From the NCBI GenBank assembly GCA_017460955.1, contig JAFTZY010000048.1:1-64000 (forward strand): a DNA stretch of 64,000 nucleotides, written 5' to 3'. Both the position numbers and the translations under genes were made by a program. Below, piece by piece: positions 1 to 64,000 of the stretch. The DNA comes from Oscillospiraceae bacterium (GTDB lineage: Bacteria; Bacillota; Clostridia; Oscillospirales; Ruminococcaceae). Within the stretch, counting starts at the first letter, position 1. The number at the start of each line of letters is the position of its first letter. The notes beneath the pieces are model-generated. The model was not told the origin of the DNA. It made no database searches and was given only the letters and a program-made list of their open reading frames with translations.

Positions 1-193
1 CTCTGCCGCCGGTCGGACCCGTTGCACCCGTGGCGCCGGTCGCGCCGGTCGCTCCCGTTGCTCCTGTGGGGCCCGTCGGACCGGTCGGTCCGGGGATCCC
101 GGTCGGAATGAACGGCGGCGGGGGAACGGGCGGCATCGGCGGCGGGCAGGGTGTATAGGGCGGCGTCGGACAGCCGCATGCATACATTGCCAT
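1..193 (-). CDS. Collagen-like Gly-X-Y repeat protein, N-terminal part (runs off the left edge)
   Basis: The visible 64 residues start MAMYACGC, continue with a Pro/Cys-rich stretch (PPYTPCPPPMPPVPPPP), then enter uninterrupted Gly-X-Y triplets of the GPT/GAT kind (GPTGPTGPTGATGATG...) that continue past the window edge. The start at 193 has a good ribosome site (AAGGAGGAG) 6-7 bases upstream. Pro- and Thr-rich collagen-like repeats are typical of BclA-type exosporium or surface proteins in spore-forming Firmicutes, where Thr residues carry glycans. The gene follows a glycosyltransferase gene by only 12 bases, so the two are almost certainly cotranscribed and the transferase may glycosylate this protein (inference). 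There is no classical signal peptide. The C-terminal domain, which would tell a spore-coat protein from another surface protein, lies outside the window. Confidence 0.85.
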   Translation of the reverse strand, partial: MAMYACGCPTPPYTPCPPPMPPVPPPPFIPTGIPGPTGPTGPTGATGATGATGATGATGPTGGR

Positions 194-205
194 AATATCT
201 CCTCC

Positions 206-1282
206 TTATCCTGTGGATGATCTCAGTTGATCCCTGAAATACCGTCTGTTGGCAAGCACATTCACGTCCTCGGGCTTGATACGTCCTGCCCTTTCATTGT
301 ATGCACAGGCCTTCTCAAGGTTCCCCAGCCTGTCATAGCATACACACAGCTGCATGAGTGGGATGTAGTCATGGCAGTCCGGCTCCTGAAAGCCCGGCGC
401 AAGAGGAGAGAGGGGGACGGCAAGCGCCTGTTCATACCAGTACACCGCCTCCCGGACGCGCCCCTGCTCGAGCAGCAGGCTCCCGAGCTCGCACAGGATC
501 TCCGCACGGGGGAGTGCATAGATGAAGCTGCTGCAGAGGAAGGCTTGTGCCGTCCCGGTCCTGCCGAGCTTCCGGCAGCAACGCGCCGCTGTCAGACAGG
601 CGCTGATGCGGTCCTCGTACCAGCCGTCCGGTGCTTGCAGGAATTCCCGGAACGCTGTCAGTGCCTCCTCACAGCGGTCATGATAGAAAAGCTCCCGTGC
701 ATAATAAAACTGCTCCCGCGGCGTGAGACTGCGTCCGGTCCGAAGCCGCTCGAGAATACGAAGGTTGCGATTCGGATCATTCACATGTTCCTTTTTATGG
801 CAAACAGCAGGGGAGGCGTGCAGAATGACACCGCGCGGCGTGATCGTTTCATGGACAGCACCCTCCCAGGTAAAGCCGCATGCTCTGCGGAACAGACGTT
901 CCCGCTCATAGGAAAAGGTGGGCCGTCCCGAGGCATCGAAGCTGACATGGTACGGGAGCATGACGACATCGGCCGTCAGATCCTGCTTTAAGGCAAGCAG
1001 CGCACGGCAGTCCTCGGGTGCGATCACATCGTCCGCATCGAGCCACATCTGATAGTCCATGGATGCCTTCGAGAAGGCAAAATTGCGGGCAGCAGCAAAA
1101 TCATCCACCCAGGGAAACGTGTGGACCTTATCGGTAAACTGCATAGCGACCTCAACCGTGCGGTCCACGGAACCTGTATCCACAAGGATGATCTCATCCA
1201 CAGCGTCCCTGACGCTTTGCAGACAGCGGGCCAGAACGGGTTCCTCGTCCCGGACGATCATGCACAGACTGATGGTGGCCAT
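206..1282 (-). CDS. Family 2 glycosyltransferase with C-terminal TPR repeats
   Basis: The 358-residue protein begins with a GT-A fold: the opening motif ISLCMIVRDEEPVLARCL, the nucleotide-binding segment IILVDTGSVDRT, and the metal-binding DADD at residues 82-85. The second half (about 180-350) is helical and repetitive, with paired-helix units (YYARELFYHDRCEEALTAF, LGSLLLEQGRVREAVYWY) that look like TPRs. This architecture is common in clostridial transferases that modify surface or exported polypeptides and in SunS-type peptide transferases. The start at 1282 has GAGGAGG upstream. The gene lies 12 bases before a collagen-like gene rich in Thr, so a role in O-glycosylating that protein is plausible but inferred. 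The donor sugar cannot be read from the sequence. Confidence 0.88.
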   Translation of the reverse strand: MATISLCMIVRDEEPVLARCLQSVRDAVDEIILVDTGSVDRTVEVAMQFTDKVHTFPWVDDFAAARNFAFSKASMDYQMWLDADDVIAPEDCRALLALKQDLTADVVMLPYHVSFDASGRPTFSYERERLFRRACGFTWEGAVHETITPRGVILHASPAVCHKKEHVNDPNRNLRILERLRTGRSLTPREQFYYARELFYHDRCEEALTAFREFLQAPDGWYEDRISACLTAARCCRKLGRTGTAQAFLCSSFIYALPRAEILCELGSLLLEQGRVREAVYWYEQALAVPLSPLAPGFQEPDCHDYIPLMQLCVCYDRLGNLEKACAYNERAGRIKPEDVNVLANRRYFRDQLRSSTG

Positions 1283-1384
1283 ATCCGAACCTCCTCAAAG
1301 CATTTTGCGGCAGTACCGTTCCATACAGTGTATGAGGAAGGAGGCAATGATGTGCGTGGGGGAGGCTGATGTTCGTTCTGTCTT

Positions 1385-1418
1385 ATAATTGCACAAAATA
1401 CAAATTTTGTGCAATTAT
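1385..1418. repeat. Perfect 15-bp inverted repeat between divergent genes
   Basis: The arms 1385-1399 (ATAATTGCACAAAAT) and 1404-1418 are exact reverse complements around a 4-base loop (ACAA). It sits between the divergent glycosyltransferase and G3E GTPase genes, about 28 bases upstream of the -35 box of the latter. No coding gene ends here, so a terminator role is unlikely. A regulator-binding site is the simplest reading, but no known operator consensus is recognised. Confidence 0.6.
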
Positions 1419-1445
1419 GCATCTTTAAAAAGGCGGAACTGCGAT

Positions 1446-1474
1446 TTGACAATCCCGCGCAGATGTGCTACAAT
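1446..1474 (+). promoter_or_regulatory. Sigma-A promoter of the G3E GTPase operon
   Basis: TTGACA (1446-1451), a 17-base spacer and TACAAT (1469-1474) form a near-consensus promoter. Transcription should begin near 1481, leaving a leader of about 65 bases before the start at 1549. Confidence 0.8.
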
Positions 1475-1548
1475 AAGAATGTACCTGCGCGGGATCCGGC
1501 AAAGCTTCCGGTCCCCGACACTTATTTTTTAAGAAAGGAACGCCTTCC

Positions 1549-2529
1549 ATGACCAAAGTCGATCTGATCACCGGGATCTTAGGCTCCGGCAAAACAACAT
1601 TTCTGCGGCTCTATGCCGGATATCTGCTCCGCAGCGGACAGCGTATCGCCATTCTGGAAAACGACTTCGGCGCTGTCAATGTGGACATGCTCCTGCTGCA
1701 GGATCTGAAGTCCGAGCGCTGCCAGCTTGAAATGATCACCGGCGGCGGCGACCCCGACTGCCATAAACGGCGCTTCAAAACACAGATGATCGCACTGGGT
1801 ATGCAACACTTCGACCGCGTCCTCATCGAGCCGTCCGGCATCTATGATATGGATGAGTTTTTCGATACGCTCTATGAGCCGCCGCTCGACCGCTGGTTTG
1901 AGATCGACAGCATCCTGACCGTCCTTGACGCCGGGATGGATCTCCCGCTCTCCGAACAAATGGAATATCTGTTCGCATCGGAAGCAGCCCACAGCGGTAA
2001 GCTCCTCCTGAGCAAGCTCACCCCGGAACAACTGCAAGCGCCGCAGGCTGCCGGAGCGCCCGTGCTGGACTATCTGAATGCAGCGCTCACGCGCATCCAC
2101 TGCGACAGACAGTTTTTACCATCCGACCTGATCGCATGTGATTGGTCGTCGCTGACCGATGCGCAGTTCCAGGCGCTGTCCGAGTCAGGCTACCGGGGCG
2201 CGAGCTATGTCAAGCGGTTTTCCCCGGAAATGATCCGCAGTCACGTCCATTATTTCATGCACATAGCGCTCCCCGAGACGCGCATCCGCCCCATCCTCGA
2301 GGGGATCCTGCACGATCCGGCATGCGGACAGATCTACCGGATCAAGGGCTCGCTCCCCGACGGTCACGGCGGCTGGTACAAGGTCAACATCACGCAAAAG
2401 CAGACGGAGCTGTCCCCCGTTCCGGACGGACAGGCGGTGCTCATCATCATCGGGGATGATCTGCATCCGGAGCGGCTTGACGGGCATCTGCATCAAGAGA
2501 ACACGGATCCGGAGTACGTCTTTATCTGA
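1549..2529 (+). CDS. CobW/G3E-family GTPase, CxCC motif lost
   Basis: The 326-residue protein has the G3E Walker A at residues 9-17 (GILGSGKTT), the family's ENDFG switch region and the EPSG motif. These proteins are GTP-driven metallochaperones handling Zn, Ni or cobalt. Two family features are altered. The metal-binding GCxCC segment is replaced by a Gly-Gly-Gly-Asp-Pro-Asp-Cys stretch (65-71), leaving one Cys. The guanine-specificity NKxD reads SKLT. It may therefore bind metal differently or have another partner. The start is ATG with AAGAAAGGAA upstream. It is the first gene of a co-directional cluster with a TrmH-type methyltransferase (14 bases downstream) and a GNAT enzyme. The exact metal is unknown. 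Confidence 0.8.
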   Translation: MTKVDLITGILGSGKTTFLRLYAGYLLRSGQRIAILENDFGAVNVDMLLLQDLKSERCQLEMITGGGDPDCHKRRFKTQMIALGMQHFDRVLIEPSGIYDMDEFFDTLYEPPLDRWFEIDSILTVLDAGMDLPLSEQMEYLFASEAAHSGKLLLSKLTPEQLQAPQAAGAPVLDYLNAALTRIHCDRQFLPSDLIACDWSSLTDAQFQALSESGYRGASYVKRFSPEMIRSHVHYFMHIALPETRIRPILEGILHDPACGQIYRIKGSLPDGHGGWYKVNITQKQTELSPVPDGQAVLIIIGDDLHPERLDGHLHQENTDPEYVFI

Positions 2530-2543
2530 CAAGGAGAACCAAT

Positions 2544-3347
2544 ATGGCAAACATCATTCCCATCACACAGGCATCCGAGGAGGTGCTGACACTTTACCGC
2601 GGCATTGCGGAGACGCATCTGCGCCGCTATAACGAACCGGAACCGGGACTGTTCATCGCAGAGAGCCCGCTCGTAACGGGCCGTGCGCTCGATGCAGGCT
2701 ATAAGGCCTACATGGCAGTGTGCGAGGAAAAGCACCTTGAGACACAGGCCGCCGAGGTGCTCGGGCGCTGCGGGGACATCCCCGTCTATACCGGCAGCTT
2801 TGCCGAGCTCAAGGAGCTGCTGGGCTATCCGCCCGTGCGAGGCGCCATGGTCGCCATGCACCGCAAGGCCCATCCATCCGCAGAGGAGATCTGCCGCGGC
2901 AAGCACAGGATCGCCGTGCTGTGCAATGTGGTCAATCCCACGAATGTCGGCGCTATCCTGCGCTCTGCCGCAGCGCTCTCCATGGAGGCAGTGCTGCTCA
3001 CTCACAACTGCGCCGACCCCCTGTACCGCCGCAGCATCCGTGTCAGCATGGGGACGCTCTTCCAGGTGCCGTGGACGTATCTGGACGGCGACCCGATCGA
3101 GGCACTGCACGGTATAGGCTTTAAGACCGCCGCGATGGCGCTTGAGGAGCGCAGCGTGCCGGTGGATGATCCGGCGCTCTGTGCCGAGGAGCGGCTTGCG
3201 GTGATCCTTGGCAGCGAGGGCTACGGGCTGCCGGAGCCCGTGATCGCCGGGAGTGATTATGTCGTGCGCATCCCCATGGCGGAGGGTGTGGATTCCCTGA
3301 ACGTTGCAGCGGCCAGTGCGGTGGTATTCTGGCAGCTGCGCAGGTGA
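2544..3347 (+). CDS. TrmH/SpoU-family RNA 2'-O-methyltransferase
   Basis: The 267-residue protein shows the three SPOUT motifs: NPTNVGAILRSAAA (motif 1, RNA/SAM contact Asn and Arg), LGSEGYGLP (motif 2) and IPMAEGVDSLNVAAA (motif 3). The N-terminal region (residues 1-100) matches the substrate-binding L30e-like domain of RlmB/TrmH-type enzymes. It methylates a ribose 2'-OH of rRNA or tRNA using SAM as part of the deep trefoil knot family; the target nucleotide cannot be read from sequence. AAGGAGAACC precedes the start. It lies 14 bases after the G3E GTPase and 4 bases before the GNAT gene, so the three are one transcript. Confidence 0.9.
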   Translation: MANIIPITQASEEVLTLYRGIAETHLRRYNEPEPGLFIAESPLVTGRALDAGYKAYMAVCEEKHLETQAAEVLGRCGDIPVYTGSFAELKELLGYPPVRGAMVAMHRKAHPSAEEICRGKHRIAVLCNVVNPTNVGAILRSAAALSMEAVLLTHNCADPLYRRSIRVSMGTLFQVPWTYLDGDPIEALHGIGFKTAAMALEERSVPVDDPALCAEERLAVILGSEGYGLPEPVIAGSDYVVRIPMAEGVDSLNVAAASAVVFWQLRR

Positions 3348-3351
3348 GCGT

Positions 3352-3789
3352 ATGGAGATCCGGGAGCTTCTGACGGATAAAAAACGCTGCCTTCCCCTGC
3401 TGCTGCTGGCGGATGAGCAGGAGGACATGATCGACCGGTACCTGGCACGCGGCACAATGTATGTCCTCGATGACGGCGGCATCAGGGGCGTGTGCGTGAT
3501 AACGGATGAGGGGGACGGGATCCTGGAGATCAAGAACCTGGCGGTGCATCCGGCGTTCCAGGGGCGCGGGTACGGCAAACAGCTCGTACAGTTTGTGAGA
3601 GACACCCATGCTTCAAAGTATCGGATCCTCCAGGTCGGGACAAGTCCGCACAATCTCCCCTTCTATGAGGCATGCGGATTTCAGGTACATCACATTGTCA
3701 AGGGATTTTTCACCGAGCATTATGACCATCCCATTTATGAGGACAGCGTGCAGCTGACGGATATGATCTATCTGCGGCAGGACCTATAA
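3352..3789 (+). CDS. GNAT-family N-acetyltransferase
   Basis: This 145-residue protein carries the acetyl-CoA binding motif A, LAVHPAFQGRGYGKQLVQFV (R/QxxGxG/A), followed by the motif B region LPFYEACGFQ. GNAT enzymes move an acetyl group from acetyl-CoA to an amine; the substrate is unknown here. The chosen start at 3352 lies 4 bases after the stop of the upstream methyltransferase, with GGTGAG overlapping that gene's end; a longer in-frame start inside the upstream gene is less likely. The end sits before an AT-rich block, suggesting the operon stops here. Confidence 0.87.
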   Translation: MEIRELLTDKKRCLPLLLLADEQEDMIDRYLARGTMYVLDDGGIRGVCVITDEGDGILEIKNLAVHPAFQGRGYGKQLVQFVRDTHASKYRILQVGTSPHNLPFYEACGFQVHHIVKGFFTEHYDHPIYEDSVQLTDMIYLRQDL

Positions 3790-3848
3790 AAAAGTCCCTT
3801 TTAGGAATTGTGGTGCTTAGATGTACCGGAATTTACAGGAGACCAATT

Positions 3849-4133
3849 ATGAACATTCCATTGGTTATCAAAACGCTGAAAGAGCTTTCTGTCAGGCTTG
3901 ATTGCTCAAGGACAAATCAAGAAAGGTTAAATGAGATCATAAACGAATTAGAGGATCCTGAGCTTACGAAATACCGTTTAAAGCAAATAAAATCCGAGCT
4001 TTCGACAAAAATACTGTTTCATCCAAAATGTTTTGGTGATATTTATGTCCCTGATTTTATCCAAGATGGAAAAACCTTTGCATGGCAAAACCACTTGACC
4101 CAAGTTGTGGAAATTTGTCAGAATAATTTATAG
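3849..4133 (+). CDS. Small AT-rich orphan gene, function unknown
   Basis: The 94-residue product starts MNIPLVIKTLKELSVRL after a well-placed AGGAGA (3837-3842). It is predicted mostly helical, with charged segments and no signal peptide or membrane span. I do not recognise a family. Base and codon use differ sharply from the neighbours: many AAA, TTA, ATT and AAT codons, in a GC-rich region. This suggests recent acquisition. It lies alone between the GNAT gene and a convergent sortase/SpoIID operon. Confidence 0.6.
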   Translation: MNIPLVIKTLKELSVRLDCSRTNQERLNEIINELEDPELTKYRLKQIKSELSTKILFHPKCFGDIYVPDFIQDGKTFAWQNHLTQVVEICQNNL

Positions 4134-4177
4134 ATGCTATTCTGTGTATTTTTGTATTTATCGTTGGAGTAAAATAT

Positions 4178-4215
4178 AAAAAAAAGACCCGGAGGCAGCA
4201 GTGCTGCTTCCGGGT
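4178..4215 (-). terminator. Rho-independent terminator of the sortase/SpoIID operon
   Basis: Stem ACCCGGAGGCAGC (4187-4199) pairs with 4203-4215 and is followed on the minus strand by eight Ts (4178-4185). A weaker T-rich tract on the plus side means it may also stop the small gene at 3849. Confidence 0.85.
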
Positions 4216-4232
4216 TTATTGGTTTGTCTGGA

Positions 4233-5819
4233 TTATTCGATCACCGTATCCACAACGGGATCGGCGGGAGCCTCGGGCTCGGCCGGAACCTCCGGTTCTA
4301 CCACAACGGGAACGGGAGTCTCCTCCACAACTGCGGGCGTATCTTCCTCCACCTCTGCAGGGAGCGTCGGCACGGGCTCGTCATACTCGTCATACCCCTC
4401 TGCCGGGTCCGTAGCGGGCTCCGGAATGGGATCGGCGATCGTTTCAATCGCGGTCTCCTGCTCAGTGGCAGCGGCGGGTGTGGGCGCTTCCACTTCTGCG
4501 ACACTGTGCTTATCTTCGGTGACCTCCAGCACGCTGGCGGCATCGGTCATCTCCTCTGCAGCAGCCGCTGCCGTGGCAGCTTCTGTCGGCGTCATGGTCG
4601 GATCCTCGATCTCAGGACCAGAGGCTGCGATCTGATCGGAAACAGAGCAGATGTAAGTAAATTTCGGCGATTTGAGTCCGAGTGCAGCACGGAAGGCATT
4701 GCCGCGGACCGTCACCTGACCATCGATCACAACGCGGTTGACGTAGCCGCCGTTGCCCTCAATGATGGTGATCCAGCCTGCCGGATTGGAGGAAAGCCGG
4801 ATGCCGTAGGCGCTCTGGAGTCTGGCTCTGAGCTGATCGACAGAGAAGTACACCACATCGCCGTAGTGCGGATCGTAGGCTGCATCGTAATCGCTCGATA
4901 CACTGCGCAGGTACGGAATATCCTGGTTGAACACGTCGGAGCAGTTGGCAGTAATGCCGCCGCTCGATGCATAGAACATCGTCAGTGCATAATTGCCGTT
5001 GTAATACAGTGCCTCACCGAGCACGGAAGCACATGCATCGATGATATTCTGCGGCGGATTGGGCTTACCCTTGAGGTCGGCCGCATCATTGCCATGGTAC
5101 TTCATGTAGGTGTAAACAGCGACCGCCTGTGCCTTGATGGCCTCCGTGTGGAAGGATGGCCCGACCTCACGGTTGACGATCTCAGCGACCTGACGGAGCA
5201 CATTGCCAGGAACGCCCTGTACCTTGACCGCTTCGGTCTCCGCTGTGCCGGTGTTCATCAGCGTAGTACCTGGATAGTAATGGAACAGGATGTCTTGATA
5301 ATTCCAGCCGGCATTGATCGCATAGAAATTGGCGCCGTTCTGGCTCATGCCCACGCCGTGGCCGTAGCCGTAGGTAGAGAAGGCAAAGTAGCCATCGGAT
5401 ACGCTGGAAACGGCGGAAGGTGTCGGCGCACTCGAGTACACGACAGCATCTTCGGCCGCAGCGGGGCTCTCTGCAATGAACTCCGCATTCTCAGCATCGG
5501 GATTCTGAACAGCACGGTAGGAGATCAGCGAAAAGCTGTCATCATAGGAGTCCAGATCGGCCTTCCACCAATCCGTGGGTGTGTACTCCTCCTCGCTGAT
5601 CTCTGCTGTATGGATGACAGTGACGGTACTGAGCGGCTCTGTGGCGGCTTCCTGCACAGCTTCCTCAGTTTCCGACGTCTCCGACACCTGGGTCGGAGCT
5701 TCTTCTGCAGCGGCTTCGGTTGCAGTTTCCGCGATCACTGTGTCAAAATGACAGCAGCAGACCAGCAAAAGCGCCGCCAGACCGAACGCTGCGCGTTTCT
5801 TAGGTTGATCCATATTCAT
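4233..5819 (-). CDS. Secreted SpoIID/LytB-like protein with circularly permuted domain and acidic Pro-rich tail
   Basis: The 528-residue protein has an N-terminal export signal (AAFGLAALLLVCCC), an acidic Ala/Glu/Thr linker, then a SpoIID/LytB domain in unusual order. The segment that normally ends the domain (GHGVGMSQ at 153-160, HYYPGT at 180-185) comes first. The segment that normally starts it follows: VPGNVL, the expected catalytic Glu at about 218 in NREVGPSF, and EAIKAQAVAVYTY. The later pieces SSGG (285-288) and LGLKSPKFT (380-388) end it. SpoIID is a peptidoglycan lytic transglycosylase acting on stem-less glycan. The last 140 residues are Glu/Pro/Val/Ala-rich without LPxTG. An ATG two codons upstream (5825) is possible, but GGAG spacing favours 5819. 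It is the third gene after two class B sortases (64-base gap). Confidence 0.88.
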   Translation of the reverse strand: MNMDQPKKRAAFGLAALLLVCCCHFDTVIAETATEAAAEEAPTQVSETSETEEAVQEAATEPLSTVTVIHTAEISEEEYTPTDWWKADLDSYDDSFSLISYRAVQNPDAENAEFIAESPAAAEDAVVYSSAPTPSAVSSVSDGYFAFSTYGYGHGVGMSQNGANFYAINAGWNYQDILFHYYPGTTLMNTGTAETEAVKVQGVPGNVLRQVAEIVNREVGPSFHTEAIKAQAVAVYTYMKYHGNDAADLKGKPNPPQNIIDACASVLGEALYYNGNYALTMFYASSGGITANCSDVFNQDIPYLRSVSSDYDAAYDPHYGDVVYFSVDQLRARLQSAYGIRLSSNPAGWITIIEGNGGYVNRVVIDGQVTVRGNAFRAALGLKSPKFTYICSVSDQIAASGPEIEDPTMTPTEAATAAAAAEEMTDAASVLEVTEDKHSVAEVEAPTPAAATEQETAIETIADPIPEPATDPAEGYDEYDEPVPTLPAEVEEDTPAVVEETPVPVVVEPEVPAEPEAPADPVVDTVIE

Positions 5820-5882
5820 CTTCATACTCCATATGTCATCCGGAACGCTTCGCGCACCGGGATGCGCCCTACAACAGGTGCA

Positions 5883-6740
5883 TTAAGTGTCGGTTTCCGC
5901 TGCTGCCTCCTCAGTCACAGCTTCCGTCGGCGGCTCCGTGAAATCCTCTGCTGTTTCACCGGGCCGGAGCCTTCTGCCGATCACAAGGAATCTGGAATCA
6001 TCCGCATCGGAATAGCAGGTCGAGAGCGTCACCAGCTGGTCGCCGTACTGCACATCCACGGGGATGGTCGTCAGATTTTTGCTGCGGACATGTTCGATAA
6101 AGTCGTTGAACTCTGCCTCGTCTGCAAACTCCTCCATATCCCAGTATCGCCACTGGGCTTCCGCACTGCCGTCCGTGATCACAAGGCCGAAAATCACATA
6201 GGTATAGCGCGCATAATTGGATTCCATTTCAATGAACGGCGCTTCCTTGTAGTAGGAATAATCCTGCCGGTAGCGCCGGAGGGACCCGAACATCGTATTG
6301 TTGGCCATATTGTGCCCATACAGGATGATGTTGTCCGACTGTGAGGCCTCGTCGAAACCGAACACATCCCGATAATCCATAAACACCGTACCGGCACGAT
6401 GCGGTGTATGGTCAAACGCCTTATTCAGATAGAAATCATTGTCGTCAGACTGCACGATCGGGTTGTCCACCCGCGTTCCGGGAATGGTGATCCAGCCAAC
6501 GGTGTCTGCATTGCGCTGCAGCAAGACCTTGGCACGCCCCGTCAAACCGTTTTCCGGCCCGAAGGTGCGCTCATCATCCGTCGGCAGTTCCGTCGGCGGC
6601 TGTGTCGGGAGCTCCGCCTGCATCGCAGAATCCGTCGCAGGCTTTCCGGATGCATTGGAAAAGTAGCATAGTCCTCCCACACCGGCGATCAGCGCGGCAC
6701 ACACCGCACCGACAGCAATGATTTTTCTTTTTTTTGCCAT
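5883..6740 (-). CDS. Class B sortase
   Basis: The 285-residue membrane-anchored transpeptidase has a Lys-rich start and one N-terminal TM helix (about 8-27), a Pro/Thr linker, then the sortase fold. The catalytic triad is visible: His143 in YGHNM, Cys242 in TLSTC and Arg250 in SRFLVIGRRL. GWITIPGT and the long insert before the Cys are class B hallmarks. Class B enzymes attach proteins to peptidoglycan or build pili. No protein in this operon carries an obvious C-terminal sorting signal, so the substrate lies elsewhere. AAGGGATG precedes the ATG. The gene follows a second sortase by 21 bases. Confidence 0.93.
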   Translation of the reverse strand: MAKKRKIIAVGAVCAALIAGVGGLCYFSNASGKPATDSAMQAELPTQPPTELPTDDERTFGPENGLTGRAKVLLQRNADTVGWITIPGTRVDNPIVQSDDNDFYLNKAFDHTPHRAGTVFMDYRDVFGFDEASQSDNIILYGHNMANNTMFGSLRRYRQDYSYYKEAPFIEMESNYARYTYVIFGLVITDGSAEAQWRYWDMEEFADEAEFNDFIEHVRSKNLTTIPVDVQYGDQLVTLSTCYSDADDSRFLVIGRRLRPGETAEDFTEPPTEAVTEEAAAETDT

Positions 6741-6761
6741 GGAATCATCCCTTCATGCAGA

Positions 6762-8213
6762 TTAACCGTATGGTACAAACTCCGCATCCGGGTCGTACGT
6801 GTTTTTATGCCATTTATAATAGCTGTTCGGCCATTTGATATTGGGGTTTGCAACACTTGTGGTACCCTCCTCAAGGGATTCCCCGTCTCGCAGCAGCCGT
6901 GCGAACACGACGAGTCTGCCTTCGGTGAAGGTACTGTTGCAGGTGGAAAGTGTCAGCAGCTGATCGCCGTATGCAATGTCCACGTCGGTCAGTCTGACGG
7001 TCCTGCGTTTGATCTCGTTGACATAATCATAGAACTGCTGCTCGTCATCGAAATCAAGAGTATTCCAGTAATCGAACCTGGTGTCCGTTTCATCATCAAT
7101 GTCCACCAGGATCATTGCGAAGATCTTGTACTTGTACTTTTTATAATTGGAATTGAGCTCGACGATCGGATGGGCGTCATAATACTCGGCATCGTTGATA
7201 TAGTATTTCAGACTGCCGAACATGGCATAGTCATGCATATTATGGCCATAGATGATGAGGTTCTCCGAATTTTCCGCCTGCTTCTCACCGGCAACCACAT
7301 AGTCGAAGTTGTTGCGGTAGTCCAGAAAAATGGAGCCTGGCCTTGCCTCCTCGAGCTGAATGTTTCTGTGCAGATAGTACTCGTTGCCGTCTTCCTGTCC
7401 CCTTTTTTGCAGCACGGGATACCCGATCCGAGTTCCCGGGATCGTGATATACCCGACCACATCCGGATTGACTGCCAGCAGATCCTCCACACTCGGAAGG
7501 AGCCGGTAGTAGGTGGAGATATTGTTCTCGCTTGCGACTGCTTCATCCGCATCCGTTCTGCGCTGCCTGCGGACCACAAAATCATCATTCAGGACCTTGT
7601 TGCGGTAATTGTCAATAAAATAATCACCGATGAGGCACAGACACACGATGAAGATCGCTGTTGAGACCAGAAAAATCGACTTGCGGATCGCTTCAAATAC
7701 GCTGTCACCCTTCTGCGGGAACAGTCCCCTCAGCCGCTTGCCAAGAGGCACTTTCTTTCGTTTCTTCTTTCTCTTTTTCTTTTTTTCGTTTTGCTGTTTT
7801 CCGGGTGTCTTCTTTCCGGATCTCTTTTTCTTGCCGGTACGCTTTTCCGTCTTCTTTTGTTCCGTTGTTTCTTTATTCGGGGGTGACTCGGAAGGAGCGT
7901 CTGCTGATTCCGATGCTTCCGGATCAAATGGCGGATCCGGATCCTCCTGCGCGTTCTCCCGCTCCTGTAAGGCGGCGCGGATCGCAGCAAGCTTGTCCTG
8001 CTTTGTCAGTGTCTGTGCATCTTGTGCCGATGCCTCTGCAGACGCTTCCTCCGCTTCAGGCTCATGCTCTCCGTCAGTCTCTTCTTCAGGGACCGGTCCG
8101 TCCGATACCTTCTCGGGGACTGTTTCCGCAGTCTCTTCCTCGGTGATCGGCGTATCCGTCTCCTCCTCAGGAACCGGTACGGCAGAAGGCTCGAAAGCCT
8201 CGTCCTTGCTCAT
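6762..8213 (-). CDS. Class B sortase with a long charged cytoplasmic N-terminus
   Basis: This 483-residue protein has four parts: an acidic Glu/Pro/Thr-rich region (1-115), a very basic Lys/Arg-rich block (119-160, e.g. NEKKKKRKKKRKK), a TM helix (179-199) and a class B sortase domain with His324 (YGHNM), Cys425 (TLSTC) and Arg433 (EGRLVVF). The start at 8213 has GGAGGAGG immediately upstream; a longer in-frame extension lacks one. The 175-residue cytoplasmic extension is far longer than in typical sortases and could bind a cytoplasmic partner or nucleic acid (inference). It is the first gene of the operon, followed by the second sortase and the permuted SpoIID protein. Confidence 0.92.
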   Translation of the reverse strand: MSKDEAFEPSAVPVPEEETDTPITEEETAETVPEKVSDGPVPEEETDGEHEPEAEEASAEASAQDAQTLTKQDKLAAIRAALQERENAQEDPDPPFDPEASESADAPSESPPNKETTEQKKTEKRTGKKKRSGKKTPGKQQNEKKKKRKKKRKKVPLGKRLRGLFPQKGDSVFEAIRKSIFLVSTAIFIVCLCLIGDYFIDNYRNKVLNDDFVVRRQRRTDADEAVASENNISTYYRLLPSVEDLLAVNPDVVGYITIPGTRIGYPVLQKRGQEDGNEYYLHRNIQLEEARPGSIFLDYRNNFDYVVAGEKQAENSENLIIYGHNMHDYAMFGSLKYYINDAEYYDAHPIVELNSNYKKYKYKIFAMILVDIDDETDTRFDYWNTLDFDDEQQFYDYVNEIKRRTVRLTDVDIAYGDQLLTLSTCNSTFTEGRLVVFARLLRDGESLEEGTTSVANPNIKWPNSYYKWHKNTYDPDAEFVPYG

Positions 8214-8530
8214 GAATCCTCCTCCATCAGTAAATGTGCAGTTTCTTGAAAGACAAATGCTGCGGCCAGAAGCCGACCCGGCCCCTTGCAGCAGAGCATT
8301 CCGACACAGGCTGACCTGACAAAACCGAAAGGCACACATTGCCTGTCGCGGCACTGCGTTCCTCCGCACCTGTCCGGGCGGATCACCTTACAGCTTTGCA
8401 AGCAGCTATCGTTACATGGGGTGTAAGCGGAAGGTCTCCGATACACCGACAACTGATGTCAGATACGCAGAAATGCGACCGCCCGTGCAGCCTCCTGCAA
8501 CGGCGGCAGTCAGCCCATTTCTCCTTAATA
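8214..8530 (-). promoter_or_regulatory. Long untranslated leader of the sortase operon
   Basis: About 310 bases lie between the promoter (8531-8560) and the first sortase start (8213). The stretch is as GC-rich as coding DNA and contains several self-complementary segments, for example TGCTG (8293-8289) with CAGCA downstream. No convincing open frame, T-box or known riboswitch motif was recognised. The function is unknown. Confidence 0.4.
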
Positions 8531-8560
8531 ATTTTACAACACTTGTAACCATTCTGTCAA
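8531..8560 (-). promoter_or_regulatory. Sigma-A promoter of the sortase operon
   Basis: Reading on the minus strand, TTGACA (8560-8555), an 18-base spacer and TAAAAT (8536-8531). Beyond it, 8561-8677 is AT-rich with several TTTGTAAA-like words but no gene. Confidence 0.6.
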
Positions 8561-8677
8561 GGTTTGCGGTTTCACAATCTGAGAAATCAATAACATACAC
8601 GAAAAGTGTCTGTTGAAATGCAGCAGATATGACAAATATTTTGTAAATATATTTTAAATTTGTAAAATCTAAAAACA

Positions 8678-9856
8678 TCAAAAAACCACGCGGAAGCGCT
8701 TGCATTCCGTTCCTTCCACAGCCTCGCGGATCATCTCCTCAAAGTCACCGGCGGCCTGGGCAGCCTCAATGGCGGCAAGCTGGGGGCGGATCTTGGGGTG
8801 GCGGGGCGTGAAAACGGTGCAGCAATCCTCATAGGGCTGGATGGAGATATCAAACGTATCGATCCTTCTGGCGATCTCGATGATCTCTGTCTTGTCCATG
8901 CCGATGAGCGGGCGGAACACCGGTACATGGCAGACCGCGTCCGTGCAGACCATCGCGTGCAGTGTCTGGCTGGCGACCTGTCCGACGCTCTCACCGGTAA
9001 TGAGGGCAAGTGCCTCCTCCTTCGCAGCGATCTCCTGCGCGATCAGCATCATCAGGCGGCGCATGAGGATGGTAAAGTACTCCTCCGGGCAGCGCCGGCG
9101 CAGCTCCTCCTGGATCTTTGTGAAGGGAACACAATAGAAGTTCACATCGCCGCAGTAGTCCGTCATCTTCTGGCAGAGCTGCTCGACCTTCAGGCGTGCT
9201 CTGTCTGAGGTGTAGGGCGGGCTGACAAAATGGATGGCGGAGACCTGGATGCCGCGCTTTGCCATCATGTACCCTGCCACAGGGCTGTCGATGCCGCCGG
9301 AGAGCAGCAAAAGTGCCTTGCCGCTGCTGCCGAGCGGCAGACCGCCCGCGCCCTTGAGCTTGTCCGCATGGATATACGCATTGGTATCCCGCACCTCTGC
9401 GACAACGGTCACATCGGGCTCGTGGACATCCACATGCAGATGCGGGAATGCTTCACTGATCGTTCCGCCAAGCTCCCGGCAGATCTCCGGGGACTTCATC
9501 GGGAACGCCTTGTCTGCACGCTTGGCCTCGACCTTGAAGCTCTGCGCATCCTCGAACGTTTCCTTGAGGTATGCGACTGCCTTCTTTTGCATATCGGCAA
9601 AGTCCTTCTCACAGACACAGGCACGGCAGATCGTTGCAATGCCGAACACCTTGCGCAGACGCGACACGGCTTCGTCGAGGTCCGTGCCCTCCTCCTCCGG
9701 CTCGATGTAGATCGTGGACTGCGCGCTGGTATAGATGAATCTCCCCAGCGGGCGCAGACGGTATTTGATCTGCTTGAGCAGAATGTCCTCAAAGCTGTAG
9801 CGGTTCTGGCCCTTGAGTGCCATTTCACCGAATTTTACAAGAATTACCTCTTTCAT
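8678..9856 (-). CDS. thiI: tRNA 4-thiouridine sulfurtransferase ThiI
   Basis: The 392-residue protein has the N-terminal ferredoxin-like and THUMP domains (1-165), then the PP-loop ATP pyrophosphatase motif SGGIDSPV at 186-193. It adenylates U8 of tRNA and transfers sulfur to form 4-thiouridine. The C-terminal rhodanese domain of the E. coli enzyme is absent, as in most Firmicutes, where a partner cysteine desulfurase supplies the persulfide directly. That partner is the gene just upstream (17-base gap). It may also feed sulfur to thiamine synthesis, although shorter ThiI forms lacking rhodanese mainly act on tRNA. Confidence 0.95.
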   Translation of the reverse strand: MKEVILVKFGEMALKGQNRYSFEDILLKQIKYRLRPLGRFIYTSAQSTIYIEPEEEGTDLDEAVSRLRKVFGIATICRACVCEKDFADMQKKAVAYLKETFEDAQSFKVEAKRADKAFPMKSPEICRELGGTISEAFPHLHVDVHEPDVTVVAEVRDTNAYIHADKLKGAGGLPLGSSGKALLLLSGGIDSPVAGYMMAKRGIQVSAIHFVSPPYTSDRARLKVEQLCQKMTDYCGDVNFYCVPFTKIQEELRRRCPEEYFTILMRRLMMLIAQEIAAKEEALALITGESVGQVASQTLHAMVCTDAVCHVPVFRPLIGMDKTEIIEIARRIDTFDISIQPYEDCCTVFTPRHPKIRPQLAAIEAAQAAGDFEEMIREAVEGTECKRFRVVF

Positions 9857-9873
9857 ATGCTTCCTTCACTTTC

Positions 9874-11016
9874 TCAATGCATGTTCTGATGGATGAGCTG
9901 TGCCTGCCCCTCGCGGATACCGCACAGAAGGGCTTCGATCGCCTCCGGGGTTGTTTCCTCGGAGAAACTGCAGCGGATCGCGCAGTCCGCTTGTTTTTCC
10001 GGGATGCGGTACGCGGACAGCACGCCGCTTCTGGCGCCCTTTGAGCACGCCGAGCCACTCGAGACGTAGATCTCCCGCTGCTCAAGATAATGCAGCATGA
10101 TCTCCGAACGGATCCCGTGGACGGAGAAATTCACGATATAAGGGGAGCCCTCCGGTTCACTGTTGAGGGTGATGCCGTCCATGGAGGAGAGCGCTGCAAG
10201 CAGTTTCCGGCGCAGGTCCTGCGTCTGTGCAAAGCGTGCATCGATCGTCGGCTGCATGTACTGCACCGCGGCACCGAAGCCGCAGATGAGCGGCACGCTC
10301 TCCGTTCCCGGGCGCAGTCCCCTCTCCTGCTTTCCGCCCGTGGTGACGGGAATGAGCCGTATCCCCTTGGCGGTGTACAGTGCACCCACACCCTTGGGAC
10401 CGTGGATCTTATGCGCACTCATGGACATCAGATCGGCGTGGAGCGCCGATGCCTTGACGGGGAGCTTCAAAAACCCCTGTACGATGTCGCAGTGCGTGAT
10501 GACATGGGGGTACCGGCGCTTGACAGCACGGAAGGTCTCGGCCACGGGGAGGATCCTGCCCGTTTCGTTTTCCACGAGCATCATGCTGATTAGGCACGTC
10601 TTGTCCGTGACGGCGTCCAGGAAATCCGCGGCATGAAAGACGCCGTTCTCATCGGGGAGAATGCGCGTGATGGAAAAGCCCTGTGCCTCGAGAGCCGTGA
10701 TCGTCTCCCGCACGGAGGCATGCTCGACTGCCGAGGTCACGATGTGGGGCCTGTGACGGCCGTAGGCGGATGCAGCGCCACGCAGTGCCAGGTTGCTGCT
10801 CTCCGTTGCACCCGAGGTGAACAGGATGCTTTCCGGCTGTGCGCCGATGGCACCAGCCACGACGGCACGCGCCCCGTCCATTGCAAGCTGTGCATCGAGT
10901 CCCACTCGATGCAGGGAGGACGGATTGCCGTAATGCTCCCGCAGACATGCTGTGATCGCTTCGATCGCCTGTTCACACGGCTTTGTGGTAGCCGCATGAT
11001 CCAGATAGAACGCCAT
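9874..11016 (-). CDS. Cysteine desulfurase (NifS/IscS family), ThiI partner
   Basis: The 380-residue PLP enzyme starts MAFYLDHAATTKP, has the ATES motif (FTSGATESSNLAL), the PLP-lysine segment MSAHKIHGPKG and the mobile-loop cysteine in SSGSACSKG. It removes sulfur from cysteine and holds it as persulfide. The short loop round the Cys is of the group I (NifS/IscS) type. Its place directly before thiI (17 bases) matches the NifZ-ThiI pairs of Bacillus, so the likely role is tRNA thiolation rather than bulk Fe-S assembly (inference from context). AGGAGTG precedes the ATG. Confidence 0.93.
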   Translation of the reverse strand: MAFYLDHAATTKPCEQAIEAITACLREHYGNPSSLHRVGLDAQLAMDGARAVVAGAIGAQPESILFTSGATESSNLALRGAASAYGRHRPHIVTSAVEHASVRETITALEAQGFSITRILPDENGVFHAADFLDAVTDKTCLISMMLVENETGRILPVAETFRAVKRRYPHVITHCDIVQGFLKLPVKASALHADLMSMSAHKIHGPKGVGALYTAKGIRLIPVTTGGKQERGLRPGTESVPLICGFGAAVQYMQPTIDARFAQTQDLRRKLLAALSSMDGITLNSEPEGSPYIVNFSVHGIRSEIMLHYLEQREIYVSSGSACSKGARSGVLSAYRIPEKQADCAIRCSFSEETTPEAIEALLCGIREGQAQLIHQNMH

Positions 11017-11056
11017 GGATCCACACTCCTTACTTAGTTTCTAAGATCTCTTCCTT

Positions 11057-11124
11057 GCGGCCATGCCCTTGCCGGGCAGGCCGCACACATAGAGTATTAT
11101 AGCACATTCGGGATATGATTTCCA
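11057..11124 (-). promoter_or_regulatory. Promoter and leader hairpin of the nifS-like/thiI operon
   Basis: On the minus strand, an extended -10 (TGCTATAAT, core at 11101-11096) sits 17 bases after TGGAAA (11124-11119). A strong hairpin follows in the first 35 transcribed bases: GCGGCC plus TGCCC (11084-11074 side) pairs with 11057-11068 around a five-base loop, with one bulge. It could protect the 5' end. Confidence 0.55.
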
Positions 11125-11172
11125 GTCCTTTTCAAAAAAAATCAGATTTTTTGAAAAAATTCAAAAAAGGGC

Positions 11173-11201
11173 TTGACAATTTTTCTGCGCTGTGGTATAA
11201 T
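11173..11201 (+). promoter_or_regulatory. Consensus promoter of the tRNA-Leu pair
   Basis: TTGACA (11173-11178), a 17-base spacer and TATAAT (11196-11201) are a full sigma-A consensus, as expected for a stable RNA. Confidence 0.9.
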
Positions 11202-11233
11202 ATTCATTGTCGGGTCACGACAACCAAGCTAAT

Positions 11234-11320
11234 GCGGATATGGCGGAATTGGCAGACGCGCTAGCTTCAGGTGCTAGTCCTCGCAAGGGGGTGAAGGTTC
11301 AAGTCCTTTTATCCGCACCA
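11234..11320 (+). tRNA. tRNA-Leu (anticodon CAG), copy 1
   Basis: The acceptor stem GCGGATA (11234-11240) pairs with TATCCGC (11310-11316), and discriminator A plus encoded CCA follow. The anticodon loop TTCAGGT gives CAG, reading CUG. The long variable arm is typical of a class II leucine tRNA. The flanks form an inverted repeat that would hold precursor ends together (11220-11228 with 11325-11333). Confidence 0.97.
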
Positions 11321-11350
11321 TTACCTTGGTTGTTTTGCCCGCCGATTTAT

Positions 11351-11437
11351 GCGGATATGGCGGAATTGGCAGACGCGCTAGCTTCAGGTGCTAGTCCTCG
11401 CAAGGGGGTGAAGGTTCAAGTCCTTTTATCCGCACCA
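11351..11437 (+). tRNA. tRNA-Leu (anticodon CAG), copy 2
   Basis: An identical 87-base copy, 30 bases after the first, with the same CAG anticodon and encoded CCA. It is cotranscribed with copy 1 and followed at once by a terminator. Confidence 0.97.
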
Positions 11438-11466
11438 CCCGGTACCAAAAGTACCGGGATTTTTTT
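11438..11466 (+). terminator. Terminator of the tRNA-Leu pair
   Basis: Stem CCCGGTAC (11438-11445) and GTACCGGG (11451-11458) with a five-base loop is followed by a run of seven Ts. Confidence 0.92.
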
Positions 11467-11502
11467 ATGCAATTTGCCGTTTCATTTTTTTGACAAAACC
11501 TA

Positions 11503-11531
11503 TTTACAAACTTTCACTTCCATGTTATAAT
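11503..11531 (+). promoter_or_regulatory. Promoter of the aquaporin gene
   Basis: TTTACA (11503-11508), a 17-base spacer and TATAAT (11526-11531). The leader is about 55 bases and ends in a strong GAGGAGGAA ribosome site. Confidence 0.75.
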
Positions 11532-11592
11532 AGGAATAAGCTGATCGTATCCGATCGGCTAATACGCATATACATATGAGGAGGAACAAAAC

Positions 11593-12294
11593 ATGAACAA
11601 CATCAAAAAGTATGTAGCAGAATGCATCGGGACCATGGTCCTGGTCATCCTCGGCTGCGGCACGGCAATGCTCGTCGGGTGTGACGCTGTCAACGGCGGC
11701 GGATACATCCTGACCGCCCTCGCCTTCGGTCTGGTGATCGTCGGCATGGCTTACTGCATGGGGAATATCTCCGGGTGCCACATCAACCCCGCCGTCTCCC
11801 TCGGCGTCCTGATCAGCGGCGGCATGAGCGTGGCTGACTTCGTGGGCTATGTCATTTCCCAGTGCATCGGCGCTCTCATCGGCTCCGGCGTACTCGCACT
11901 GATCTTCGGCCTGGGCGGCGTGACCGACAAGACCGGCGGCTTTGGCACAAACGGCCTGGCAGGTGTGAACGACAGCATCGCAGCAGGCCTGCTCGTTGAG
12001 TGCATCCTGACCTTCATCTTCGTGCTGACGATCCTGGGTGTCACCTCCAAGAAGGCCGGCCACGGCTCTTTCGGCGGTCTGGTGATCGGCCTGACGCTGA
12101 CTCTCGTACACATCCTGGGCATCGGCCTGACCGGCACCTCCGTAAACCCGGCAAGAAGCTTCGGTCCGGCTGTCGTTGCTGCCATCTCCGGCAATACGAC
12201 CCCCATCGTTCAGCTCTGGGTCTTCATCGTTGGCCCGCTCGCAGGCGCTGCACTGGCTGCTGTGACCTACAAGTTCCTGGAGAGCGACAAGTAA
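11593..12294 (+). CDS. Aquaporin (MIP family, AqpZ-like)
   Basis: The 233-residue membrane protein has six hydrophobic helices in two homologous halves and both NPA boxes: HINPAVSLG at 63-71 and SVNPARSFGPAV with NPA at 185-187, followed by Arg188 of the selectivity filter. The length and the His-free short loops resemble AqpZ water channels more than the longer glycerol facilitators. It would move water, or small neutral solutes, across the membrane. It stands alone with its own promoter and terminator. GAGGAGG lies 9 bases before the ATG. Confidence 0.92.
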   Translation: MNNIKKYVAECIGTMVLVILGCGTAMLVGCDAVNGGGYILTALAFGLVIVGMAYCMGNISGCHINPAVSLGVLISGGMSVADFVGYVISQCIGALIGSGVLALIFGLGGVTDKTGGFGTNGLAGVNDSIAAGLLVECILTFIFVLTILGVTSKKAGHGSFGGLVIGLTLTLVHILGIGLTGTSVNPARSFGPAVVAAISGNTTPIVQLWVFIVGPLAGAALAAVTYKFLESDK

Positions 12295-12317
12295 GTCCTC
12301 CCCTCAGCACACAAAGC

Positions 12318-12357
12318 GATCCCCTGTTCCACAAGGATGGAACAGGGGATCTTTTTT
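12318..12357 (+). terminator. Terminator of the aquaporin gene
   Basis: A 13-bp stem, GATCCCCTGTTCC (12318-12330) with its complement at 12339-12351, is followed by six Ts. It reaches into the stop codon of the convergent dockerin esterase. Confidence 0.92.
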
Positions 12358-13651
12358 AACGCTCAGCAGTCTGTGTCAGGAGCCGCTTCATGTACGTCAG
12401 ATCCAGGACATCGAGCCGTCCGTCGTCGTTCATGTCGCCGCATTCCGGCGCCTTCAGTGTACCAAGACGCACGAGGTATTTCTGCATGGCCACCACATCC
12501 GCCATTCCAAAGGTGCCGTCGGCAGTGACATCGCCGGGATCGAAGCTCTCCCCCGTACTGTACACGCGCTCGTACATCGTCTGCGCCCACATCTGCCGCA
12601 TGGCATCATACCCCTCCGAGGTCGGATGCACGCCGTCGGAGAGCTCATCGGGATGCTCCCGGAAATAGCTCTCGAAATCCGGTCCCTGCACGACCTCCGG
12701 GTATTCCTCGTAGATCCGGTCGATCACGGCGTTATAATTGTCCAGATAGGTGCTGACACCCTCCTCCGTGGCAAAGGGGATCTTCGGCAGCACCGGGACT
12801 TTCCCGGCATCGAGCACGGCACGGATCATATACACCGTGTTCTCGTAATAACCCTCCGGACCCGTCTGGTTGCCCCAGGCATCGTTGGTGCCGTAGGCGA
12901 TGCTGACATATTTCCCCGGGAATGTCGAGAGCCAGCGGTCGATGTTCTCCTTCCCCTGTGTGCTGGTGATGCCGCCGATGCCGCCGTTTTCCTGGATGGG
13001 AAAATACCGGTCGTCAAGCTGACTGACATAGGTCGCATAGCCCGTGCCATAGCAGTTGTGCATCCCGCCGGCGGTGATGGAATCGCCGAAGAAGATCCAG
13101 CTGTCCGTCACGCCGTCCGACACATCATGGATGTCAAAATTAATGGCCGCCGAGCCGCTGTCCCTGCCGTCGGCACCGGTGACGGTGATGCGGATCCACT
13201 GATAGCCCTCAAAATCGATCACATGCTGCCGGGAGCTGAGGGCATTGTCCTCCACTGTGACAACACTCTCCCAGCCGTCCTCCGGATAGGTGCCGCCCGG
13301 TGCGGCATTGACCTCGATGGTGTACGCGGAGGGCTCCTGGTTGCGGGAAACGTAATTCCCGATCACATCATAGGAGCTGGTCGTATAGAACACTGCATCG
13401 ATCGTGCGGCGCTGCTCCTCCGGGACGCCGGACAGGTCATAGGCAAGGTAGTCGGGCACCTGTGCCGACCAGAAGGAATAATAGTAGGCATCGTTACCGT
13501 AGGCGGCGCTCCCCTGCCCCGCCCCGGAATAGACCGGGCAGTCCCGGCTGATGACCGGATTCGGCTGCACCTGTGCTGCTGCACACAGCGGCATCGCTGT
13601 AAGGCATATTGCAAGCCCTGCGGCAAGACCCGTGATTCGTTTGTACATCAT
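12356..13651 (-). CDS. Secreted SGNH/GDSL esterase with type I dockerin
   Basis: The 431-residue protein has a signal peptide (about 1-27, ending CAAAQ), a beta-rich N-terminal domain (30-180), and an SGNH hydrolase domain. Block I is FFGDSITAG with Ser191, Gly at 225-228, Asn256 in YGTNDAWGN, and Asp339/His342 in LSDGVHPT. The C-terminus (372-428) is a dockerin: two Ca-binding repeats GDVTADGTFGMADVVAMQKYL and GDMNDDGRLDVLDLTYMKRLL, minus their linker. A jelly-roll domain followed by SGNH recalls CE2 acetyl-xylan esterases, but the CE family is not certain. It probably removes acetyl groups from hemicellulose or pectin as a cellulosome subunit. It is divergent from the dockerin pectate lyase, a likely functional neighbour. 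Confidence 0.9.
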   Translation of the reverse strand: MMYKRITGLAAGLAICLTAMPLCAAAQVQPNPVISRDCPVYSGAGQGSAAYGNDAYYYSFWSAQVPDYLAYDLSGVPEEQRRTIDAVFYTTSSYDVIGNYVSRNQEPSAYTIEVNAAPGGTYPEDGWESVVTVEDNALSSRQHVIDFEGYQWIRITVTGADGRDSGSAAINFDIHDVSDGVTDSWIFFGDSITAGGMHNCYGTGYATYVSQLDDRYFPIQENGGIGGITSTQGKENIDRWLSTFPGKYVSIAYGTNDAWGNQTGPEGYYENTVYMIRAVLDAGKVPVLPKIPFATEEGVSTYLDNYNAVIDRIYEEYPEVVQGPDFESYFREHPDELSDGVHPTSEGYDAMRQMWAQTMYERVYSTGESFDPGDVTADGTFGMADVVAMQKYLVRLGTLKAPECGDMNDDGRLDVLDLTYMKRLLTQTAER

Positions 13652-13694
13652 AATTCATCCCAACCCTTTCTTTGAAATCGCAATCTGCACCTAT

Positions 13695-13724
13695 AGTATA
13701 GCACAGTCCCGTATCCGGTGTCAA
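13695..13724 (-). promoter_or_regulatory. Promoter of the dockerin esterase
   Basis: On the minus strand TTGACA (13724-13719) and an extended -10 TGCTATACT (core 13700-13695), 18 bases apart. The remaining intergenic stretch 13725-13866 shows no gene. Confidence 0.75.
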
Positions 13725-13866
13725 GGGCATTCCCTCCCGGTTTTCCCTCTCTTAAACGTTTACGATAATCGACGGTCGTTGAATATTAGCATGTTTGATA
13801 AGACTAACTGTTTTATTTTGTGCAGGATCGCCAAAACGAGATTATAATAATCGTGAAATATACCAG

Positions 13867-13895
13867 TTGTAATTTTATGGACATTCTGTTATAAT
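13867..13895 (+). promoter_or_regulatory. Promoter of the pectate lyase gene
   Basis: TTGTAA (13867-13872), a 17-base spacer and TATAAT (13890-13895) preceded by TG at 13887-13888 (extended -10). GTTGTAA (13866-13872) and TTACAAC (13898-13904) form an inverted pair around the -10, which could be an operator. Confidence 0.65.
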
Positions 13896-13995
13896 AGTTA
13901 CAACGCAGCAGGAGCAGACAATTCCTGCGCGAATAATGCGGGCGCTGTACGGATAGAGCGGCGCACGACATGACATGAAAGGGGTCTGGATCCAA

Positions 13996-16900
13996 ATGAA
14001 AATGAAAGCATTGAGGTTATGTACCGCCGCCGTGCTGGCAATGGCCACCATGGCAAGCTCCATGACCGGGACACTGACACAGGCTGTGACCGTATCCGCG
14101 CCGGAGAGCGCCGGGATCGCGGCACATGCAAGCACAGCAAGCGTCACCGTGACCGAGAGCGCCGGCTATGAGGAGGGCGCCTACGCCGAGTGGAGCGCTG
14201 TATCAGGTGCGAGCGGCTACAATGTATATGTGGACGGCACGCAGATCGACACCATGCTCGTGCGGCAGTATCCGAGCTGCTTCCGTGCCGATGCTGTAGG
14301 TCTGAAGGCTGGCAGCCATACGATGAAGATCGTTCCGGTCATCAGCGGCAAGGAGGATTCCTCCAAGGCAGCACAGGTAAGCGTGACCAGTGTGGCACAT
14401 GACCGCTCCGGCTTTGCGCATGTAAACGGCACTGCCTCCGGTGCCTACAATGAGGACGGAACGCTGCGTGACGGCGCACAGGTCATCTACCTCACCGAAT
14501 CCACCAAGGACACCGTGACACTCGATGTTGTGACCAGCGCCAAGGGTGCGACCACGACCGGTACGGGTCTCCAGGAGATCTTCAACCTGTACAAGAAGGG
14601 GTATGACTCCCGCCCGCTCGATGTCAGGATCATCGGTACCGTAACGGATCCTGCCACGCTTGAGAACGGTGATCTCGTGCTCAGCGGCAGTGGTTCGGCA
14701 GCTGAAAAGCGCGTATCCTGCGGTATCACCATTGAGGGCATCGGTGAGGATGCGCTGTTCAGCGGCTTTGGCATCCGCGTGAAGAATGCCAGCAATGTGG
14801 AGATCCGCAACATGGGTATCATGCTCGTGGACAGCAATGAGGGCGACAATTACAGCATCCAGCAGGACTGCGACCACATCTGGGTACACCACTGCGATTC
14901 CTTCTACGGCATGGCCGGCTCCGACAAGGATCAGGCCAAGGGCGACGGTGCGCTCGACTGCAAGAAATCCACTTATATCACGTTCTCCTACAACCATTTC
15001 TGGGACAACGGCAAATGCAATCTGCTCGGTCTGAGTGAGAACACCACGGAGGATCTGTACATCACCTACCATCACAACTGGTATGACCATTCCGATTCCC
15101 GTCATCCCCGTGTCAGATTCTATTCGGCCCATGTCTACAACAACTACTATGACGGCAATGCCAAGTATGGTATCGGCTCGACCATGGGCTCGTCCATCTT
15201 TGCGGAGAGCAACTACTTCCGCAACTGCAAGTATCCGATGCTGACCTCCATGCAGGGCTCGGATGTGGCCAACGGCAACAGCCCGACCTTCTCGAGCGAG
15301 GACGGCGGCACCATCAAGGCCTACGGCAACTACATGACCGGTCAGACCGGCTTTATTTCCTACGGCGACAGCAGCACGGATTTCGATGCCTATGTGGTAT
15401 CCAGCAAGACTGCCACGGTCCCCTCCTCCGTGACCTCCAAGCAGGGCAGCAATACCTATAACAACTTCGACACCTCCAGTGTGATGTACAAGTACACGGC
15501 CGATGCTGTCGAGAATGTGCCTTCCGTCGTGACTGCCAATGCAGGCCGTCTTGGCGGCGGTGACTTCCGGTTCACTTTCAACAATTCCTCCGATGATACG
15601 GATTACGGCGTCAATGCATCGCTGATGAGCGCATTGCAGTCCTACAAGCCGAGCGTCGTTGCCATCGGCTCCGGCTTTACGGATTCCACCACACAGGCCG
15701 AGACCCAGGCACCCACACAGGCTGCTACTCAAGCCCCGACGCAGGCAGAAACACAGGCTCCGACCTCCGCACCCGTTACCCAGGATCCGACCGAGGCACC
15801 GAGCTATTCCCAGATCATCTACGCATCTCCCGACGGCAAAGGCTCGGGCAGCTCTGTCAGCGACCCGACGGATGTGCTCACAGCCATCAAAAATGTCCCG
15901 GCAGGCGGCGTGATCTATCTGCTGGAGGGTACCTACAAGTCCAGCAGCCCGATCAAGATCGACAGCACCAACAACGGCACCTCCGGCAAGTACAAGACCA
16001 TTTCCGCTTATCAAAATGCGGATGTTGTCTTTGACTTCTCCGGCGAATCCGTTTCCAGCTCGAACTACGGCTTTGTCGTGGACGGTGATTACTGGCACTT
16101 CTACGGCTTTGAAGTGACCAAGGCCGGTGACAACGGTATGCTTCTGGCCGGTAATTACAATGTCATCGAGAACATGGTCTTCAACAACAACCAGGATACG
16201 GGTCTCCAGATCTCCCGTGCAAGCTCCGCAGCTGCGACCATTGCGGACTGGCCGACGGGCAATCTGATCAAGAACTGCACCTCCAAGAACAACTGCGATG
16301 ATGCAACGATGGAGAATGCCGACGGCTTTGCTGCCAAGCTCACCTGCGGTGAGGGCAACGTCTTTGACGGCTGCTTTTCCTACAACAACTCCGATGACGG
16401 CTGGGATCTGTACGCGAAGGAGGAGACCGGACCGATCGGTGTTGTCACCATCAAGAACTGCATCGCCTTCCGCAACGGCTTTACCGAGGACGGCCGCGGC
16501 TACGGCGACTGCGACGGCAACGGCTTCAAGCTCGGCGGCGGCGGCATCGGTACGCGCCACATCGTGGAGAACTGCCTTGCCTTCGAGAATCTCAACTGCG
16601 GCTTTACAGATAACAACAATCCGGAATTCGGCGACATGAAGAACTGCACCGCCTACAACAACAACCTCAAGGGCGCCAAGGCCAACTACATGGTATACCG
16701 CTGCAGCGAAACCGCCACCTTCACGAACATGATGTCCTACTACAACACTGCCAATGTCACCCAGACCAATGCCCCCGGCATCAAGACGGGCAACGACAAG
16801 TTCGTCGGCAGCATGAAGAACAGCATCTATTACAACGGCAAGTACTACTTCGCCCAGAGTGAGACCATGGTCAACGGTGCAAAGCTTGGTGATGTGGTCA

Positions 16901-17757
16901 CCCCGGCTGATTCCGACTTCATCACCCTGAATGTATCCGGCATGGGTACGGACTTCCACAAGGCCTGGAGAAATGCGGACGGCTCTCCGAACCCGGGCGG
17001 CTTTGCAGAAACGGCCTCGAACGGCACCTATGCAAGCCTTGGCTATCACATGTATAACGGTGTGACGCAGGACGATCCGCAGCCGACCTCCCCTGTAACT
17101 GAGCCGACTGAGCCACCCACACAGGCACCGACCAGCACCTCCGATCCGCAGGCAAGTACCTACGTTCATAACTTCACGGTCAACGGAACAGCCAGCAATT
17201 TCTACACCATCTCCGGCAATCTCTCCGATTCCAAGGGCACTGCCACCTACAACGGTGAGACCCTGACGGTTTGCCTCAAGATGGAGACTGCCACCGCCAT
17301 TGACTTCACCGCACCTTCTGCCGGGACCCTGACGCTCGTGTTCGGCGATGCGGCAAGCACAGTCAAGGTGGACGGCACGAAGTACGCCACCGATAACGGC
17401 ACGATCACTGTGGAGCTTTCCGCAGGCAGCCATTCGATCACGAAGGCAGATTCCGCCAACCTCTTCCTGGTGGCCTATGCAGCAAGCAGTGCAGCAGAAC
17501 CGACGGAAGCACCGACTTCTGCACCGACCGAAGCGCCCACAAGTGGCCTGGCTGTCACGATGTGGGGCGATGCCGAGGGTGACGGCGATGTGGACATCAT
17601 CGATGTCATCGCGGTCAACAAGGATCAGCTCGGCAGCTTCACGCTTTCCGCGCAGGGCGCTGTCAATGCCGATGTTAACCGGAACGGGACCCTGGAATTC
17701 GCCGATGCGGTCCTCATCATGAAATCCCTTGTCGATCTGGTGACCCTTCCCGCATAA
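13996..17757 (+). CDS. Cellulosomal pectate lyase: Fn3-like, PL1, PL9, CBM77-like and dockerin
   Basis: The 1,253-residue secreted enzyme has a signal peptide, an Fn3-like segment (about 50-125), a PL1 pectate lyase (about 140-430; HIWVHHCDSFY, DGALDCKK, and HPRVRF with the catalytic Arg), and a Thr/Gln/Pro linker (563-603, TQAPTQA repeats). Next are a PL9 domain (605-1010; DDGWDLYAKEETGPIG and Asn-ladder coils such as NNNQDTG), a second linker, a beta-sandwich (about 1053-1165) resembling the pectin-binding CBM77, another linker and a dockerin (1190-1253; GDAEGDGDVDIIDVIAVNK and NADVNRNGTLEFADAVLIM). PL1 and PL9 both cleave homogalacturonan by beta-elimination, Ca-dependent. The order matches the known PL1/9-CBM77 protein of Ruminococcus flavefaciens. 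The start at 13996 follows AAAGGGG; an upstream ATG at 13975 lacks a ribosome site. Confidence 0.93.
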   Translation: MKMKALRLCTAAVLAMATMASSMTGTLTQAVTVSAPESAGIAAHASTASVTVTESAGYEEGAYAEWSAVSGASGYNVYVDGTQIDTMLVRQYPSCFRADAVGLKAGSHTMKIVPVISGKEDSSKAAQVSVTSVAHDRSGFAHVNGTASGAYNEDGTLRDGAQVIYLTESTKDTVTLDVVTSAKGATTTGTGLQEIFNLYKKGYDSRPLDVRIIGTVTDPATLENGDLVLSGSGSAAEKRVSCGITIEGIGEDALFSGFGIRVKNASNVEIRNMGIMLVDSNEGDNYSIQQDCDHIWVHHCDSFYGMAGSDKDQAKGDGALDCKKSTYITFSYNHFWDNGKCNLLGLSENTTEDLYITYHHNWYDHSDSRHPRVRFYSAHVYNNYYDGNAKYGIGSTMGSSIFAESNYFRNCKYPMLTSMQGSDVANGNSPTFSSEDGGTIKAYGNYMTGQTGFISYGDSSTDFDAYVVSSKTATVPSSVTSKQGSNTYNNFDTSSVMYKYTADAVENVPSVVTANAGRLGGGDFRFTFNNSSDDTDYGVNASLMSALQSYKPSVVAIGSGFTDSTTQAETQAPTQAATQAPTQAETQAPTSAPVTQDPTEAPSYSQIIYASPDGKGSGSSVSDPTDVLTAIKNVPAGGVIYLLEGTYKSSSPIKIDSTNNGTSGKYKTISAYQNADVVFDFSGESVSSSNYGFVVDGDYWHFYGFEVTKAGDNGMLLAGNYNVIENMVFNNNQDTGLQISRASSAAATIADWPTGNLIKNCTSKNNCDDATMENADGFAAKLTCGEGNVFDGCFSYNNSDDGWDLYAKEETGPIGVVTIKNCIAFRNGFTEDGRGYGDCDGNGFKLGGGGIGTRHIVENCLAFENLNCGFTDNNNPEFGDMKNCTAYNNNLKGAKANYMVYRCSETATFTNMMSYYNTANVTQTNAPGIKTGNDKFVGSMKNSIYYNGKYYFAQSETMVNGAKLGDVVTPADSDFITLNVSGMGTDFHKAWRNADGSPNPGGFAETASNGTYASLGYHMYNGVTQDDPQPTSPVTEPTEPPTQAPTSTSDPQASTYVHNFTVNGTASNFYTISGNLSDSKGTATYNGETLTVCLKMETATAIDFTAPSAGTLTLVFGDAASTVKVDGTKYATDNGTITVELSAGSHSITKADSANLFLVAYAASSAAEPTEAPTSAPTEAPTSGLAVTMWGDAEGDGDVDIIDVIAVNKDQLGSFTLSAQGAVNADVNRNGTLEFADAVLIMKSLVDLVTLPA

Positions 17758-17771
17758 CACATGCTCACAAA

Positions 17772-17803
17772 AACATCCCCCACGTTTGTGGGGGATGTTC
17801 TTT
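17772..17803 (+). terminator. Terminator of the pectate lyase gene
   Basis: An 11-bp stem (17772-17782 with 17789-17799) is followed by CTTTTGT. Confidence 0.88.
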
Positions 17804-17831
17804 TGTCAGTACTGTACTTGTCATAACGACA

Positions 17832-17860
17832 ACCGGCTCCCACGTCACTTGGGAGCCGGT
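17832..17860 (-). terminator. Hairpin downstream of the glycogen operon
   Basis: ACCGGCTCCCA (17832-17842) pairs perfectly with 17850-17860. It lies just after glgA on its strand. The following minus-strand sequence (TTGTCGTTAT) is only partly T-rich, so it may stabilise the 3' end as much as terminate. Confidence 0.55.
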
Positions 17861-17887
17861 GCCGACATTTCTATTCAGGATCAGTTA

Positions 17888-19306
17888 TCAGAATTTACAA
17901 AGCTCTCTGTACAGCGCCACATAGGCATCAGCGGAGCTGCTCCAGCTGTAGTCGCTTTCCATCGCACGCTTTACAAGTGCCTTCCAGGCATCGGGATCGT
18001 CATAGCAAGCCTTCGCCCTTGCACATGCATCGAGCATGTCATGCGCATTGTACGTCTTGAAGCTGTAGCCGTTGCCGTCACCCTCGTTGTTGTCCTTCAC
18101 AGAGTCCCGCAGACCGCCGGTTTCCCGGACGATCGGCGCGGTACCATACCGCATGGCGATCATCTGTGCAAGGCCGCACGGTTCACTCTGGGAGGGCATC
18201 AGGAACATGTCCGCTCCCGCATAGATGCGCTTTGCCAGATCCGGCTGGAAGCCGAGTGTCACACTCACCTTGTCCGGATAGCGCCACTGCATCTCGGAGA
18301 AGAAATCCTCATAGACCTTCTCACCGCTGCCAAGGATCGCAAGCTTATAGCCCAGATTCAGGATGTCCTCAAAGACAAAGCGGATGAGATCGATCCCCTT
18401 GTGGGATACGAACCGTGTCACGATCCCGATCACAGGCTCGTCCCCTTCCTGGAGCGCAAGCTCGGAGAGCAGTGCCTCCTTGCACGCCTTCTTCCCTTCC
18501 GGAGCGGACGCGCTGAAATTCTTTGCGATCAGCCCATCCGTGGACGGGTCGTAGAGTGCGGTATCGATCCCGTTGAGGATGCCGCAGAGCTTGTACTGCT
18601 TGTTGACAAGGATGCGGTCAAGTCCGTGTGCATACCAGGGGTCCAGGATCTCCCACGCATAGCTCGGGCTCACCGTTGTGATCTTATCGGCTGCCTCAAT
18701 GGCACCCTTCATCATGTTGATCGAGCCGTCATATTCAAGAATGCCCATGTGGTAGAGCGGAATGCCCATCACCTCATTGAGCACCTCACGGCCGTAGTTG
18801 CCCTGGTACTGGATGTTATGGATGGTGAACACATGCTTGATCGTCTGGTAGCCCTGCTGGTATTTGTAGAATACCTGGTAGAAAACCGAGATCAGTGCTG
18901 TCTGCCAGTCGTTGGCGTGGATGATATCCGGTGCAAAATCAATGTACCGGAGCATTTCAAGCACTGCTCTTGAGAAGAACACAAAGCGCTCACAGTCGTC
19001 ATAAAAGCCATAGAGTCCGTCACGTCCGAAATAGTACTCATTGTCGATGAAATAATATGTCACACCGTTCCAGATGGCTGTGAAGATCCCGCAGTACTGC
19101 TTGCGCCAGGAAACATCCACGGTGATATTGGTCAGGAAGGTGAGCTGAGCACGGAGATCGGGCCGCATGGATTTGTATAGCGGAATGACAACCCGGCACT
19201 CATGTCCCTTGCTGCGGATGGCCGCGGGCAGGGAGCCAATGACATCTGCCAGACCGCCGGAAGCTGCAAACGGTACGGCTTCACTTGCGGCGAACAGGAT
19301 ATTCAA
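17888..19306 (-). CDS. glgA: Glycogen synthase GlgA (GT5)
   Basis: The 472-residue GT5 enzyme adds glucose from ADP-glucose to the growing alpha-1,4 chain. It starts MNILFAASEAVPFAASGGLADV: the usual KxGGL nucleotide-binding motif reads SGGL preceded by Ala-Ala instead of Lys. The second-domain motifs are present: GIVTRFVSHKGIDL, and the retaining-GT-B Glu region MPSQSEPCGLAQMIAMRYGTAPIVRETGGLRDSV. It is the last gene of glgB-glgC-glgD-glgA, 18 bases after glgD, and acts on ADP-glucose made by GlgC/GlgD. Confidence 0.96.
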   Translation of the reverse strand: MNILFAASEAVPFAASGGLADVIGSLPAAIRSKGHECRVVIPLYKSMRPDLRAQLTFLTNITVDVSWRKQYCGIFTAIWNGVTYYFIDNEYYFGRDGLYGFYDDCERFVFFSRAVLEMLRYIDFAPDIIHANDWQTALISVFYQVFYKYQQGYQTIKHVFTIHNIQYQGNYGREVLNEVMGIPLYHMGILEYDGSINMMKGAIEAADKITTVSPSYAWEILDPWYAHGLDRILVNKQYKLCGILNGIDTALYDPSTDGLIAKNFSASAPEGKKACKEALLSELALQEGDEPVIGIVTRFVSHKGIDLIRFVFEDILNLGYKLAILGSGEKVYEDFFSEMQWRYPDKVSVTLGFQPDLAKRIYAGADMFLMPSQSEPCGLAQMIAMRYGTAPIVRETGGLRDSVKDNNEGDGNGYSFKTYNAHDMLDACARAKACYDDPDAWKALVKRAMESDYSWSSSADAYVALYRELCKF

Positions 19307-19324
19307 GATGCATCACCCTCCAAA

Positions 19325-20452
19325 TTACAGTTTTGCGTTCTTATTGATATAAACAGGATAGCTCTCAGAGCCGTTGAGTACGCGGTCATCCACGATCTCG
19401 ACATTCTTGTCGGTGATGACACTGTCAAGCGTGCAGTTGTTGCCGATCGTCGTGCCCTGCATCAGGACGCAGTTCTTGACCGTCGTGCCCTTGCCGACCT
19501 TGACGCCGCGGAACAGGATGCTGTTCTCCACCGTACCCTCAATGATGCAGCCGTCCGCGATCAGGGAGTTCTTGACCTTGGAATCGAGGCCGTATTTCAC
19601 GGGGCCGTTGTCGCCGGTCTTGGTGTAGATCGGTGCATTCGCCTTGAAGAGTGCATTGCGGGTATCGGGATTCAGCAGCGCCATATTGGCCTTGTAGTAA
19701 TTGGCTACGCTGTCGATGCGGCTGAAATATCCGTCGAACTCATAGCCCATGATGTTGAAGTTCTTGACATTCGGCTGCAGGCAGTCGCGGATGAGGCTGT
19801 ACTGACTTCTGCTGGCAGCATCCTTGACGATCTTCCGCAGGAAGTCCCTGCGCATCACGAACATATCCAGGCAGATCTTGCAGTCGCCGGACAGCTGCGG
19901 ATCCACGAGCACGTCGGTCACTCTGCCGCTCTCGCCGATCTCCAGGACATCCACGCAGGAGCCGGATTCCTCGCTGTAGCGGTAGTTGCCGTATACGACG
20001 GTGATGTCAGCGCCGGTCTCCTTATGCTGCTTGACCACATCCTCAAAATTGATGTTGGCCACATAGTCGCAGTCGGAGAGCACGACATACTCACACTTGG
20101 AATACTCCACATAGGTCCAGACATTGTTCAAGGCCTCCAGACGGCCTCTGTACACGCCGTCGCCGATGCTCTGGCTGAACGGTGGGAGCAGATGCAGGCC
20201 GCCCTTCTTACGAGCCAGATCCCACTCACGGCCTGTGCCCAGATGGTCAAGCAGGGAGCCGTAATTAGACTTGGTGATGACACCGACCTCACAAATGCCG
20301 GAATTCACCATATTGGACAGCGGGAAGTCGATCAGGCGGTATCTGCCGCCGAACATGATCGAGCCCATCGTTCTCTGTTTTGTCAGCTCTACAACGGTCG
20401 AATCATGCAGACTTGCAAAGATCAGACCCAGTACATTATTATTTACGCCCAT
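19325..20452 (-). CDS. glgD: GlgD, non-catalytic ADP-glucose pyrophosphorylase subunit
   Basis: The 375-residue protein is homologous to GlgC but lacks the pyrophosphorylase signature: the N-terminal GGxGxRL is replaced by ASLHDSTVVELTKQRT. The substrate-frame motifs GGRYRLIDFPLSN, GREWDLARKKGG and a C-terminal left-handed beta-helix of hexapeptides (VENSILFRGVKVGKG) remain. In Firmicutes GlgD pairs with GlgC and raises its activity and affinity; it is not active alone. It sits 12 bases after glgC and 18 bases before glgA, so the ratio of subunits is set within one transcript. AAGGAGGC precedes the ATG. Confidence 0.95.
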   Translation of the reverse strand: MGVNNNVLGLIFASLHDSTVVELTKQRTMGSIMFGGRYRLIDFPLSNMVNSGICEVGVITKSNYGSLLDHLGTGREWDLARKKGGLHLLPPFSQSIGDGVYRGRLEALNNVWTYVEYSKCEYVVLSDCDYVANINFEDVVKQHKETGADITVVYGNYRYSEESGSCVDVLEIGESGRVTDVLVDPQLSGDCKICLDMFVMRRDFLRKIVKDAASRSQYSLIRDCLQPNVKNFNIMGYEFDGYFSRIDSVANYYKANMALLNPDTRNALFKANAPIYTKTGDNGPVKYGLDSKVKNSLIADGCIIEGTVENSILFRGVKVGKGTTVKNCVLMQGTTIGNNCTLDSVITDKNVEIVDDRVLNGSESYPVYINKNAKL

Positions 20453-20464
20453 TACGAAGCCTCC

Positions 20465-21667
20465 TTATACATTCTCAGAAATAATTTCCTTCGGCCGAAC
20501 TACGGCATTTCCGGAAACGGTCACATTATGACCTACGACAGCGATGCCCCAGTCATCTCTGTTGTCAATGTTTTCGGGGCTGATACCGATCTTGGCGCCG
20601 GACTCTACCACGCAGTTCTCACCGACGATGGCATACTCTACAACGGCACCGGACTTGACGACGGTACCGGGCATCAGGATACTGTAGTTGACGACGGCAC
20701 CCTCCTCGATCACAACGCCGGAGAAGATGATGGAGAAATCCACCTTGCCGTTGATGCTCGAGCCCTCGGTGATCATCGAATTCTCGATCTGTGCATTCTC
20801 ACCGATGTACTGCGGGGGCATGTTGTTATGACGTGCATAGACCTTCCAGTTCGGGTCGTACAGGTCGAGCGGAACGCTCGGGCTGAGCAGGTCCATGTTG
20901 GCCTCCCAGAGGCTGTCGAGCGTGCCGACATCCTTCCAGTAGCCGTCGAAGGTGTAGGCGAACAGGCGCTCCTTGTTCTGGAGCATGGCCGGGATGATGT
21001 CCTTACCGAAGTCCTTCGAGCCGGTATTGGCATTCTCGTTCTCGATCAGGTACTTCTTGAGCTTCTGCCATGTGAACACATAGATACCCATGGAAGCGAG
21101 CGTGGACTCGGGCTCCTTGGGCTTCTCCGTGAAGCGGACGACCCTGTTCTCGGCATCGCAGGTCATGATACCGAAGCGAGAGGCCTCCTCCATCGGTACG
21201 TCAATGACAGCAATGGTGCCGTCAGCGTTGTTCTTCTCATGGAATTCCACGAGCTTCGAATAGTCCATCTTGTAGATATGGTCACCGCCGAGCACGATCA
21301 CATACTCCGGATCGTACCGCTCGATGAAGCGCATATTCTGGTAAATGGCATTGGCAGTACCCTGGAACCAGTCCGCACCCTCCTTCGTCTCAAACGGAGA
21401 GAGCACATGCACGCCGCCGTACATTCTGTCCAGATCCCACGGCTGACCGTTGCCGATGTACTCGTTGAGCACCAGAGGCTGGTACTGCGTCAGGACACCG
21501 ACGGTATCAATGCCGGAATTGGTGCAGTTGGACAGTGCAAAGTCAATGATGCGGTATTTGCCGCCGTAGGGTACGGCAGGCTTTGCCACATTCTGCGTCA
21601 GGGCATAGAGACGGCTGCCCTGCCCGCCTGCCAGCAGCATAGCGATGCATTTCTTTTTTGCGTTCAT
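20465..21667 (-). CDS. glgC: ADP-glucose pyrophosphorylase GlgC, catalytic subunit
   Basis: The 400-residue enzyme makes ADP-glucose from glucose-1-phosphate and ATP, the committed step of glycogen synthesis. It has the nucleotide-binding [27 protein letters not shown], the catalytic Asp segment [12 protein letters not shown], the glucose-1-P site FTEKPKEP, and a C-terminal hexapeptide beta-helix ([18 protein letters not shown]). TTTTAGGAGGAAT precedes the ATG. It follows glgB after a 119-base gap that contains a large hairpin, and precedes glgD. Confidence 0.97.
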
Positions 21668-21706
21668 AATATTCCTCCTAAAACAATACTTTCAATGCTA
21701 TCCCAC

Positions 21707-21777
21707 ACGGCACACATCTGCACCGGTCCTTCTGAATCCACTTGCAATGTCTGTTGCCGGTGGCATCCGTGTGCCGT
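21707..21777. repeat. Large hairpin between glgB and glgC
   Basis: ACGGCACAC (21707-21715) pairs with 21769-21777, and inside it CACCGG (21721-21726) pairs with CCGGTG (21758-21763). The structure would form in the glgB-glgC transcript and might separate glgB and glgC expression. No T-run follows, so it is not a plain terminator. Confidence 0.5.
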
Positions 21778-21786
21778 AGCGTGTAC

Positions 21787-23757
21787 TTAATTCAGATCCT
21801 TCTTGGCCCTGGCCTGCTTTTCGGCTGCCTCATCGGCGAGCTTTGCAATGGAAATGCTCTTCTGCTTCTTCGGCAGCACCCGCTTGAGATAGAGCACGGA
21901 CAGTGCCGGCAGTGTCAGGGAGATGCACTGATCGAAGCCGTGCATGCCAAATTCGATCGTCTCGTAGGACTTCAGCGCCAGTCCCTCGCCGCCGAATTCC
22001 TTGTCATCGGTGCTGAACAAAAGCTCATACTTGCCCTCGAACGGCACACCGATCTTGTAGTCCTCACGGGTCACGGGCACGAAATTGCATACGGCAATGA
22101 GCTCACTGCCGTCATCGGCGATGCGGCGGAAGGCAATAACGCTCTGCTTGTAGTCGTCATGCGAGATCCAGCTGAACCCGCCCCAGGAATCGTCGTTGTC
22201 CCAGAGCGCGGGGGTTTTCAGATACAACGCATTGAGCTTTGCGGTGTAGTCCTGCATCTGCTTGTGCTCGGTCTGCTCGAGCAGATTCCAGTCGAGATCC
22301 GTCTGGTAATTCCACTCGTTGCGCTGTGCAAATTCCTGTCCCATAAAGAGCATCTTCTTGCCGGGATGCGCCATCATATAGGCAAGGAAGGCACGGTAGG
22401 AGGAGAACTTGTCGTGATCGTTGCCGGGCATCTTGCCGAGCATGGAGCACTTACCGTAGACGATCTCGTCATGGGAGATCGGCAGGATATAGTTCTCCGA
22501 GAAGCAGTAGAAGAACGAGAAGGTCAGCTTGTCATGATTGAAGGCACGATAGATCGGGTCGAGCGACATGTACTGGAGCATATCGTTCATCCAGCCCATG
22601 TTCCACTTGAAGTTGAAGCCAAGACCGCCGATATCCGTGGGCTTTGTGACAAGCGGCCATGCTGTGGATTCCTCGGCGATCATGAGGACATCCGGATGCT
22701 TGGAGAATACGGCTTCGTTGAGGTTGCGGAAGAAGTCCACGGCCTCCAGATTCTCATTGCCGCCGTTGATGTTGGCAGTCCACTCCCCGTCCCGTCTGTC
22801 ATAGTCGAGGTAGAGCATGGAGGCCACAGCATCCACACGCAGACCGTCGAGATGGAATTCATCGAGCCAGTAGCACGCACTCGAGATCAGGAACGAGCGG
22901 ACCTCGCCCTTGCCGTAGTCAAAGACTCTCGTGCCCCAGGACTTGTGCTCCATCTTCTTCGGATCGGTGTACTCATAGCAGCAGGTGCCGTCAAACTCAT
23001 AGAGTCCATAGGCATCCTTCGGGAAATGCGCCGGGACCCAGTCGAGGATCACGCCGATGCCGGCCTGATGGAACAGGTCGATCATCTCACGGAACTGATC
23101 GGGCGTGCCAAAGCGCGAGGTCGGTGCAAAGTAGCCGGTGACCTGATACCCCCAGGAGCCGTCATACGGGTACTCCGTGAGCGGCATGAATTCAATGTGG
23201 GTATAGGACATCTTCTGCATGTACGGGATCATTTCCTTCGCAAAGGTCACATAATCCGGGCATGTGCCGTCCGGATTGTGCTTCCAGGAATCGAAATGCA
23301 CCTCGTAGATATTCATCGGCCGCTTGTAGACGACCTGCTTCTGTTTTTCCTTGAACCAGTCCGCATCATGCCATGTATAGCTGCTCTCGTAGATCTTCGA
23401 GGCAGTGGCCGGACGGGTCTCGTAATGGGCGCCGTAGGGGTCGGATTTCATCAGGATCCGGCCGTCCCGTGTTTCGATGCTGTACTTGTAGGCATCATAC
23501 TGAGCAAGTCCCTCGATCACAGCCTCCCATACACCATCGGCGATGATACTCATGGGGTGCTGATCCCGGTTCCATTCGTTGAAATCACCGACAACGGAGA
23601 TGCTGACGGCATTCGGTGCCCATACGCGGAAACGGTGCTTCTTTACGCCGTCCTCCTCGATCTGATGCACACCGAAGAATTTATAGCTTTCGTTATTTTT
23701 ACCCTGATAAAATAGGTAAAGCGGAAAGTCATTAGGATTTACAGATGTCGAGTTCAT
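21787..23757 (-). CDS. glgB: 1,4-alpha-glucan branching enzyme GlgB (GH13)
   Basis: The 656-residue enzyme has an N-terminal CBM48 domain (FRVWAPNAVSISVVGDFNEWN), then the GH13 barrel with the nucleophile Asp in LDGLRVDAVASMLY, the acid Glu in MIAEESTAWP and the transition-state Asp in PISHDEIVYGK. It cuts alpha-1,4 chains and re-joins them as alpha-1,6 branches. The Lys-rich C-terminal tail (about 20 residues) extends past the usual end. It is the first gene of the glycogen operon. AAGGGGGCGAG lies about 8 bases before the ATG. Confidence 0.97.
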   Translation of the reverse strand: MNSTSVNPNDFPLYLFYQGKNNESYKFFGVHQIEEDGVKKHRFRVWAPNAVSISVVGDFNEWNRDQHPMSIIADGVWEAVIEGLAQYDAYKYSIETRDGRILMKSDPYGAHYETRPATASKIYESSYTWHDADWFKEKQKQVVYKRPMNIYEVHFDSWKHNPDGTCPDYVTFAKEMIPYMQKMSYTHIEFMPLTEYPYDGSWGYQVTGYFAPTSRFGTPDQFREMIDLFHQAGIGVILDWVPAHFPKDAYGLYEFDGTCCYEYTDPKKMEHKSWGTRVFDYGKGEVRSFLISSACYWLDEFHLDGLRVDAVASMLYLDYDRRDGEWTANINGGNENLEAVDFFRNLNEAVFSKHPDVLMIAEESTAWPLVTKPTDIGGLGFNFKWNMGWMNDMLQYMSLDPIYRAFNHDKLTFSFFYCFSENYILPISHDEIVYGKCSMLGKMPGNDHDKFSSYRAFLAYMMAHPGKKMLFMGQEFAQRNEWNYQTDLDWNLLEQTEHKQMQDYTAKLNALYLKTPALWDNDDSWGGFSWISHDDYKQSVIAFRRIADDGSELIAVCNFVPVTREDYKIGVPFEGKYELLFSTDDKEFGGEGLALKSYETIEFGMHGFDQCISLTLPALSVLYLKRVLPKKQKSISIAKLADEAAEKQARAKKDLN

Positions 23758-23778
23758 TCTCTCGCCCCCTTCATACTT

Positions 23779-23807
23779 ATTTTATCAGAAAATCGGCATT
23801 CTTGCAA
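23779..23807 (-). promoter_or_regulatory. Promoter of the glycogen operon
   Basis: On the minus strand TTGCAA (23807-23802), 17 bases, TAAAAT (23784-23779). The -10 is imperfect, so it may need an activator. Confidence 0.55.
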
Positions 23808-23875
23808 GCTTTTTCCTCTCCCGTGTCAAATTTTCATATAGTATGATAATTTCACACCATAAAATTTGTGCAATT

Positions 23876-26161
23876 TCAACAAAGTTTTTCAATAAGCATG
23901 TCGGAAGGCACATGATTTTCTACTACATCCTGGGAATTTTGTGCAGATTCTACCGACACAGTGCTGACCATTCTGGCAAGGATGATGGTCATATCATCCC
24001 GGACTGTACCGGCATGAAAGACCTGTGCCTGACGGAACACATCCTGTGCGATCTCATTGAGCGGCAGACGGCGCCGCAGGAGCTGTGCGATGTACGGATA
24101 CTCGGCCTCGCTGATGCCGTCAGAAACGAGCACGGCGGTATCCCCTGTCACGGCCGAGAAGCGCCGGCAGTCCGCCTGTGCATCCGGGAGCATCCCGACC
24201 GGATAGCTCATGCCGGCGATCCTGTGGACCTGGCTGCCGTGCAGCATGAGGGTGGGGGCGGCGCCGCATTTGTACAGGGCACATTCCCCGCTGTCGGCGT
24301 CAAAGGCGAGCACGTCGAGTGTGGCAAAGCTCTCCGTGTTCGTCTCGGACAGAAGCATGGTGTTGACAAGCCGGATGGCCTTGTCCGGCCCCATCCCCGA
24401 CAGGAGCATCCGCCGCAGTGCCCGGACCGAGATCCGGGCAGCAAGGGAGGCACTGTTACCGCTGCCCATCCCATCGGAAAGGAGGAGGAAGCAGTTGCCG
24501 ACCGCATCGGTGAAGCAGTCGGTCTGGTCGCCGCAGCGCTCACAGCCGGGGGCGTTACGGCTGAGCACGATGCTGTCAAGACGGTAGGGCGGTGCCTCGT
24601 AGAGCACGGCTCTGACCGCATCGCCGTTGCGCTGGACACTCCCTTCAAATGGGACGCCTGTGTGCTTTTCAAGGAGGCGGCAAACGGTGGACATCGGAAA
24701 GTCCTCGTCGCTTATGTAGACCTGTGCGGCCAGTCTGCCGCTGCGCAGACGGTGCATGAAGCACACCGGGCTCTCGATGCCGCAGCGGTGCAGGAGCTTG
24801 CGCAGGAGGCGCGTTCCCGCCTGGGCATGGCGGATGGGCTCATGCTCCGGCTGGAGCATCTGCTCAAGGACACGCAGATACTCGAGCGTCACGGACCTGC
24901 GCTGCAGCAGATGCACCCGCTCGACCTGGGACAGGGAGCTGCGGTACGCGGACAGCCGCATGCGCTCCTCAACGGTGGGACGGCGGATGCAGCCGTCAAG
25001 CGCTTCGATATGGGCATGGGGCGCATGGCGCAGCGCTTCAAAGCCCTCCATAGTCTGGGCGCGTCTGCGCTTCCAGCAGTAGTCGAAATTCTTGCACGAG
25101 GCACAGGCCGCCTCCCGCACATCGGCAATGGGATCATCCGGCTCGCTCGTCACAAGCCGCTGCATGACGGCGGCCGTTTCCTCGGAGAGGGCACCCAGTG
25201 CGCTGCGGCGGAAGCCTGCTTCCAATGCCGCATCCCGTCCGTCCTCCTGCTCGGCTCCGGCAGCCGGCAGGAAGCGGCTGAGATCGATATGACTACACAG
25301 GGCATACACACCGCACGCAAACAGCAGCTCCACGAGCACCCCGGCCAGGGCGCTGCTGCTGTCGAGGACGGCGCTGCTCAGTGCCTGGAGCACGAAGAAC
25401 ACCGGGATGTACAGGGCGTTGGGAAGCGCGGAAAGATACCCCGCCAGCATCCCCGTCACCGGCAGGAACAATAGCGGCGTCCCCGTGCGGACGCTGCACA
25501 GTGCGGCACCGCAGGCGGTCAGGGCGCCGCACAGCGCACCGGCGCTCTGGCGCATCTGCTTGGCGGCAAGGAGCGTCACGGCGATCCCGGCAGCCCGTCC
25601 GACATTGCAGAACGGGAAGGCGGCACTGCACAATGCGGCAACGGCCAGCAGATAGCACATGGAATAGGTGAAGCTGCGCCCGGCACTCTCGGGGAGGGTC
25701 CGGCGTGTGCGCAGCACCTGTGCGGCATCGGCCAGAAAATACGCTGCCATGCCGATGAGGAGCGCCTCGAGCAGGTACAGCGGGAGTCTCCCCTCCTGCG
25801 CACGCAGCAGGACATCGAGCACAAATCCTGCCAGTGCGCAGGTCATCGAAGCAAGCACCCCCAGAATGTGCGGACGAAACTGCTCCCGGAAGAAGATCCG
25901 CACACAGCAGATGCACACAAGACAGCACAGCAGGTACTGCATCCCCTCCGGTGCCTGCAAAACCGCATAGGTCAGGAGCGTCCCGATAAGGACGGCACAG
26001 GCATACAGCGGGGGGATCACGGCGGCGACGGCAGCGGCAAGGGGCGAGGCTGCCGTGCTGATATGCCCCGCCGACAAGAGCGCCCCGGCAGCGGTGTACA
26101 GCAGGAACAGCGCCGGGACGCGGATAAATTCGCTGTGCAGAATGGCGGACAGACGTTTCAT
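23876..26161 (-). CDS. spoIIE: Stage II sporulation protein E (PP2C phosphatase)
   Basis: The 761-residue protein has about ten N-terminal membrane helices (residues 10-290), a Cys-containing central region (ACASCKNFDYCWKRR) and a C-terminal PP2C domain: LLLSDGMGSGNSASL, the invariant NTMLLSETNTESFATLDVL, VLVSDGISEAEY and RDDMTIILARM. SpoIIE dephosphorylates SpoIIAA in the forespore to release sigma F and interacts with FtsZ at the polar septum. The start at 26161 has AAGGAG 9 bases upstream. This indicates sporulation capacity, or recent ancestry of it. It stands alone downstream of a terminated operon. Confidence 0.95.
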   Translation of the reverse strand: MKRLSAILHSEFIRVPALFLLYTAAGALLSAGHISTAASPLAAAVAAVIPPLYACAVLIGTLLTYAVLQAPEGMQYLLCCLVCICCVRIFFREQFRPHILGVLASMTCALAGFVLDVLLRAQEGRLPLYLLEALLIGMAAYFLADAAQVLRTRRTLPESAGRSFTYSMCYLLAVAALCSAAFPFCNVGRAAGIAVTLLAAKQMRQSAGALCGALTACGAALCSVRTGTPLLFLPVTGMLAGYLSALPNALYIPVFFVLQALSSAVLDSSSALAGVLVELLFACGVYALCSHIDLSRFLPAAGAEQEDGRDAALEAGFRRSALGALSEETAAVMQRLVTSEPDDPIADVREAACASCKNFDYCWKRRRAQTMEGFEALRHAPHAHIEALDGCIRRPTVEERMRLSAYRSSLSQVERVHLLQRRSVTLEYLRVLEQMLQPEHEPIRHAQAGTRLLRKLLHRCGIESPVCFMHRLRSGRLAAQVYISDEDFPMSTVCRLLEKHTGVPFEGSVQRNGDAVRAVLYEAPPYRLDSIVLSRNAPGCERCGDQTDCFTDAVGNCFLLLSDGMGSGNSASLAARISVRALRRMLLSGMGPDKAIRLVNTMLLSETNTESFATLDVLAFDADSGECALYKCGAAPTLMLHGSQVHRIAGMSYPVGMLPDAQADCRRFSAVTGDTAVLVSDGISEAEYPYIAQLLRRRLPLNEIAQDVFRQAQVFHAGTVRDDMTIILARMVSTVSVESAQNSQDVVENHVPSDMLIEKLC

Positions 26162-26313
26162 AATGATGCACTCCTTACATGATACGATGGTTACCTGTTC
26201 CATTATACCAGAGGATGCGTGCAGCTTTTGTCAGAATCGCTTCGCGCTTCCTGCCCCATTCCGGCGAGACAGTGCCATTTCCTGCGAATCTGCTGTTTTC
26301 CGGCGATGCATGC

Positions 26314-26351
26314 AAAAAAGCTCCGGAATGCGCCGGCGGCACATTCCGGAG
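26314..26351 (-). terminator. Terminator after rsmA
   Basis: CTCCGGAATG (26321-26330) pairs with CATTCCGGAG (26342-26351); on the minus strand it is followed by six Ts (26319-26314). Confidence 0.88.
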
Positions 26352-26357
26352 ATGGGG

Positions 26358-27218
26358 TCAGAGTATCTGTGAGATGCAGTTGCTCAGCTCGGCCAGCGCC
26401 TCCATGGGCAGTGCTTCAATGCGCACCGACGGTGCGATCCCCGCCGTCTCAAAGCAGGCCGTGAGTGTCTGCCTGTCGAGGGACAAACCGTTTGCCAGCG
26501 TGCTGCAAAGCTGCTTGCGGCGCTGTGAAAAGCCCAGCCGGACCATCCGGAAGAACAGCGCTTCATCCCGGATCTCCCAGGGGCGCTCCTCATGCAGGGT
26601 GATCTGGATGACGGCGGAATCCACATTCGGGGCGGGCATGAAGCTGCCGCGGGAGACGTCAAAGAGCTTCCTTGCCGTTCCGTAATAGGCCACTGCCACG
26701 GAGACAGCCCCCGCCTGCCGCGTTCCGACGGGCGCACACAGACGCGATGCGGCCTCCTTCTGTACCATGACCGTGATCATGTCGATGGGCAGATGCTCCT
26801 CGAGAAGCCGCATGATGACGGGCGAGGTGATGTAGTACGGGAGATTGGCGCACACGGCAACGCGCAGCCCCTTAAATTCCTCCTCGATCAGGCGGTGCAG
26901 ATCATAGGTCATGGCATCCCCGTGGACGATGCGGACGTTGGAAAAGTCCGAAAGCGTTTCCTCGAGGATCGGGAACAGCCTTGTATCGAGCTCCACTGCC
27001 GCGACCTTGTCGGCCCGTGCGGCAAGCTCGGCGGTCAGTGTCCCGATGCCGGTGCCGATCTCGAGGATCCCGTAGCCCGGCTGTGCATGGCCGAGCTCCG
27101 CGATGCGGGGGCAGACGGTGGGATTGACAAGGAAATTCTGACCGAGCGTCTTGGAAAACCGGAAGCCGTGGCGCTCGAGCAGCGCCTTTGCATAGGCAAT
27201 ATCCGTTAACTGCTGCAT
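26358..27218 (-). CDS. rsmA: 16S rRNA dimethyladenosine transferase RsmA (KsgA)
   Basis: The 286-residue SAM enzyme dimethylates two adjacent adenines in the 3' hairpin of 16S rRNA late in 30S assembly. Motifs: LGQNFLVNP, the SAM loop ILEIGTGIGTLTAELA, the acidic VAAVELD, GDAMTYD, and the catalytic NLPYYITSPV. The length is usual for Firmicutes. It lies 12 bases after the FAD-dependent dehydrogenase gene, at the end of the trmL-degV operon, and is followed by a strong terminator. Confidence 0.97.
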   Translation of the reverse strand: MQQLTDIAYAKALLERHGFRFSKTLGQNFLVNPTVCPRIAELGHAQPGYGILEIGTGIGTLTAELAARADKVAAVELDTRLFPILEETLSDFSNVRIVHGDAMTYDLHRLIEEEFKGLRVAVCANLPYYITSPVIMRLLEEHLPIDMITVMVQKEAASRLCAPVGTRQAGAVSVAVAYYGTARKLFDVSRGSFMPAPNVDSAVIQITLHEERPWEIRDEALFFRMVRLGFSQRRKQLCSTLANGLSLDRQTLTACFETAGIAPSVRIEALPMEALAELSNCISQIL

Positions 27219-27229
27219 GGGATCCTCCT

Positions 27230-28828
27230 TCAGGAATGCTGTCTGAGTGTGTCAATGACGGACTGCGCACAGCGGATGCCGTCCACAGCTGCCGAGGTGA
27301 TGCCGCCCGCGAAGCCTGCGCCCTCGCCGCACGGATACAGCCCGCGCATCCCCGTGCTGTTTAGATCTGCATCCCGGACTATGCGAACCGGGGAGGAGCT
27401 GCGTGCCTCCACGCCCGTAAGAAGGGCATCCGGATCATCAAAGCCGTGCAGACGCAGGGCCATCGCGGGGATGCCCTCGCGGAGTGTGCGGCACATAAAT
27501 TCCGGCAGATAGCGGTCCGGGGAGGCAAAGACCGTCCCAGGCAGGTAGGTCGGCGTCACCTCTCCAAAATGATCGGACTCCCGGTGTGCAAGGAAATCCC
27601 CCACCCGGATCACCGGTGCTTTGTAGCTGTGCGATACGGAGAAGGCGGCCTCCTCGATCCGGCGCTGCCAGTACATCCCGGCAAGCGGATGGTCACTGCC
27701 GAAATCCTCCGGCGTGACGCCCACGAGCAGCGCACTGTTGGCATTGCGTCCGTCCCGGGCAAAGCAGCTCATGCCGTTGACGCACAGCCGCCCCGGCTCC
27801 GAGGCCGCAGCGACCACCTCCCCGCCCGGACACATACAGAATGTGTACAGGCTCCTGCCGCCCGGAAGATGAACGGCAAGCTTATAATCGGCGGCGCCGA
27901 GTGCCGGATGTCCGGCAAAGCTGCCGTAGAGTGTCCGGTCAAGCTTCGACTGGAGGTGCTCGATGCGCACGCCCATGGCAAAGGGCTTCTGCTCGAGCGG
28001 AAGTCCCTGCGCGTGCAGCGCCTCGAGCGTATCCCGGCTGCTGTGGCCGATCGCAAGGATCACATGCCGTGCCGAAAGTGCATGACTGCGCCCCTCCTGC
28101 GTATACCGGAGTCCCGTGAGCACGCCCTTGTCGGACACAAGCTCCGTGCAGACCGCGCCAAAGCGCACCTCTCCCCCCATCTGCACGACCCGCTCACGGA
28201 GCGTGCGCACCATGCCCGTGAGACGGTCAGTGCCGATATGGGGCTTTGCCTGCCAGAGGATCTCCGCGGGTGCGCCGCACTGTACAAAGAGCTCGAGCAC
28301 AAAGCGGATACGCTCGTCCTTGATGCCGGTGTGGAGCTTGCCGTCCGAGAAAGTCCCGGCACCGCCCTCACCGAACTGCACATTGCTCCCGGGATCGAGC
28401 ACACCCGTTCGACGGAAGGTCTCCACATCCTGCATGCGCTCCTCCACGGGGCGTCCGCGCTCGAGGACAACGGGGCGCAGTCCGGCCCTTGCAAGGACAT
28501 AGGCGGCCAGCATCCCGGCCGGTCCGAAGCCGACCACGACGGGGCGCTCCTGCGCCCTGCACACGGGAATGCGCAGCTTCACATCGAGCGACCGCGCAAT
28601 GTCCCGGTCCCTGCCGCAGCGCCGGAGCACGGCCTCCTCCTTCTGCACGCGCACATCAAGTGCTGCCAGAAAGTGTACGTCTTCCCGGCGGCGTGCATCC
28701 ACACTGCGTCTGCGGATGCGCACCTCCTGCACGGCCTGCTCCGGCACACGGAGTTTCCGGGCGGCTGTACTGCGCAGGAGTGCATCATCATAGTCCAGCG
28801 GCAGCCGGACATTCTGTACGCGGATCAT
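27230..28828 (-). CDS. FAD-dependent dehydrogenase, uncharacterised (COG2509-like)
   Basis: The 532-residue flavoprotein has a small N-terminal alpha/beta domain (1-85), the dinucleotide-binding VVVGFGPAGMLAAYVLARAG, then a GGAGTFSDGKLHTG segment characteristic of this family, and a C-terminal GEGAGFAGGITSAAVDG FAD motif. These large NAD(P)/FAD proteins are widespread in Clostridia and have no firm substrate. The start at 28828 has GGGAG upstream and overlaps the previous stop by 4 bases (ATGA), implying translational coupling. A longer frame start upstream lacks a ribosome site. It precedes rsmA by 12 bases. Confidence 0.88.
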   Translation of the reverse strand: MIRVQNVRLPLDYDDALLRSTAARKLRVPEQAVQEVRIRRRSVDARRREDVHFLAALDVRVQKEEAVLRRCGRDRDIARSLDVKLRIPVCRAQERPVVVGFGPAGMLAAYVLARAGLRPVVLERGRPVEERMQDVETFRRTGVLDPGSNVQFGEGGAGTFSDGKLHTGIKDERIRFVLELFVQCGAPAEILWQAKPHIGTDRLTGMVRTLRERVVQMGGEVRFGAVCTELVSDKGVLTGLRYTQEGRSHALSARHVILAIGHSSRDTLEALHAQGLPLEQKPFAMGVRIEHLQSKLDRTLYGSFAGHPALGAADYKLAVHLPGGRSLYTFCMCPGGEVVAAASEPGRLCVNGMSCFARDGRNANSALLVGVTPEDFGSDHPLAGMYWQRRIEEAAFSVSHSYKAPVIRVGDFLAHRESDHFGEVTPTYLPGTVFASPDRYLPEFMCRTLREGIPAMALRLHGFDDPDALLTGVEARSSSPVRIVRDADLNSTGMRGLYPCGEGAGFAGGITSAAVDGIRCAQSVIDTLRQHS

Positions 28829-30051
28829 ATCGGCACTCCCCCGTGCTCCTGTAAGCATCTGGCGGCATGGATCCCGGCTGTATAGCCGCTGCTCCATGCC
28901 CAGTGGAGCTGGTAGCCGCCGCAGGGCGCCTGGACATCCACAGCCTCCCCCACGATGTAGAGTCCCGGTTTACGCCGTACCTGGAGGTTCTCATCGAGCG
29001 CATCTCCCCGGACACCGCCCCGTGTTGCCTGCGCCTTGGCGTAATCCGCCGTACACCGCACCGGAAAGCGCAGATCGTGGATACGCTTGGCAAGGCGCTC
29101 CATCTGCTCCCCCGTCAGCTCCTCGCAGGGCATGCCGTGCATCACATCGCATACGCGGCATAAGTGGCGTGCAAGGGGCTTGTGGAAAATGCCCCGGAGC
29201 ATCCCGGCTGCGGGCGAACCGCTGTGCGCCGCCTGCAGCGCATAGAGCCGGGACAGCGTCTCTCCTGTATCCTCCTCGGGGATGAGATCGAGTGCGACCT
29301 CATAGCTGCGTCCGGGCTGCACCCAGAGGGACAGATCGAAGATGCAGATGCCTGACAGGCCCTCCTCTTTGAACTGCACCTCGCCCTCCTCGGTATGCAT
29401 GGTCTCACCTTCACGGATGAGGGAGGCCGTGCATTTGACACGCAGGCCGCGCAGCTCCCGCTGAGAGCTGTCGGTGAGCAGCGGGCAGAGCATGGGACGG
29501 GGCGGCACGATCGGTATATCCATCGCTTCGAGCAGCGCCCAGGCGGTCCCGTCCGTGCCGAACTGCGGTGCGGCACAGCCGCCTGCCGCAAAGATCACGA
29601 GCGGTGCCTGGAAGAGCTCCCGGTTGGCCTTGAGATGCCACAGCTCATCCTGGAAATACATGCTCTTCACGGACATGTTGCAGAATTCGAGCACGCCGTA
29701 ACGGGCCGTGCTCTCACGCAGCACATCGAGCACGGTCGTGGCGCTCATGCTGTACGGGTATTTGCGGCCCTGCGGATCCGTGCGCAGGCACAGACCGATC
29801 ATATCGAAGAAATTCTCCGCCTCACCGAATGCCGAAAGCACTGCATCCGGGCGGTAGCTGCCGCAGTAATCCTCCGGCGTGATGCCGGTATGGCTCAGAT
29901 TGCACCGGCCGTTGCCGGTCGAGAGGATCTTCCGCCCGACACGGGCATTGCGCTCAATGACAGCGATGTGCCGCACGCCCATGGAGGCCGCAGTAATGGC
30001 AGCGGCCAGTCCCGAAGCACCGCCGCCGATGATGATCAGATCAAATATCAT
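28825..30051 (-). CDS. NAD(P)/FAD-dependent oxidoreductase (HI0933/BaiN family)
   Basis: The 408-residue protein starts MIFDLIIIGGGASGLAAAITAA (Rossmann GxGxxG), then ERNARVGRKILSTGNGRCNLSH, the signature of the HI0933/YhiN/BaiN family. A C-terminal segment GLYIVGEAVDVQAPCGGYQLHWAWSSG closes the FAD site. BaiN from gut clostridia reduces bile-acid intermediates, but most family members are of unknown substrate. The start at 30051 has GGAGGAG and overlaps the end of the serine hydrolase by 11 bases. The downstream flavoprotein overlaps by ATGA, so two flavoproteins are made together. Confidence 0.9.
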   Translation of the reverse strand: MIFDLIIIGGGASGLAAAITAASMGVRHIAVIERNARVGRKILSTGNGRCNLSHTGITPEDYCGSYRPDAVLSAFGEAENFFDMIGLCLRTDPQGRKYPYSMSATTVLDVLRESTARYGVLEFCNMSVKSMYFQDELWHLKANRELFQAPLVIFAAGGCAAPQFGTDGTAWALLEAMDIPIVPPRPMLCPLLTDSSQRELRGLRVKCTASLIREGETMHTEEGEVQFKEEGLSGICIFDLSLWVQPGRSYEVALDLIPEEDTGETLSRLYALQAAHSGSPAAGMLRGIFHKPLARHLCRVCDVMHGMPCEELTGEQMERLAKRIHDLRFPVRCTADYAKAQATRGGVRGDALDENLQVRRKPGLYIVGEAVDVQAPCGGYQLHWAWSSGYTAGIHAARCLQEHGGVPI

Positions 30052-30874
30052 AATACTCCTCCAGCAGCGGGAACAATGTCCCGTCCACATAGGTCCGGAC
30101 CGTATCCGCCGCCTTCATTTCCGAATTGACAGCAATGACCAGCCCTCCGGGGTACAGATAGCATTTCTGTCCCCACTTGCCGCTCATGAAGCTGCACGCA
30201 GCGTCCGTCCAGAAGAAATACCCGTAGTCCCGGTGCGTGCCCGTGCTGACCTGACAGGACAGCGCCCGGTGCAGCCAGGAATCCTCCCAGAGCACGCCCT
30301 CCTGCACCGCAATACCGAGCCCTGCCAGATCCTGTGTGGACAGCACAAGGCCGCTTGCACCGAACATGCCGCCGTCGGGCGTGTACTCAAAGCCGCATGC
30401 TCCGATCCCGCAGGGGGTGAGGATGCGTTTTTGTAAAAACAGATCGAAGCGCTCACCCGCTGCCTGTTCTGCCATTGCGCCGGCAAGATAGGCACAGGCA
30501 TTGTTGTACAGAAAGCCGCTGCCCGTCAGCGGATCGTCAAGGCAGACCGCCAGATAGTCGGACGCCTCCCGGCGGTCGGCAAAGAGCAGCTCCCGGGTAA
30601 AGCCCGCCTGCATGGTCAGTAGCGCTTCGAGCGTCACCTTGAAAAGCGGGTGTGATACCGGAACGGGCAGGAGCTGTCCGACCGTTGTTTCAAGGGAGAG
30701 CTTCCCCTCCGCGCAGAGCATGCCGATGCCAAGGCTCACAAGGCTCTTGGTGATCGAATACTGCGGGAAGTCCTCTCCGGCATTTTCCGTGCGTGCAAGG
30801 CAGACCTCCCCCTTCATCACGCAGACGGACAGCACACCCTCATGCTGCGGATGCAGCGTCAGCACAGCACTCAT
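30041..30874 (-). CDS. Serine hydrolase of the beta-lactamase/PBP-like family
   Basis: The 277-residue protein has the class C beta-lactamase fold signatures: Ser40-Ile-Thr-Lys43 (SxxK) in QYSITKSLVSL, and a tyrosine motif YNNACAYLAGAM (YxN). It lacks a signal peptide, so it is probably cytoplasmic, acting as an esterase or amidase rather than a resistance enzyme (inference). The ATG overlaps the degV stop (ATGA), and its end overlaps the BaiN-like start. Substrate unknown. Confidence 0.82.
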   Translation of the reverse strand: MSAVLTLHPQHEGVLSVCVMKGEVCLARTENAGEDFPQYSITKSLVSLGIGMLCAEGKLSLETTVGQLLPVPVSHPLFKVTLEALLTMQAGFTRELLFADRREASDYLAVCLDDPLTGSGFLYNNACAYLAGAMAEQAAGERFDLFLQKRILTPCGIGACGFEYTPDGGMFGASGLVLSTQDLAGLGIAVQEGVLWEDSWLHRALSCQVSTGTHRDYGYFFWTDAACSFMSGKWGQKCYLYPGGLVIAVNSEMKAADTVRTYVDGTLFPLLEEYYDI

Positions 30875-31737
30875 CGCTCGAGCATAGCGACGGCGGCCAG
30901 GTCATAGCCGGCATTGATCGCCACAGCCGATCCGATCTTGGCATGGTAGACGGGCGGATAGCCAAGACGCTCGGTGAGCTGTGCCTCGACCTGACGGGCA
31001 TACTCATCGCTGGCACCGTGGATGATGATGTAGGGGGAATCGGGCTGCATGACCTCGATGGCCTTGTCGGTGAGCTTCTGCACGATGTTCTTCTCGCCGC
31101 GGATCTTTTCGGTGACGGAGATCTCCCCGTGCGCGATGCGGATGATCGGTCTCAGACCGAGGATCTCTCCGGCAAAGGCAGCCACGGAGGTCAGACGGCC
31201 GGACTTCTTGACATATTTGAGCGTCATCGGCACAAAATACACTCCGACATGGGAGAGCCAGTGCTCAAGGTACCGCAGGATCGCCTCCACACTCTCCCCC
31301 TGCTCGGCCATGCCGGCAGCGACCAGCAGCGGATAGCCGTAGGTCACCGTGTAGTTCTCGCTGTCGATGATGTGGATACGCATATTGGCCGTGGACTCCG
31401 GGAACTCCTCAAAGAGGGCGTCGCGTGCATTGCAGGCGTTCTGATAGGTCGCCGATCCCTTGGCGTTGATGCTGACATAGATCACGTCCGTATAGCCCTC
31501 ATCGAGGTACTTGCGAAATACCTCCTCAAAGGTATAGGCGGTGATCTGTGAGGTACTTGGCAGCTCGTCGTTATGCTCGAGCACATCGTAGAATTCCTCC
31601 TTGGACAGATCTCGCTGCTCGGCATAGGACTGTCCATCCACAGTCAGCATAAAACTGAGCATGTCGATGCCGGCGGCCTGCGCCTCCTTGAGCGGCAGGT
31701 CGCTTGCCGTATCGGTCAGAAACTTGATCTTGCTCAT
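30871..31737 (-). CDS. DegV-family fatty-acid-binding protein
   Basis: The 288-residue protein has the DegV signature: KFLTDTASDLP at the start, the lipid head-group site ELPSTSQIT, and a C-terminal IHGASDEYARQVEAQL. DegV/FakB proteins carry a fatty acid to the FakA kinase in Firmicutes; whether this paralogue is a FakB is not certain. AGGAAAG precedes the ATG at 31737; a longer frame has no ribosome site. It lies 25 bases after trmL and couples to the next gene by ATGA. Confidence 0.93.
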   Translation of the reverse strand: MSKIKFLTDTASDLPLKEAQAAGIDMLSFMLTVDGQSYAEQRDLSKEEFYDVLEHNDELPSTSQITAYTFEEVFRKYLDEGYTDVIYVSINAKGSATYQNACNARDALFEEFPESTANMRIHIIDSENYTVTYGYPLLVAAGMAEQGESVEAILRYLEHWLSHVGVYFVPMTLKYVKKSGRLTSVAAFAGEILGLRPIIRIAHGEISVTEKIRGEKNIVQKLTDKAIEVMQPDSPYIIIHGASDEYARQVEAQLTERLGYPPVYHAKIGSAVAINAGYDLAAVAMLER

Positions 31738-31762
31738 ACGTCTTTCCTTTCTTATTGTATTC

Positions 31763-32272
31763 TTACGGTTCCCAGCGGTGCTCGTGCAGCTCCCCCGTGC
31801 ATGCCATATCCGGAAAATCCCACTGCCGCAGCACCTCATAGGCGGCGATGGCGGCGGAATTGGAGAGATTCAGACTGCGCAGCGTCGGCCGCATCGGGAT
31901 GCGCACGGCCGTCTCCGGGTGCTCCATGAGCAGCTCCTCCGGCAGGCCACGGTCCTCACGTCCGAACATGAGATACACGTCCCGGTCCTGCGGATACAGA
32001 ACATCCGTAAAACAGGTGCGGCTCTTGGTCGTGAAGAAATAGACCTGCGCCCCCGGATGCTTTGTAAAAAATGCTTCCAGGGAATCATATTCAAAGATTT
32101 CCAGCTTATCCCAGTAATCGAGTCCCGCACGTTTGAGCTGCCGGTCGGTGATGGTAAATCCATACGGCCGGATCAGGTGCAGGGATGCGCCGGTCACCGC
32201 GCAGGTGCGGGAGATATTCCCGGTGTTCTGCGGGATCTGTGGCTGTGCGAGCACAATGTGCAGATGTGGCAT
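31763..32272 (-). CDS. trmL: tRNA (cytidine/uridine-34-2'-O)-methyltransferase TrmL
   Basis: The 169-residue minimal SPOUT enzyme methylates the wobble ribose of tRNA-Leu isoacceptors. It starts MPHLHIVLAQPQIPQNTGNISR (motif 1 with the SAM/RNA contact Asn), has FGREDRGLP (motif 2) and RSLNLSNSAAIAAYEVLRQ (motif 3). Its length and order match TrmL. It is the first gene of the six-gene operon that ends with rsmA, so two RNA methyltransferases flank the operon. Confidence 0.95.
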   Translation of the reverse strand: MPHLHIVLAQPQIPQNTGNISRTCAVTGASLHLIRPYGFTITDRQLKRAGLDYWDKLEIFEYDSLEAFFTKHPGAQVYFFTTKSRTCFTDVLYPQDRDVYLMFGREDRGLPEELLMEHPETAVRIPMRPTLRSLNLSNSAAIAAYEVLRQWDFPDMACTGELHEHRWEP

Positions 32273-32345
32273 AAATTCTCTCCGTTCTTGTAGGCAAATG
32301 CGGGCATACTAAAGCTACATTCCAGAATCAAAGGAGGGATGCATC

Positions 32346-32519
32346 ATGAATATCAGTACCATTCTCAAGGGCGTTTCCGTGGGTGCCACGGTCGGAACGG
32401 CAGCGTTCATGCTGATCAATTCCGGCGATAAGAAAAAGCGCAGTCTCAAGCGCCATGCCGGCCGCATGCTCAGGGCAGCCGGAGCAGTGCTCGAGGACAT
32501 CACGTCCGCCGTGAAATGA
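32346..32519 (+). CDS. Small 57-residue protein with hydrophobic N-terminus and basic tail
   Basis: The product MNISTILKGVSVGATVGT continues with AAFMLINSGDKKKRSLKR and ends in a short amphipathic helix (RMLRAAGAVLEDITSAVK). AAAGGAGGGATG sits just before the ATG, an excellent ribosome site. The Gly/Ala/Val N-terminal segment could insert in the membrane, followed by a KKKR positive-inside stretch. The layout recalls small YtxH-like or single-pass helper proteins, but no family is recognised. It lies between two genes on the other strand (trmL and ruvX). Confidence 0.72.
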   Translation: MNISTILKGVSVGATVGTAAFMLINSGDKKKRSLKRHAGRMLRAAGAVLEDITSAVK

Positions 32520-32525
32520 CCTTAT

Positions 32526-32543
32526 GCAGGGCAGGCGCCCTGC
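32526..32543. terminator. Hairpin between the small gene and ruvX
   Basis: GCAGGGC (32526-32532) pairs with GCCCTGC (32537-32543). It has no T-run on either side, so it is a weak or stabilising element for both convergent transcripts. Confidence 0.45.
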
Positions 32544-32555
32544 TTACATATTACT

Positions 32556-32972
32556 CTACGCATGCTTCCGGTAGCCCAAATAGCTCTCGAGGATGATGAC
32601 CGCTGCCACGGCATCCACGACCGCCTTGCGCTTCTTGCCCCTGGTATTGGTGGCATTGAGGTAATTGTGAGCGGACACCGTTGTGGAGCGCTCATCCCAC
32701 ATGACCGTTTCGAGTTCCGTCAGCTCATGCAGGCGGTCGGCAAACGCCTTGCATTTCTCGGCTCGCTCCCCGACGGTGTTGTTCATGTTCTTCGGATACC
32801 CCACCACAATGAGCTCCGCTCCCTGTGCGGCGGCATGCTCTGCCACAGCCCTTGCACAGCGCTCGAAGTTCTTCTCATGCACCACACACAGGGGCGAGGC
32901 CATGAATTCCATTTTGTCGCAGACGGCCAGTCCCGTTCTGGCATCCCCGAAATCGACGCCCAGTATCTTCAT
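32556..32972 (-). CDS. ruvX: Holliday-junction resolvase-like RuvX (YqgF)
   Basis: The 138-residue RNase H-fold protein starts MKILGVDFGDARTGLAV, with the second catalytic acid in DERSTT and the third in KAVVDAVAAVIIL. It is the essential YqgF/RuvX nuclease implicated in pre-16S rRNA 5' maturation and/or Holliday-junction cleavage. Length and motifs are typical. It lies 25 bases downstream of pyrD and may be cotranscribed with the pyr operon. Confidence 0.95.
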   Translation of the reverse strand: MKILGVDFGDARTGLAVCDKMEFMASPLCVVHEKNFERCARAVAEHAAAQGAELIVVGYPKNMNNTVGERAEKCKAFADRLHELTELETVMWDERSTTVSAHNYLNATNTRGKKRKAVVDAVAAVIILESYLGYRKHA

Positions 32973-32997
32973 ATCCTGTTACCCCCTGTGACCGGTA

Positions 32998-33909
32998 CTA
33001 CCACGGCTGTACGCTGCCGATGATGTCGCGCACGGACGCGATGCCGTTTTCCTCGAGGAAGGCATCCATTTCCCTGACGATGCGCACGGGCGCATAGGGG
33101 TCCGTAAAGCACGCCATGCCGACCTGAACGGCACTTGCCCCCGCCATCATGAGCTCGATGGCATCCTCGCCGGTCGTCACGCCGCCCATGCCGATGATCG
33201 GGATGGACACGGCGTTTGCCGTCTGCCAGATCATCCGCACGGCAACCGGCAGAATGGCGGGGCCGGACAGACCGCCGACATTGTTGCGCAGCACGGGTCT
33301 GCGGGTGCGCACATCGATGCGCATGCCGAGCAGGGTGTTGATCATGGACAGGGCATCCGCGCCCTCGGCCTCCACGGCCTTGGCGATCTCGGTGATGCTT
33401 GTGACATTCGGGGAGAGCTTGACCACCAAGGGCTTTTTCGTTGCCCGCCGCACGGCGGCCGTCACCTGGGCAGCGGCCGTACAGGATGTCCCGAAGGCAG
33501 CGCCGCCCTGCTTGACATTCGGGCAGGAGATGTTCAGCTCGATCATATGTACATCGGTGGCATCGAGCTTGGAAGCGACCTCGGCGCATTCTTCGGCCGT
33601 GGCACCGGCGATGTTGGCAAGGATCACGGTGTCCTTGGTGAGCAGGTTCGGCAGCTCCTTTTCAATAAAGGCATCGATGCCGGGATTCTGAAGTCCCACG
33701 GAGTTGAGCATCCCGGAAGGGGTCTCGGCGATGCGGGGCGCGGGATTGCCCGTGCGCAGCTGCCCCGTCGTTCCCTTCGTGGAGATGCCGCCCAGAGCGG
33801 AGAGCGGGTAGAATTCCTCATATTCCCGTCCGTAGCCGAACACTCCGGAGGCGGGGATGATGGGATTTTTAAAGTCCACACCGCAGACATTCACAGACAG
33901 ATCAGCCAT
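32998..33909 (-). CDS. pyrD: Dihydroorotate dehydrogenase type 1B catalytic subunit PyrD
   Basis: The 303-residue FMN enzyme oxidises dihydroorotate to orotate. It has NPIIPASGVFGYG, NSVGLQNPG, LNISCPNVKQGG (catalytic Cys in this type), VVKLSP and the phosphate site GMGGVTTGEDA. The type 1B form passes electrons to NAD via PyrK, encoded just upstream (stop and start overlap as TAATG). Start 33909 is chosen because GAGGAGG lies 10 bases before it; a GTG three codons upstream sits too close to the ribosome site. Confidence 0.97.
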   Translation of the reverse strand: MADLSVNVCGVDFKNPIIPASGVFGYGREYEEFYPLSALGGISTKGTTGQLRTGNPAPRIAETPSGMLNSVGLQNPGIDAFIEKELPNLLTKDTVILANIAGATAEECAEVASKLDATDVHMIELNISCPNVKQGGAAFGTSCTAAAQVTAAVRRATKKPLVVKLSPNVTSITEIAKAVEAEGADALSMINTLLGMRIDVRTRRPVLRNNVGGLSGPAILPVAVRMIWQTANAVSIPIIGMGGVTTGEDAIELMMAGASAVQVGMACFTDPYAPVRIVREMDAFLEENGIASVRDIIGSVQPW

Positions 33910-34682
33910 TACCAGCACACCTCCTCAGCCCGGAATACGGGTCCGTTCTTGCAGACATGGAGGAATTTTTCCTCCCCGTCAGCGGTCTTTGTTTTGCATG
34001 CGCACCCAAGGCAGGCCCCCACGCCGCATGCCATGCGTTCCTCGAGCGACACCTCACACGGCACGCCGCTTTGGATGCAAAGCTGTGCCACGGCACGCAG
34101 CATCGGCATCGGGCCGCAGGCATGGACCTGATCGACGCCCTCCTGGATGAGCTGCTCGAGCGGCGTTGTGACAAAGCCCTTCACAGCCCCCACACTGCCG
34201 TCCTCGGTACACAGGATGGTGCGGGCGCCGAGTGCCTCCAGATCACTTTGCAAAATGACCTGCGGGAAGCTGCGGAAGCCCGAAATGGCTGTGGAGCGCT
34301 CCCCGTAGTAGGCCGCAAGCGGGAGCATGGGCGGCACACCGATGCCGCCGCCGACCAGGACCACATGCTGTGCGTCCTCCCGCAGTGTAAAGCCGTGGCC
34401 GAGCGGTGCGATCGTGTCCATCGCATCGCCCTGCCGCAGCTCGGACAGTGCCTTCGTTCCCTTGCCGCGCACGGCAAAGACGATGCGCAGCGTGCCGGCC
34501 TCCCTGTCGATCCCGGCAATGGAGATCGGACGGCGCAGGCCAAAGCCTGCGGGCAGGATATGGACAAACTGCCCCGGCGCTGCAATGGCGGCCGCCTCCG
34601 GACACAGGAGCGTAAAGCTGAAGGTGTCCTCGGCAATGGCCTGTTTTTCCATAATGGGATACTTTCCCTGTGTGTATTTCAT
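33909..34682 (-). CDS. pyrK: Dihydroorotate dehydrogenase electron-transfer subunit PyrK
   Basis: The 257-residue FAD/2Fe-2S protein moves electrons from PyrD to NAD. It shows the FAD motif LRRPISIAG, the NAD site LVGGGIGVPPMLPLA and C-terminal cluster cysteines in MACGVGACLGCACKTK plus HVCKNGPVF. AAGGGGGAG precedes the ATG at 34682. It lies 10 bases after carB and overlaps pyrD by one base, so the two subunits are produced together. Confidence 0.96.
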   Translation of the reverse strand: MKYTQGKYPIMEKQAIAEDTFSFTLLCPEAAAIAAPGQFVHILPAGFGLRRPISIAGIDREAGTLRIVFAVRGKGTKALSELRQGDAMDTIAPLGHGFTLREDAQHVVLVGGGIGVPPMLPLAAYYGERSTAISGFRSFPQVILQSDLEALGARTILCTEDGSVGAVKGFVTTPLEQLIQEGVDQVHACGPMPMLRAVAQLCIQSGVPCEVSLEERMACGVGACLGCACKTKTADGEEKFLHVCKNGPVFRAEEVCW

Positions 34683-34692
34683 AGGCTCCCCC

Positions 34693-37600
34693 TTATATCG
34701 TTGTGATGTCGATGAGCTCCACATCGTCCATCGACCGCCCGGACTGCAGAACATTGGCGAGGGCGTTGGCCGTATCGACGGCGGTCAGTGAGCAGATCGA
34801 ACGCTCGACGGATTTGCGGCGCATCCGCACGCTGTCGCGGGCGGGCATACGGCCCTTGGCGGAGGTGGAGATCATGTAGTGGATCTTCCCGCTCTCGAGC
34901 AGATCGATGGTGTTCGGCGAGCCCTCGGAGATCTTGCGCACGGTATTGGTGGCGATCATATTGCGGTTGAGGTAGCTTGCCGTACCGCTCGTGGCGTACA
35001 GCTCAAAGCCCATGCGGGAGAATTTGTCGGCGATGCGGATCATTTCCCGCTTCTCACTGTCGCGCACGGAGATGAGCACGCCGCCCTCGCGTTTGAGATC
35101 GTATCCGGCAGCCACAAGGCCTTTCAAAAGCGCATCCTCAAAGGTGCGTCCGATGCCAAGGCATTCACCGGTGGATTTCATCTCCGGTCCGAGCATGGTG
35201 TCCACGTCCTGGAGCTTCTCAAAGCTAAACACCGGCACCTTGACAGCGACATAGTCCCCCTCCGGGTACAGACCGCTTTCATAGCCGAGCTCACGGAGCG
35301 TGGCGCCGAACAGGAGCTTGGTGGCGATGTCCACCATCGGGATGCCCGTGACCTTGCTGATGTAGGGCACGGTGCGCGACGAACGGGGGTTGACCTCGAT
35401 GACATACACCTCGTCCCGGTAGACAACATACTGGATGTTCACAAGACCGACCACCTCAAGGGCCAGAGCCAGACGGCGGGTGTATTCGATGATCGTCTCC
35501 CGGATGCGCTTGGAGAGGTTCTGCGCCGGATACACGGAGATGGAGTCGCCCGAATGCACGCCGGCACGCTCGATATGCTCCATAATGCCGGGGATGAGGA
35601 AATCCTTCCCGTCGCAGATGGCATCCACCTCGACCTCGGTACCCATCATGTACTTGTCGATGAGTACGGGATTCTCGATCATATGGGAGGTGATGATACC
35701 CATGTATTCCACGACATCCTGGTCGTTGTGTGCGATGATCATATTCTGGCCGCCCAGTACATAGGACGGTCGCAGCAGCACGGGATACCCGAGCTTGTCG
35801 GCGACCTTGACAGCCTCCTTGGCGGTCATGACGGTGTAGCCCTGCGGACGGGGGATGCCGCACTGCTCGAGGAGCTCGTCAAAGCGCTCCCGGTCCTCGG
35901 CAGCATCGATGTTGTCCGCACTCGTCCCGAGGATCCGCACGCCCTTGTCGGCCAGGTGCCGCGTGAGCTTGATGGCGGTCTGTCCGCCGAACTGTACGAC
36001 CACGCCGTAGGGCTTCTCGGTCTCGATGATGGAATCGACGTCCTCGGGGGTGAGCGGATCGAAGTACAGCCGGTCGCCGGTATCGAAGTCCGTGGAGACG
36101 GTCTCCGGGTTATTGTTGCAGATCACGGCCTCGTAGCCGAGCTCCTTGAGCGTCCAGACGCAGTGGACGGAGCAGTAGTCGAACTCGATGCCCTGTCCGA
36201 TGCGGATGGGACCGGAGCCGAATACCAGCACCTTTTTCTTCCCGGAATCCGTCCGGGCAATGAACTGCTCGGCCTCGTTCTCCTCGTCATAGGTCGAATA
36301 GAAATAGGGGGTCTCCGCCTTGAATTCCCCGGCACAGGTGTCGACCATCTTAAAGACGGCACTGCGGTGCATGGGGCATTTCTGTCCGGACATGCGCTCA
36401 ATGGTGGTATCGAGATAGCCGTACTGCTTGGCGGTCAGGTATTTCTCCTGTGTCAGCTCCCCGTCGGCAAGCCAGCGCTCGAGCTCGATGAGGTTCACGA
36501 GCTTTTCGAGGAACCACTCGTCGATGAGCGTGATCTCATGGAGCTGTGCGACACTTACGCCGCGTCCGAGCGCAGCGAATACCTGAAAGGCCCGCTCGTC
36601 CTCCACGCCGTCCCGGATATGGGCCATCAGCTCCTCAAGAGGCATCTCCTCGTATTTCTTCATGTGCATGGAATCCACGCCGAGCTCCGTGGAGCGGACG
36701 GCCTTCATCATGGCCTGTTCAAAGCTCGTACCGATGGCCATGACCTCGCCCGTTGCCTTCATCTGGGTGCCAAGGGTTCGCTTGGCATAGACGAATTTGT
36801 CAAAGGCCCACTTCGGGAATTTGATGACCACATAGTCGAGCGCCGGTTCAAAGCAGGCGTAGGTCTTGCCGGTCACCTGGTTGATGATCTCATCGAGGGT
36901 GTAGCCGATGGCAATGCGCGTGGCGACCTTGGCGATGGGGTAGCCCGTTGCCTTGGAGGCGAGCGCCGAGGAGCGCGATACTCTCGGATTGACCTCGATC
37001 ACGGCATATTCCATGCTCTCCGGATGCAGGGCAAACTGGCAGTTGCAGCCGCCCTCGACCTTGAGCTCGGAGATGATGTTGAGGGAAGCCGTGCGCAGCA
37101 TCTGGTACTCCCGGTCGGAGAGGGTCACGGCCGGTGCGATAACGATGGAATCGCCCGTGTGGACGCCCACCGGGTCGAAATTCTCCATCGAGCAGACGGT
37201 GATGACATTGCCCTTGGAGTCCCGGATGACCTCGAACTCGATCTCCTTCCAGCCGCTGATGCATTTTTCAATGAGCACCTGTGTGATCGGGGACAGCCGC
37301 AGGCCGTTAGTGGCGATGTCCCGCAGCTGTGCCTCGTCATAGGCGATGCCGCCGCCCGTGCCGCCGAGTGTGAAGGCGGGACGCACGATGACGGGATAGT
37401 CAATGACCCTGGCAAACGCCACGGCATCCTCCACAGTTTCCACGACCTTCGAGGGAATGCACGGCTCGCCGATCTTTTCCATGGTGTCCTTGAAGGCCTG
37501 GCGGTCCTCGGCCTTGTGAATGGTCTCGGGATCCGCACCGAGGAGCTTGACATGGTGGCTGTCAAGGAAGCCCTCCTCGGCAAGCTGCATCGACAGTGTC

Positions 37601-37887
37601 AGACCCGTCTGGCCGCCGAGGGTGGACAGGACGCTGTCGGGCTTTTCGATCTCAATGACACGCTTGACCGTATCGAGCGTGAGCGGTTCGATGTAGATAT
37701 GGTCGGCCATGGCCTTGTCCGTCATGATCGTGGCAGGATTGGAATTGATGAGCACGACCTCGAGCCCCTCTTGCTTGAGGGCACGGCACGCCTGTGCGCC
37801 CGCATAGTCGAATTCCGCGGCCTGTCCGATGATGATCGGGCCGGAGCCGATGACGAGCACCTTCTTGATACCACTGCGCAGTCCCAT
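34693..37887 (-). CDS. carB: Carbamoyl-phosphate synthase large subunit CarB
   Basis: The 1,064-residue protein makes carbamoyl phosphate from bicarbonate, ammonia and two ATP. Two homologous ATP-grasp halves are seen: N-half VLVIGSGPIIIGQAAEFDYAG, C-half VLVFGSGPIRIGQGIEFDY. A C-terminal MGS-like allosteric domain follows (GVLISVRDSEKREMI... VDTANALANVL), where UMP and other effectors bind. The start at 37887 has GAGGGGAAG and overlaps the carA stop region (stop one base before ATG). Full length. Confidence 0.98.
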   Translation of the reverse strand: MGLRSGIKKVLVIGSGPIIIGQAAEFDYAGAQACRALKQEGLEVVLINSNPATIMTDKAMADHIYIEPLTLDTVKRVIEIEKPDSVLSTLGGQTGLTLSMQLAEEGFLDSHHVKLLGADPETIHKAEDRQAFKDTMEKIGEPCIPSKVVETVEDAVAFARVIDYPVIVRPAFTLGGTGGGIAYDEAQLRDIATNGLRLSPITQVLIEKCISGWKEIEFEVIRDSKGNVITVCSMENFDPVGVHTGDSIVIAPAVTLSDREYQMLRTASLNIISELKVEGGCNCQFALHPESMEYAVIEVNPRVSRSSALASKATGYPIAKVATRIAIGYTLDEIINQVTGKTYACFEPALDYVVIKFPKWAFDKFVYAKRTLGTQMKATGEVMAIGTSFEQAMMKAVRSTELGVDSMHMKKYEEMPLEELMAHIRDGVEDERAFQVFAALGRGVSVAQLHEITLIDEWFLEKLVNLIELERWLADGELTQEKYLTAKQYGYLDTTIERMSGQKCPMHRSAVFKMVDTCAGEFKAETPYFYSTYDEENEAEQFIARTDSGKKKVLVFGSGPIRIGQGIEFDYCSVHCVWTLKELGYEAVICNNNPETVSTDFDTGDRLYFDPLTPEDVDSIIETEKPYGVVVQFGGQTAIKLTRHLADKGVRILGTSADNIDAAEDRERFDELLEQCGIPRPQGYTVMTAKEAVKVADKLGYPVLLRPSYVLGGQNMIIAHNDQDVVEYMGIITSHMIENPVLIDKYMMGTEVEVDAICDGKDFLIPGIMEHIERAGVHSGDSISVYPAQNLSKRIRETIIEYTRRLALALEVVGLVNIQYVVYRDEVYVIEVNPRSSRTVPYISKVTGIPMVDIATKLLFGATLRELGYESGLYPEGDYVAVKVPVFSFEKLQDVDTMLGPEMKSTGECLGIGRTFEDALLKGLVAAGYDLKREGGVLISVRDSEKREMIRIADKFSRMGFELYATSGTASYLNRNMIATNTVRKISEGSPNTIDLLESGKIHYMISTSAKGRMPARDSVRMRRKSVERSICSLTAVDTANALANVLQSGRSMDDVELIDITTI

Positions 37888-37888
37888 G

Positions 37889-39007
37889 TTACTTCCCCTC
37901 CTTATAAGACGCCATGCGGCTTGTGAATTCGTCGAACAGGTACGCTGTATCGAGCGGACCGCCGTGCGCCTCCGGGTGGAACTGCACCGTGAAGGCATTC
38001 ACCGACTTGTACCGCACGCCCTCACAGGTGCCGTCATTGGCATTGACATGGGATACCTCCGCGGTGTCCGGATCGAGACTGTCCCCGATGACCGCATAGC
38101 CGTGGTTCTGGCTGGTGACATAGGTCTTGCCGCTTTGCAGATCGATCACGGGCTGGTTGGCGCCTCTGTGACCGTATTTGAGCTTCTCGGTTTTCGCGCC
38201 CATCGCAAGTGCCATGAGCTGATGCCCGAGACAGATACCGAACATAGGGATACCAAGGCCGGAGAGCTCCCGGAGATTCCGGATGATCTGCGGATTGTCC
38301 GCCGGATCCCCGGGGCCGTTCGAGAGCATGATGCCGTCGGGCTGCATGGCGGCGATCTCCTGCGGGGAGGTCAGCGCCGGGACCACGAGCACCTCGCAGC
38401 CGCGGTTCATCAGGGATTTGCGGATGTAGCGCTTATAGCCGAAGTCGAGCAGCACCACGCGGTACCTTGCCTGCTCCGGAGTAAAGGTATGCACCTCACT
38501 GCCCGTGACGGACTCCACGGCCTGTGTCACGGCATAGGCACGGATCTCCTCAAGCAGCGCCTCAAGATGCTCTGCCGGATCGAGTGTCGTAATGACACCG
38601 TTCATGACGCCCGCCTCGCGCAGCGTCCGGGTCAGCCGGCGGGTATCGATCCCCCACAGGCCGATGATATGCCGCTGCCGCAGAAAGCTGTCGATCGTGT
38701 CCTCGCACCGGAAATTGGAGGGGGTATTGCACCACTCGCGCACGATGTATCCCTTCACATGGGAGGAAGCGGATTCAAAGTCCTCGGAATTGACGCCGTA
38801 ATTGCCGATGAGGGGAAAGGTCTGGGTGACGATCTGGCCGTAGTAGCTCGGATCCGTCAGCGTTTCCTGATAGCCGGTCATACCGGTCGTAAAGACCACC
38901 TCTCCGATGCTGGTACCGGCATCGCCGAAGCGCTTCCCCCGGAACACCTGCCCGTCGGCAAGGACCAGCCAGGCAGGTGCCGCGTCTTTGATAAGTGCCA
39001 TAAACAT
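37889..39007 (-). CDS. carA: Carbamoyl-phosphate synthase small subunit CarA
   Basis: The 372-residue glutaminase supplies ammonia to CarB. It has the N-terminal CarA-specific domain (GTSIGEVVFTTGMTGYQETLTDPSYY) and the class I GATase triad: Cys in FGICLGHQLMALAMG, and His/Glu in VQFHPEAHGG. The ATG at 39007 is favoured by AAGGA nine bases upstream; one at 39001 is also possible. It sits between pyrF and carB. Confidence 0.97.
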   Translation of the reverse strand: MFMALIKDAAPAWLVLADGQVFRGKRFGDAGTSIGEVVFTTGMTGYQETLTDPSYYGQIVTQTFPLIGNYGVNSEDFESASSHVKGYIVREWCNTPSNFRCEDTIDSFLRQRHIIGLWGIDTRRLTRTLREAGVMNGVITTLDPAEHLEALLEEIRAYAVTQAVESVTGSEVHTFTPEQARYRVVLLDFGYKRYIRKSLMNRGCEVLVVPALTSPQEIAAMQPDGIMLSNGPGDPADNPQIIRNLRELSGLGIPMFGICLGHQLMALAMGAKTEKLKYGHRGANQPVIDLQSGKTYVTSQNHGYAVIGDSLDPDTAEVSHVNANDGTCEGVRYKSVNAFTVQFHPEAHGGPLDTAYLFDEFTSRMASYKEGK

Positions 39008-39081
39008 TACATCCTTTCCTTGCAAAAGCCGCGTGCGGCTCATTTCCTGCCCGCTATCCGGCAGGCAGGATCCTCTTATTT

Positions 39082-40005
39082 TTAGTTCATGTGGACATAG
39101 GCGGTGATGTCATCGCGCATGCGGATGACCTCCCGTCTTGCGGCAGCGGCAAACTCCCGCGGATCGCAGCCCTCCTTCTGGTAGGCACACATCACAGCTC
39201 TCGAGGAATTGACGATACCGCCCAGGCCGTTCTTGTCAAAGGCCGCTGCCACGCCCTCGGCACCGCCGCCCTGAGCACCGTAGCCGGGCACCAGGAAGAA
39301 GGTGTGGGGCAGACGCTCACGCAGCTCGGCAAGCTGCGCAGGATAGGTGGCACCCACCACGGCGCCGACGGCAGAGTATCCGTACTCGCCCACGGTGTCC
39401 GCGCCCCATTTCTCGCACAGATCGCCCATTCTGGCATACAGCGGCACGCCGTCCATGAGCTGGTCCTGGAGCTCGCCGCTCGAAGGGTTCGAGGTCTTGA
39501 CGAGGACGAAAATGCCCTTGTCACGCTCCCGGCATACCTTCAGGAGCGGGTCGATGCCATTCGAGCCAAGATACCCGTTGACCGTCAGCGCATCCGCGCC
39601 GAAGGGCTCGAGCTCATTCTCTCCGACCATCACGGTCCCTAAATGCGCTGCGGTATAGGCCTGCATGGTCGCGCCGATGTCGTTGCGCTTGCCGTCGGTG
39701 ATGACGAACATCCCTTTGAGCTTGGCATAGCGGATGGTCTTTTGCAGGACCTTCAGGCCGTGGTAGCCGTACATCTCATAGTACGCTGCCTGCGGCTTGA
39801 TGGCCGGTACGATGTCGCAGATCTCGTCGATGATCGCCTTGTTGAAGGCGAAGATGGCACGGGAGGCTGCGCGCAGGCTCAGCCCGTCCTCCGCCTCATA
39901 ATCCTTGCGCAGAAAATCCGGTACATAGTCGAGCTTCGGATCAAGCCCCACCACGGACGGATTGCCGGTCTCCTTGATCTTTTCGATCAGTCTGTCAAAA
40001 CCCAT
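39082..40005 (-). CDS. pyrF: Orotidine 5'-phosphate decarboxylase PyrF
   Basis: The 307-residue enzyme decarboxylates OMP to UMP. It belongs to the longer type 2 form. Key segments are PSVVGLDPKLDYVP, the catalytic Lys/Asp array in VITDGKRNDIGATM, and FLVPGYGAQGGGAEGV (phosphate site). Start 40005 is placed by GGAG nine bases upstream; a TTG two codons earlier is unlikely. It follows pyrC by 24 bases. Confidence 0.96.
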   Translation of the reverse strand: MGFDRLIEKIKETGNPSVVGLDPKLDYVPDFLRKDYEAEDGLSLRAASRAIFAFNKAIIDEICDIVPAIKPQAAYYEMYGYHGLKVLQKTIRYAKLKGMFVITDGKRNDIGATMQAYTAAHLGTVMVGENELEPFGADALTVNGYLGSNGIDPLLKVCRERDKGIFVLVKTSNPSSGELQDQLMDGVPLYARMGDLCEKWGADTVGEYGYSAVGAVVGATYPAQLAELRERLPHTFFLVPGYGAQGGGAEGVAAAFDKNGLGGIVNSSRAVMCAYQKEGCDPREFAAAARREVIRMRDDITAYVHMN

Positions 40006-40029
40006 TGTCAACAGCTCCTTTCATAGGCT

Positions 40030-41307
40030 TTAAACTTCTTCATAGCGGATGATCCCGCCGGTAATGGTCATTACGGTCTTGCCCCGCAGCTCCATGCCGC
40101 GGAAGGCCGTGTTGTGCGATTTGCTGTGCAGCTGCGCCGGATCGACCGTCCAGTGCCTGTCGGGATCGACAAGGATCAGGTTGGCGGAGGCACCCACGCG
40201 CAGTGTTTCGGGGGCAAGTCCCAGGAGCCTCCGCGGTGTCACGGACATGAGCTCCACGATACGCTCGAGGCTGCATTTCCCGGTATGATAGAGGGCCGTG
40301 AGCGTGGCGGCAAGGGAGGTCTCGAGTCCCACGATGCCGTTGGGGGCCAGCTCAAAGCTTGCCTTCTCCTCCTGGGTATGGGGGGCATGATCGGTCACGA
40401 TGCAGTCGATCGTCCCGTCGAGCACGGCCTGCTCAATGGCCTCCCGGTCGCTTTCCTCACGCAGGGGCGGATTCATGCGGTCATTGGCATTGCGGCTTCT
40501 GAGCTTTTCATGCGTGAGCATGAAGTAATGCGGCGCTGTCTCGCAGGTGACAAGCACGCCCAGACGCTTGGCCTCCCGGATGATGTCAACACTGCCCTTG
40601 GTGCTGACGTGGCAGATGTGGATGCGTCCGCCCACGGACGAGGCAAGGATGATTTCACGGGCGGTGATGTAGTCCTCGGACGCCCTGTCCATGCCCTTGA
40701 CACCGAGCTCCTCGGAGACACTGCCCCGGTGCATGATGCCGCCGTCGATGATGTCCAGATCCTCACAGTGGGAGGCAACGAGAATGCCTTCCTTCTTGGC
40801 AAGCGCAAGTGCTTTTCGCATGAGCTCAGCATTCTTCACGGGTCTCCCGTCATCGGACAGTGCGGCAGCACCGCTGGCACGCAGCTGTGCAAAATCCGTC
40901 AGCTGCGCCCCTTGCATGCCCTTGGTGATGCAGGCCACCGGATACACGGCCACGCCCGTATCCCGTGCCTTGTTCTGGATGTACTGGAGGATCTCCGGAG
41001 AATCCACGGGGGGATTCGTGTTGGGCATGCACAAAACGCCCGTCACGCCGCCGGCGAGCGCTGCACGGCAGCCTGTGAGGATGTCCTCCTTCTGGGTCTG
41101 GCCGGGATCGCGGAAATGCACATGCATGTCGAACAGGCCCGGCATGGCGGTCAGATCCGTGGCATCGATCACCCGGTCCCCGTCGCCGTCGCACAGCTCC
41201 ACGATGTCCCTGCCCATGCGCACGATGCGTCCGTCCACGATCAGGATGTCGGTGACTGTATCGAGTCCCACATCCACCGCATGGACGTTCTTGATCAGCA
41301 GCTTCAT
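40030..41307 (-). CDS. pyrC: Dihydroorotase PyrC
   Basis: The 425-residue zinc amidohydrolase closes carbamoyl-aspartate to dihydroorotate. Metal ligands appear in GLFDMHVHFRDPG (HxHxR), in ILVASHCED, in IHICHVST and the Asp of CIVTDHAPHT. It is of the bacterial type I group. GAGAGGAG is placed before the ATG. It lies 3 bases after pyrR, hence the same transcript. pyrB (aspartate carbamoyltransferase) and pyrE are absent from the cluster and must lie elsewhere. Confidence 0.97.
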   Translation of the reverse strand: MKLLIKNVHAVDVGLDTVTDILIVDGRIVRMGRDIVELCDGDGDRVIDATDLTAMPGLFDMHVHFRDPGQTQKEDILTGCRAALAGGVTGVLCMPNTNPPVDSPEILQYIQNKARDTGVAVYPVACITKGMQGAQLTDFAQLRASGAAALSDDGRPVKNAELMRKALALAKKEGILVASHCEDLDIIDGGIMHRGSVSEELGVKGMDRASEDYITAREIILASSVGGRIHICHVSTKGSVDIIREAKRLGVLVTCETAPHYFMLTHEKLRSRNANDRMNPPLREESDREAIEQAVLDGTIDCIVTDHAPHTQEEKASFELAPNGIVGLETSLAATLTALYHTGKCSLERIVELMSVTPRRLLGLAPETLRVGASANLILVDPDRHWTVDPAQLHSKSHNTAFRGMELRGKTVMTITGGIIRYEEV

Positions 41308-41310
41308 AAT

Positions 41311-41862
41311 TTACTCCTCTCCGCCGGAAGGCTCCGGCAGGCAAATACTGACCTTGTCCTCTCCGTCGATCTCCCGGACGGACACGCGCACGGTCTCGCT
41401 GCGGGAGGTCGGCAGGTTCTTCCCCACATAATCCGGACGGATGGGCACCTCCCGGTGTCCCCTGTCCACGAGCACGGCAAGCTGTACCGAGCGCGGCCGC
41501 CCGTGGCGGATGACCGCATCCATGGCAGCTCTTGCCGTGCGTCCGGTATAGAGCACGTCATCGCAGAGCACCACATGGCGGTCCCTGGTGGAAAAGGGGA
41601 TCTGCGTCCGGTCGGGCAGTCCCTCCGGTGCGGGCACATCATCCCGGTATGCCGTGATGTCGAGCACGCCGCAGTCCACCTGCGTGCCCTCGAGCGCCCG
41701 GATGCGCTCGGCGATCCTGCCGGCGATCACAGCGCCCCTTGACAGGATGCCCACAAGGCACAGCTCCTGCGCCCCGCGGTTGTGCTCGAGGATCTCGTAG
41801 GTGATCCGTGTCAGGGCACGTCCGACGGCACTCTCGTCCATGATGATATTCTTCTGTTCCAC
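41311..41862 (-). CDS. pyrR: Pyrimidine operon attenuation regulator PyrR
   Basis: The 183-residue protein begins (GTG start) with EQKNIIMDESAVGRALTRI and carries the PRPP-binding VVLCDDVLYTGRTARAA. PyrR binds UMP or UTP and then the pyr leader RNA to promote termination; it also has weak uracil phosphoribosyltransferase activity. The start is placed at GTG 41862 because GGAGG lies 8 bases upstream and the N-terminus aligns with known PyrR. It heads the operon, with an attenuator just upstream. Confidence 0.95.
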   Translation of the reverse strand: MEQKNIIMDESAVGRALTRITYEILEHNRGAQELCLVGILSRGAVIAGRIAERIRALEGTQVDCGVLDITAYRDDVPAPEGLPDRTQIPFSTRDRHVVLCDDVLYTGRTARAAMDAVIRHGRPRSVQLAVLVDRGHREVPIRPDYVGKNLPTSRSETVRVSVREIDGEDKVSICLPEPSGGEE

Positions 41863-41929
41863 TGTGTGCGCCTCCGTTTCCGTGCAGAGCAGTTCACAGG
41901 AACTGCCGCGGGATCTGCATCCGCAGCAC

Positions 41930-42058
41930 AAAAAGCGCTGATCCGTCCGACAGACAGATCAGCGCCCAGAAACCATATGAGGATCCGCGGGAGCCTGCAA
42001 TGCGCCCGCTGACCGGATATTCCGACGCCTTTCCGGCCTCCCGGACCGAATTAAAGGA
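41930..42058 (-). promoter_or_regulatory. PyrR-responsive transcription attenuator
   Basis: In the roughly 200-base leader before pyrR, the minus strand shows a PyrR-site-like stem-loop (UUUAAUUCGGUCC, then GGGAGGCCGG, within 42058-42018), matching the known UUUAA...GUCC.GAGAGGCUG pattern. Downstream is an intrinsic terminator: GCGCTGATC (41965-41957) with GATCAGCGC (41943-41935), then five Ts (41934-41930). Confidence 0.85.
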
Positions 42059-42070
42059 TACATCGTATTT

Positions 42071-42099
42071 ATTATACCACAGCCGCCGGCATTTGGCAA
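42071..42099 (-). promoter_or_regulatory. Promoter of the pyr operon
   Basis: On the minus strand TTGCCA (42099-42094), a 17-base spacer and TATAAT (42076-42071). Confidence 0.8.
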
Positions 42100-42140
42100 G
42101 TGTTTTCACAAAAAATTTGTTTTTTTCTGCACCGACCCCT

Positions 42141-44246
42141 TCAGGACTGCTCTGACAGATAGAGCTGCGCCCTTCTCTGGATGGCATCGGCGGCCTCCTG
42201 TGCGGTGCAGTCCCCGGCAATGTACTTTCCGGCCTCCTCCCGGACGATGCCAGAGAGGGCGTCATCGATCAGAGCGCCGGTCAGCTCCCCCTCGAGCAGC
42301 GCCCGCACGGTCCGCGCATCCTCCTGCGTGGGGTCGGGGATGCTGCCCGCGTAGTAGCCGTACCCCCTCGATGCCCCCTCCCTCGTCTCATATGCGAGCT
42401 TGCGTTCGAGTGCTGCACGGTGGACGGGGAAGCCCCCGCCGACCTCGCCCTCGCGGTACTGGTTCTCCTCGTTCAGGCAGAATCTGATAAACTCCCAGCA
42501 CAGATCCTTGTTCTCCGAGCTTGCCAGAACGGCGGTCTCACCGATCGGATAGACGATCCCGCTGCTCTCCCCGGACGGATCGATCCCGAGGAGGCGGATA
42601 TCCTCCTCGCGCAGTGCGTTGCCGCGCACGGCCCGCAGATCCATAAGGCATCGCATCGGGCAGCGGCAGAGAAGCGCACGGTCCCCCATGAAGCCGTCCT
42701 CATCCGGAGGATTCCCCTCTTTAGGGGTAGTCCCGGAAAGCTCGAGCAGAGCGACGACTTCCGGGCTGTCAAAGCTGCATGTGCCGGTCTCGTAATCGAC
42801 ATAGCTGCCAAGTCTTTGCAGCACGATCTGCTCGAAGGTGTCATCCGCAAAATAGGTCATTCCCTCCGGGAGCTGCAGTCCCAGAAGTGCGGAGGGGGTG
42901 TCTGCCGAAAGGCCGGATACCAGGCCGCTCTGTGCCGCAAAGCTGTCGATACAGAACCGGAAGGACACGCATTCGAGCCTGCCCTTGTAGGCAGTCGAAC
43001 CGAGCACGGGCATGAAGTAATCCTCCTCCCGGAAATCCGGATCCTGTGCCATCCACGAGTACAGGTCCTCAAAGAGCCCCTTATTGGAGAGCTTCTTGTC
43101 ATCCGTGCGCAGCAGGACCATATCCGGCACCACCCCGGCAAGGAGATCCTGCTCAAAGCGCTCCTGTGCGCGTTCATAGCTCCCCTCCTCGTCCGCATAG
43201 GAATGCACCACGAGCTGTGCGTCCTGTGACTGCCGGTTGAAGCGGTTGATGCGGGCCATATCGTCCTGATAAAACTCGACCGCCGCCACGTCCACCGTGC
43301 GGATGCGTGCTGCCTCCTCCTGTGTCCGGGGCGTGAGGAGCCATCCGCTTTTCCGGAACACATCCGTATCCGTCTCCCACACGGCATACTGCCCGTTTTC
43401 GAGCACCGCGCAGTCGCTGACCTTCGCAAAGCCGGAGGCGGTAAGATCTACAAGCACGTCACACGCCACGTCATCGGTACGGATGCCGCACAGATTTTCC
43501 CCGTCACTGTACAAAAGGGCATAGTCCCCCTCGCCGTCAGCGTAGTACCCGTCGTTGTGTCCCTCCCTTGGCAGACCGTCCCCGCCAAGGGCAGTGCATT
43601 GCAGCGTGTCCCGGTCAAGCCGATGGGGGGCCATGCCGTCCGGCACGACCCAGACCGTATCGTCCGGCGAGATGCAGAGCTTTGCATAGGCGCCCGGGCA
43701 GTCCGCGTCCTGCACCGTGCCGTCCGGGGAAACGATGCGCAGTCCCTTCTCGGACGTGACGAGCTGCGTCCCGTCCGTGAGCCGGCACCAGTCATACACC
43801 CAGGTATCCTCACCCCACAGCGCGGTGACGTCCTGTTCGTCCTCCACGGAAAGCGCATCGTCGAGCGTCAAGAGCGTGTAGCGGTATTCCGCACCGTCCG
43901 GCGCGTGTTCCGTACACAGCAAAAGATAGCAGTCCTCCTGCCTTGCAGCGCCCGCGACCCCGAGGACGTCCGGGAGCGCCGACTGCATAAAGCGCCTGTC
44001 CGACGGATCGACGAGCACAAGGGAATAGTCCTCGCCATCGCCCCTCCAGCCGCCCAGCAAGAGCTTGTCCCCGGCGTACAGAAGGTTCATCCCGTCCGTT
44101 TCGCCGCCCTTTGTGAGCGGCACGGCGCTGCATGTGTGGGACAGTATCCCACGGGGCGCATCGGCAGTTTCCGGCCGGCTTTCCGCGCAGGCGGTCAGCA
44201 GCACCAGCATGGCGGCTGCCGGGCAGAGCAGTTGTGTGATCTTCAT
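42141..44246 (-). CDS. Lipoprotein: N-terminal repeat/propeller-like domain fused to a solute-binding domain
   Basis: The 701-residue protein has a lipoprotein signal (lipobox LLTAC within the first 20 residues). Residues about 30-310 are beta-rich with repeated short strands (LLYAGDKLLLGGW, TLLTLDD, GTQLVTSEKGLRIVSPDG, ENGQYAVWETDTD), suggesting a beta-propeller. Residues about 320-700 look like a family 1 extracellular solute-binding protein (INRFNRQSQDAQLVVHSY, LLAGVVPDMVLL, a late GESSGIVYPIGETAVLASS and KDLCWEFIRFCL). No ABC permease or ATPase genes are adjacent. It may be a sensor or binding subunit for a transporter elsewhere. GGGAGGG precedes the ATG at 44246. Confidence 0.8.
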   Translation of the reverse strand: MKITQLLCPAAAMLVLLTACAESRPETADAPRGILSHTCSAVPLTKGGETDGMNLLYAGDKLLLGGWRGDGEDYSLVLVDPSDRRFMQSALPDVLGVAGAARQEDCYLLLCTEHAPDGAEYRYTLLTLDDALSVEDEQDVTALWGEDTWVYDWCRLTDGTQLVTSEKGLRIVSPDGTVQDADCPGAYAKLCISPDDTVWVVPDGMAPHRLDRDTLQCTALGGDGLPREGHNDGYYADGEGDYALLYSDGENLCGIRTDDVACDVLVDLTASGFAKVSDCAVLENGQYAVWETDTDVFRKSGWLLTPRTQEEAARIRTVDVAAVEFYQDDMARINRFNRQSQDAQLVVHSYADEEGSYERAQERFEQDLLAGVVPDMVLLRTDDKKLSNKGLFEDLYSWMAQDPDFREEDYFMPVLGSTAYKGRLECVSFRFCIDSFAAQSGLVSGLSADTPSALLGLQLPEGMTYFADDTFEQIVLQRLGSYVDYETGTCSFDSPEVVALLELSGTTPKEGNPPDEDGFMGDRALLCRCPMRCLMDLRAVRGNALREEDIRLLGIDPSGESSGIVYPIGETAVLASSENKDLCWEFIRFCLNEENQYREGEVGGGFPVHRAALERKLAYETREGASRGYGYYAGSIPDPTQEDARTVRALLEGELTGALIDDALSGIVREEAGKYIAGDCTAQEAADAIQRRAQLYLSEQS

Positions 44247-44403
44247 ACGGATCCCTCCCATGTGTTGTATCGCTACTCTATATACACACAGGGGGCGGAA
44301 AACCTGACAGATCCTCCGCATTTTGTCGGAATAAACAAATCGGGCGCGGCAAATTTGTAGGGTCAGCACAAAGCCCCGCAGCGGATACCACGGGGCGCAT
44401 ACG

Positions 44404-44820
44404 CTATTTTTTCTGCATGGCAGCAAGTGCCTCGATGAGCGCCCTGCAGCCCTCCTCCGGGTCATGCAGTCCGGAGACGGTCCGTTCCATCGGGCAGATG
44501 TCCGTACCCTGCCGGTTGATAATGCGGTCCGTCAGCTCTCCGTAGATGCAGGGGATCCCGTGTTCCTCGAGGTACCTCCTGCCGCTCTCCGACATCACAG
44601 CGCCGTACACGGCACGGATCCCGGCCTTCACAAAGAGCATGGCGGCTGCCTTCCCGACGATCACATCGGCGCAGGAAAAGCCTTCCAGGTCCCGGCCCTC
44701 CCCGATCAGACGCAGCATTGGGTAGATGCCGCGTCCGTCCTCGGTGAGGAGCTCCTCCCCCCTGCACAGGCACAGCGAATGCCCGGGGAGCTGTGCGACG
44801 GCCCTTTCAAAATCGGTCAT
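44404..44820 (-). CDS. DUF1893 domain protein
   Basis: The 138-residue protein matches the DUF1893 family by its SLCLCRGEELLTEDGRGIYPML, then DVIVGKAAAMLFVKAGIRAVYGAVMSESG and CPMERTV, in a deaminase-like alpha/beta fold. The function of this family is not established. Its start overlaps the end of the membrane protein gene upstream by 14 bases, so the two are translationally coupled and probably act together. Confidence 0.85.
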   Translation of the reverse strand: MTDFERAVAQLPGHSLCLCRGEELLTEDGRGIYPMLRLIGEGRDLEGFSCADVIVGKAAAMLFVKAGIRAVYGAVMSESGRRYLEEHGIPCIYGELTDRIINRQGTDICPMERTVSGLHDPEEGCRALIEALAAMQKK

Positions 44821-45397
44821 GCGGCGCCTCCTGCAACAGCATACGGCGCAGTGCCATCACGATGAGGGGCGCCAGCACGGCCTGCACGGCAAGACCTGCA
44901 AAGCCCGTGCGGATCTGCCCCCAGATCATGGGGACGGTGAAGTCCGTCATGCTCTGTGTCAGGGCGATTGTTCCTAAAAATACGGCTCTGCCAGTGAGCT
45001 GCGCGAGAATCACGGCGGGGAAGCTCCACAGTGCATGAACAGCGATCCTGCCGGTGAACAGCCCCGAAACAACTGCAAAAACTGCAAGCTCGATCACCAT
45101 GAACGGCAGACGGGCCGCTGCCGGCATGGGGCTGCCCATGAGGGAAGTCAGGCAGAAGCTGACGAGCGGCGAGAGGATGCCGACGGCAAGGCCCCAGCGG
45201 GTGCCCAGGAGTGCGCCGCCGATGAGCACCGGCAGGTACATCGGCAGCCACTGCACACCGCCCGGTGCGCCCAGTGCCAGATGCACGAGCTGCGGCAGGA
45301 GCACGGCCAGTGCGATGAGTCCTGCACAGACAAGTGTATGATAGGTGATGCGTCTGCCCGCGGTCAGGCCGCGGCGGACAAGTGCGGTTTCAAACAT
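44807..45397 (-). CDS. Integral membrane protein, ECF-transporter S-component-like
   Basis: The 196-residue protein has about six hydrophobic segments (TLVCAGLIALAVLLPQLV; YLPVLIGGALLG; LAVGILSPLVSFCLTSL; LPFMVIELAVFAVVSGLF; and two more). Arrangement and length resemble the S components of ECF vitamin or cofactor transporters (e.g. GxLLGxxxGxxxG-type loops). The ligand is unknown. AGGAGGT precedes the ATG at 45397. It lies 16 bases after an aldo/keto reductase with ferredoxin clusters and is coupled to a DUF1893 gene. Confidence 0.72.
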   Translation of the reverse strand: MFETALVRRGLTAGRRITYHTLVCAGLIALAVLLPQLVHLALGAPGGVQWLPMYLPVLIGGALLGTRWGLAVGILSPLVSFCLTSLMGSPMPAAARLPFMVIELAVFAVVSGLFTGRIAVHALWSFPAVILAQLTGRAVFLGTIALTQSMTDFTVPMIWGQIRTGFAGLAVQAVLAPLIVMALRRMLLQEAPHDRF

Positions 45398-45413
45398 GGT
45401 GGGATACCTCCTG

Positions 45414-46520
45414 TCAGTGTTCAAACGCTGCGGCAACATCGCCGAGCAGCTTTCGGATGGGCAGATGCTGCGGGCAGATCTCCTCGCACTGGCCGCAGCC
45501 GATGCAGTCGGAGGCCTTGCCGCCCTGCCTGGTATAGACTTCATTGTAATAATAGCCCGGGTTCCAGTCGTGCGTCAGCTCCTTGGTGTTCATGCACGAG
45601 AACAGATCGGGAATGGAGATCTGCATGGGACACCCGGCGGTGCAGTACCGGCAGGCGGTGCATTCGATGAGCTTCTTGCTGTGCAGGATCTCCACGACCC
45701 GGCGCACGGCTGCATGCTCCTCCTCGGAGAGGGGCTTGAATTCCTTCATGTACGAGATGTTGTCCTCGAGCTGGGACAGATCGCTCATCCCCGAGAGGAT
45801 GCACAGCATTCCCTCAAAGCCCGCCGCAAAGCGGATGGCATAGCTTGCGGGACTGCCGCCGCCGGCCGCTTCAAGGACATGCTTTGCAGCATCGGGCAGG
45901 CGCACAAGGTTGCCGCCCTTGACCGGCTCCATGACGAGCACGGGCTTGTGATGCTTCCGACAGACCTCGTAGACCTTCCGGCTCTGCACGGCGGCATCGT
46001 CATAGTCGAGGTAGTTGGACCGGATCTGCACGACTTCGATCTCCGGGTAATCGTGCAGGATCTGCTCGAGCACCTCGGCGGTGTCGTGGAAGGAAATGCC
46101 CACATGACGGATCTTCCCCTCCCGCTTGAGCTCGAATGCCGTTTCATAGGCGCAGCATCTTCTGAACTTCTGATAATTCCCTGCATTCTGGGCGTGCATG
46201 AGGTAGAAATCGAAGTATTCCACGCCGCACCACCCAAGCTGGTTCTCAAAGAAGGGCCGGATGTCCTCCTCCTTGTCAAAATAACTGTCGGTGAGCTTAT
46301 TCGTGAGCAGATACGCCTCCCGCGGGTAGCGGCTCGTCAGGCAGCTGCGGATGGCGGTCTCACTCTGCCCGCCCAGATAGCCGTGCGCCGTATCGAAGTA
46401 GTTGAACCCCTCCCCGATAAAGCGGTCGATCATCCGGCAGAACTGCGGCTCATCGACCTTTCCGTTCTTCATCGGCAGCCGCATACAGCCAAATGCCAGC
46501 TTCTTTTTTACCTTGTCCAT
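45414..46520 (-). CDS. Aldo/keto reductase with C-terminal 4Fe-4S ferredoxin domain
   Basis: The 368-residue protein has the AKR barrel (FGCMRLPM, the catalytic Asp/Tyr region FDTAHGYLGG, KLTDS, LMHAQN, HVGISFHD) and a C-terminal two-cluster ferredoxin domain (CTACRYCTAGCP and CIGCGQCEEICP). This fused architecture is common in anaerobic Firmicutes; the substrate is not known. AAGGAGGT precedes the start at 46520. It heads a three-gene transcript with the ECF-S-like and DUF1893 genes. Confidence 0.92.
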   Translation of the reverse strand: MDKVKKKLAFGCMRLPMKNGKVDEPQFCRMIDRFIGEGFNYFDTAHGYLGGQSETAIRSCLTSRYPREAYLLTNKLTDSYFDKEEDIRPFFENQLGWCGVEYFDFYLMHAQNAGNYQKFRRCCAYETAFELKREGKIRHVGISFHDTAEVLEQILHDYPEIEVVQIRSNYLDYDDAAVQSRKVYEVCRKHHKPVLVMEPVKGGNLVRLPDAAKHVLEAAGGGSPASYAIRFAAGFEGMLCILSGMSDLSQLEDNISYMKEFKPLSEEEHAAVRRVVEILHSKKLIECTACRYCTAGCPMQISIPDLFSCMNTKELTHDWNPGYYYNEVYTRQGGKASDCIGCGQCEEICPQHLPIRKLLGDVAAAFEH

Positions 46521-46582
46521 ACATGACCTCCTTTTGTCTTCCCAAAGTGGGCGCACCCCTTGCACGCAAGGGGGTTAGGAAC

Positions 46583-46611
46583 ATTATAGCATAGTTTTTT
46601 CTGAAAATCAA
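46583..46611 (-). promoter_or_regulatory. Promoter of the aldo/keto reductase operon
   Basis: On the minus strand TTGATT (46611-46606), 17 bases, and an extended -10 (TGCTATAAT, core 46588-46583). A hairpin CCCCTTGC/GCAAGGGG follows in the leader. Confidence 0.75.
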
Positions 46612-46653
46612 TTCCTTTTTTGGATAAATTTCATAAGAGACCCTTATAGATGC

Positions 46654-46686
46654 AAAAACGGCCCCGGAGCCGTGGACTCCGGGGCC
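46654..46686 (-). terminator. Terminator of the dockerin metallopeptidase gene
   Basis: GGCCCCGGAG (46660-46669) pairs with CTCCGGGGCC (46677-46686). On the minus strand five Ts follow (46658-46654); the plus side also has a TTTT. Confidence 0.88.
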
Positions 46687-46699
46687 TTTTGCTGTTTCT

Positions 46700-48160
46700 T
46701 TACTTGGCCGTGAACAGAAGCTGCTTCATGCGCACCAGGTCATAGATATCGAGCCGGTCATCCTCATAGAGGTCCCCCGCCTTCCAGTCGGCCAGGGGCG
46801 TGTCCGTCACACGCACCAGCCATTTCTGTGTCAGGACCAGATCGGTCAGATCGAACACGCCGCTTGCATCCACATCGCCGGGCGTGCGGTGAGCATTCTG
46901 CTCGAGTGTGAGCTCGAGCACCTGCACGATCTGTCCGGTGCTGTCATAGGTAAAGCGGATGGTCACGCGGTCCCCTGCCTCATAGTAGGCAAGATTCCGG
47001 CTGTCATCGCCGGCATAGTAGTCCGTGCCGGTAAACCGGTAGCTGCCGTTCTGGGCAAAGCTGATCGTACCGCCGTTTTCATCGAGTGTCACACCGGTGA
47101 TGGTATCCGTGAAGGAGGTCTCCGTAACAGGCTGCTCCGTGGGCGCCTCGGTCGGTACCTCCGTGGGGGCGTCAGTCGGTGCCTCCGTGGGGGCCTCGGT
47201 CGGATCGGGCAGGGCATTTGCCAGATCGAATCGGCCGGATTCGTCCTTGATCTTCGTCCACATATAGCGCAGCATCCAGCCGTCGAAATCCGTGATCTTC
47301 ACAGCGGAGCCGGCCATCATGATGGAATTCTCCCCGCCGGGGAAGCCTCCGGGCGGGAAGCCGTCCGATTCGCCCTCACCGCCGTAGAAATCCGTCATGC
47401 CAAAGCCGTGGCCGATCTCATGCTCAAGCACATGCAGACTGCCGTTCTGGATCATGCCGAAATACGCCGTATCCGACAGGCGCTGTCCCCAGTCGCCGCC
47501 GCAGCCGCCGATGTCCGGGAAGCCCTGCGTGGCCCACATGTACATGTCAAAGCGCTTATCCAGTCCGCCGGGATACTCATACCAGGTCTCGGTAAAATGG
47601 TCAAAGCGCGACAGCTCCGAGGGTGCATACGGCTCCCTGTCCGGGATGGTGTCCCGCCCGTTGGTGGTATCGTACTGCGCGTCGTAGTAGCGGGTGTCCG
47701 TATAGACGATCTCGTCATCGTGCAGGTCCAGAAGGCAGCTCTTGTCAATGACGGCCCATCCCACGACCTTGACATTGATGTGGTCATACGGCCAGTTCTC
47801 ATAGCCTGCCAGCCAGTCATTCCAGGCATTGATGCAGTCCGAAAGCATCTGCTCGATCTGCTGCCGCTGCTCATAGGTCACGGTGTTATAGGACTGCCAC
47901 TTGACCACATAGTTGATCGTGCCCTTGCCTGCGACGATCTGGTCGAAGATCGTGTTGCGTCTGACAGTGGACTGCTCCCGCTCGATACGGTTCGTCCAGA
48001 TCCAGTCGGCGGCATACTGATACTCGGACGGCATATCCGACAGGCTCACTGCCGATGCGCTGATCGGCGCGGGACTGATCGCAGTTTTCTGCACAGCCGC
48101 CGGAGCCAGGCACATGGCCGCTGCCAGCAGTACGGCAGCGATCCGGTTTCTCTTGTTCAT
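46700..48160 (-). CDS. Secreted metzincin-type metallopeptidase with dockerin
   Basis: The 486-residue protein has a signal peptide (1-37), a catalytic domain with the zinc motif HEIGHGFGMTD (His247, Glu248, His251, Asp256; HExxHxxGxxD) in LEHEIGHGF, and a Met-containing turn IMMAGSAV. A Pro/Thr/Glu-rich linker (PTEAPTEAPTDAPTEV) and a beta-sandwich precede a C-terminal dockerin (GDVDASGVFDLTDLVLTQKWL and GDLYEDDRLDIYDLVRMKQLL). A cellulosome-attached protease would be unusual; it may process host-plant or competitor proteins or the cellulosome itself (inference). GGGGGA lies 6 bases before ATG 48160. Divergent from the hybrid regulator at 48375, with shared operators. Confidence 0.9.
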   Translation of the reverse strand: MNKRNRIAAVLLAAAMCLAPAAVQKTAISPAPISASAVSLSDMPSEYQYAADWIWTNRIEREQSTVRRNTIFDQIVAGKGTINYVVKWQSYNTVTYEQRQQIEQMLSDCINAWNDWLAGYENWPYDHINVKVVGWAVIDKSCLLDLHDDEIVYTDTRYYDAQYDTTNGRDTIPDREPYAPSELSRFDHFTETWYEYPGGLDKRFDMYMWATQGFPDIGGCGGDWGQRLSDTAYFGMIQNGSLHVLEHEIGHGFGMTDFYGGEGESDGFPPGGFPGGENSIMMAGSAVKITDFDGWMLRYMWTKIKDESGRFDLANALPDPTEAPTEAPTDAPTEVPTEAPTEQPVTETSFTDTITGVTLDENGGTISFAQNGSYRFTGTDYYAGDDSRNLAYYEAGDRVTIRFTYDSTGQIVQVLELTLEQNAHRTPGDVDASGVFDLTDLVLTQKWLVRVTDTPLADWKAGDLYEDDRLDIYDLVRMKQLLFTAK

Positions 48161-48204
48161 CGAATCCCCCATTTCTTGTTTTGTTGATATTCCCACAAAA
48201 CATA

Positions 48205-48227
48205 ACAATTTGTATACTTTTATTGTA
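48205..48227. promoter_or_regulatory. Putative operator 1 (overlaps the -10 of the metallopeptidase)
   Basis: ACAAT and ATTGT arms separated by 12 bases (48205-48209, 48222-48226). A second copy lies at 48283-48305; 20 of 23 bases match. The right arm overlaps the -10 box of the metallopeptidase promoter. Confidence 0.7.
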
Positions 48228-48250
48228 CAGCATCACGCACCGGCTGTCAA
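48222..48250 (-). promoter_or_regulatory. Promoter of the dockerin metallopeptidase
   Basis: On the minus strand TTGACA (48250-48245), a 17-base spacer and TACAAT (48227-48222). Confidence 0.8.
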
Positions 48251-48282
48251 TCGAAAATCGTCCGGATTTCGGATTTCTATTT

Positions 48283-48305
48283 ACAATTTGTAAGCCTTTA
48301 TTGTA
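48283..48305. promoter_or_regulatory. Putative operator 2 (beside the -35 of the regulator)
   Basis: Second copy of the ACAAT-N12-ATTGT site, 78 bases from the first. It ends 9 bases before the -35 box of the hybrid regulator gene. Confidence 0.7.
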
Positions 48306-48313
48306 AAATAGTC

Positions 48314-48342
48314 TTGATTTTTGGGTCCCATTGTGCTATAAT
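48314..48342 (+). promoter_or_regulatory. Promoter of the hybrid regulator gene
   Basis: TTGATT (48314-48319), 17 bases, and TATAAT (48337-48342) with an extended TG before it. Confidence 0.8.
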
Positions 48343-48374
48343 GATACAATAACGGCGGACAGGGGGTGACAGCG

Positions 48375-50066
48375 ATGGAAAAGCGTCCGCTCATCGGGAT
48401 CGTGACATCGGTCCTTGCAAGGGAGTATCTTCGCAGCATCGTCCGCGGCGCTGCAGCACAGGCACGCTCCTGCGGCTGTGATGTGATCGTGCTCTCGCCC
48501 CTCACAGGGCTCACGCGCCCCGGCAGACATGCGGCGGCGGAGCAGGCGGTCTATGAGCTGATCGCCTCCCCGGAGTTCGACGGGTTCCTCTATGTCAAGG
48601 ATGACACGTCCATGGGCAGGGAGGCGATCGGGCAGATCGAGGCGAAGCTCGTGCGCTCGAACAGGTACGTTATGACGGTGGACGAGCAGGAGCATCCGGT
48701 GTTTGACAGTACGCAGTATGATGATTACGACGATTTCGGGAAGGTCGTGCGGCATCTGATCGAGGTCCACGGCTACAGGCGCATCTACTGCCTGACAGGC
48801 CCCGCGGACAGCTACCAGGCACGCACCCGTCTGCGTGCGTACCGGGACTGTATGGACGAGCATGGGCTGTACTATGACGAGGGGTACTACAGCTGCGGGA
48901 CCTTCTGGGTGGATGCTGCCATCGCCTATGCACGGCGGCTCCTGTCCGGGGAGCTGCCCATGCCGGAGGCGGTGGTGTGCGGCAACGATGTCATGGCCAT
49001 GGCGCTCATCAAATCCCTGCAAGGCGGCGGTGTGCGTGTCCCGGAGGAGGTGGCAGTGGCAGGCTATGACGGCTACCCCTTTGCTGCAAATGTGGATCTC
49101 ACGCTCACGACCTATGCCCGCAACCACTACAAGCTTGGCGCGGATGCCGTGCGCAGGCTCTACCGGAATATGACCGGACGGCTGTGCAAGACCGTGCAGC
49201 GCCCGGGAAGCGGCTTTCGCATCGGCAGCTCCTGCGGCTGCACGAGCGTCCCTGCCAAGAAGATGCGCACTGCCTCCCCCGATGCAAGGCCCCGGATGTG
49301 GGAGGAGGATGTATTTTCCGATGATCTGGCGATCGATCTGACGCTGGCGGACTCCGTTCCGGAGCTGCTCCGGCGGGCACTCGGACACGGGGATACGCTC
49401 TATGAAGCCGAGCGGCTCTCGGTGTTCCTGTATGAACCGGACGGACAGCTCAGGCTGGCTGCCGGGCGCACGCAGGACGGCGTGGTCCGGATCGGCACGG
49501 GCGAGCCTGTCACACCGCTGCAGGTCTCGCGTTTTTTGCAGCACACCGCCACAGCGGAGACGGTGTTCGTCTCCCCTCTGCATCTGCATGAGCGGCAGTG
49601 GGGGCTTGTGACCCTCTCCTACGGGATGCACGAGCGCATCTATGACGAGCGTTACCTGTATTTTGTACAGGCACTCTCGGTCGGGCTCGACCGGCTCCTG
49701 CGCACGGATCCGCCTGCGGCATCTCCGCGCAGCCGCAGCCACTCTGCGATGCAGGAGAAGCTCACGGCACTGCGCGAGATGCTGCGCACCTCACCGGAGC
49801 AGCCCTGGACGATCGAGCGCCTGTGCGAGACCTCCGGGATCAGCAAGAGCACCCTGCAAAAGAACTACAAGGCGCTCTTCGGACGCAGTGTCTTTGAGGA
49901 GCTGATCCTCTTCCGGGTGGATATGGCCAAGCGCCTGCTCTCCCGCACGGAGCTGTCCCTCAGTGAGATCAGCCTGCGCTGCGGCTACTCCTCGGAGAGC
50001 TATTTCATGAAGCAGTTCAAGAAGGTCACCACCATGACCCCGACCGAATACCGCAGCTCCCGGTGA
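48375..50066 (+). CDS. Hybrid regulator: LacI-type sensor, GAF-like domain, AraC HTH
   Basis: The 563-residue protein lacks the N-terminal HTH of LacI repressors. Residues about 8-280 resemble the periplasmic-binding-protein sensor (LIGIVTSVLAREYL, DGFLYVKDDTSMG, RRIYCLTGPADSYQAR, VVCGNDVMAMALI, VAVAGYDGYPFA). A GAF-like segment follows (about 310-460). The C-terminal 100 residues are an AraC/XylS DNA-binding domain with two HTHs (WTIERLCETSGISKSTLQ and SLSEISLRCGYSSESYFMKQF). The layout is that of XylR-like sugar regulators. GGGGG lies 8 bases before the ATG at 48375; an upstream in-frame GTG at 48366 is less likely. The paired operators suggest it controls itself and the metallopeptidase. 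Confidence 0.88.
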   Translation: MEKRPLIGIVTSVLAREYLRSIVRGAAAQARSCGCDVIVLSPLTGLTRPGRHAAAEQAVYELIASPEFDGFLYVKDDTSMGREAIGQIEAKLVRSNRYVMTVDEQEHPVFDSTQYDDYDDFGKVVRHLIEVHGYRRIYCLTGPADSYQARTRLRAYRDCMDEHGLYYDEGYYSCGTFWVDAAIAYARRLLSGELPMPEAVVCGNDVMAMALIKSLQGGGVRVPEEVAVAGYDGYPFAANVDLTLTTYARNHYKLGADAVRRLYRNMTGRLCKTVQRPGSGFRIGSSCGCTSVPAKKMRTASPDARPRMWEEDVFSDDLAIDLTLADSVPELLRRALGHGDTLYEAERLSVFLYEPDGQLRLAAGRTQDGVVRIGTGEPVTPLQVSRFLQHTATAETVFVSPLHLHERQWGLVTLSYGMHERIYDERYLYFVQALSVGLDRLLRTDPPAASPRSRSHSAMQEKLTALREMLRTSPEQPWTIERLCETSGISKSTLQKNYKALFGRSVFEELILFRVDMAKRLLSRTELSLSEISLRCGYSSESYFMKQFKKVTTMTPTEYRSSR

Positions 50067-50082
50067 TGCACCCACATGGCAT

Positions 50083-50116
50083 AAAAAACCTCCCCGATAT
50101 CGGGGAGGTCATTTTT
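50083..50116. terminator. Bidirectional terminator
   Basis: A perfect palindromic stem (arms 50088-50095 and 50102-50109, ACCTCCCC type) with A-run on one side and T-run on the other serves both the regulator and the convergent signal peptidase. Confidence 0.9.
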
Positions 50117-50942
50117 ATGTATCCTGTGAATCCTGCGCGGTCCCGCTCTCCGCCTCGGATGCGGGAGCTTCCTGCGCTTTCGTTTCGTCCTCGGGCGGAT
50201 CGTCACCGGATGTGCTCTCCTCCTGCCCGTCAGTATTTTCCGCAGGTGTACTGTCCGAAGGCGCAGGCGTTTCCTGCGGCTCCTCCGGGGTGTCGGATCC
50301 CTGGGGCTGTGCCGCAGCCTTCTCCTCGGTCAGGTCCTGTACCTCGACGGCATCCTCGCTGTCCGTTTCCTGTGCTTTCTCCTCCTCGTCGGACGGCTCG
50401 AAATACATCCGGATGAGGCGGAAGAAGATGAACAGCAGAATAACGAGCGGCAGAATGAAATACCAGCGCAGCTGCACAAAGCGGAAGATCGTTCCCAGCT
50501 TCGGGACCGAAAATTCTACGGTGCCGATCACGCGGTCCTCATCGATGAGGAAGGAATCCTCCGAATCGTTCGCATCACCCTTCGTGCGGAAGCACGTCAC
50601 GCCCGTTCCCTCATAATCCACGATCTTTTCCGTCACACGGTGCGTCAGGTACGCATCACTGCTGCTCGACGGATTGAAGGTGATGATGTCACCGACATCG
50701 ATCTCATCGCCGGAGCGCAGCTTGACCAGCACCATATCTCCCGTTGTGAATTCCGGACTCATGGAAGGGGTCAGAACGGTGTAGTACCGGTACCCGAACA
50801 GTGATTTCTGCGGGCTGCGGTCCACCGCAAAGAGTACCGCGCCCAGGATGATGCCAAGAGCCAGTATATAGATGAAGATCGTCCGGATCACGGAAAAGAT
50901 CCGGTATCCGGCGGACGGACCCGCCTGCTCACGATGCATCAT
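50115..50942 (-). CDS. Signal peptidase I, SipW-like, with acidic tail
   Basis: The 275-residue protein has an N-terminal TM helix (about 18-40), the catalytic Ser60 in LTPSMSPEF and His101 in YLTHRV in place of the usual lysine (the ER/SipW-type Ser-His dyad), the Asp region KGDANDSEDSFLIDEDRVIG, and a second TM (about 163-180). The last 90 residues are Glu/Asp/Pro/Thr-rich and cytoplasmic or external depending on topology; SipW proteins do not normally have such a tail. It removes signal peptides, in Bacillus mainly of biofilm TasA-like proteins. GGAGGAGA precedes the ATG. It follows the foldase gene by 47 bases. Confidence 0.9.
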   Translation of the reverse strand: MMHREQAGPSAGYRIFSVIRTIFIYILALGIILGAVLFAVDRSPQKSLFGYRYYTVLTPSMSPEFTTGDMVLVKLRSGDEIDVGDIITFNPSSSSDAYLTHRVTEKIVDYEGTGVTCFRTKGDANDSEDSFLIDEDRVIGTVEFSVPKLGTIFRFVQLRWYFILPLVILLFIFFRLIRMYFEPSDEEEKAQETDSEDAVEVQDLTEEKAAAQPQGSDTPEEPQETPAPSDSTPAENTDGQEESTSGDDPPEDETKAQEAPASEAESGTAQDSQDT

Positions 50943-50989
50943 GCTTTCTCCTCCAGTCTCATGATAACCCTAAAATATCAGCCTTGGGA

Positions 50990-52378
50990 TCAGAATGCAA
51001 AGTCAAGCTTGAACGGATCGTACCGGCGGTAGGCTGCCTCGTTTCGTGTCACACTCATGGCATCGGTCCAGCCGTCCATCATAGTCTCGAAATCATCGCT
51101 GTGCAGCTGGAGCTGCGCATTGTATACGGCATTCTCCGTCCACAGGTCATCCTCGGTCATACGCTCGCGGATGTCATAGCGGACCACCAGATAATAGGCC
51201 TCGTCCTCCTGTACCAGGAAGGGCTTGCCGTAGTCTGCCTCGCCGATCTCGAGGAGCTTGTTGTAGACGGGCTCACTCGGATTATAGTACACATCGGACG
51301 GATCGTCATAATCCTCCAGATCGATCACGGTGATGATGCTCTCATTCTCATAGGAAGCACCCGTGGTCTCGGTCTCGTCGGTCTCCTCATCGATATCGGC
51401 CGCCACAGTCTCGGATGCCGCTTCGTCCTCCTCGGCATTTGTCTCCTCCTCGGTGTCCTCCGCATCGGCATCCTCAGCCTCGGTCTCGGTATCCTCGTCG
51501 TTTTCCGCATCCTCCGCATCGGCCTCGACTGTGGTCACGGTCTCCTCGTCCTCGGGCTCCGCCTCGGTCTCGCGGGGGGCCTGGGTGGCAGCCTCCTCAC
51601 CGGTGATGCCGGCAGCCTCCTCGGATACGGAGGTGACATAGTAGTCATAGCCCTCCTTGACGTAGTTCATCTCGGTCATGACGGCCTCCACGCCGCCGTC
51701 CTTCAAGGCATCCTCGACGCGCTCCTGGTAGCCCTCGGCGAGCTCGAGCATCTCGGCCTTGCCGTCGGACTTGAGCAGATTGCCCTCGCTGTCATGCAGA
51801 TCGATCTTGACGTACTGGCAGCGGATGTTGTTCTCTGCGTAGTAGTTTTCCAGATCATCCTCGGTGACGCCCTCCTGGCCGTCCACACCGTAGTAGTAAT
51901 TAAAGACCTCCTCGCTCTTGTAGCTCGAGGTCATGATCTTGGTGAAGGACTCCTCGCTGACGCCGTTGGCGGTCATAGTCTCCTCATAGGTGGCCCAGTA
52001 ATAGTCCACCATGCTGTCCAGGTTGAGCTTGGTCTCGGCGGACAGCTCCAGTCCCAGCTCGTCGAACTTCTTCTCGGTGGCGACAAAATCCACGGCAAGC
52101 TCCGTGGCCTTGTTCTTGACCCACTCCGTGAAATCCGTCCCCTCCACAGTCGAAGCCTTGACGGCCTTGGTATCCTCGGTATCCAAGTCCGGCTGCTCCT
52201 TGGCAAGCTCGGAGATCCCGTTGTTATAGGCAGTGTTCAGGAAATAAATATACACACCGGCCGGCACCTCATAGCCGTCCACCGTCAGCGCCGTTGTGGT
52301 GTTCTTTCCGCATCCGGCTCCGGCTGCTGCGATCCCCACGGCCAGGCACAGGGCAACGGCACGTTTGTAAAGTGACAT
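50990..52378 (-). CDS. Lipoprotein foldase of the PrsA/SurA type with acidic insert
   Basis: The 462-residue protein has a lipoprotein signal (AAGAGC lipobox), and a SurA-like N-terminal helical domain (VDGYEVPAGVYIYFLNTAYNN, VTEDDLENYYAEN) followed, at about residues 265-345, by an extremely acidic Glu/Asp/Thr/Ala-rich insert, then a C-terminal SurA-like end (KPFLVQEDEAYYLVVRYDIRER). A canonical parvulin catalytic domain is not obvious. It should assist folding of exported proteins. GGAGGT lies before ATG 52378. It is likely cotranscribed with the SipW-like peptidase, so export processing and folding are made together. A related partial gene lies at 63423. Confidence 0.82.
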   Translation of the reverse strand: MSLYKRAVALCLAVGIAAAGAGCGKNTTTALTVDGYEVPAGVYIYFLNTAYNNGISELAKEQPDLDTEDTKAVKASTVEGTDFTEWVKNKATELAVDFVATEKKFDELGLELSAETKLNLDSMVDYYWATYEETMTANGVSEESFTKIMTSSYKSEEVFNYYYGVDGQEGVTEDDLENYYAENNIRCQYVKIDLHDSEGNLLKSDGKAEMLELAEGYQERVEDALKDGGVEAVMTEMNYVKEGYDYYVTSVSEEAAGITGEEAATQAPRETEAEPEDEETVTTVEADAEDAENDEDTETEAEDADAEDTEEETNAEEDEAASETVAADIDEETDETETTGASYENESIITVIDLEDYDDPSDVYYNPSEPVYNKLLEIGEADYGKPFLVQEDEAYYLVVRYDIRERMTEDDLWTENAVYNAQLQLHSDDFETMMDGWTDAMSVTRNEAAYRRYDPFKLDFAF

Positions 52379-52443
52379 AGCTTCTACCTCCAAATTATGA
52401 TACATTGCGCCTGCCGGACATGCCGGACGGGCAATCTTTTCCT

Positions 52444-52472
52444 ATTATACTACAAAAACGGAAAGAAGTCCA
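52444..52472 (-). promoter_or_regulatory. Promoter of the foldase/signal peptidase transcript
   Basis: On the minus strand TGGACT (52472-52467), 17 bases, TATAAT (52449-52444). Confidence 0.5.
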
Positions 52473-52521
52473 TAGTTTTTTCAAAAAATTTTTGATTTTT
52501 CACAGAATTTTCAGATTCCGC

Positions 52522-52550
52522 TTGCATTGGTTTGTCAAACGTGCTATAAT
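52522..52550 (+). promoter_or_regulatory. Promoter of the SDR gene
   Basis: TTGCAT (52522-52527), 17 bases, TATAAT (52545-52550) with an extended TGC. Confidence 0.7.
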
Positions 52551-52606
52551 AGTGGCAAGGAGCAGCGCTGCATGGGCGCTGTATGACAGAAAGGACGGGA
52601 TGGAAG

Positions 52607-53380
52607 ATGCAAAAGTCTGCACAGAAGCGGGCACTCATCACCGGTGCCACCTCCGGCATCGGCAAGGAAATGGCGATCTACCTGCACAGTCTGGGCTGGC
52701 AGCTCACACTCACGGGACGCAACGAGGAGGCCCTGCAGCGCATGGCAGCGCTGTTCGGGGAGGGAACGAAGTATATCGCGCTCGATCTTGCCAAGCGGGG
52801 GGCCGCCGAACGGCTGTACACCTTCTGCCGGGGGGACCGGATCGATCTTCTCATCAACAACGCAGGCTTCGGCGTATTCGGCACCTTCACGGAGACCTCC
52901 CTGTCCGAGGAGCTCGAGCTCATCGAGGTCAACATCCGCTCCCTGCATATCCTCACCAAGCTCTTTTTGCGCGATTTCGAGCGCCGGGACAGCGGCTGCA
53001 TCCTCAATGTCGCCTCGTGTGCCGGCTTTATGACCGGTCCCATGCTCTCGAGCTATTATGCCTCGAAAAATTATGTGGTCCGGCTCACACTTGCCATCCG
53101 TGAGGAGCTGCGCCGGCGGTATTCGCGTGTCAAGGTCTCCGTACTCTGCCCGGGTCCGGTGGATACGAATTTCAACAACCGCGCCGGCGTGACATTTTCC
53201 GTCAAGCCCGCAAGTCCCCGCTATGTGGCACGTTATGCCATTGACCGCGCCCTGGCCGGACGTGCGATCATCATCCCGACCCTCGGCGTGCAGCTGAGCG
53301 TCCTGGGCGCGAAGCTCTTACCGGATGCGGTGTCCCGCGCTGTGGTCTACGAGCTGCAAAAGCGCAAGCAGCGAACCTGA
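52607..53380 (+). CDS. Short-chain dehydrogenase/reductase
   Basis: The 257-residue SDR has the cofactor motif TGATSGIGKE, NNAGFGVFG, catalytic YYASKNYVV (YxxxK) and PGPVDTNF after beta-6. The N-terminal Gly-rich loop with Arg at the following strand (GRNEEAL) suggests NADP preference. Substrate unknown. Start 52607 follows AAAGGACGGG at a workable distance; an ATG at 52583 has no ribosome site near. It is followed after 27 bases by a membrane protein gene. Confidence 0.9.
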   Translation: MQKSAQKRALITGATSGIGKEMAIYLHSLGWQLTLTGRNEEALQRMAALFGEGTKYIALDLAKRGAAERLYTFCRGDRIDLLINNAGFGVFGTFTETSLSEELELIEVNIRSLHILTKLFLRDFERRDSGCILNVASCAGFMTGPMLSSYYASKNYVVRLTLAIREELRRRYSRVKVSVLCPGPVDTNFNNRAGVTFSVKPASPRYVARYAIDRALAGRAIIIPTLGVQLSVLGAKLLPDAVSRAVVYELQKRKQRT

Positions 53381-53407
53381 CTCTTTTTTGCGTAAGGAGG
53401 CGATGAC

Positions 53408-54154
53408 ATGGCATTTATGGGAATGGTATTTGCAGGGGCCGCACTGCTCCTTGCAGCGGGCATTGCTTTGGCAGATCTTGCGATGCTCATCATCGCCACG
53501 GTCCTTGTCTGCACCAGGCACAGAACGGCTGCCGCAGTGCTCTACGGCATCGCGGCGATCCCCATTGTCGGTACTGCCGTGGCTGCGGCGGGATTCGCGC
53601 ATTCCCTGCGCTATCCGAAATACGAGACCTACGACGGGAGCTTTGTCACGGTCGATATGCGGGATGTTGACCGGATGAAAGAATGTATTGCACAGCGGGA
53701 CCTTGACGGGCTCGACCGCCTGCTCGATGACGCGCCGGAGCTCATATATTATCTGGATACCAACCATATGAGCCTTCTGGAATTCGGGCTGCGCAACTGC
53801 GATGTGCCCGTCATGCAGATCGCCGTGGACCACGGGGCCCGGTTCGACGATGAAGTCGCCCACCGGCACCTGGTCTTCAAGCATTCGCTTGAGGAGTTCT
53901 TTGATCTGGACTACTGGGTCTTTGCCTATACCTTCGACACCAAGCCCGAACCCCGGTTCACAGCCGGTGCGGCAACACCGGAAATGGTCGATGCGGCCCG
54001 CTTTGCCATCGAGCACGGTGCCTCTGTCCGCTGGGAAAAGTACGGAGAGGAGTGGACGTTTGCCGATCAGGTCTCCTCCTGGATCGATGCGGACGGCGTG
54101 ATCAGCGCACAGGATGAGGCGCTGCTGGCACTTGCCGACGAGGCCCTGCAATGA
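53408..54154 (+). CDS. Membrane protein with ankyrin-like cytoplasmic tail
   Basis: The 248-residue protein has two N-terminal TM helices (about 3-36 and 44-66), then repeated two-helix units with ankyrin-like spacing: MKECIAQRDLDGLDRLLDDAPELIY, LLEFGLRNCDVPVMQIAVDHGARF, DAARFAIEHGASVRWEKYG. No family is recognised. AAGGAGGCG precedes the start. Lying 27 bases after the SDR gene, it should be cotranscribed with it. Confidence 0.72.
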   Translation: MAFMGMVFAGAALLLAAGIALADLAMLIIATVLVCTRHRTAAAVLYGIAAIPIVGTAVAAAGFAHSLRYPKYETYDGSFVTVDMRDVDRMKECIAQRDLDGLDRLLDDAPELIYYLDTNHMSLLEFGLRNCDVPVMQIAVDHGARFDDEVAHRHLVFKHSLEEFFDLDYWVFAYTFDTKPEPRFTAGAATPEMVDAARFAIEHGASVRWEKYGEEWTFADQVSSWIDADGVISAQDEALLALADEALQ

Positions 54155-54182
54155 GCGGAATGTCAATCCATATGCACAAGCC

Positions 54183-54219
54183 AAGCCCCGGAGCATTTCA
54201 TATGCTCCGGGGCTTTATA
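54183..54219 (+). terminator. Terminator after the SDR/ankyrin-like genes
   Basis: A 14-bp stem (54183-54196 with 54202-54215) closes the operon; a short T-rich tail follows. Confidence 0.85.
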
Positions 54220-54220
54220 C

Positions 54221-54380
54221 CAATTCTCGTTCAAACGATTGATAACATCAATCGTTTGATAGCCGCCGCAGGCGGCGTTGAGAATGGCATGGGACGGATT
54301 TTGTGACGCTTTGCGTCACAAAATAGCGGGCGCGTAAGCGCCCGCTTCTAATCAAGCTATTTCAATAGCTTGATTAGAAA
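54221..54380. repeat. Compact five-hairpin intergenic element
   Basis: Within 160 bases there are five perfect hairpins: TCAAACGATTGAT (54231-54243) with 54247-54259; GCCGCC with GGCGGC (54262-54276); ATTTTGTGACGC (54298-54309) with 54313-54324; GCGGGCGC with GCGCCCGC (54326-54345); and a 16-bp stem (54346-54361 with 54364-54379). The first two are enclosed by ATTCTC (54223-54228) and GAGAAT (54280-54285), making a three-way junction. No open frame lies inside. Position between two operons and high symmetry suggest a small mobile repeat or a structured RNA; the type is not identified. Confidence 0.85.
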
Positions 54381-54438
54381 TTAGTATTACAAACAAACCA
54401 GGATCGCTTGCGGGATCATTTTTACTCTATTTTGAGGA

Positions 54439-55488
54439 TCATTCCCCAGTAAAACGGATCTCCACATCCCCCATGCCCTCGACCGTGATCTTATGGTCCG
54501 CATGGGAGGAGCTCATGGATTTTGTATGCTTGTCACCGATGTTTACGTCGCCTACCACATCACTACAGTCCACATCAAAGGCATCGGCCTCCTCACGCAG
54601 ACTGAGCGTGACGTCCCCGGCGGCGCTTTCGATCTCCAGATCCCCGCGCAGTGTGGAATCGAGGATCTCCAGATCCCCGGCTCCGAGCTCGCAGGTCACA
54701 TCCTCGGCAAAGCTGCCGTCCTGCATGGTGCAGCTCCCGGCGCCGGCATCAATCACCGTCCTGCCGCCAACCTGCATGCCATCGGTGCTCAGATCCCCCA
54801 TGCCGAGGCTGAACTGTGCTCCCCCCTTCACGTCCACGCCGCTGAGGAGGGCATCGCCGGCACCGATCTCCACGATGAGGTCGCCCGCCTTGCTGTCCCT
54901 GAGCGTATTGCTTCCCATCCCGCAGGAGATCCGCAGTGCATCGAAGTCCAGGCGCTCGCCGGTGAATTCGCCGGCACCGCAGTCAAAAATACCCTCCTTG
55001 GCCGTGCTGTCACTGAGCGAGGCGTCACCGGCACCACAGTCGATCTCGAGCTTCCGGCAGTCAATGCCTGTGACGGAGCCGTTACCCGCACCCAGATCGA
55101 TGTTCACGCTGTCGTAGACATAATCGGGCAGTGCGACCGTCACCTTGCCGGCATTGATCCTGGTAAATCCGTTCGTCCACAGGGAGGTCCAATTGAATTC
55201 GTTGACGATATGGAGCACGCCGTCCTCCTCGTAGATCTCGACCCCCTTCGGGATGTTCTCAAGGCTGATCTCGCACAGCTCCTGGGATTCCGAGGCGGTC
55301 AGCACCAGATTCCCGGCACTGAGCCGAATGTCCAGGCCGTATCCTTCACCCACCTCGACGGTTTTTTCCTCGGAATACACATTGGCCTTGCGCTCGTCAT
55401 GCATTTTGGCGGCACCCGCCGTCATCAGTCCGATCCCGCCCGCTGTCATCACAGCGGCAAGGATCCAGTATACAGGATGCAGTTTCAT
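54439..55488 (-). CDS. DUF4097-family repeat protein, membrane-anchored
   Basis: The 349-residue protein has an N-terminal TM helix and then at least nine beta-helix-like turns spaced about 20 residues apart with a G-A-G or G-M-G core: LGAGNGSV, CGAGDASL, CGAGEFTG, CGMGSNTL, IGAGDALL, LGMGDLST, AGAGSCTM, LGAGDLEI, SAAGDVTL. This is the DUF4097 pattern. In Firmicutes these genes follow HAAS/PadR genes and are thought to sense envelope conditions; their role is not firmly known. AAGGAGA precedes the ATG at 55488, and its start overlaps the HAAS gene (ATGA). Confidence 0.88.
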   Translation of the reverse strand: MKLHPVYWILAAVMTAGGIGLMTAGAAKMHDERKANVYSEEKTVEVGEGYGLDIRLSAGNLVLTASESQELCEISLENIPKGVEIYEEDGVLHIVNEFNWTSLWTNGFTRINAGKVTVALPDYVYDSVNIDLGAGNGSVTGIDCRKLEIDCGAGDASLSDSTAKEGIFDCGAGEFTGERLDFDALRISCGMGSNTLRDSKAGDLIVEIGAGDALLSGVDVKGGAQFSLGMGDLSTDGMQVGGRTVIDAGAGSCTMQDGSFAEDVTCELGAGDLEILDSTLRGDLEIESAAGDVTLSLREEADAFDVDCSDVVGDVNIGDKHTKSMSSSHADHKITVEGMGDVEIRFTGE

Positions 55489-56081
55489 GCTTTCTTCTCC
55501 TTTCCGGAAATGGCCTGTACGCCCCATTCAGTCAGCGCACGGATCCCCTTGAACGAAAGAACTGTCAGATCAAGGAACGGCTTCCACAGCAGAAGCACCA
55601 GTCCCAGGCACAAAAGTGCCGTGCCGAAGAACCACATGACGGTCCCGGCCGTGCCGCCCGTCAGGGCTGCGATCCCGGCGATCACACCGGCCACTGTCCC
55701 CACGGCAAAGCCGCCGAGGATGGACACGAACACGCAGATCATCGAGATCCACAGGATCCAGAGCGTCAGCCACAGAGGCACCAGCACGATGATCAGCAGG
55801 ATGACGAGCACCAGCCGGATCACGTTGTAATCCTCCTTGGACTCCCCCGCTGCCCTGGGCTTGGGCGGCACATTGGCAGAGGTGCTGCCCGTGCGGCCCG
55901 CCTCGGCAATGATCCTCTGTGCGACGATCTGCGGAGAGCCAAGTGCCCTGGCCGCTGCATCCGCATCCGGCCCCGCCTCTTCAAAATATTCTCTGTAATA
56001 CGCCAGCGCATCATCACGCTCCTGTGCTGACAGGCCGTGGAGCTCCTGCGCTAAGCGCTGCATAAACTCAGATGCTGTCAT
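55485..56081 (-). CDS. HAAS/DUF1700-domain membrane protein
   Basis: The 198-residue protein starts with a HAAS-type helical domain (MTASEFMQRLAQELHGL, DALAYYREYFEEAG) followed by three hydrophobic segments (VLVILLIIVLVPLW, WISMICVFVSILGGFAVG, GTVMWFFGTALLCLGLVLLL). These proteins accompany PadR regulators in stress-responsive operons. Start and end both overlap the neighbours by ATGA. Confidence 0.9.
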   Translation of the reverse strand: MTASEFMQRLAQELHGLSAQERDDALAYYREYFEEAGPDADAAARALGSPQIVAQRIIAEAGRTGSTSANVPPKPRAAGESKEDYNVIRLVLVILLIIVLVPLWLTLWILWISMICVFVSILGGFAVGTVAGVIAGIAALTGGTAGTVMWFFGTALLCLGLVLLLWKPFLDLTVLSFKGIRALTEWGVQAISGKEKKA

Positions 56082-56392
56082 TGTACTTCCTCCTTCTTCA
56101 AAACACGATCTACCTGCTGCTTATGATGCTCCCAGTCCACCCGGTACTGGGACAGCAACGCTGACCCCGCCGGTGTGATCCGGTAATACCTTCGGTTGCG
56201 GCCCATATAGGCCTGGTCGAAGGTCTCGAGCGCGCCGCTCTTTTGCAGTCGTCGAAGGACCGGGTACAATGTCGATTCGGATACCTTGACTGCTGCCTGG
56301 ATGTCCTGTGTGATCCGGTAGCCGTAGGTCGCCTCCCGTTCCACCAGTGAAAGCACCATTGCATCAAGCAGCGCTGCGCTGATCGGGAACAT
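56078..56392 (-). CDS. PadR-family transcriptional regulator
   Basis: The 104-residue protein has the PadR winged-helix pattern: LLDAMVLSLVEREATYGYRITQDI, then ESTLYPVLRRLQKSGAL and GRNRRYYRITPAG. It is expected to repress its own operon, bound at the inverted repeat just after the promoter. GGAGAGG precedes the ATG at 56392. It heads the transcript followed by the HAAS and DUF4097 genes (4-base overlaps). Confidence 0.93.
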   Translation of the reverse strand: MFPISAALLDAMVLSLVEREATYGYRITQDIQAAVKVSESTLYPVLRRLQKSGALETFDQAYMGRNRRYYRITPAGSALLSQYRVDWEHHKQQVDRVLKKEEVQ

Positions 56393-56428
56393 ACCATCCT
56401 CTCCTTCTGTATAATAATATGAAATTTC

Positions 56429-56453
56429 CAATATTATATGCCGTATAATATTG
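56429..56453. promoter_or_regulatory. Probable PadR operator
   Basis: A perfect inverted repeat of CAATATTATA (56429-56438) and TATAATATTG (56444-56453) with a 5-base centre, just after the -10 of the padR promoter. Confidence 0.75.
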
Positions 56454-56464
56454 ACTGTGATTAT

Positions 56465-56493
56465 ATTATAGCACGGCCCATACCATTTGTCAA
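56465..56493 (-). promoter_or_regulatory. Promoter of the padR operon
   Basis: On the minus strand TTGACA (56493-56488), a 17-base spacer and TATAAT (56470-56465): full consensus. Confidence 0.88.
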
Positions 56494-56504
56494 GCCCTTT
56501 TGAC

Positions 56505-56538
56505 AAAAAAATTCCGGCCCGTTGAAAACGGACCGGAA
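56505..56538 (-). terminator. Terminator of the metallophosphoesterase gene
   Basis: A paired stem (TTCCGG/CCGGAA with CCGTT/AACGG inside) is followed on the minus strand by seven Ts (56511-56505). Confidence 0.82.
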
Positions 56539-56542
56539 ACGG

Positions 56543-57226
56543 CTATAGATCGGTATTTTTTACGGTGACGGGAAGGACATTTTCAAACACGGCAAAGTAC
56601 TTCACCGGCACAAATTTGTCCATATGGCATTTCCCGAAAAACCACTTGCGGTAGGTGCAGACATGGATCATGTTCTCAAAGAAGGTGTGGATCTCCAGGC
56701 GTTCATGCACGTCCACGCCCAGACAGTCCTTGAGGGAGGCGGGCGGCTCATGGGTGATGATGTAGTCCACACGATTCCCGGCTTCCTGGAGGTTTTCGAT
56801 GGCAAAGGCGATCTCCGCCCGCGTCGGCCGCTCCTGCGGCCAGAAGGTCCCCTCCTCGTCCCGGTACTCGGCATCCTGGCTATGCCCGCCGCCGAAAACA
56901 AAATAGGTATGCTTTTCGATCGTGAAGATCTGCCCGCGCATCAGATGCACGATGTTCCGGGCAATGCGGTGGACGTACCCGCCGTTCCACAGCTCCTCGG
57001 GATACTCCGAGAGGAGCTCGAAATTCTCATGGCACCCGTCCACAAAACAGATCATATAGGGCAGTGCGGCAAGCCGTCTGAGCATGGCACGCTCCTTCCT
57101 GCTGCCATCCCAGATAAAGCCGAAATCTCCGCAGATGAGGAGCGTATCCCCCGACCGGAGCCTGCGCATTTCCTTCGATCTGAAGCGTTCCCACTCCCCG
57201 TGGGTATCGCCGGTCACGTACACCAT
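56543..57226 (-). CDS. Metallophosphoesterase, calcineurin-like
   Basis: The 227-residue protein has the two-metal motif set: VTGDTHGEW, ICGDFGFIWD, VDGCHENFE, FVFGGGHSQD and ITHEPP. The substrate (phosphoprotein, nucleotide or RNA) is unknown. Start 57226 follows GAGAGG by 10 bases; an ATG at 57262 has no ribosome site. It stands alone with its own terminator. Confidence 0.88.
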   Translation of the reverse strand: MVYVTGDTHGEWERFRSKEMRRLRSGDTLLICGDFGFIWDGSRKERAMLRRLAALPYMICFVDGCHENFELLSEYPEELWNGGYVHRIARNIVHLMRGQIFTIEKHTYFVFGGGHSQDAEYRDEEGTFWPQERPTRAEIAFAIENLQEAGNRVDYIITHEPPASLKDCLGVDVHERLEIHTFFENMIHVCTYRKWFFGKCHMDKFVPVKYFAVFENVLPVTVKNTDL

Positions 57227-57408
57227 CCTTGCACGTCCTCTCTTTTCCTTGTTCTTACACATTCCGCTGATGCTTCTCTGCTGGCATCTCTTTTATTATT
57301 ATACCATGGAGGTACTTTGGGTGTCAAGCAGTTTTCACAACTTCTTGCAAAGCAGACAGGGAAAGAATGACAATTTTATTAATTTTCATGATTTTTTCAA
57401 AAAAGTAT

Positions 57409-57436
57409 TTGCAACCTGCATTTTTTTTGGTATAAT
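57409..57436 (+). promoter_or_regulatory. Promoter of the carboxypeptidase-like gene
   Basis: TTGCAA (57409-57414), 16 bases, TATAAT (57431-57436). Confidence 0.65.
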
Positions 57437-57512
57437 AAAGATGTATCTGCGCTGACCGACTGCCGATGTACCGGAGAGCGCAGCTGTGCAAACCCTGTAA
57501 GGAGGCATTTTC

Positions 57513-58922
57513 ATGAAGAAGTTCCTGTCCGTCTGTATGTCCCTGCTGCTCGTATGCTGCCTGTGTACGAGTCTGTGTGCCGGAGCTGTACAGTTCACGC
57601 CGAGCTTTGAGATCCGCAGTGCAGCGGGACTGCTCATCAATCTGGACACCGATGAGGTGCTCTATCAGAAGAATGCGGACACGCAGTACATGCCCGGTTC
57701 CCTGGTGCAGGTCATGGCTGCTGTGATCGTGCTGGAAAACTGCACCGACCTGAGCATGAAGATCACTGCCGACCCTGCGATCTATTCGAGGTATAGCGAG
57801 ACCGAGTACCCGGACGATCTGCGCTATGCGGACATTATGGAGGGGGACACGCTCACGGTGGAGGAGCTTCTGTATGCCATGATGCTCACCTCCTCGTATG
57901 AGGCCGCCGTCCTGCTGGCCAATCAGATCGGCAACGGCAGTGTGGACAGCTTCGTGAAGATGATGAACGATAAGGCCGATGTCCTCGGATGCACCCAGAC
58001 GACCTTCACCAATGTGACGGGTGTGTACGATGTGCGGCAGAAGACCACAGCCAACGACATGGCACTCATCACCAAGTACGCGCTGACGCTCAGCAAGTTC
58101 AGCCGCATCGCCACGGAGGCAGCCTTCACGCCCGCCACCCCCAACATCGACAACCACGAGATCGACTGGACCTGGACGCACTCCAACACGATGATGCAGG
58201 AATCGAGCCCCTATTATCTGGAGGGTGTCAAGGGCATCAAGACGGCCAACCTGACCATGCAGGGCCGCAACATCGTCTGCGAGGCGGCAAGGGACGGCAG
58301 CACCTTCCTGCTGATCCTGCTGGCAGCGCCCTTCTCGGATGAGGACGGAGAGCTGCAATACTACCACTTAGAGGATGCCAGGGCGCTCCTCGACTGGGTG
58401 TTCACGCATTTCAGCTATCAGACGATCCTCAGTGAAAATACCGAGCTCGGACAGATCAGCGTCAAGAACGGCGACGGCGTGGATTATGTGCTCGTCAGAC
58501 CCGAGAAATCTTACATGACGCTCTGGAACGACACAGCGGATATGGCTACGGTCATCCAGGATGTGGAGCTCCAGGAGAACGTATCGGCACCGGTCAAGCA
58601 GGGGGAGAAGCTCGGCGTGGTCACGCTGAAATTCGCCGGCGAGGACATTGCCAAGATCGATCTGGTCGCCACCTCCGCTGTGGAGCTGTCGGCGTACAAG
58701 TACTATCTCACCCTCATCCAGCACTTCCCCGAGACCGAATGGATGAAGCGTGCGATCCTGTTCAGCATTCTGTTCTGTGCGATCTATATCGTGTTGTGCA
58801 TCTATGCGCACATCCTGCACACGCAGCGCCGCAAGACGGCACCGCCGGTCCACCTCAAGCCCAATTCGGCTGCTGCCAAGCGTGAGGCAAGACCGATGAA
58901 CAAGAGACCCCGGAAAAAATAA
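57513..58922 (+). CDS. D-Ala-D-Ala carboxypeptidase homologue with degenerate active site
   Basis: The 469-residue exported protein (signal peptide 1-25) follows the DacA/PBP5 fold closely (LINLDTDEVLYQKNAD, LTVEELLYAMML, VKMMNDKADVLG), with the beta domain after about 290 and a C-terminal TM helix (residues about 411-430). All three catalytic motifs are damaged: SxxK reads Ser63-Leu-Val-Gln66, SxN reads Ser127-Ser-Tyr129, and KTG reads Lys243-Thr-Ala245. Removal of the lysine should abolish acylation. It is likely a pseudoenzyme that binds peptidoglycan or a partner. AAGGAGGC precedes the ATG. Confidence 0.88.
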   Translation: MKKFLSVCMSLLLVCCLCTSLCAGAVQFTPSFEIRSAAGLLINLDTDEVLYQKNADTQYMPGSLVQVMAAVIVLENCTDLSMKITADPAIYSRYSETEYPDDLRYADIMEGDTLTVEELLYAMMLTSSYEAAVLLANQIGNGSVDSFVKMMNDKADVLGCTQTTFTNVTGVYDVRQKTTANDMALITKYALTLSKFSRIATEAAFTPATPNIDNHEIDWTWTHSNTMMQESSPYYLEGVKGIKTANLTMQGRNIVCEAARDGSTFLLILLAAPFSDEDGELQYYHLEDARALLDWVFTHFSYQTILSENTELGQISVKNGDGVDYVLVRPEKSYMTLWNDTADMATVIQDVELQENVSAPVKQGEKLGVVTLKFAGEDIAKIDLVATSAVELSAYKYYLTLIQHFPETEWMKRAILFSILFCAIYIVLCIYAHILHTQRRKTAPPVHLKPNSAAAKREARPMNKRPRKK

Positions 58923-58928
58923 AAGATA

Positions 58929-58963
58929 CCGCTCCTGCCGTAACAAGCAGGGGCGGTTTTCTA
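58929..58963 (+). terminator. Terminator of the carboxypeptidase-like gene
   Basis: ACCGCTCCTGC (58929-58939) pairs (one G-T) with 58948-58958, followed by TTTTCT. Confidence 0.8.
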
Positions 58964-60034
58964 TCCGAGCAGCATTCCGATGACGGCATTGGAAACGGCA
59001 AAGCCGCGGGCGGTCAGGGCGATGCGGTCCTCCCTGCGCTCGATGTAGCCCGCCTTAAGCAAGGGGGGGAGCTTTCGCTTTGCTGCATCGGAAAGTGCGC
59101 CCTCCGCCACGCCGTACCGCAGCCGGAGCCCGAGCATCAGCCGCTCCTGTGCATCGCAGGGGGCGGAGTCAAGGAGCTCCTCCTCTTGCCGCGGTGCTGC
59201 CATAAAGCGCTCCAACGATCTCGGGACGCAAAAGCGCCTGCCTGCAAAGCAGGAATGCGCGCCCGGTCCGATGCCGAGGTAGGGCTCACAATGCCAGTAT
59301 TTGAGATTGTGCCGGCTCTCATACCCGGGTCTGGCAAAGCTTGACACCTCGTACTGCGCAAAGCCCGCCGCCTCGAGTGCAGAGACGGCCTGCAAATAGA
59401 GCGCGGCGGCCGTATCCTCATCCGGACACTGCGCGAGCAGTGCGGCATCCTGCGACAGGTCCGTCCCCTCCTCGACCTGCAAAAGATAGGCCGACACATG
59501 CGTGATCGGAAGGTGTGTGAGTACCCCGATCGTTTCCGCAAGGAGCGCACTGCTTTGCTGCGGAAGGGCGAGCATGAGGTCACAGGAGATGTTCTCAAAT
59601 CCCGCCGCAAATGCTGCCTCCACACAGCGGATCCCCTGCTGTGCGGTATGCCTGCGCCCGATGAGGCGCAAAAGCTTGTCCGAAAAGCTCTGCGTGCCGA
59701 CGGACAGCCGGTTCACACCGATCCTCCGCAGCGCCCGGAAATAGTCCCCGCGCTCCCCTGTGGGGTTGCACTCGAGGGTGATCTCGGCATCCCCGCTCAG
59801 GCAGGGGGCTGCCGTCTCCAGGATGCTGCCGATCTGTGCGGTGGACAGCAGTGACGGCGTACCGCCGCCGAAGTATACGGTATCCACCGTATCTCCGATC
59901 CGGTACGCCGTCAGATTCCGGATGACTGCCTCCACATAACGCTGTGCGGTCTCCCGCCGGTAGGGGCCGGAGTAGAAATCACAGTAGGGGCATTTCACAG
60001 CACAGAACGGCACATGAATGTACAGCCCTGTCAT
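58961..60034 (-). CDS. hemW: Radical SAM haem chaperone HemW
   Basis: The 357-residue protein begins GLYIHVPFCAVKCPYCDFYS with the radical SAM CxxxCxxC; FGGGTPSLL, the SAM-binding region LECNP and SVGTQSF follow. It was once called HemN-like, but this group lacks the coproporphyrinogen decarboxylase extras and delivers haem. The ATG overlaps the previous stop (ATGA). It is the last gene of the lepA operon, as in many Firmicutes. Confidence 0.94.
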   Translation of the reverse strand: MTGLYIHVPFCAVKCPYCDFYSGPYRRETAQRYVEAVIRNLTAYRIGDTVDTVYFGGGTPSLLSTAQIGSILETAAPCLSGDAEITLECNPTGERGDYFRALRRIGVNRLSVGTQSFSDKLLRLIGRRHTAQQGIRCVEAAFAAGFENISCDLMLALPQQSSALLAETIGVLTHLPITHVSAYLLQVEEGTDLSQDAALLAQCPDEDTAAALYLQAVSALEAAGFAQYEVSSFARPGYESRHNLKYWHCEPYLGIGPGAHSCFAGRRFCVPRSLERFMAAPRQEEELLDSAPCDAQERLMLGLRLRYGVAEGALSDAAKRKLPPLLKAGYIERREDRIALTARGFAVSNAVIGMLLG

Positions 60035-60348
60035 TCCATGGTCCGGATGGGCTCGGTGAGCTTGCCGAAGAACATGCTCACCACAAAATTCAGAAGCAGG
60101 CTCCCGGCGATGATGCCGCCGATGAGGATGCTGCTGTAGACCCGCTCGGAGGCGGTGAAATAGATCGCCAGAATGGCGATGAAGGCGGCAACGGACAGAA
60201 GGGAGGAGAAGTAGATATTCCCCATCCCGTTGACACAGCGTCTGCCGCATTTCGGACAGGGCTTTCCCCTGCCGCGCATCGAGCCGCACAGTGCCTTCTG
60301 CACGGGGGTAAAGGTTTTTTCATGACAGTGCGGGCATTCAAATTTCAT
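60031..60348 (-). CDS. Small membrane protein with zinc ribbon
   Basis: The 105-residue protein has paired cysteine motifs CPHC and CPKC (zinc ribbon, about residues 5-35) and two TM helices (NIYFSSLLSVAAFIAILAIYF and SILIGGIIAGSLLLNFVV). No family is recognised. The start at 60348 has GGTGGA near; an ATG at 60360 is also possible, with AAGAAGG directly adjacent. It lies between an unknown gene and hemW, overlapping hemW by 4 bases. Confidence 0.75.
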   Translation of the reverse strand: MKFECPHCHEKTFTPVQKALCGSMRGRGKPCPKCGRRCVNGMGNIYFSSLLSVAAFIAILAIYFTASERVYSSILIGGIIAGSLLLNFVVSMFFGKLTEPIRTME

Positions 60349-60366
60349 GTGATCCACCATCCTTCT

Positions 60367-60840
60367 TTATCGCCAGATCGTCTCGTCATACCAGTCACCC
60401 GTCGGGTGCAGGTCCTCATCAAAGCCGATATAGCGGTACAATTCCAAATACTCAAAATTCTCCGGATCCGAATCGGGGGCATCGCCGGCATCAAATCCGA
60501 GATAGAAGCGGTCCGGGCGCTCCTTGTCGATATGGATGTCGGAGAAGTCAAACACCGCGCCCGTTGTGGACAGGTAACAGCAGATAAGGCCGTTCTCCTT
60601 GGCAAAGGCCTTCGCTTGCTCAATGAGTCCGGGGAGTGCATCCCGCAGCCGGAGCGCAAACGCATAGGGCACACAGGACAGGATCTCCTGCTCATCAGCA
60701 AAATGCAGAAAATGGACGCTTGCATATTCTGCCGGCTCACCGTAGGGCACCGCAGAGCGCAGATGGTCGAATTTTCCCCGTTTCGTTTCCTCATAAAACT
60801 GCTTCATCCCAAAAGCATCCAGTAAAGTCCGGTCTTCCAT
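60367..60840 (-). CDS. Conserved hypothetical protein of the lepA operon
   Basis: The 157-residue soluble protein is acidic, without signal or TM segments (EDRTLLDAFGMKQFYEET, LCCYLSTTG-like strand segments, YRYIGFDEDLHPTGDWYD). No family is recognised. GAGGAG lies 6 bases before the ATG at 60840. It follows lepA by 10 bases. Confidence 0.7.
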   Translation of the reverse strand: MEDRTLLDAFGMKQFYEETKRGKFDHLRSAVPYGEPAEYASVHFLHFADEQEILSCVPYAFALRLRDALPGLIEQAKAFAKENGLICCYLSTTGAVFDFSDIHIDKERPDRFYLGFDAGDAPDSDPENFEYLELYRYIGFDEDLHPTGDWYDETIWR

Positions 60841-60850
60841 AGGCTTCTCC

Positions 60851-62653
<1,803 letters not shown>

Positions 62654-62696
62654 GGCTGTTCCCTCCGTTTTATGATTCTTGATCGGTATCTTTGTT

Positions 62697-62707
62697 ATTA
62701 TATCATA
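62697..62707 (-). promoter_or_regulatory. Likely extended -10 element before lepA
   Basis: On the minus strand TGATATAAT (core 62702-62697) lies 43 bases upstream of the TTG start. No good -35 is seen. Confidence 0.5.
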
Positions 62708-62856
62708 CTAAGCGAAGCGTTATGGTATAATTGCCCGATCTGCAAGGGTGTTTACTATTATACCATATTTTTGCGCATTTGTAAAGAAGAATTTCACGTT
62801 TCTATCTTCCAAGATCCATTTTTTTAAATTTACAGCGGTTTTTTTCTGTAAATTCC

Positions 62857-62885
62857 TTGAATTTATCCTCCGGATGTGGTATAAT
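62857..62885 (+). promoter_or_regulatory. Promoter of the membrane protein gene
   Basis: TTGAAT (62857-62862), 17 bases, TATAAT (62880-62885). Confidence 0.7.
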
Positions 62886-62944
62886 GGACATATTGCCGCT
62901 ATGACGGCGGCGACAAATGCTGTCACGAAGGGAGGTGGCTGCCA

Positions 62945-63319
62945 GTGAGAAAATACATGACGGTGTACGAGCATTACCTGCAGGAATTCCTCAAAAAGCC
63001 CCGGGACAAGGAGCTCTCCGCACTGCGCCGTGAGGTGCTGGTGCAGATCGGATTCATGCAGCATGAACGGCTGATCCATTTTCTTGTGACCATGCTGTTT
63101 GCGATCCTGTTCATGATCGGTCTGGGGATCTGCCTGATCCGTCCGTCCGTCGGGATGACCCTGCTGGTCGTTCTGCTGCTGGCGCTGCTGGTGCCGTATA
63201 TCTGGCATTACTATTTTCTGGAGAACACGACCCAGAGGATGTATGTCCTGTATAACCGCATCGCCGCCCTTGACGACGGGATCGAGTATCCCAATACGGA
63301 TGCACTGGGGAAGATATGA
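62945..63319 (+). CDS. Small two-helix membrane protein, function unknown
   Basis: The 124-residue protein starts with GTG at 62945 because GGGAGGTGG is 6 bases upstream. It has a charged amphipathic N-terminus (MTVYEHYLQEFLKKPRDK), two TM helices (FLVTMLFAILFMIGLGICL; MTLLVVLLLALLVPYIWH) and a short C-terminal tail. No family is recognised. It lies about 100 bases before a foldase gene and may be cotranscribed with it. Confidence 0.75.
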   Translation: MRKYMTVYEHYLQEFLKKPRDKELSALRREVLVQIGFMQHERLIHFLVTMLFAILFMIGLGICLIRPSVGMTLLVVLLLALLVPYIWHYYFLENTTQRMYVLYNRIAALDDGIEYPNTDALGKI

Positions 63320-63422
63320 TGAACTTTCACCCCGTACACACATGACGTACACAGCGTACATGTATCCTGGAGATACGATCTGCCGCATGGCCCCCTATGG
63401 GGCTGGAAAGGAATGAGGATTT

Positions 63423-64000
63423 ATGAGCAAGGAAAATCAGAACACACCGGAGACCCCGGAGGAGCCCTATCAGGGGATCCTGGGCGATTACGAGGAGACA
63501 GCGGAGGAGGAGACAGCCGCTGCACAGGAGGAGACGGCCGAAGAGAGCACGCAGGAGGGCGCTGAGAAGAAATCCGCCAAGAAGCCGCTGGTCATCGCCG
63601 GCATTTCCGTTGCCGCCGTGGCACTGGCTGGATGTCTGGGCTATGTGGGCGTGAACCTGATGAAGCAGAACCAGCCGGTCTCTCTTGTGGAATCTGCGAA
63701 CTACCATATCGCAGCACCCGAATATACCTGCTATTTCAACGAGACCATGAACATGTTCATCGACTACTACGGTGAGGACGGCCTGAAGGAGTACTTCGGA
63801 CTCGATCTGACACAGTCCCTCAAGGAGCAGGCCTCCCCGAACGATGAGACACAGACCTGGTTCGATGTTGTCACCGAGCAGACCAATGCCTCCCTTGAGC
63901 AGCTGCTCGTGTTCTATGAGGCTGCCAAGGCCGAAGGCTTCACCCTCAGTGATGAGGAAAAGCAGGCTGTCGAGGACGAGCTTGCCGAGCGCGATTACAG
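63423..64000 (+). CDS. PrsA/SurA-type foldase, N-terminal part (runs off the right edge)
   Basis: The 192 visible residues have an acidic cytoplasmic segment (TPETPEEPYQGILGDYEE; Glu/Ala-rich), a TM helix (residues about 58-78: PLVIAGISVAAVALAGCLGY) and the start of a SurA-like domain (VSLVESANYHIAAPEYTCYF). Unlike the lipoprotein at 50990, this form is anchored by a TM helix with an acidic N-terminus. GAGG lies before the ATG at 63423. It is cut by the window. Confidence 0.75.
   Translation, partial: MSKENQNTPETPEEPYQGILGDYEETAEEETAAAQEETAEESTQEGAEKKSAKKPLVIAGISVAAVALAGCLGYVGVNLMKQNQPVSLVESANYHIAAPEYTCYFNETMNMFIDYYGEDGLKEYFGLDLTQSLKEQASPNDETQTWFDVVTEQTNASLEQLLVFYEAAKAEGFTLSDEEKQAVEDELAERDY

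Follow-up and report, generated by a model that had tools for sequence, protein, structure and literature searches.

A circularly permuted SpoIID domain encoded beside class B sortases in a conserved gene cluster

The window, by which we mean the whole stretch of 64,000 nucleotides analysed here, carries on its minus strand a NifS-ThiI-CinA-SrtB-SpoIID cluster, the last gene of which encodes a SpoIID-domain protein whose segments stand in circularly permuted order (Table 1). The first-pass annotation had placed this gene at 4233-5819; its end stands, but the start does not, since 5819 corresponds to the second Met on the minus strand and the first Met gives 5825. The same annotation had reported two class B sortases in the operon, and both neighbours indeed exceed the TIGR03064 class B cut-off of 153.75 (160.9 and 179 bits) and keep His and Cys. 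Sortase 1 has a probable ATG at 8213, and its long charged N-terminal segment is followed by a hydrophobic segment. The CinA-like fragment is an apparent remnant, the gene being at least 163 aa long in relatives; the ORF beyond ThiI is one that we take to be NifS-like; and the inverted repeat, with a T run after it on the minus strand, is likely to be the operon terminator. Elsewhere in the window, a plus-strand ORF (11207-11530) in which one short peptide stretch occurs twice is probably spurious, covering two putative tRNA genes, and a gene for a GDSL lipase with a dockerin domain (12356-13651, minus strand) suggests a cellulosome in this organism.

Table 1. Features of the permuted SpoIID gene and its neighbours, in window coordinates
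Feature	Position	Strand	Basis
SpoIID-domain protein, circularly permuted, 530 aa	4233..5825	minus	ORF list, profile search, phmmer against PDB
Predicted signal peptide, residues 1-32, VIA/ET cleavage, type I-like	5730..5825	minus	read by eye
Conserved N-terminal WWKADLxxY motif, residues 86-103	5517..5570	minus	alignment
SpoIID C-terminal block (GYGHGVGMSQ...HYYPGT), residues 142-191, now first	5253..5402	minus	phmmer, profile
Linker joining former C and N termini, residues 192-206, short strands predicted	5208..5252	minus	model, sequence
SpoIID N-terminal and middle blocks, residues 207-393	4647..5207	minus	phmmer, profile
Glu220 codon, matched by alignment to the SpoIID catalytic Glu	5166..5168	minus	alignment, 79 rows
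Acidic, Pro-rich tail without sorting signal, residues 394-530	4236..4646	minus	sequence
Class B sortase 2, 285 aa, catalytic His and Cys present	5883..6740	minus	TIGR03064, alignment
Class B sortase 1, catalytic His and Cys present	6762..8213	minus	TIGR03064, alignment
CinA-like fragment, 97 aa	8412..8705	minus	profile search, locus comparison
ThiI	8678..9856	minus	profile search
Presumed NifS-like gene, conserved neighbour upstream of ThiI	9874..11016	minus	ORF and locus comparison
15-bp inverted repeat, then T run on minus strand	4185..4217		repeat scan, sequence

In solved SpoIID structures the segments run N - middle - C, whereas in the window protein they run C - N - middle. The motifs GYGHGVGMSQ (residues 153-162) and HYYPGT (182-187) precede Glu220, KAQAVAV (231-237), SSGG (287-290) and LGLKSPKF (382-389). 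The presumed catalytic Glu, previously put near residue 218, is present, its exact position being 220 when counted from the first Met. Searching the PDB with phmmer, we obtained three non-collinear stretches on SpoIID 4rwr: query residues 148-191 on chain residues 277-319, 200-241 on 61-100 (7 bits, weak alone), and 258-391 on 142-269. We also built an ordinary-order SpoIID profile of 266 positions from 114 sequences. Its positions 215-264 fell at residues 141-191 and its positions 30-216 then fell at residues 210-393; the window protein thus covers nearly the whole ordinary profile, each part once. The same C-first pattern was found in 38 of 38 window-type rows and in one further permuted locus, L052; among the window-type rows, W_L054 has a shortened C end, and an upstream extension of the first stretch in W_L043 and W_P0119 means that part of the profile is nominally covered twice there. 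The first-pass annotation had read the gene as a permutation and not a truncation, with all segments present once, and had named a second, ordinary-order copy of the domain in homologues as evidence that would count against this. The profile agrees with that reading, giving the C block and then the N and middle blocks, each single, and no second copy was seen across the 38 window-type rows and L052.

The protein passes the cut-off of TIGR02669 (122.8 against 83.3 bits, in two stretches) and that of PF08486 (27.9 against 23 bits, with a match that spans only residues 213-253), and does not reach that of the TIGR02870 equivalog for stage II sporulation protein D (135.1 against 234.75). By score and key residues it is a member of the SpoIID family, with a segment order absent from the solved members found here. 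Since this order is C - N - middle, we file it as a permuted variant of the SpoIID/LytB domain family.

An AlphaFold2 model has a pLDDT of at least 90 at 187 of 373 residues, and its best PDB matches are the SpoIID structures 5i1t and 4rwr. Structural alignment to 5i1t ended at residue 307 for the permuted model and at residue 352 for the model of an ordinary relative, the outcome expected of a permutation on the assumption that the aligner respects the order of the chain. Secondary structure mapped via the profile agreed at 192 of 226 positions, including 41 of 47 within the moved block; as a control, circularly shifted mappings agreed at no more than 117. The permuted domain is predicted to fold as an ordinary SpoIID, in which the signature block may take its usual place.

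To determine how widely the swapped order occurs, we searched 396 genomes of the window's family with a query that spans the junction (residues 140-245). At least 45 genomes, the window's own included, gave a match across both halves with E ≤ 4.4e-27, and G001 gave one further such match (E 1.3e-18). The permuted order is therefore present in at least 46 of 396 genomes and in 11 of 126 genera, with 8 of 8 genomes in the window's genus, and chance is excluded as the source of the junction match. The remaining matches listed lay mainly within the first half of the query. One genome, G089, was set aside as a permuted candidate: its match spans the junction with internal stop codons, and inspection revealed ordinary order (L132). 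Among database proteins, a strict motif test placed the signature before KAQ, with one of each, in 201 of 212 listed homologues; each of the other 11 lacked one motif by the pattern used, and none had the opposite order. Source names for these homologues include Oscillospiraceae, Ruminococcus and Porcipelethomonas.

We next considered the gene neighbourhood at 21 permuted loci (L004 and L035 to L054). A class B sortase gene lies just upstream of the SpoIID gene in all 21, L052 included, which lends good support to the sortase coupling proposed by the first-pass annotation. ThiI lies upstream in 19 of the 21 (L039 has none, and L051 begins at a contig end), and there are two sortase genes in 13 loci and one in the other 8, one of which is at a contig end. 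The NifS-ThiI-CinA-SrtB-SpoIID cluster is conserved. In sister genera the same position in the cluster is occupied by an ordinary SpoIID, as judged from 36 ordinary loci: 13 have a separate SpoIID gene with a sortase gene upstream, 13 have a SpoIID-sortase fusion, and 10 have no visible sortase, three of these being on short or end-cut stretches. Twelve of the 13 fusions are 941 to 1473 aa long, L093 being shortened by a contig end. A CinA match lies within the same chain in 12 of 13, and L090, L092 and L099 also carry a separate CinA gene. The database protein P0278 likewise combines CinA and SpoIID Pfam domains within a single chain, with a sortase-like stretch, recognised by eye, between them. 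Outside the family, two loci retain the arrangement, one with ordinary (L139) and one with permuted order (L138). As separate observations, nine of the chains (L085, L101, L104, L122-L125, L131 and L133) measure 1161 to 1473 aa and consist of CinA, a hydrophobic segment, a class B sortase and an ordinary SpoIID, and at L102 an ordinary-order SpoIID gene is preceded by four sortase genes in a row.

The sortase catalytic residues are differently preserved in these settings. All 57 sortases encoded as separate genes at these loci, among them the two of the window, retain His and Cys, and so do all 5 of the sortases joined to CinA alone. Among SpoIID-fused sortases, 8 of 13 keep both, and 5 of 13 (L090, L092, L093, L099 and L104) are without the Cys, with the His also replaced in L104; all five retain the SpoIID domain. 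Since the putative cutter is kept where the sortase has decayed, SpoIID may be the core of the module. In the window's own genome, PF08486 matched two other places, an ordinary SpoIID gene on another contig and a relative of the spore cortex-lytic enzyme SleC, and revealed no ordinary copy at the permuted locus. The permuted gene is thus the positional counterpart of the ordinary gene in sister genera. Because an ordinary SpoIID lies beside or is fused to a sortase there, the sortase-SpoIID coupling is likely to be older than the permutation. For the same reason the system does not owe its existence to the permutation: of the first-pass proposal that a permuted transglycosylase coupled to sortases could form a distinct system of cell-wall insertion, the tie to sortases holds, and the permutation as its defining feature does not.

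The protein carries a predicted signal peptide, with the cleavage site placed at VIA/ET by the -3/-1 rule. Its 137-aa tail contains 37 Asp or Glu, 20 Pro, one Lys and no Arg, in agreement with an earlier description as acidic and Pro-rich without LPxTG; we detected no sorting signal in residues 394-530 and no hydrophobic segment in the tail. A C-terminal hydrophobic segment of the kind that accompanies a sorting motif in sortase substrates was found in none of 22 permuted proteins. The acidic tail itself is not conserved, since 10 of these 22 proteins stop within 8 residues of the end of the domain (the shortened L054 being left out). The predicted signal peptide and the lack of a C-terminal hydrophobic segment suggest that the permuted protein is exported and is not itself anchored by sortase. 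Upstream of the domain, the WWKADLxxY motif matches at 18 of 21 permuted loci and also in L126, L127 and L130, which are relatives of ordinary order, suggesting that the permutation happened downstream of the motif. Every one of 91 aligned rows has the Lys that is residue 88 in the window protein. The model has low confidence in this region, and the motif might be a docking or acceptor site.

Characterised SpoIID enzymes cut glycan strands once the stem peptides have been removed, and they depend on a single Glu, which is E88 in B. subtilis and E101 in C. difficile (PMC6635528, PMC6221140). In an alignment of 79 rows (38 window-type, L052, 4 with an alternative cut and 36 ordinary), all 79 carry both a Glu at the position of the catalytic residue and the signature His. 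The invariance of the Glu makes the predicted glycan-cutting activity likely, and the permuted SpoIID is likely to be active as an enzyme. We propose that the predicted signal peptide exports the protein, that Glu220 would be the catalytic residue acting on glycan strands, and that this local SpoIID would cut beside the membrane-anchored sortase, at the outer face of the membrane. Such cuts would give the sortase room, or nascent wall ends, for protein attachment; a role in wall insertion is plausible. Overall, the explanation that we favour, and consider probable, is that of a SpoIID with swapped order and a predicted ordinary fold that likely serves as a glycan cutter for the class B sortases encoded alongside it.

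Three other explanations bear on this reading. The blocks might be exchanged between two molecules in a swapped dimer, or the protein might only bind glycan, with no working single-chain enzyme in either case. The short linker between the blocks would fit this, as would the looser fit of the permuted model to SpoIID compared with the control; however, the single-chain model is confident across most of both blocks, and retention of the Glu and the glycine/His signature in every one of the 79 rows is hard to explain without catalysis, such that we regard this alternative as unlikely. We give similarly little weight to an engulfment or spore enzyme whose sortase neighbourhood is incidental. SpoIID acts in engulfment, and 'sporulation protein' appears in several of the few source names, but a SleC relative and, on another contig, an ordinary SpoIID are encoded in the same genome, the window protein scores under the SpoIID equivalog cut-off, and the link to sortase is conserved, often taking the form of a fusion in sister genera. 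Finally, several of the named sources are metagenome-assembled, which would fit an assembly or annotation artefact; this reading is refuted for the window type, since the order recurs in at least 46 genomes spread over 11 genera and, among the 212 database proteins listed, in 201, and we consider it to have almost no chance of being correct.

We reasoned separately about how often the order was changed. A search with L052 yielded four proteins with a different cut (P0234, P0243, P0255 and P0259), in which profile positions 171-264 come first and positions 28-158 follow; this cut site lies about 50 profile positions from that of the window clade, which L052 and L138 share. In trees built on canonical-order columns, the window clade formed one group (100/100) inside ordinary sequences, of which many are operon-linked; the sequences nearest to the clade were of ordinary order. 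AU tests rejected trees in which the window clade was forced together with L052 (p = 0.00016 and 0.0053), with L138 (p = 0.0157), with both (p = 0.00099) or with the alternative-cut group (p = 0.0075 and 0.0024), and those in which all permuted kinds were forced together (p = 0.00089). Grouping L052 with L138 (p = 0.304) or with the alternative-cut group (p = 0.119) was not rejected. We conclude that, as far as these trees indicate, the permutation arose at least twice and perhaps four times. Separate origins for L052 and L138 are the weaker part of this conclusion, since their end branches are long (1.14 and 1.61) and each was found in one genome. Those long branches, and the two groupings that were not rejected, would also suit a single permutation from which L052, L138 and the alternative-cut group drifted or recombined with ordinary genes, the recurrence being a long-branch artefact. 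We consider this rather doubtful, given the rejection of every grouping of the window clade with other permuted kinds, the distance between the two cut sites and the ordinary-order nearest relatives of the window clade. On repeated origin, the permutation may have arisen in place, more than once, by duplication of an ordinary domain followed by trimming, a process favoured by the proximity of the domain ends. In its broadest form, a proposal to which we give even chances, the SpoIID at the end of the NifS-ThiI-CinA-SrtB locus would be a permutation hot spot, with at least two and up to four independent reorderings at two cut sites, and with the enzyme still active in one sortase-linked machine for wall editing, which in sister genera takes the form of a single CinA-membrane-sortase-SpoIID polypeptide.

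In open-licence PubMed Central full text we found no paper describing a permuted SpoIID, or a SpoIID coupled to a class B sortase or to CinA. With the ordinary form at the same locus in sister genera, these natural permutants of a wall hydrolase would permit a direct before-and-after test of the effect of permutation on the enzyme. Repeated events, if true, would suggest a SpoIID fold whose termini lie near each other and which can accommodate new ends. The fusion of SpoIID and sortase genes is a concrete lead towards a dedicated cutter of glycan strands as a working partner of class B sortases, and such a partnership would bear on how surface proteins pass a closed wall.

Among known proteins, the closest comparison is the SpoIID/LytB domain (TIGR02669, PF08486; 5i1t, 4rwr). 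The window protein shares all of its segments, the aligned Glu and the GHGxGxSQ block, and its predicted secondary structure elements are all present; it differs in that the C-terminal block comes first and in that it falls below the engulfment equivalog cut-off. SleC (9h68) shares part of the SpoIID fold. Its relative on contig C26 of the window's genome (L003, 403-1803, minus strand; best PDB match 9h68) is unlike the window protein in having ordinary order and, by eye, peptidoglycan-binding repeats, and one stretch of it matches 1lbu. In the trees, the closest relatives of the window clade include the ordinary SpoIID proteins L102, L126, L130 and P0323, which differ by the usual order; L102, L126 and L130 adjoin a class B sortase, as the permuted genes do. 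The KA..Y leader motif is present in L126, L127 and L130, with WWKA in L130, and P0323 has a similar WYKA stretch. Eight CinA-SrtB-SpoIID chains (L085, L101, L122 to L125, L131 and L133) contain the three domains in the order of the window locus and keep the sortase His and Cys but, unlike the window locus, they are fused and have a SpoIID of ordinary order.
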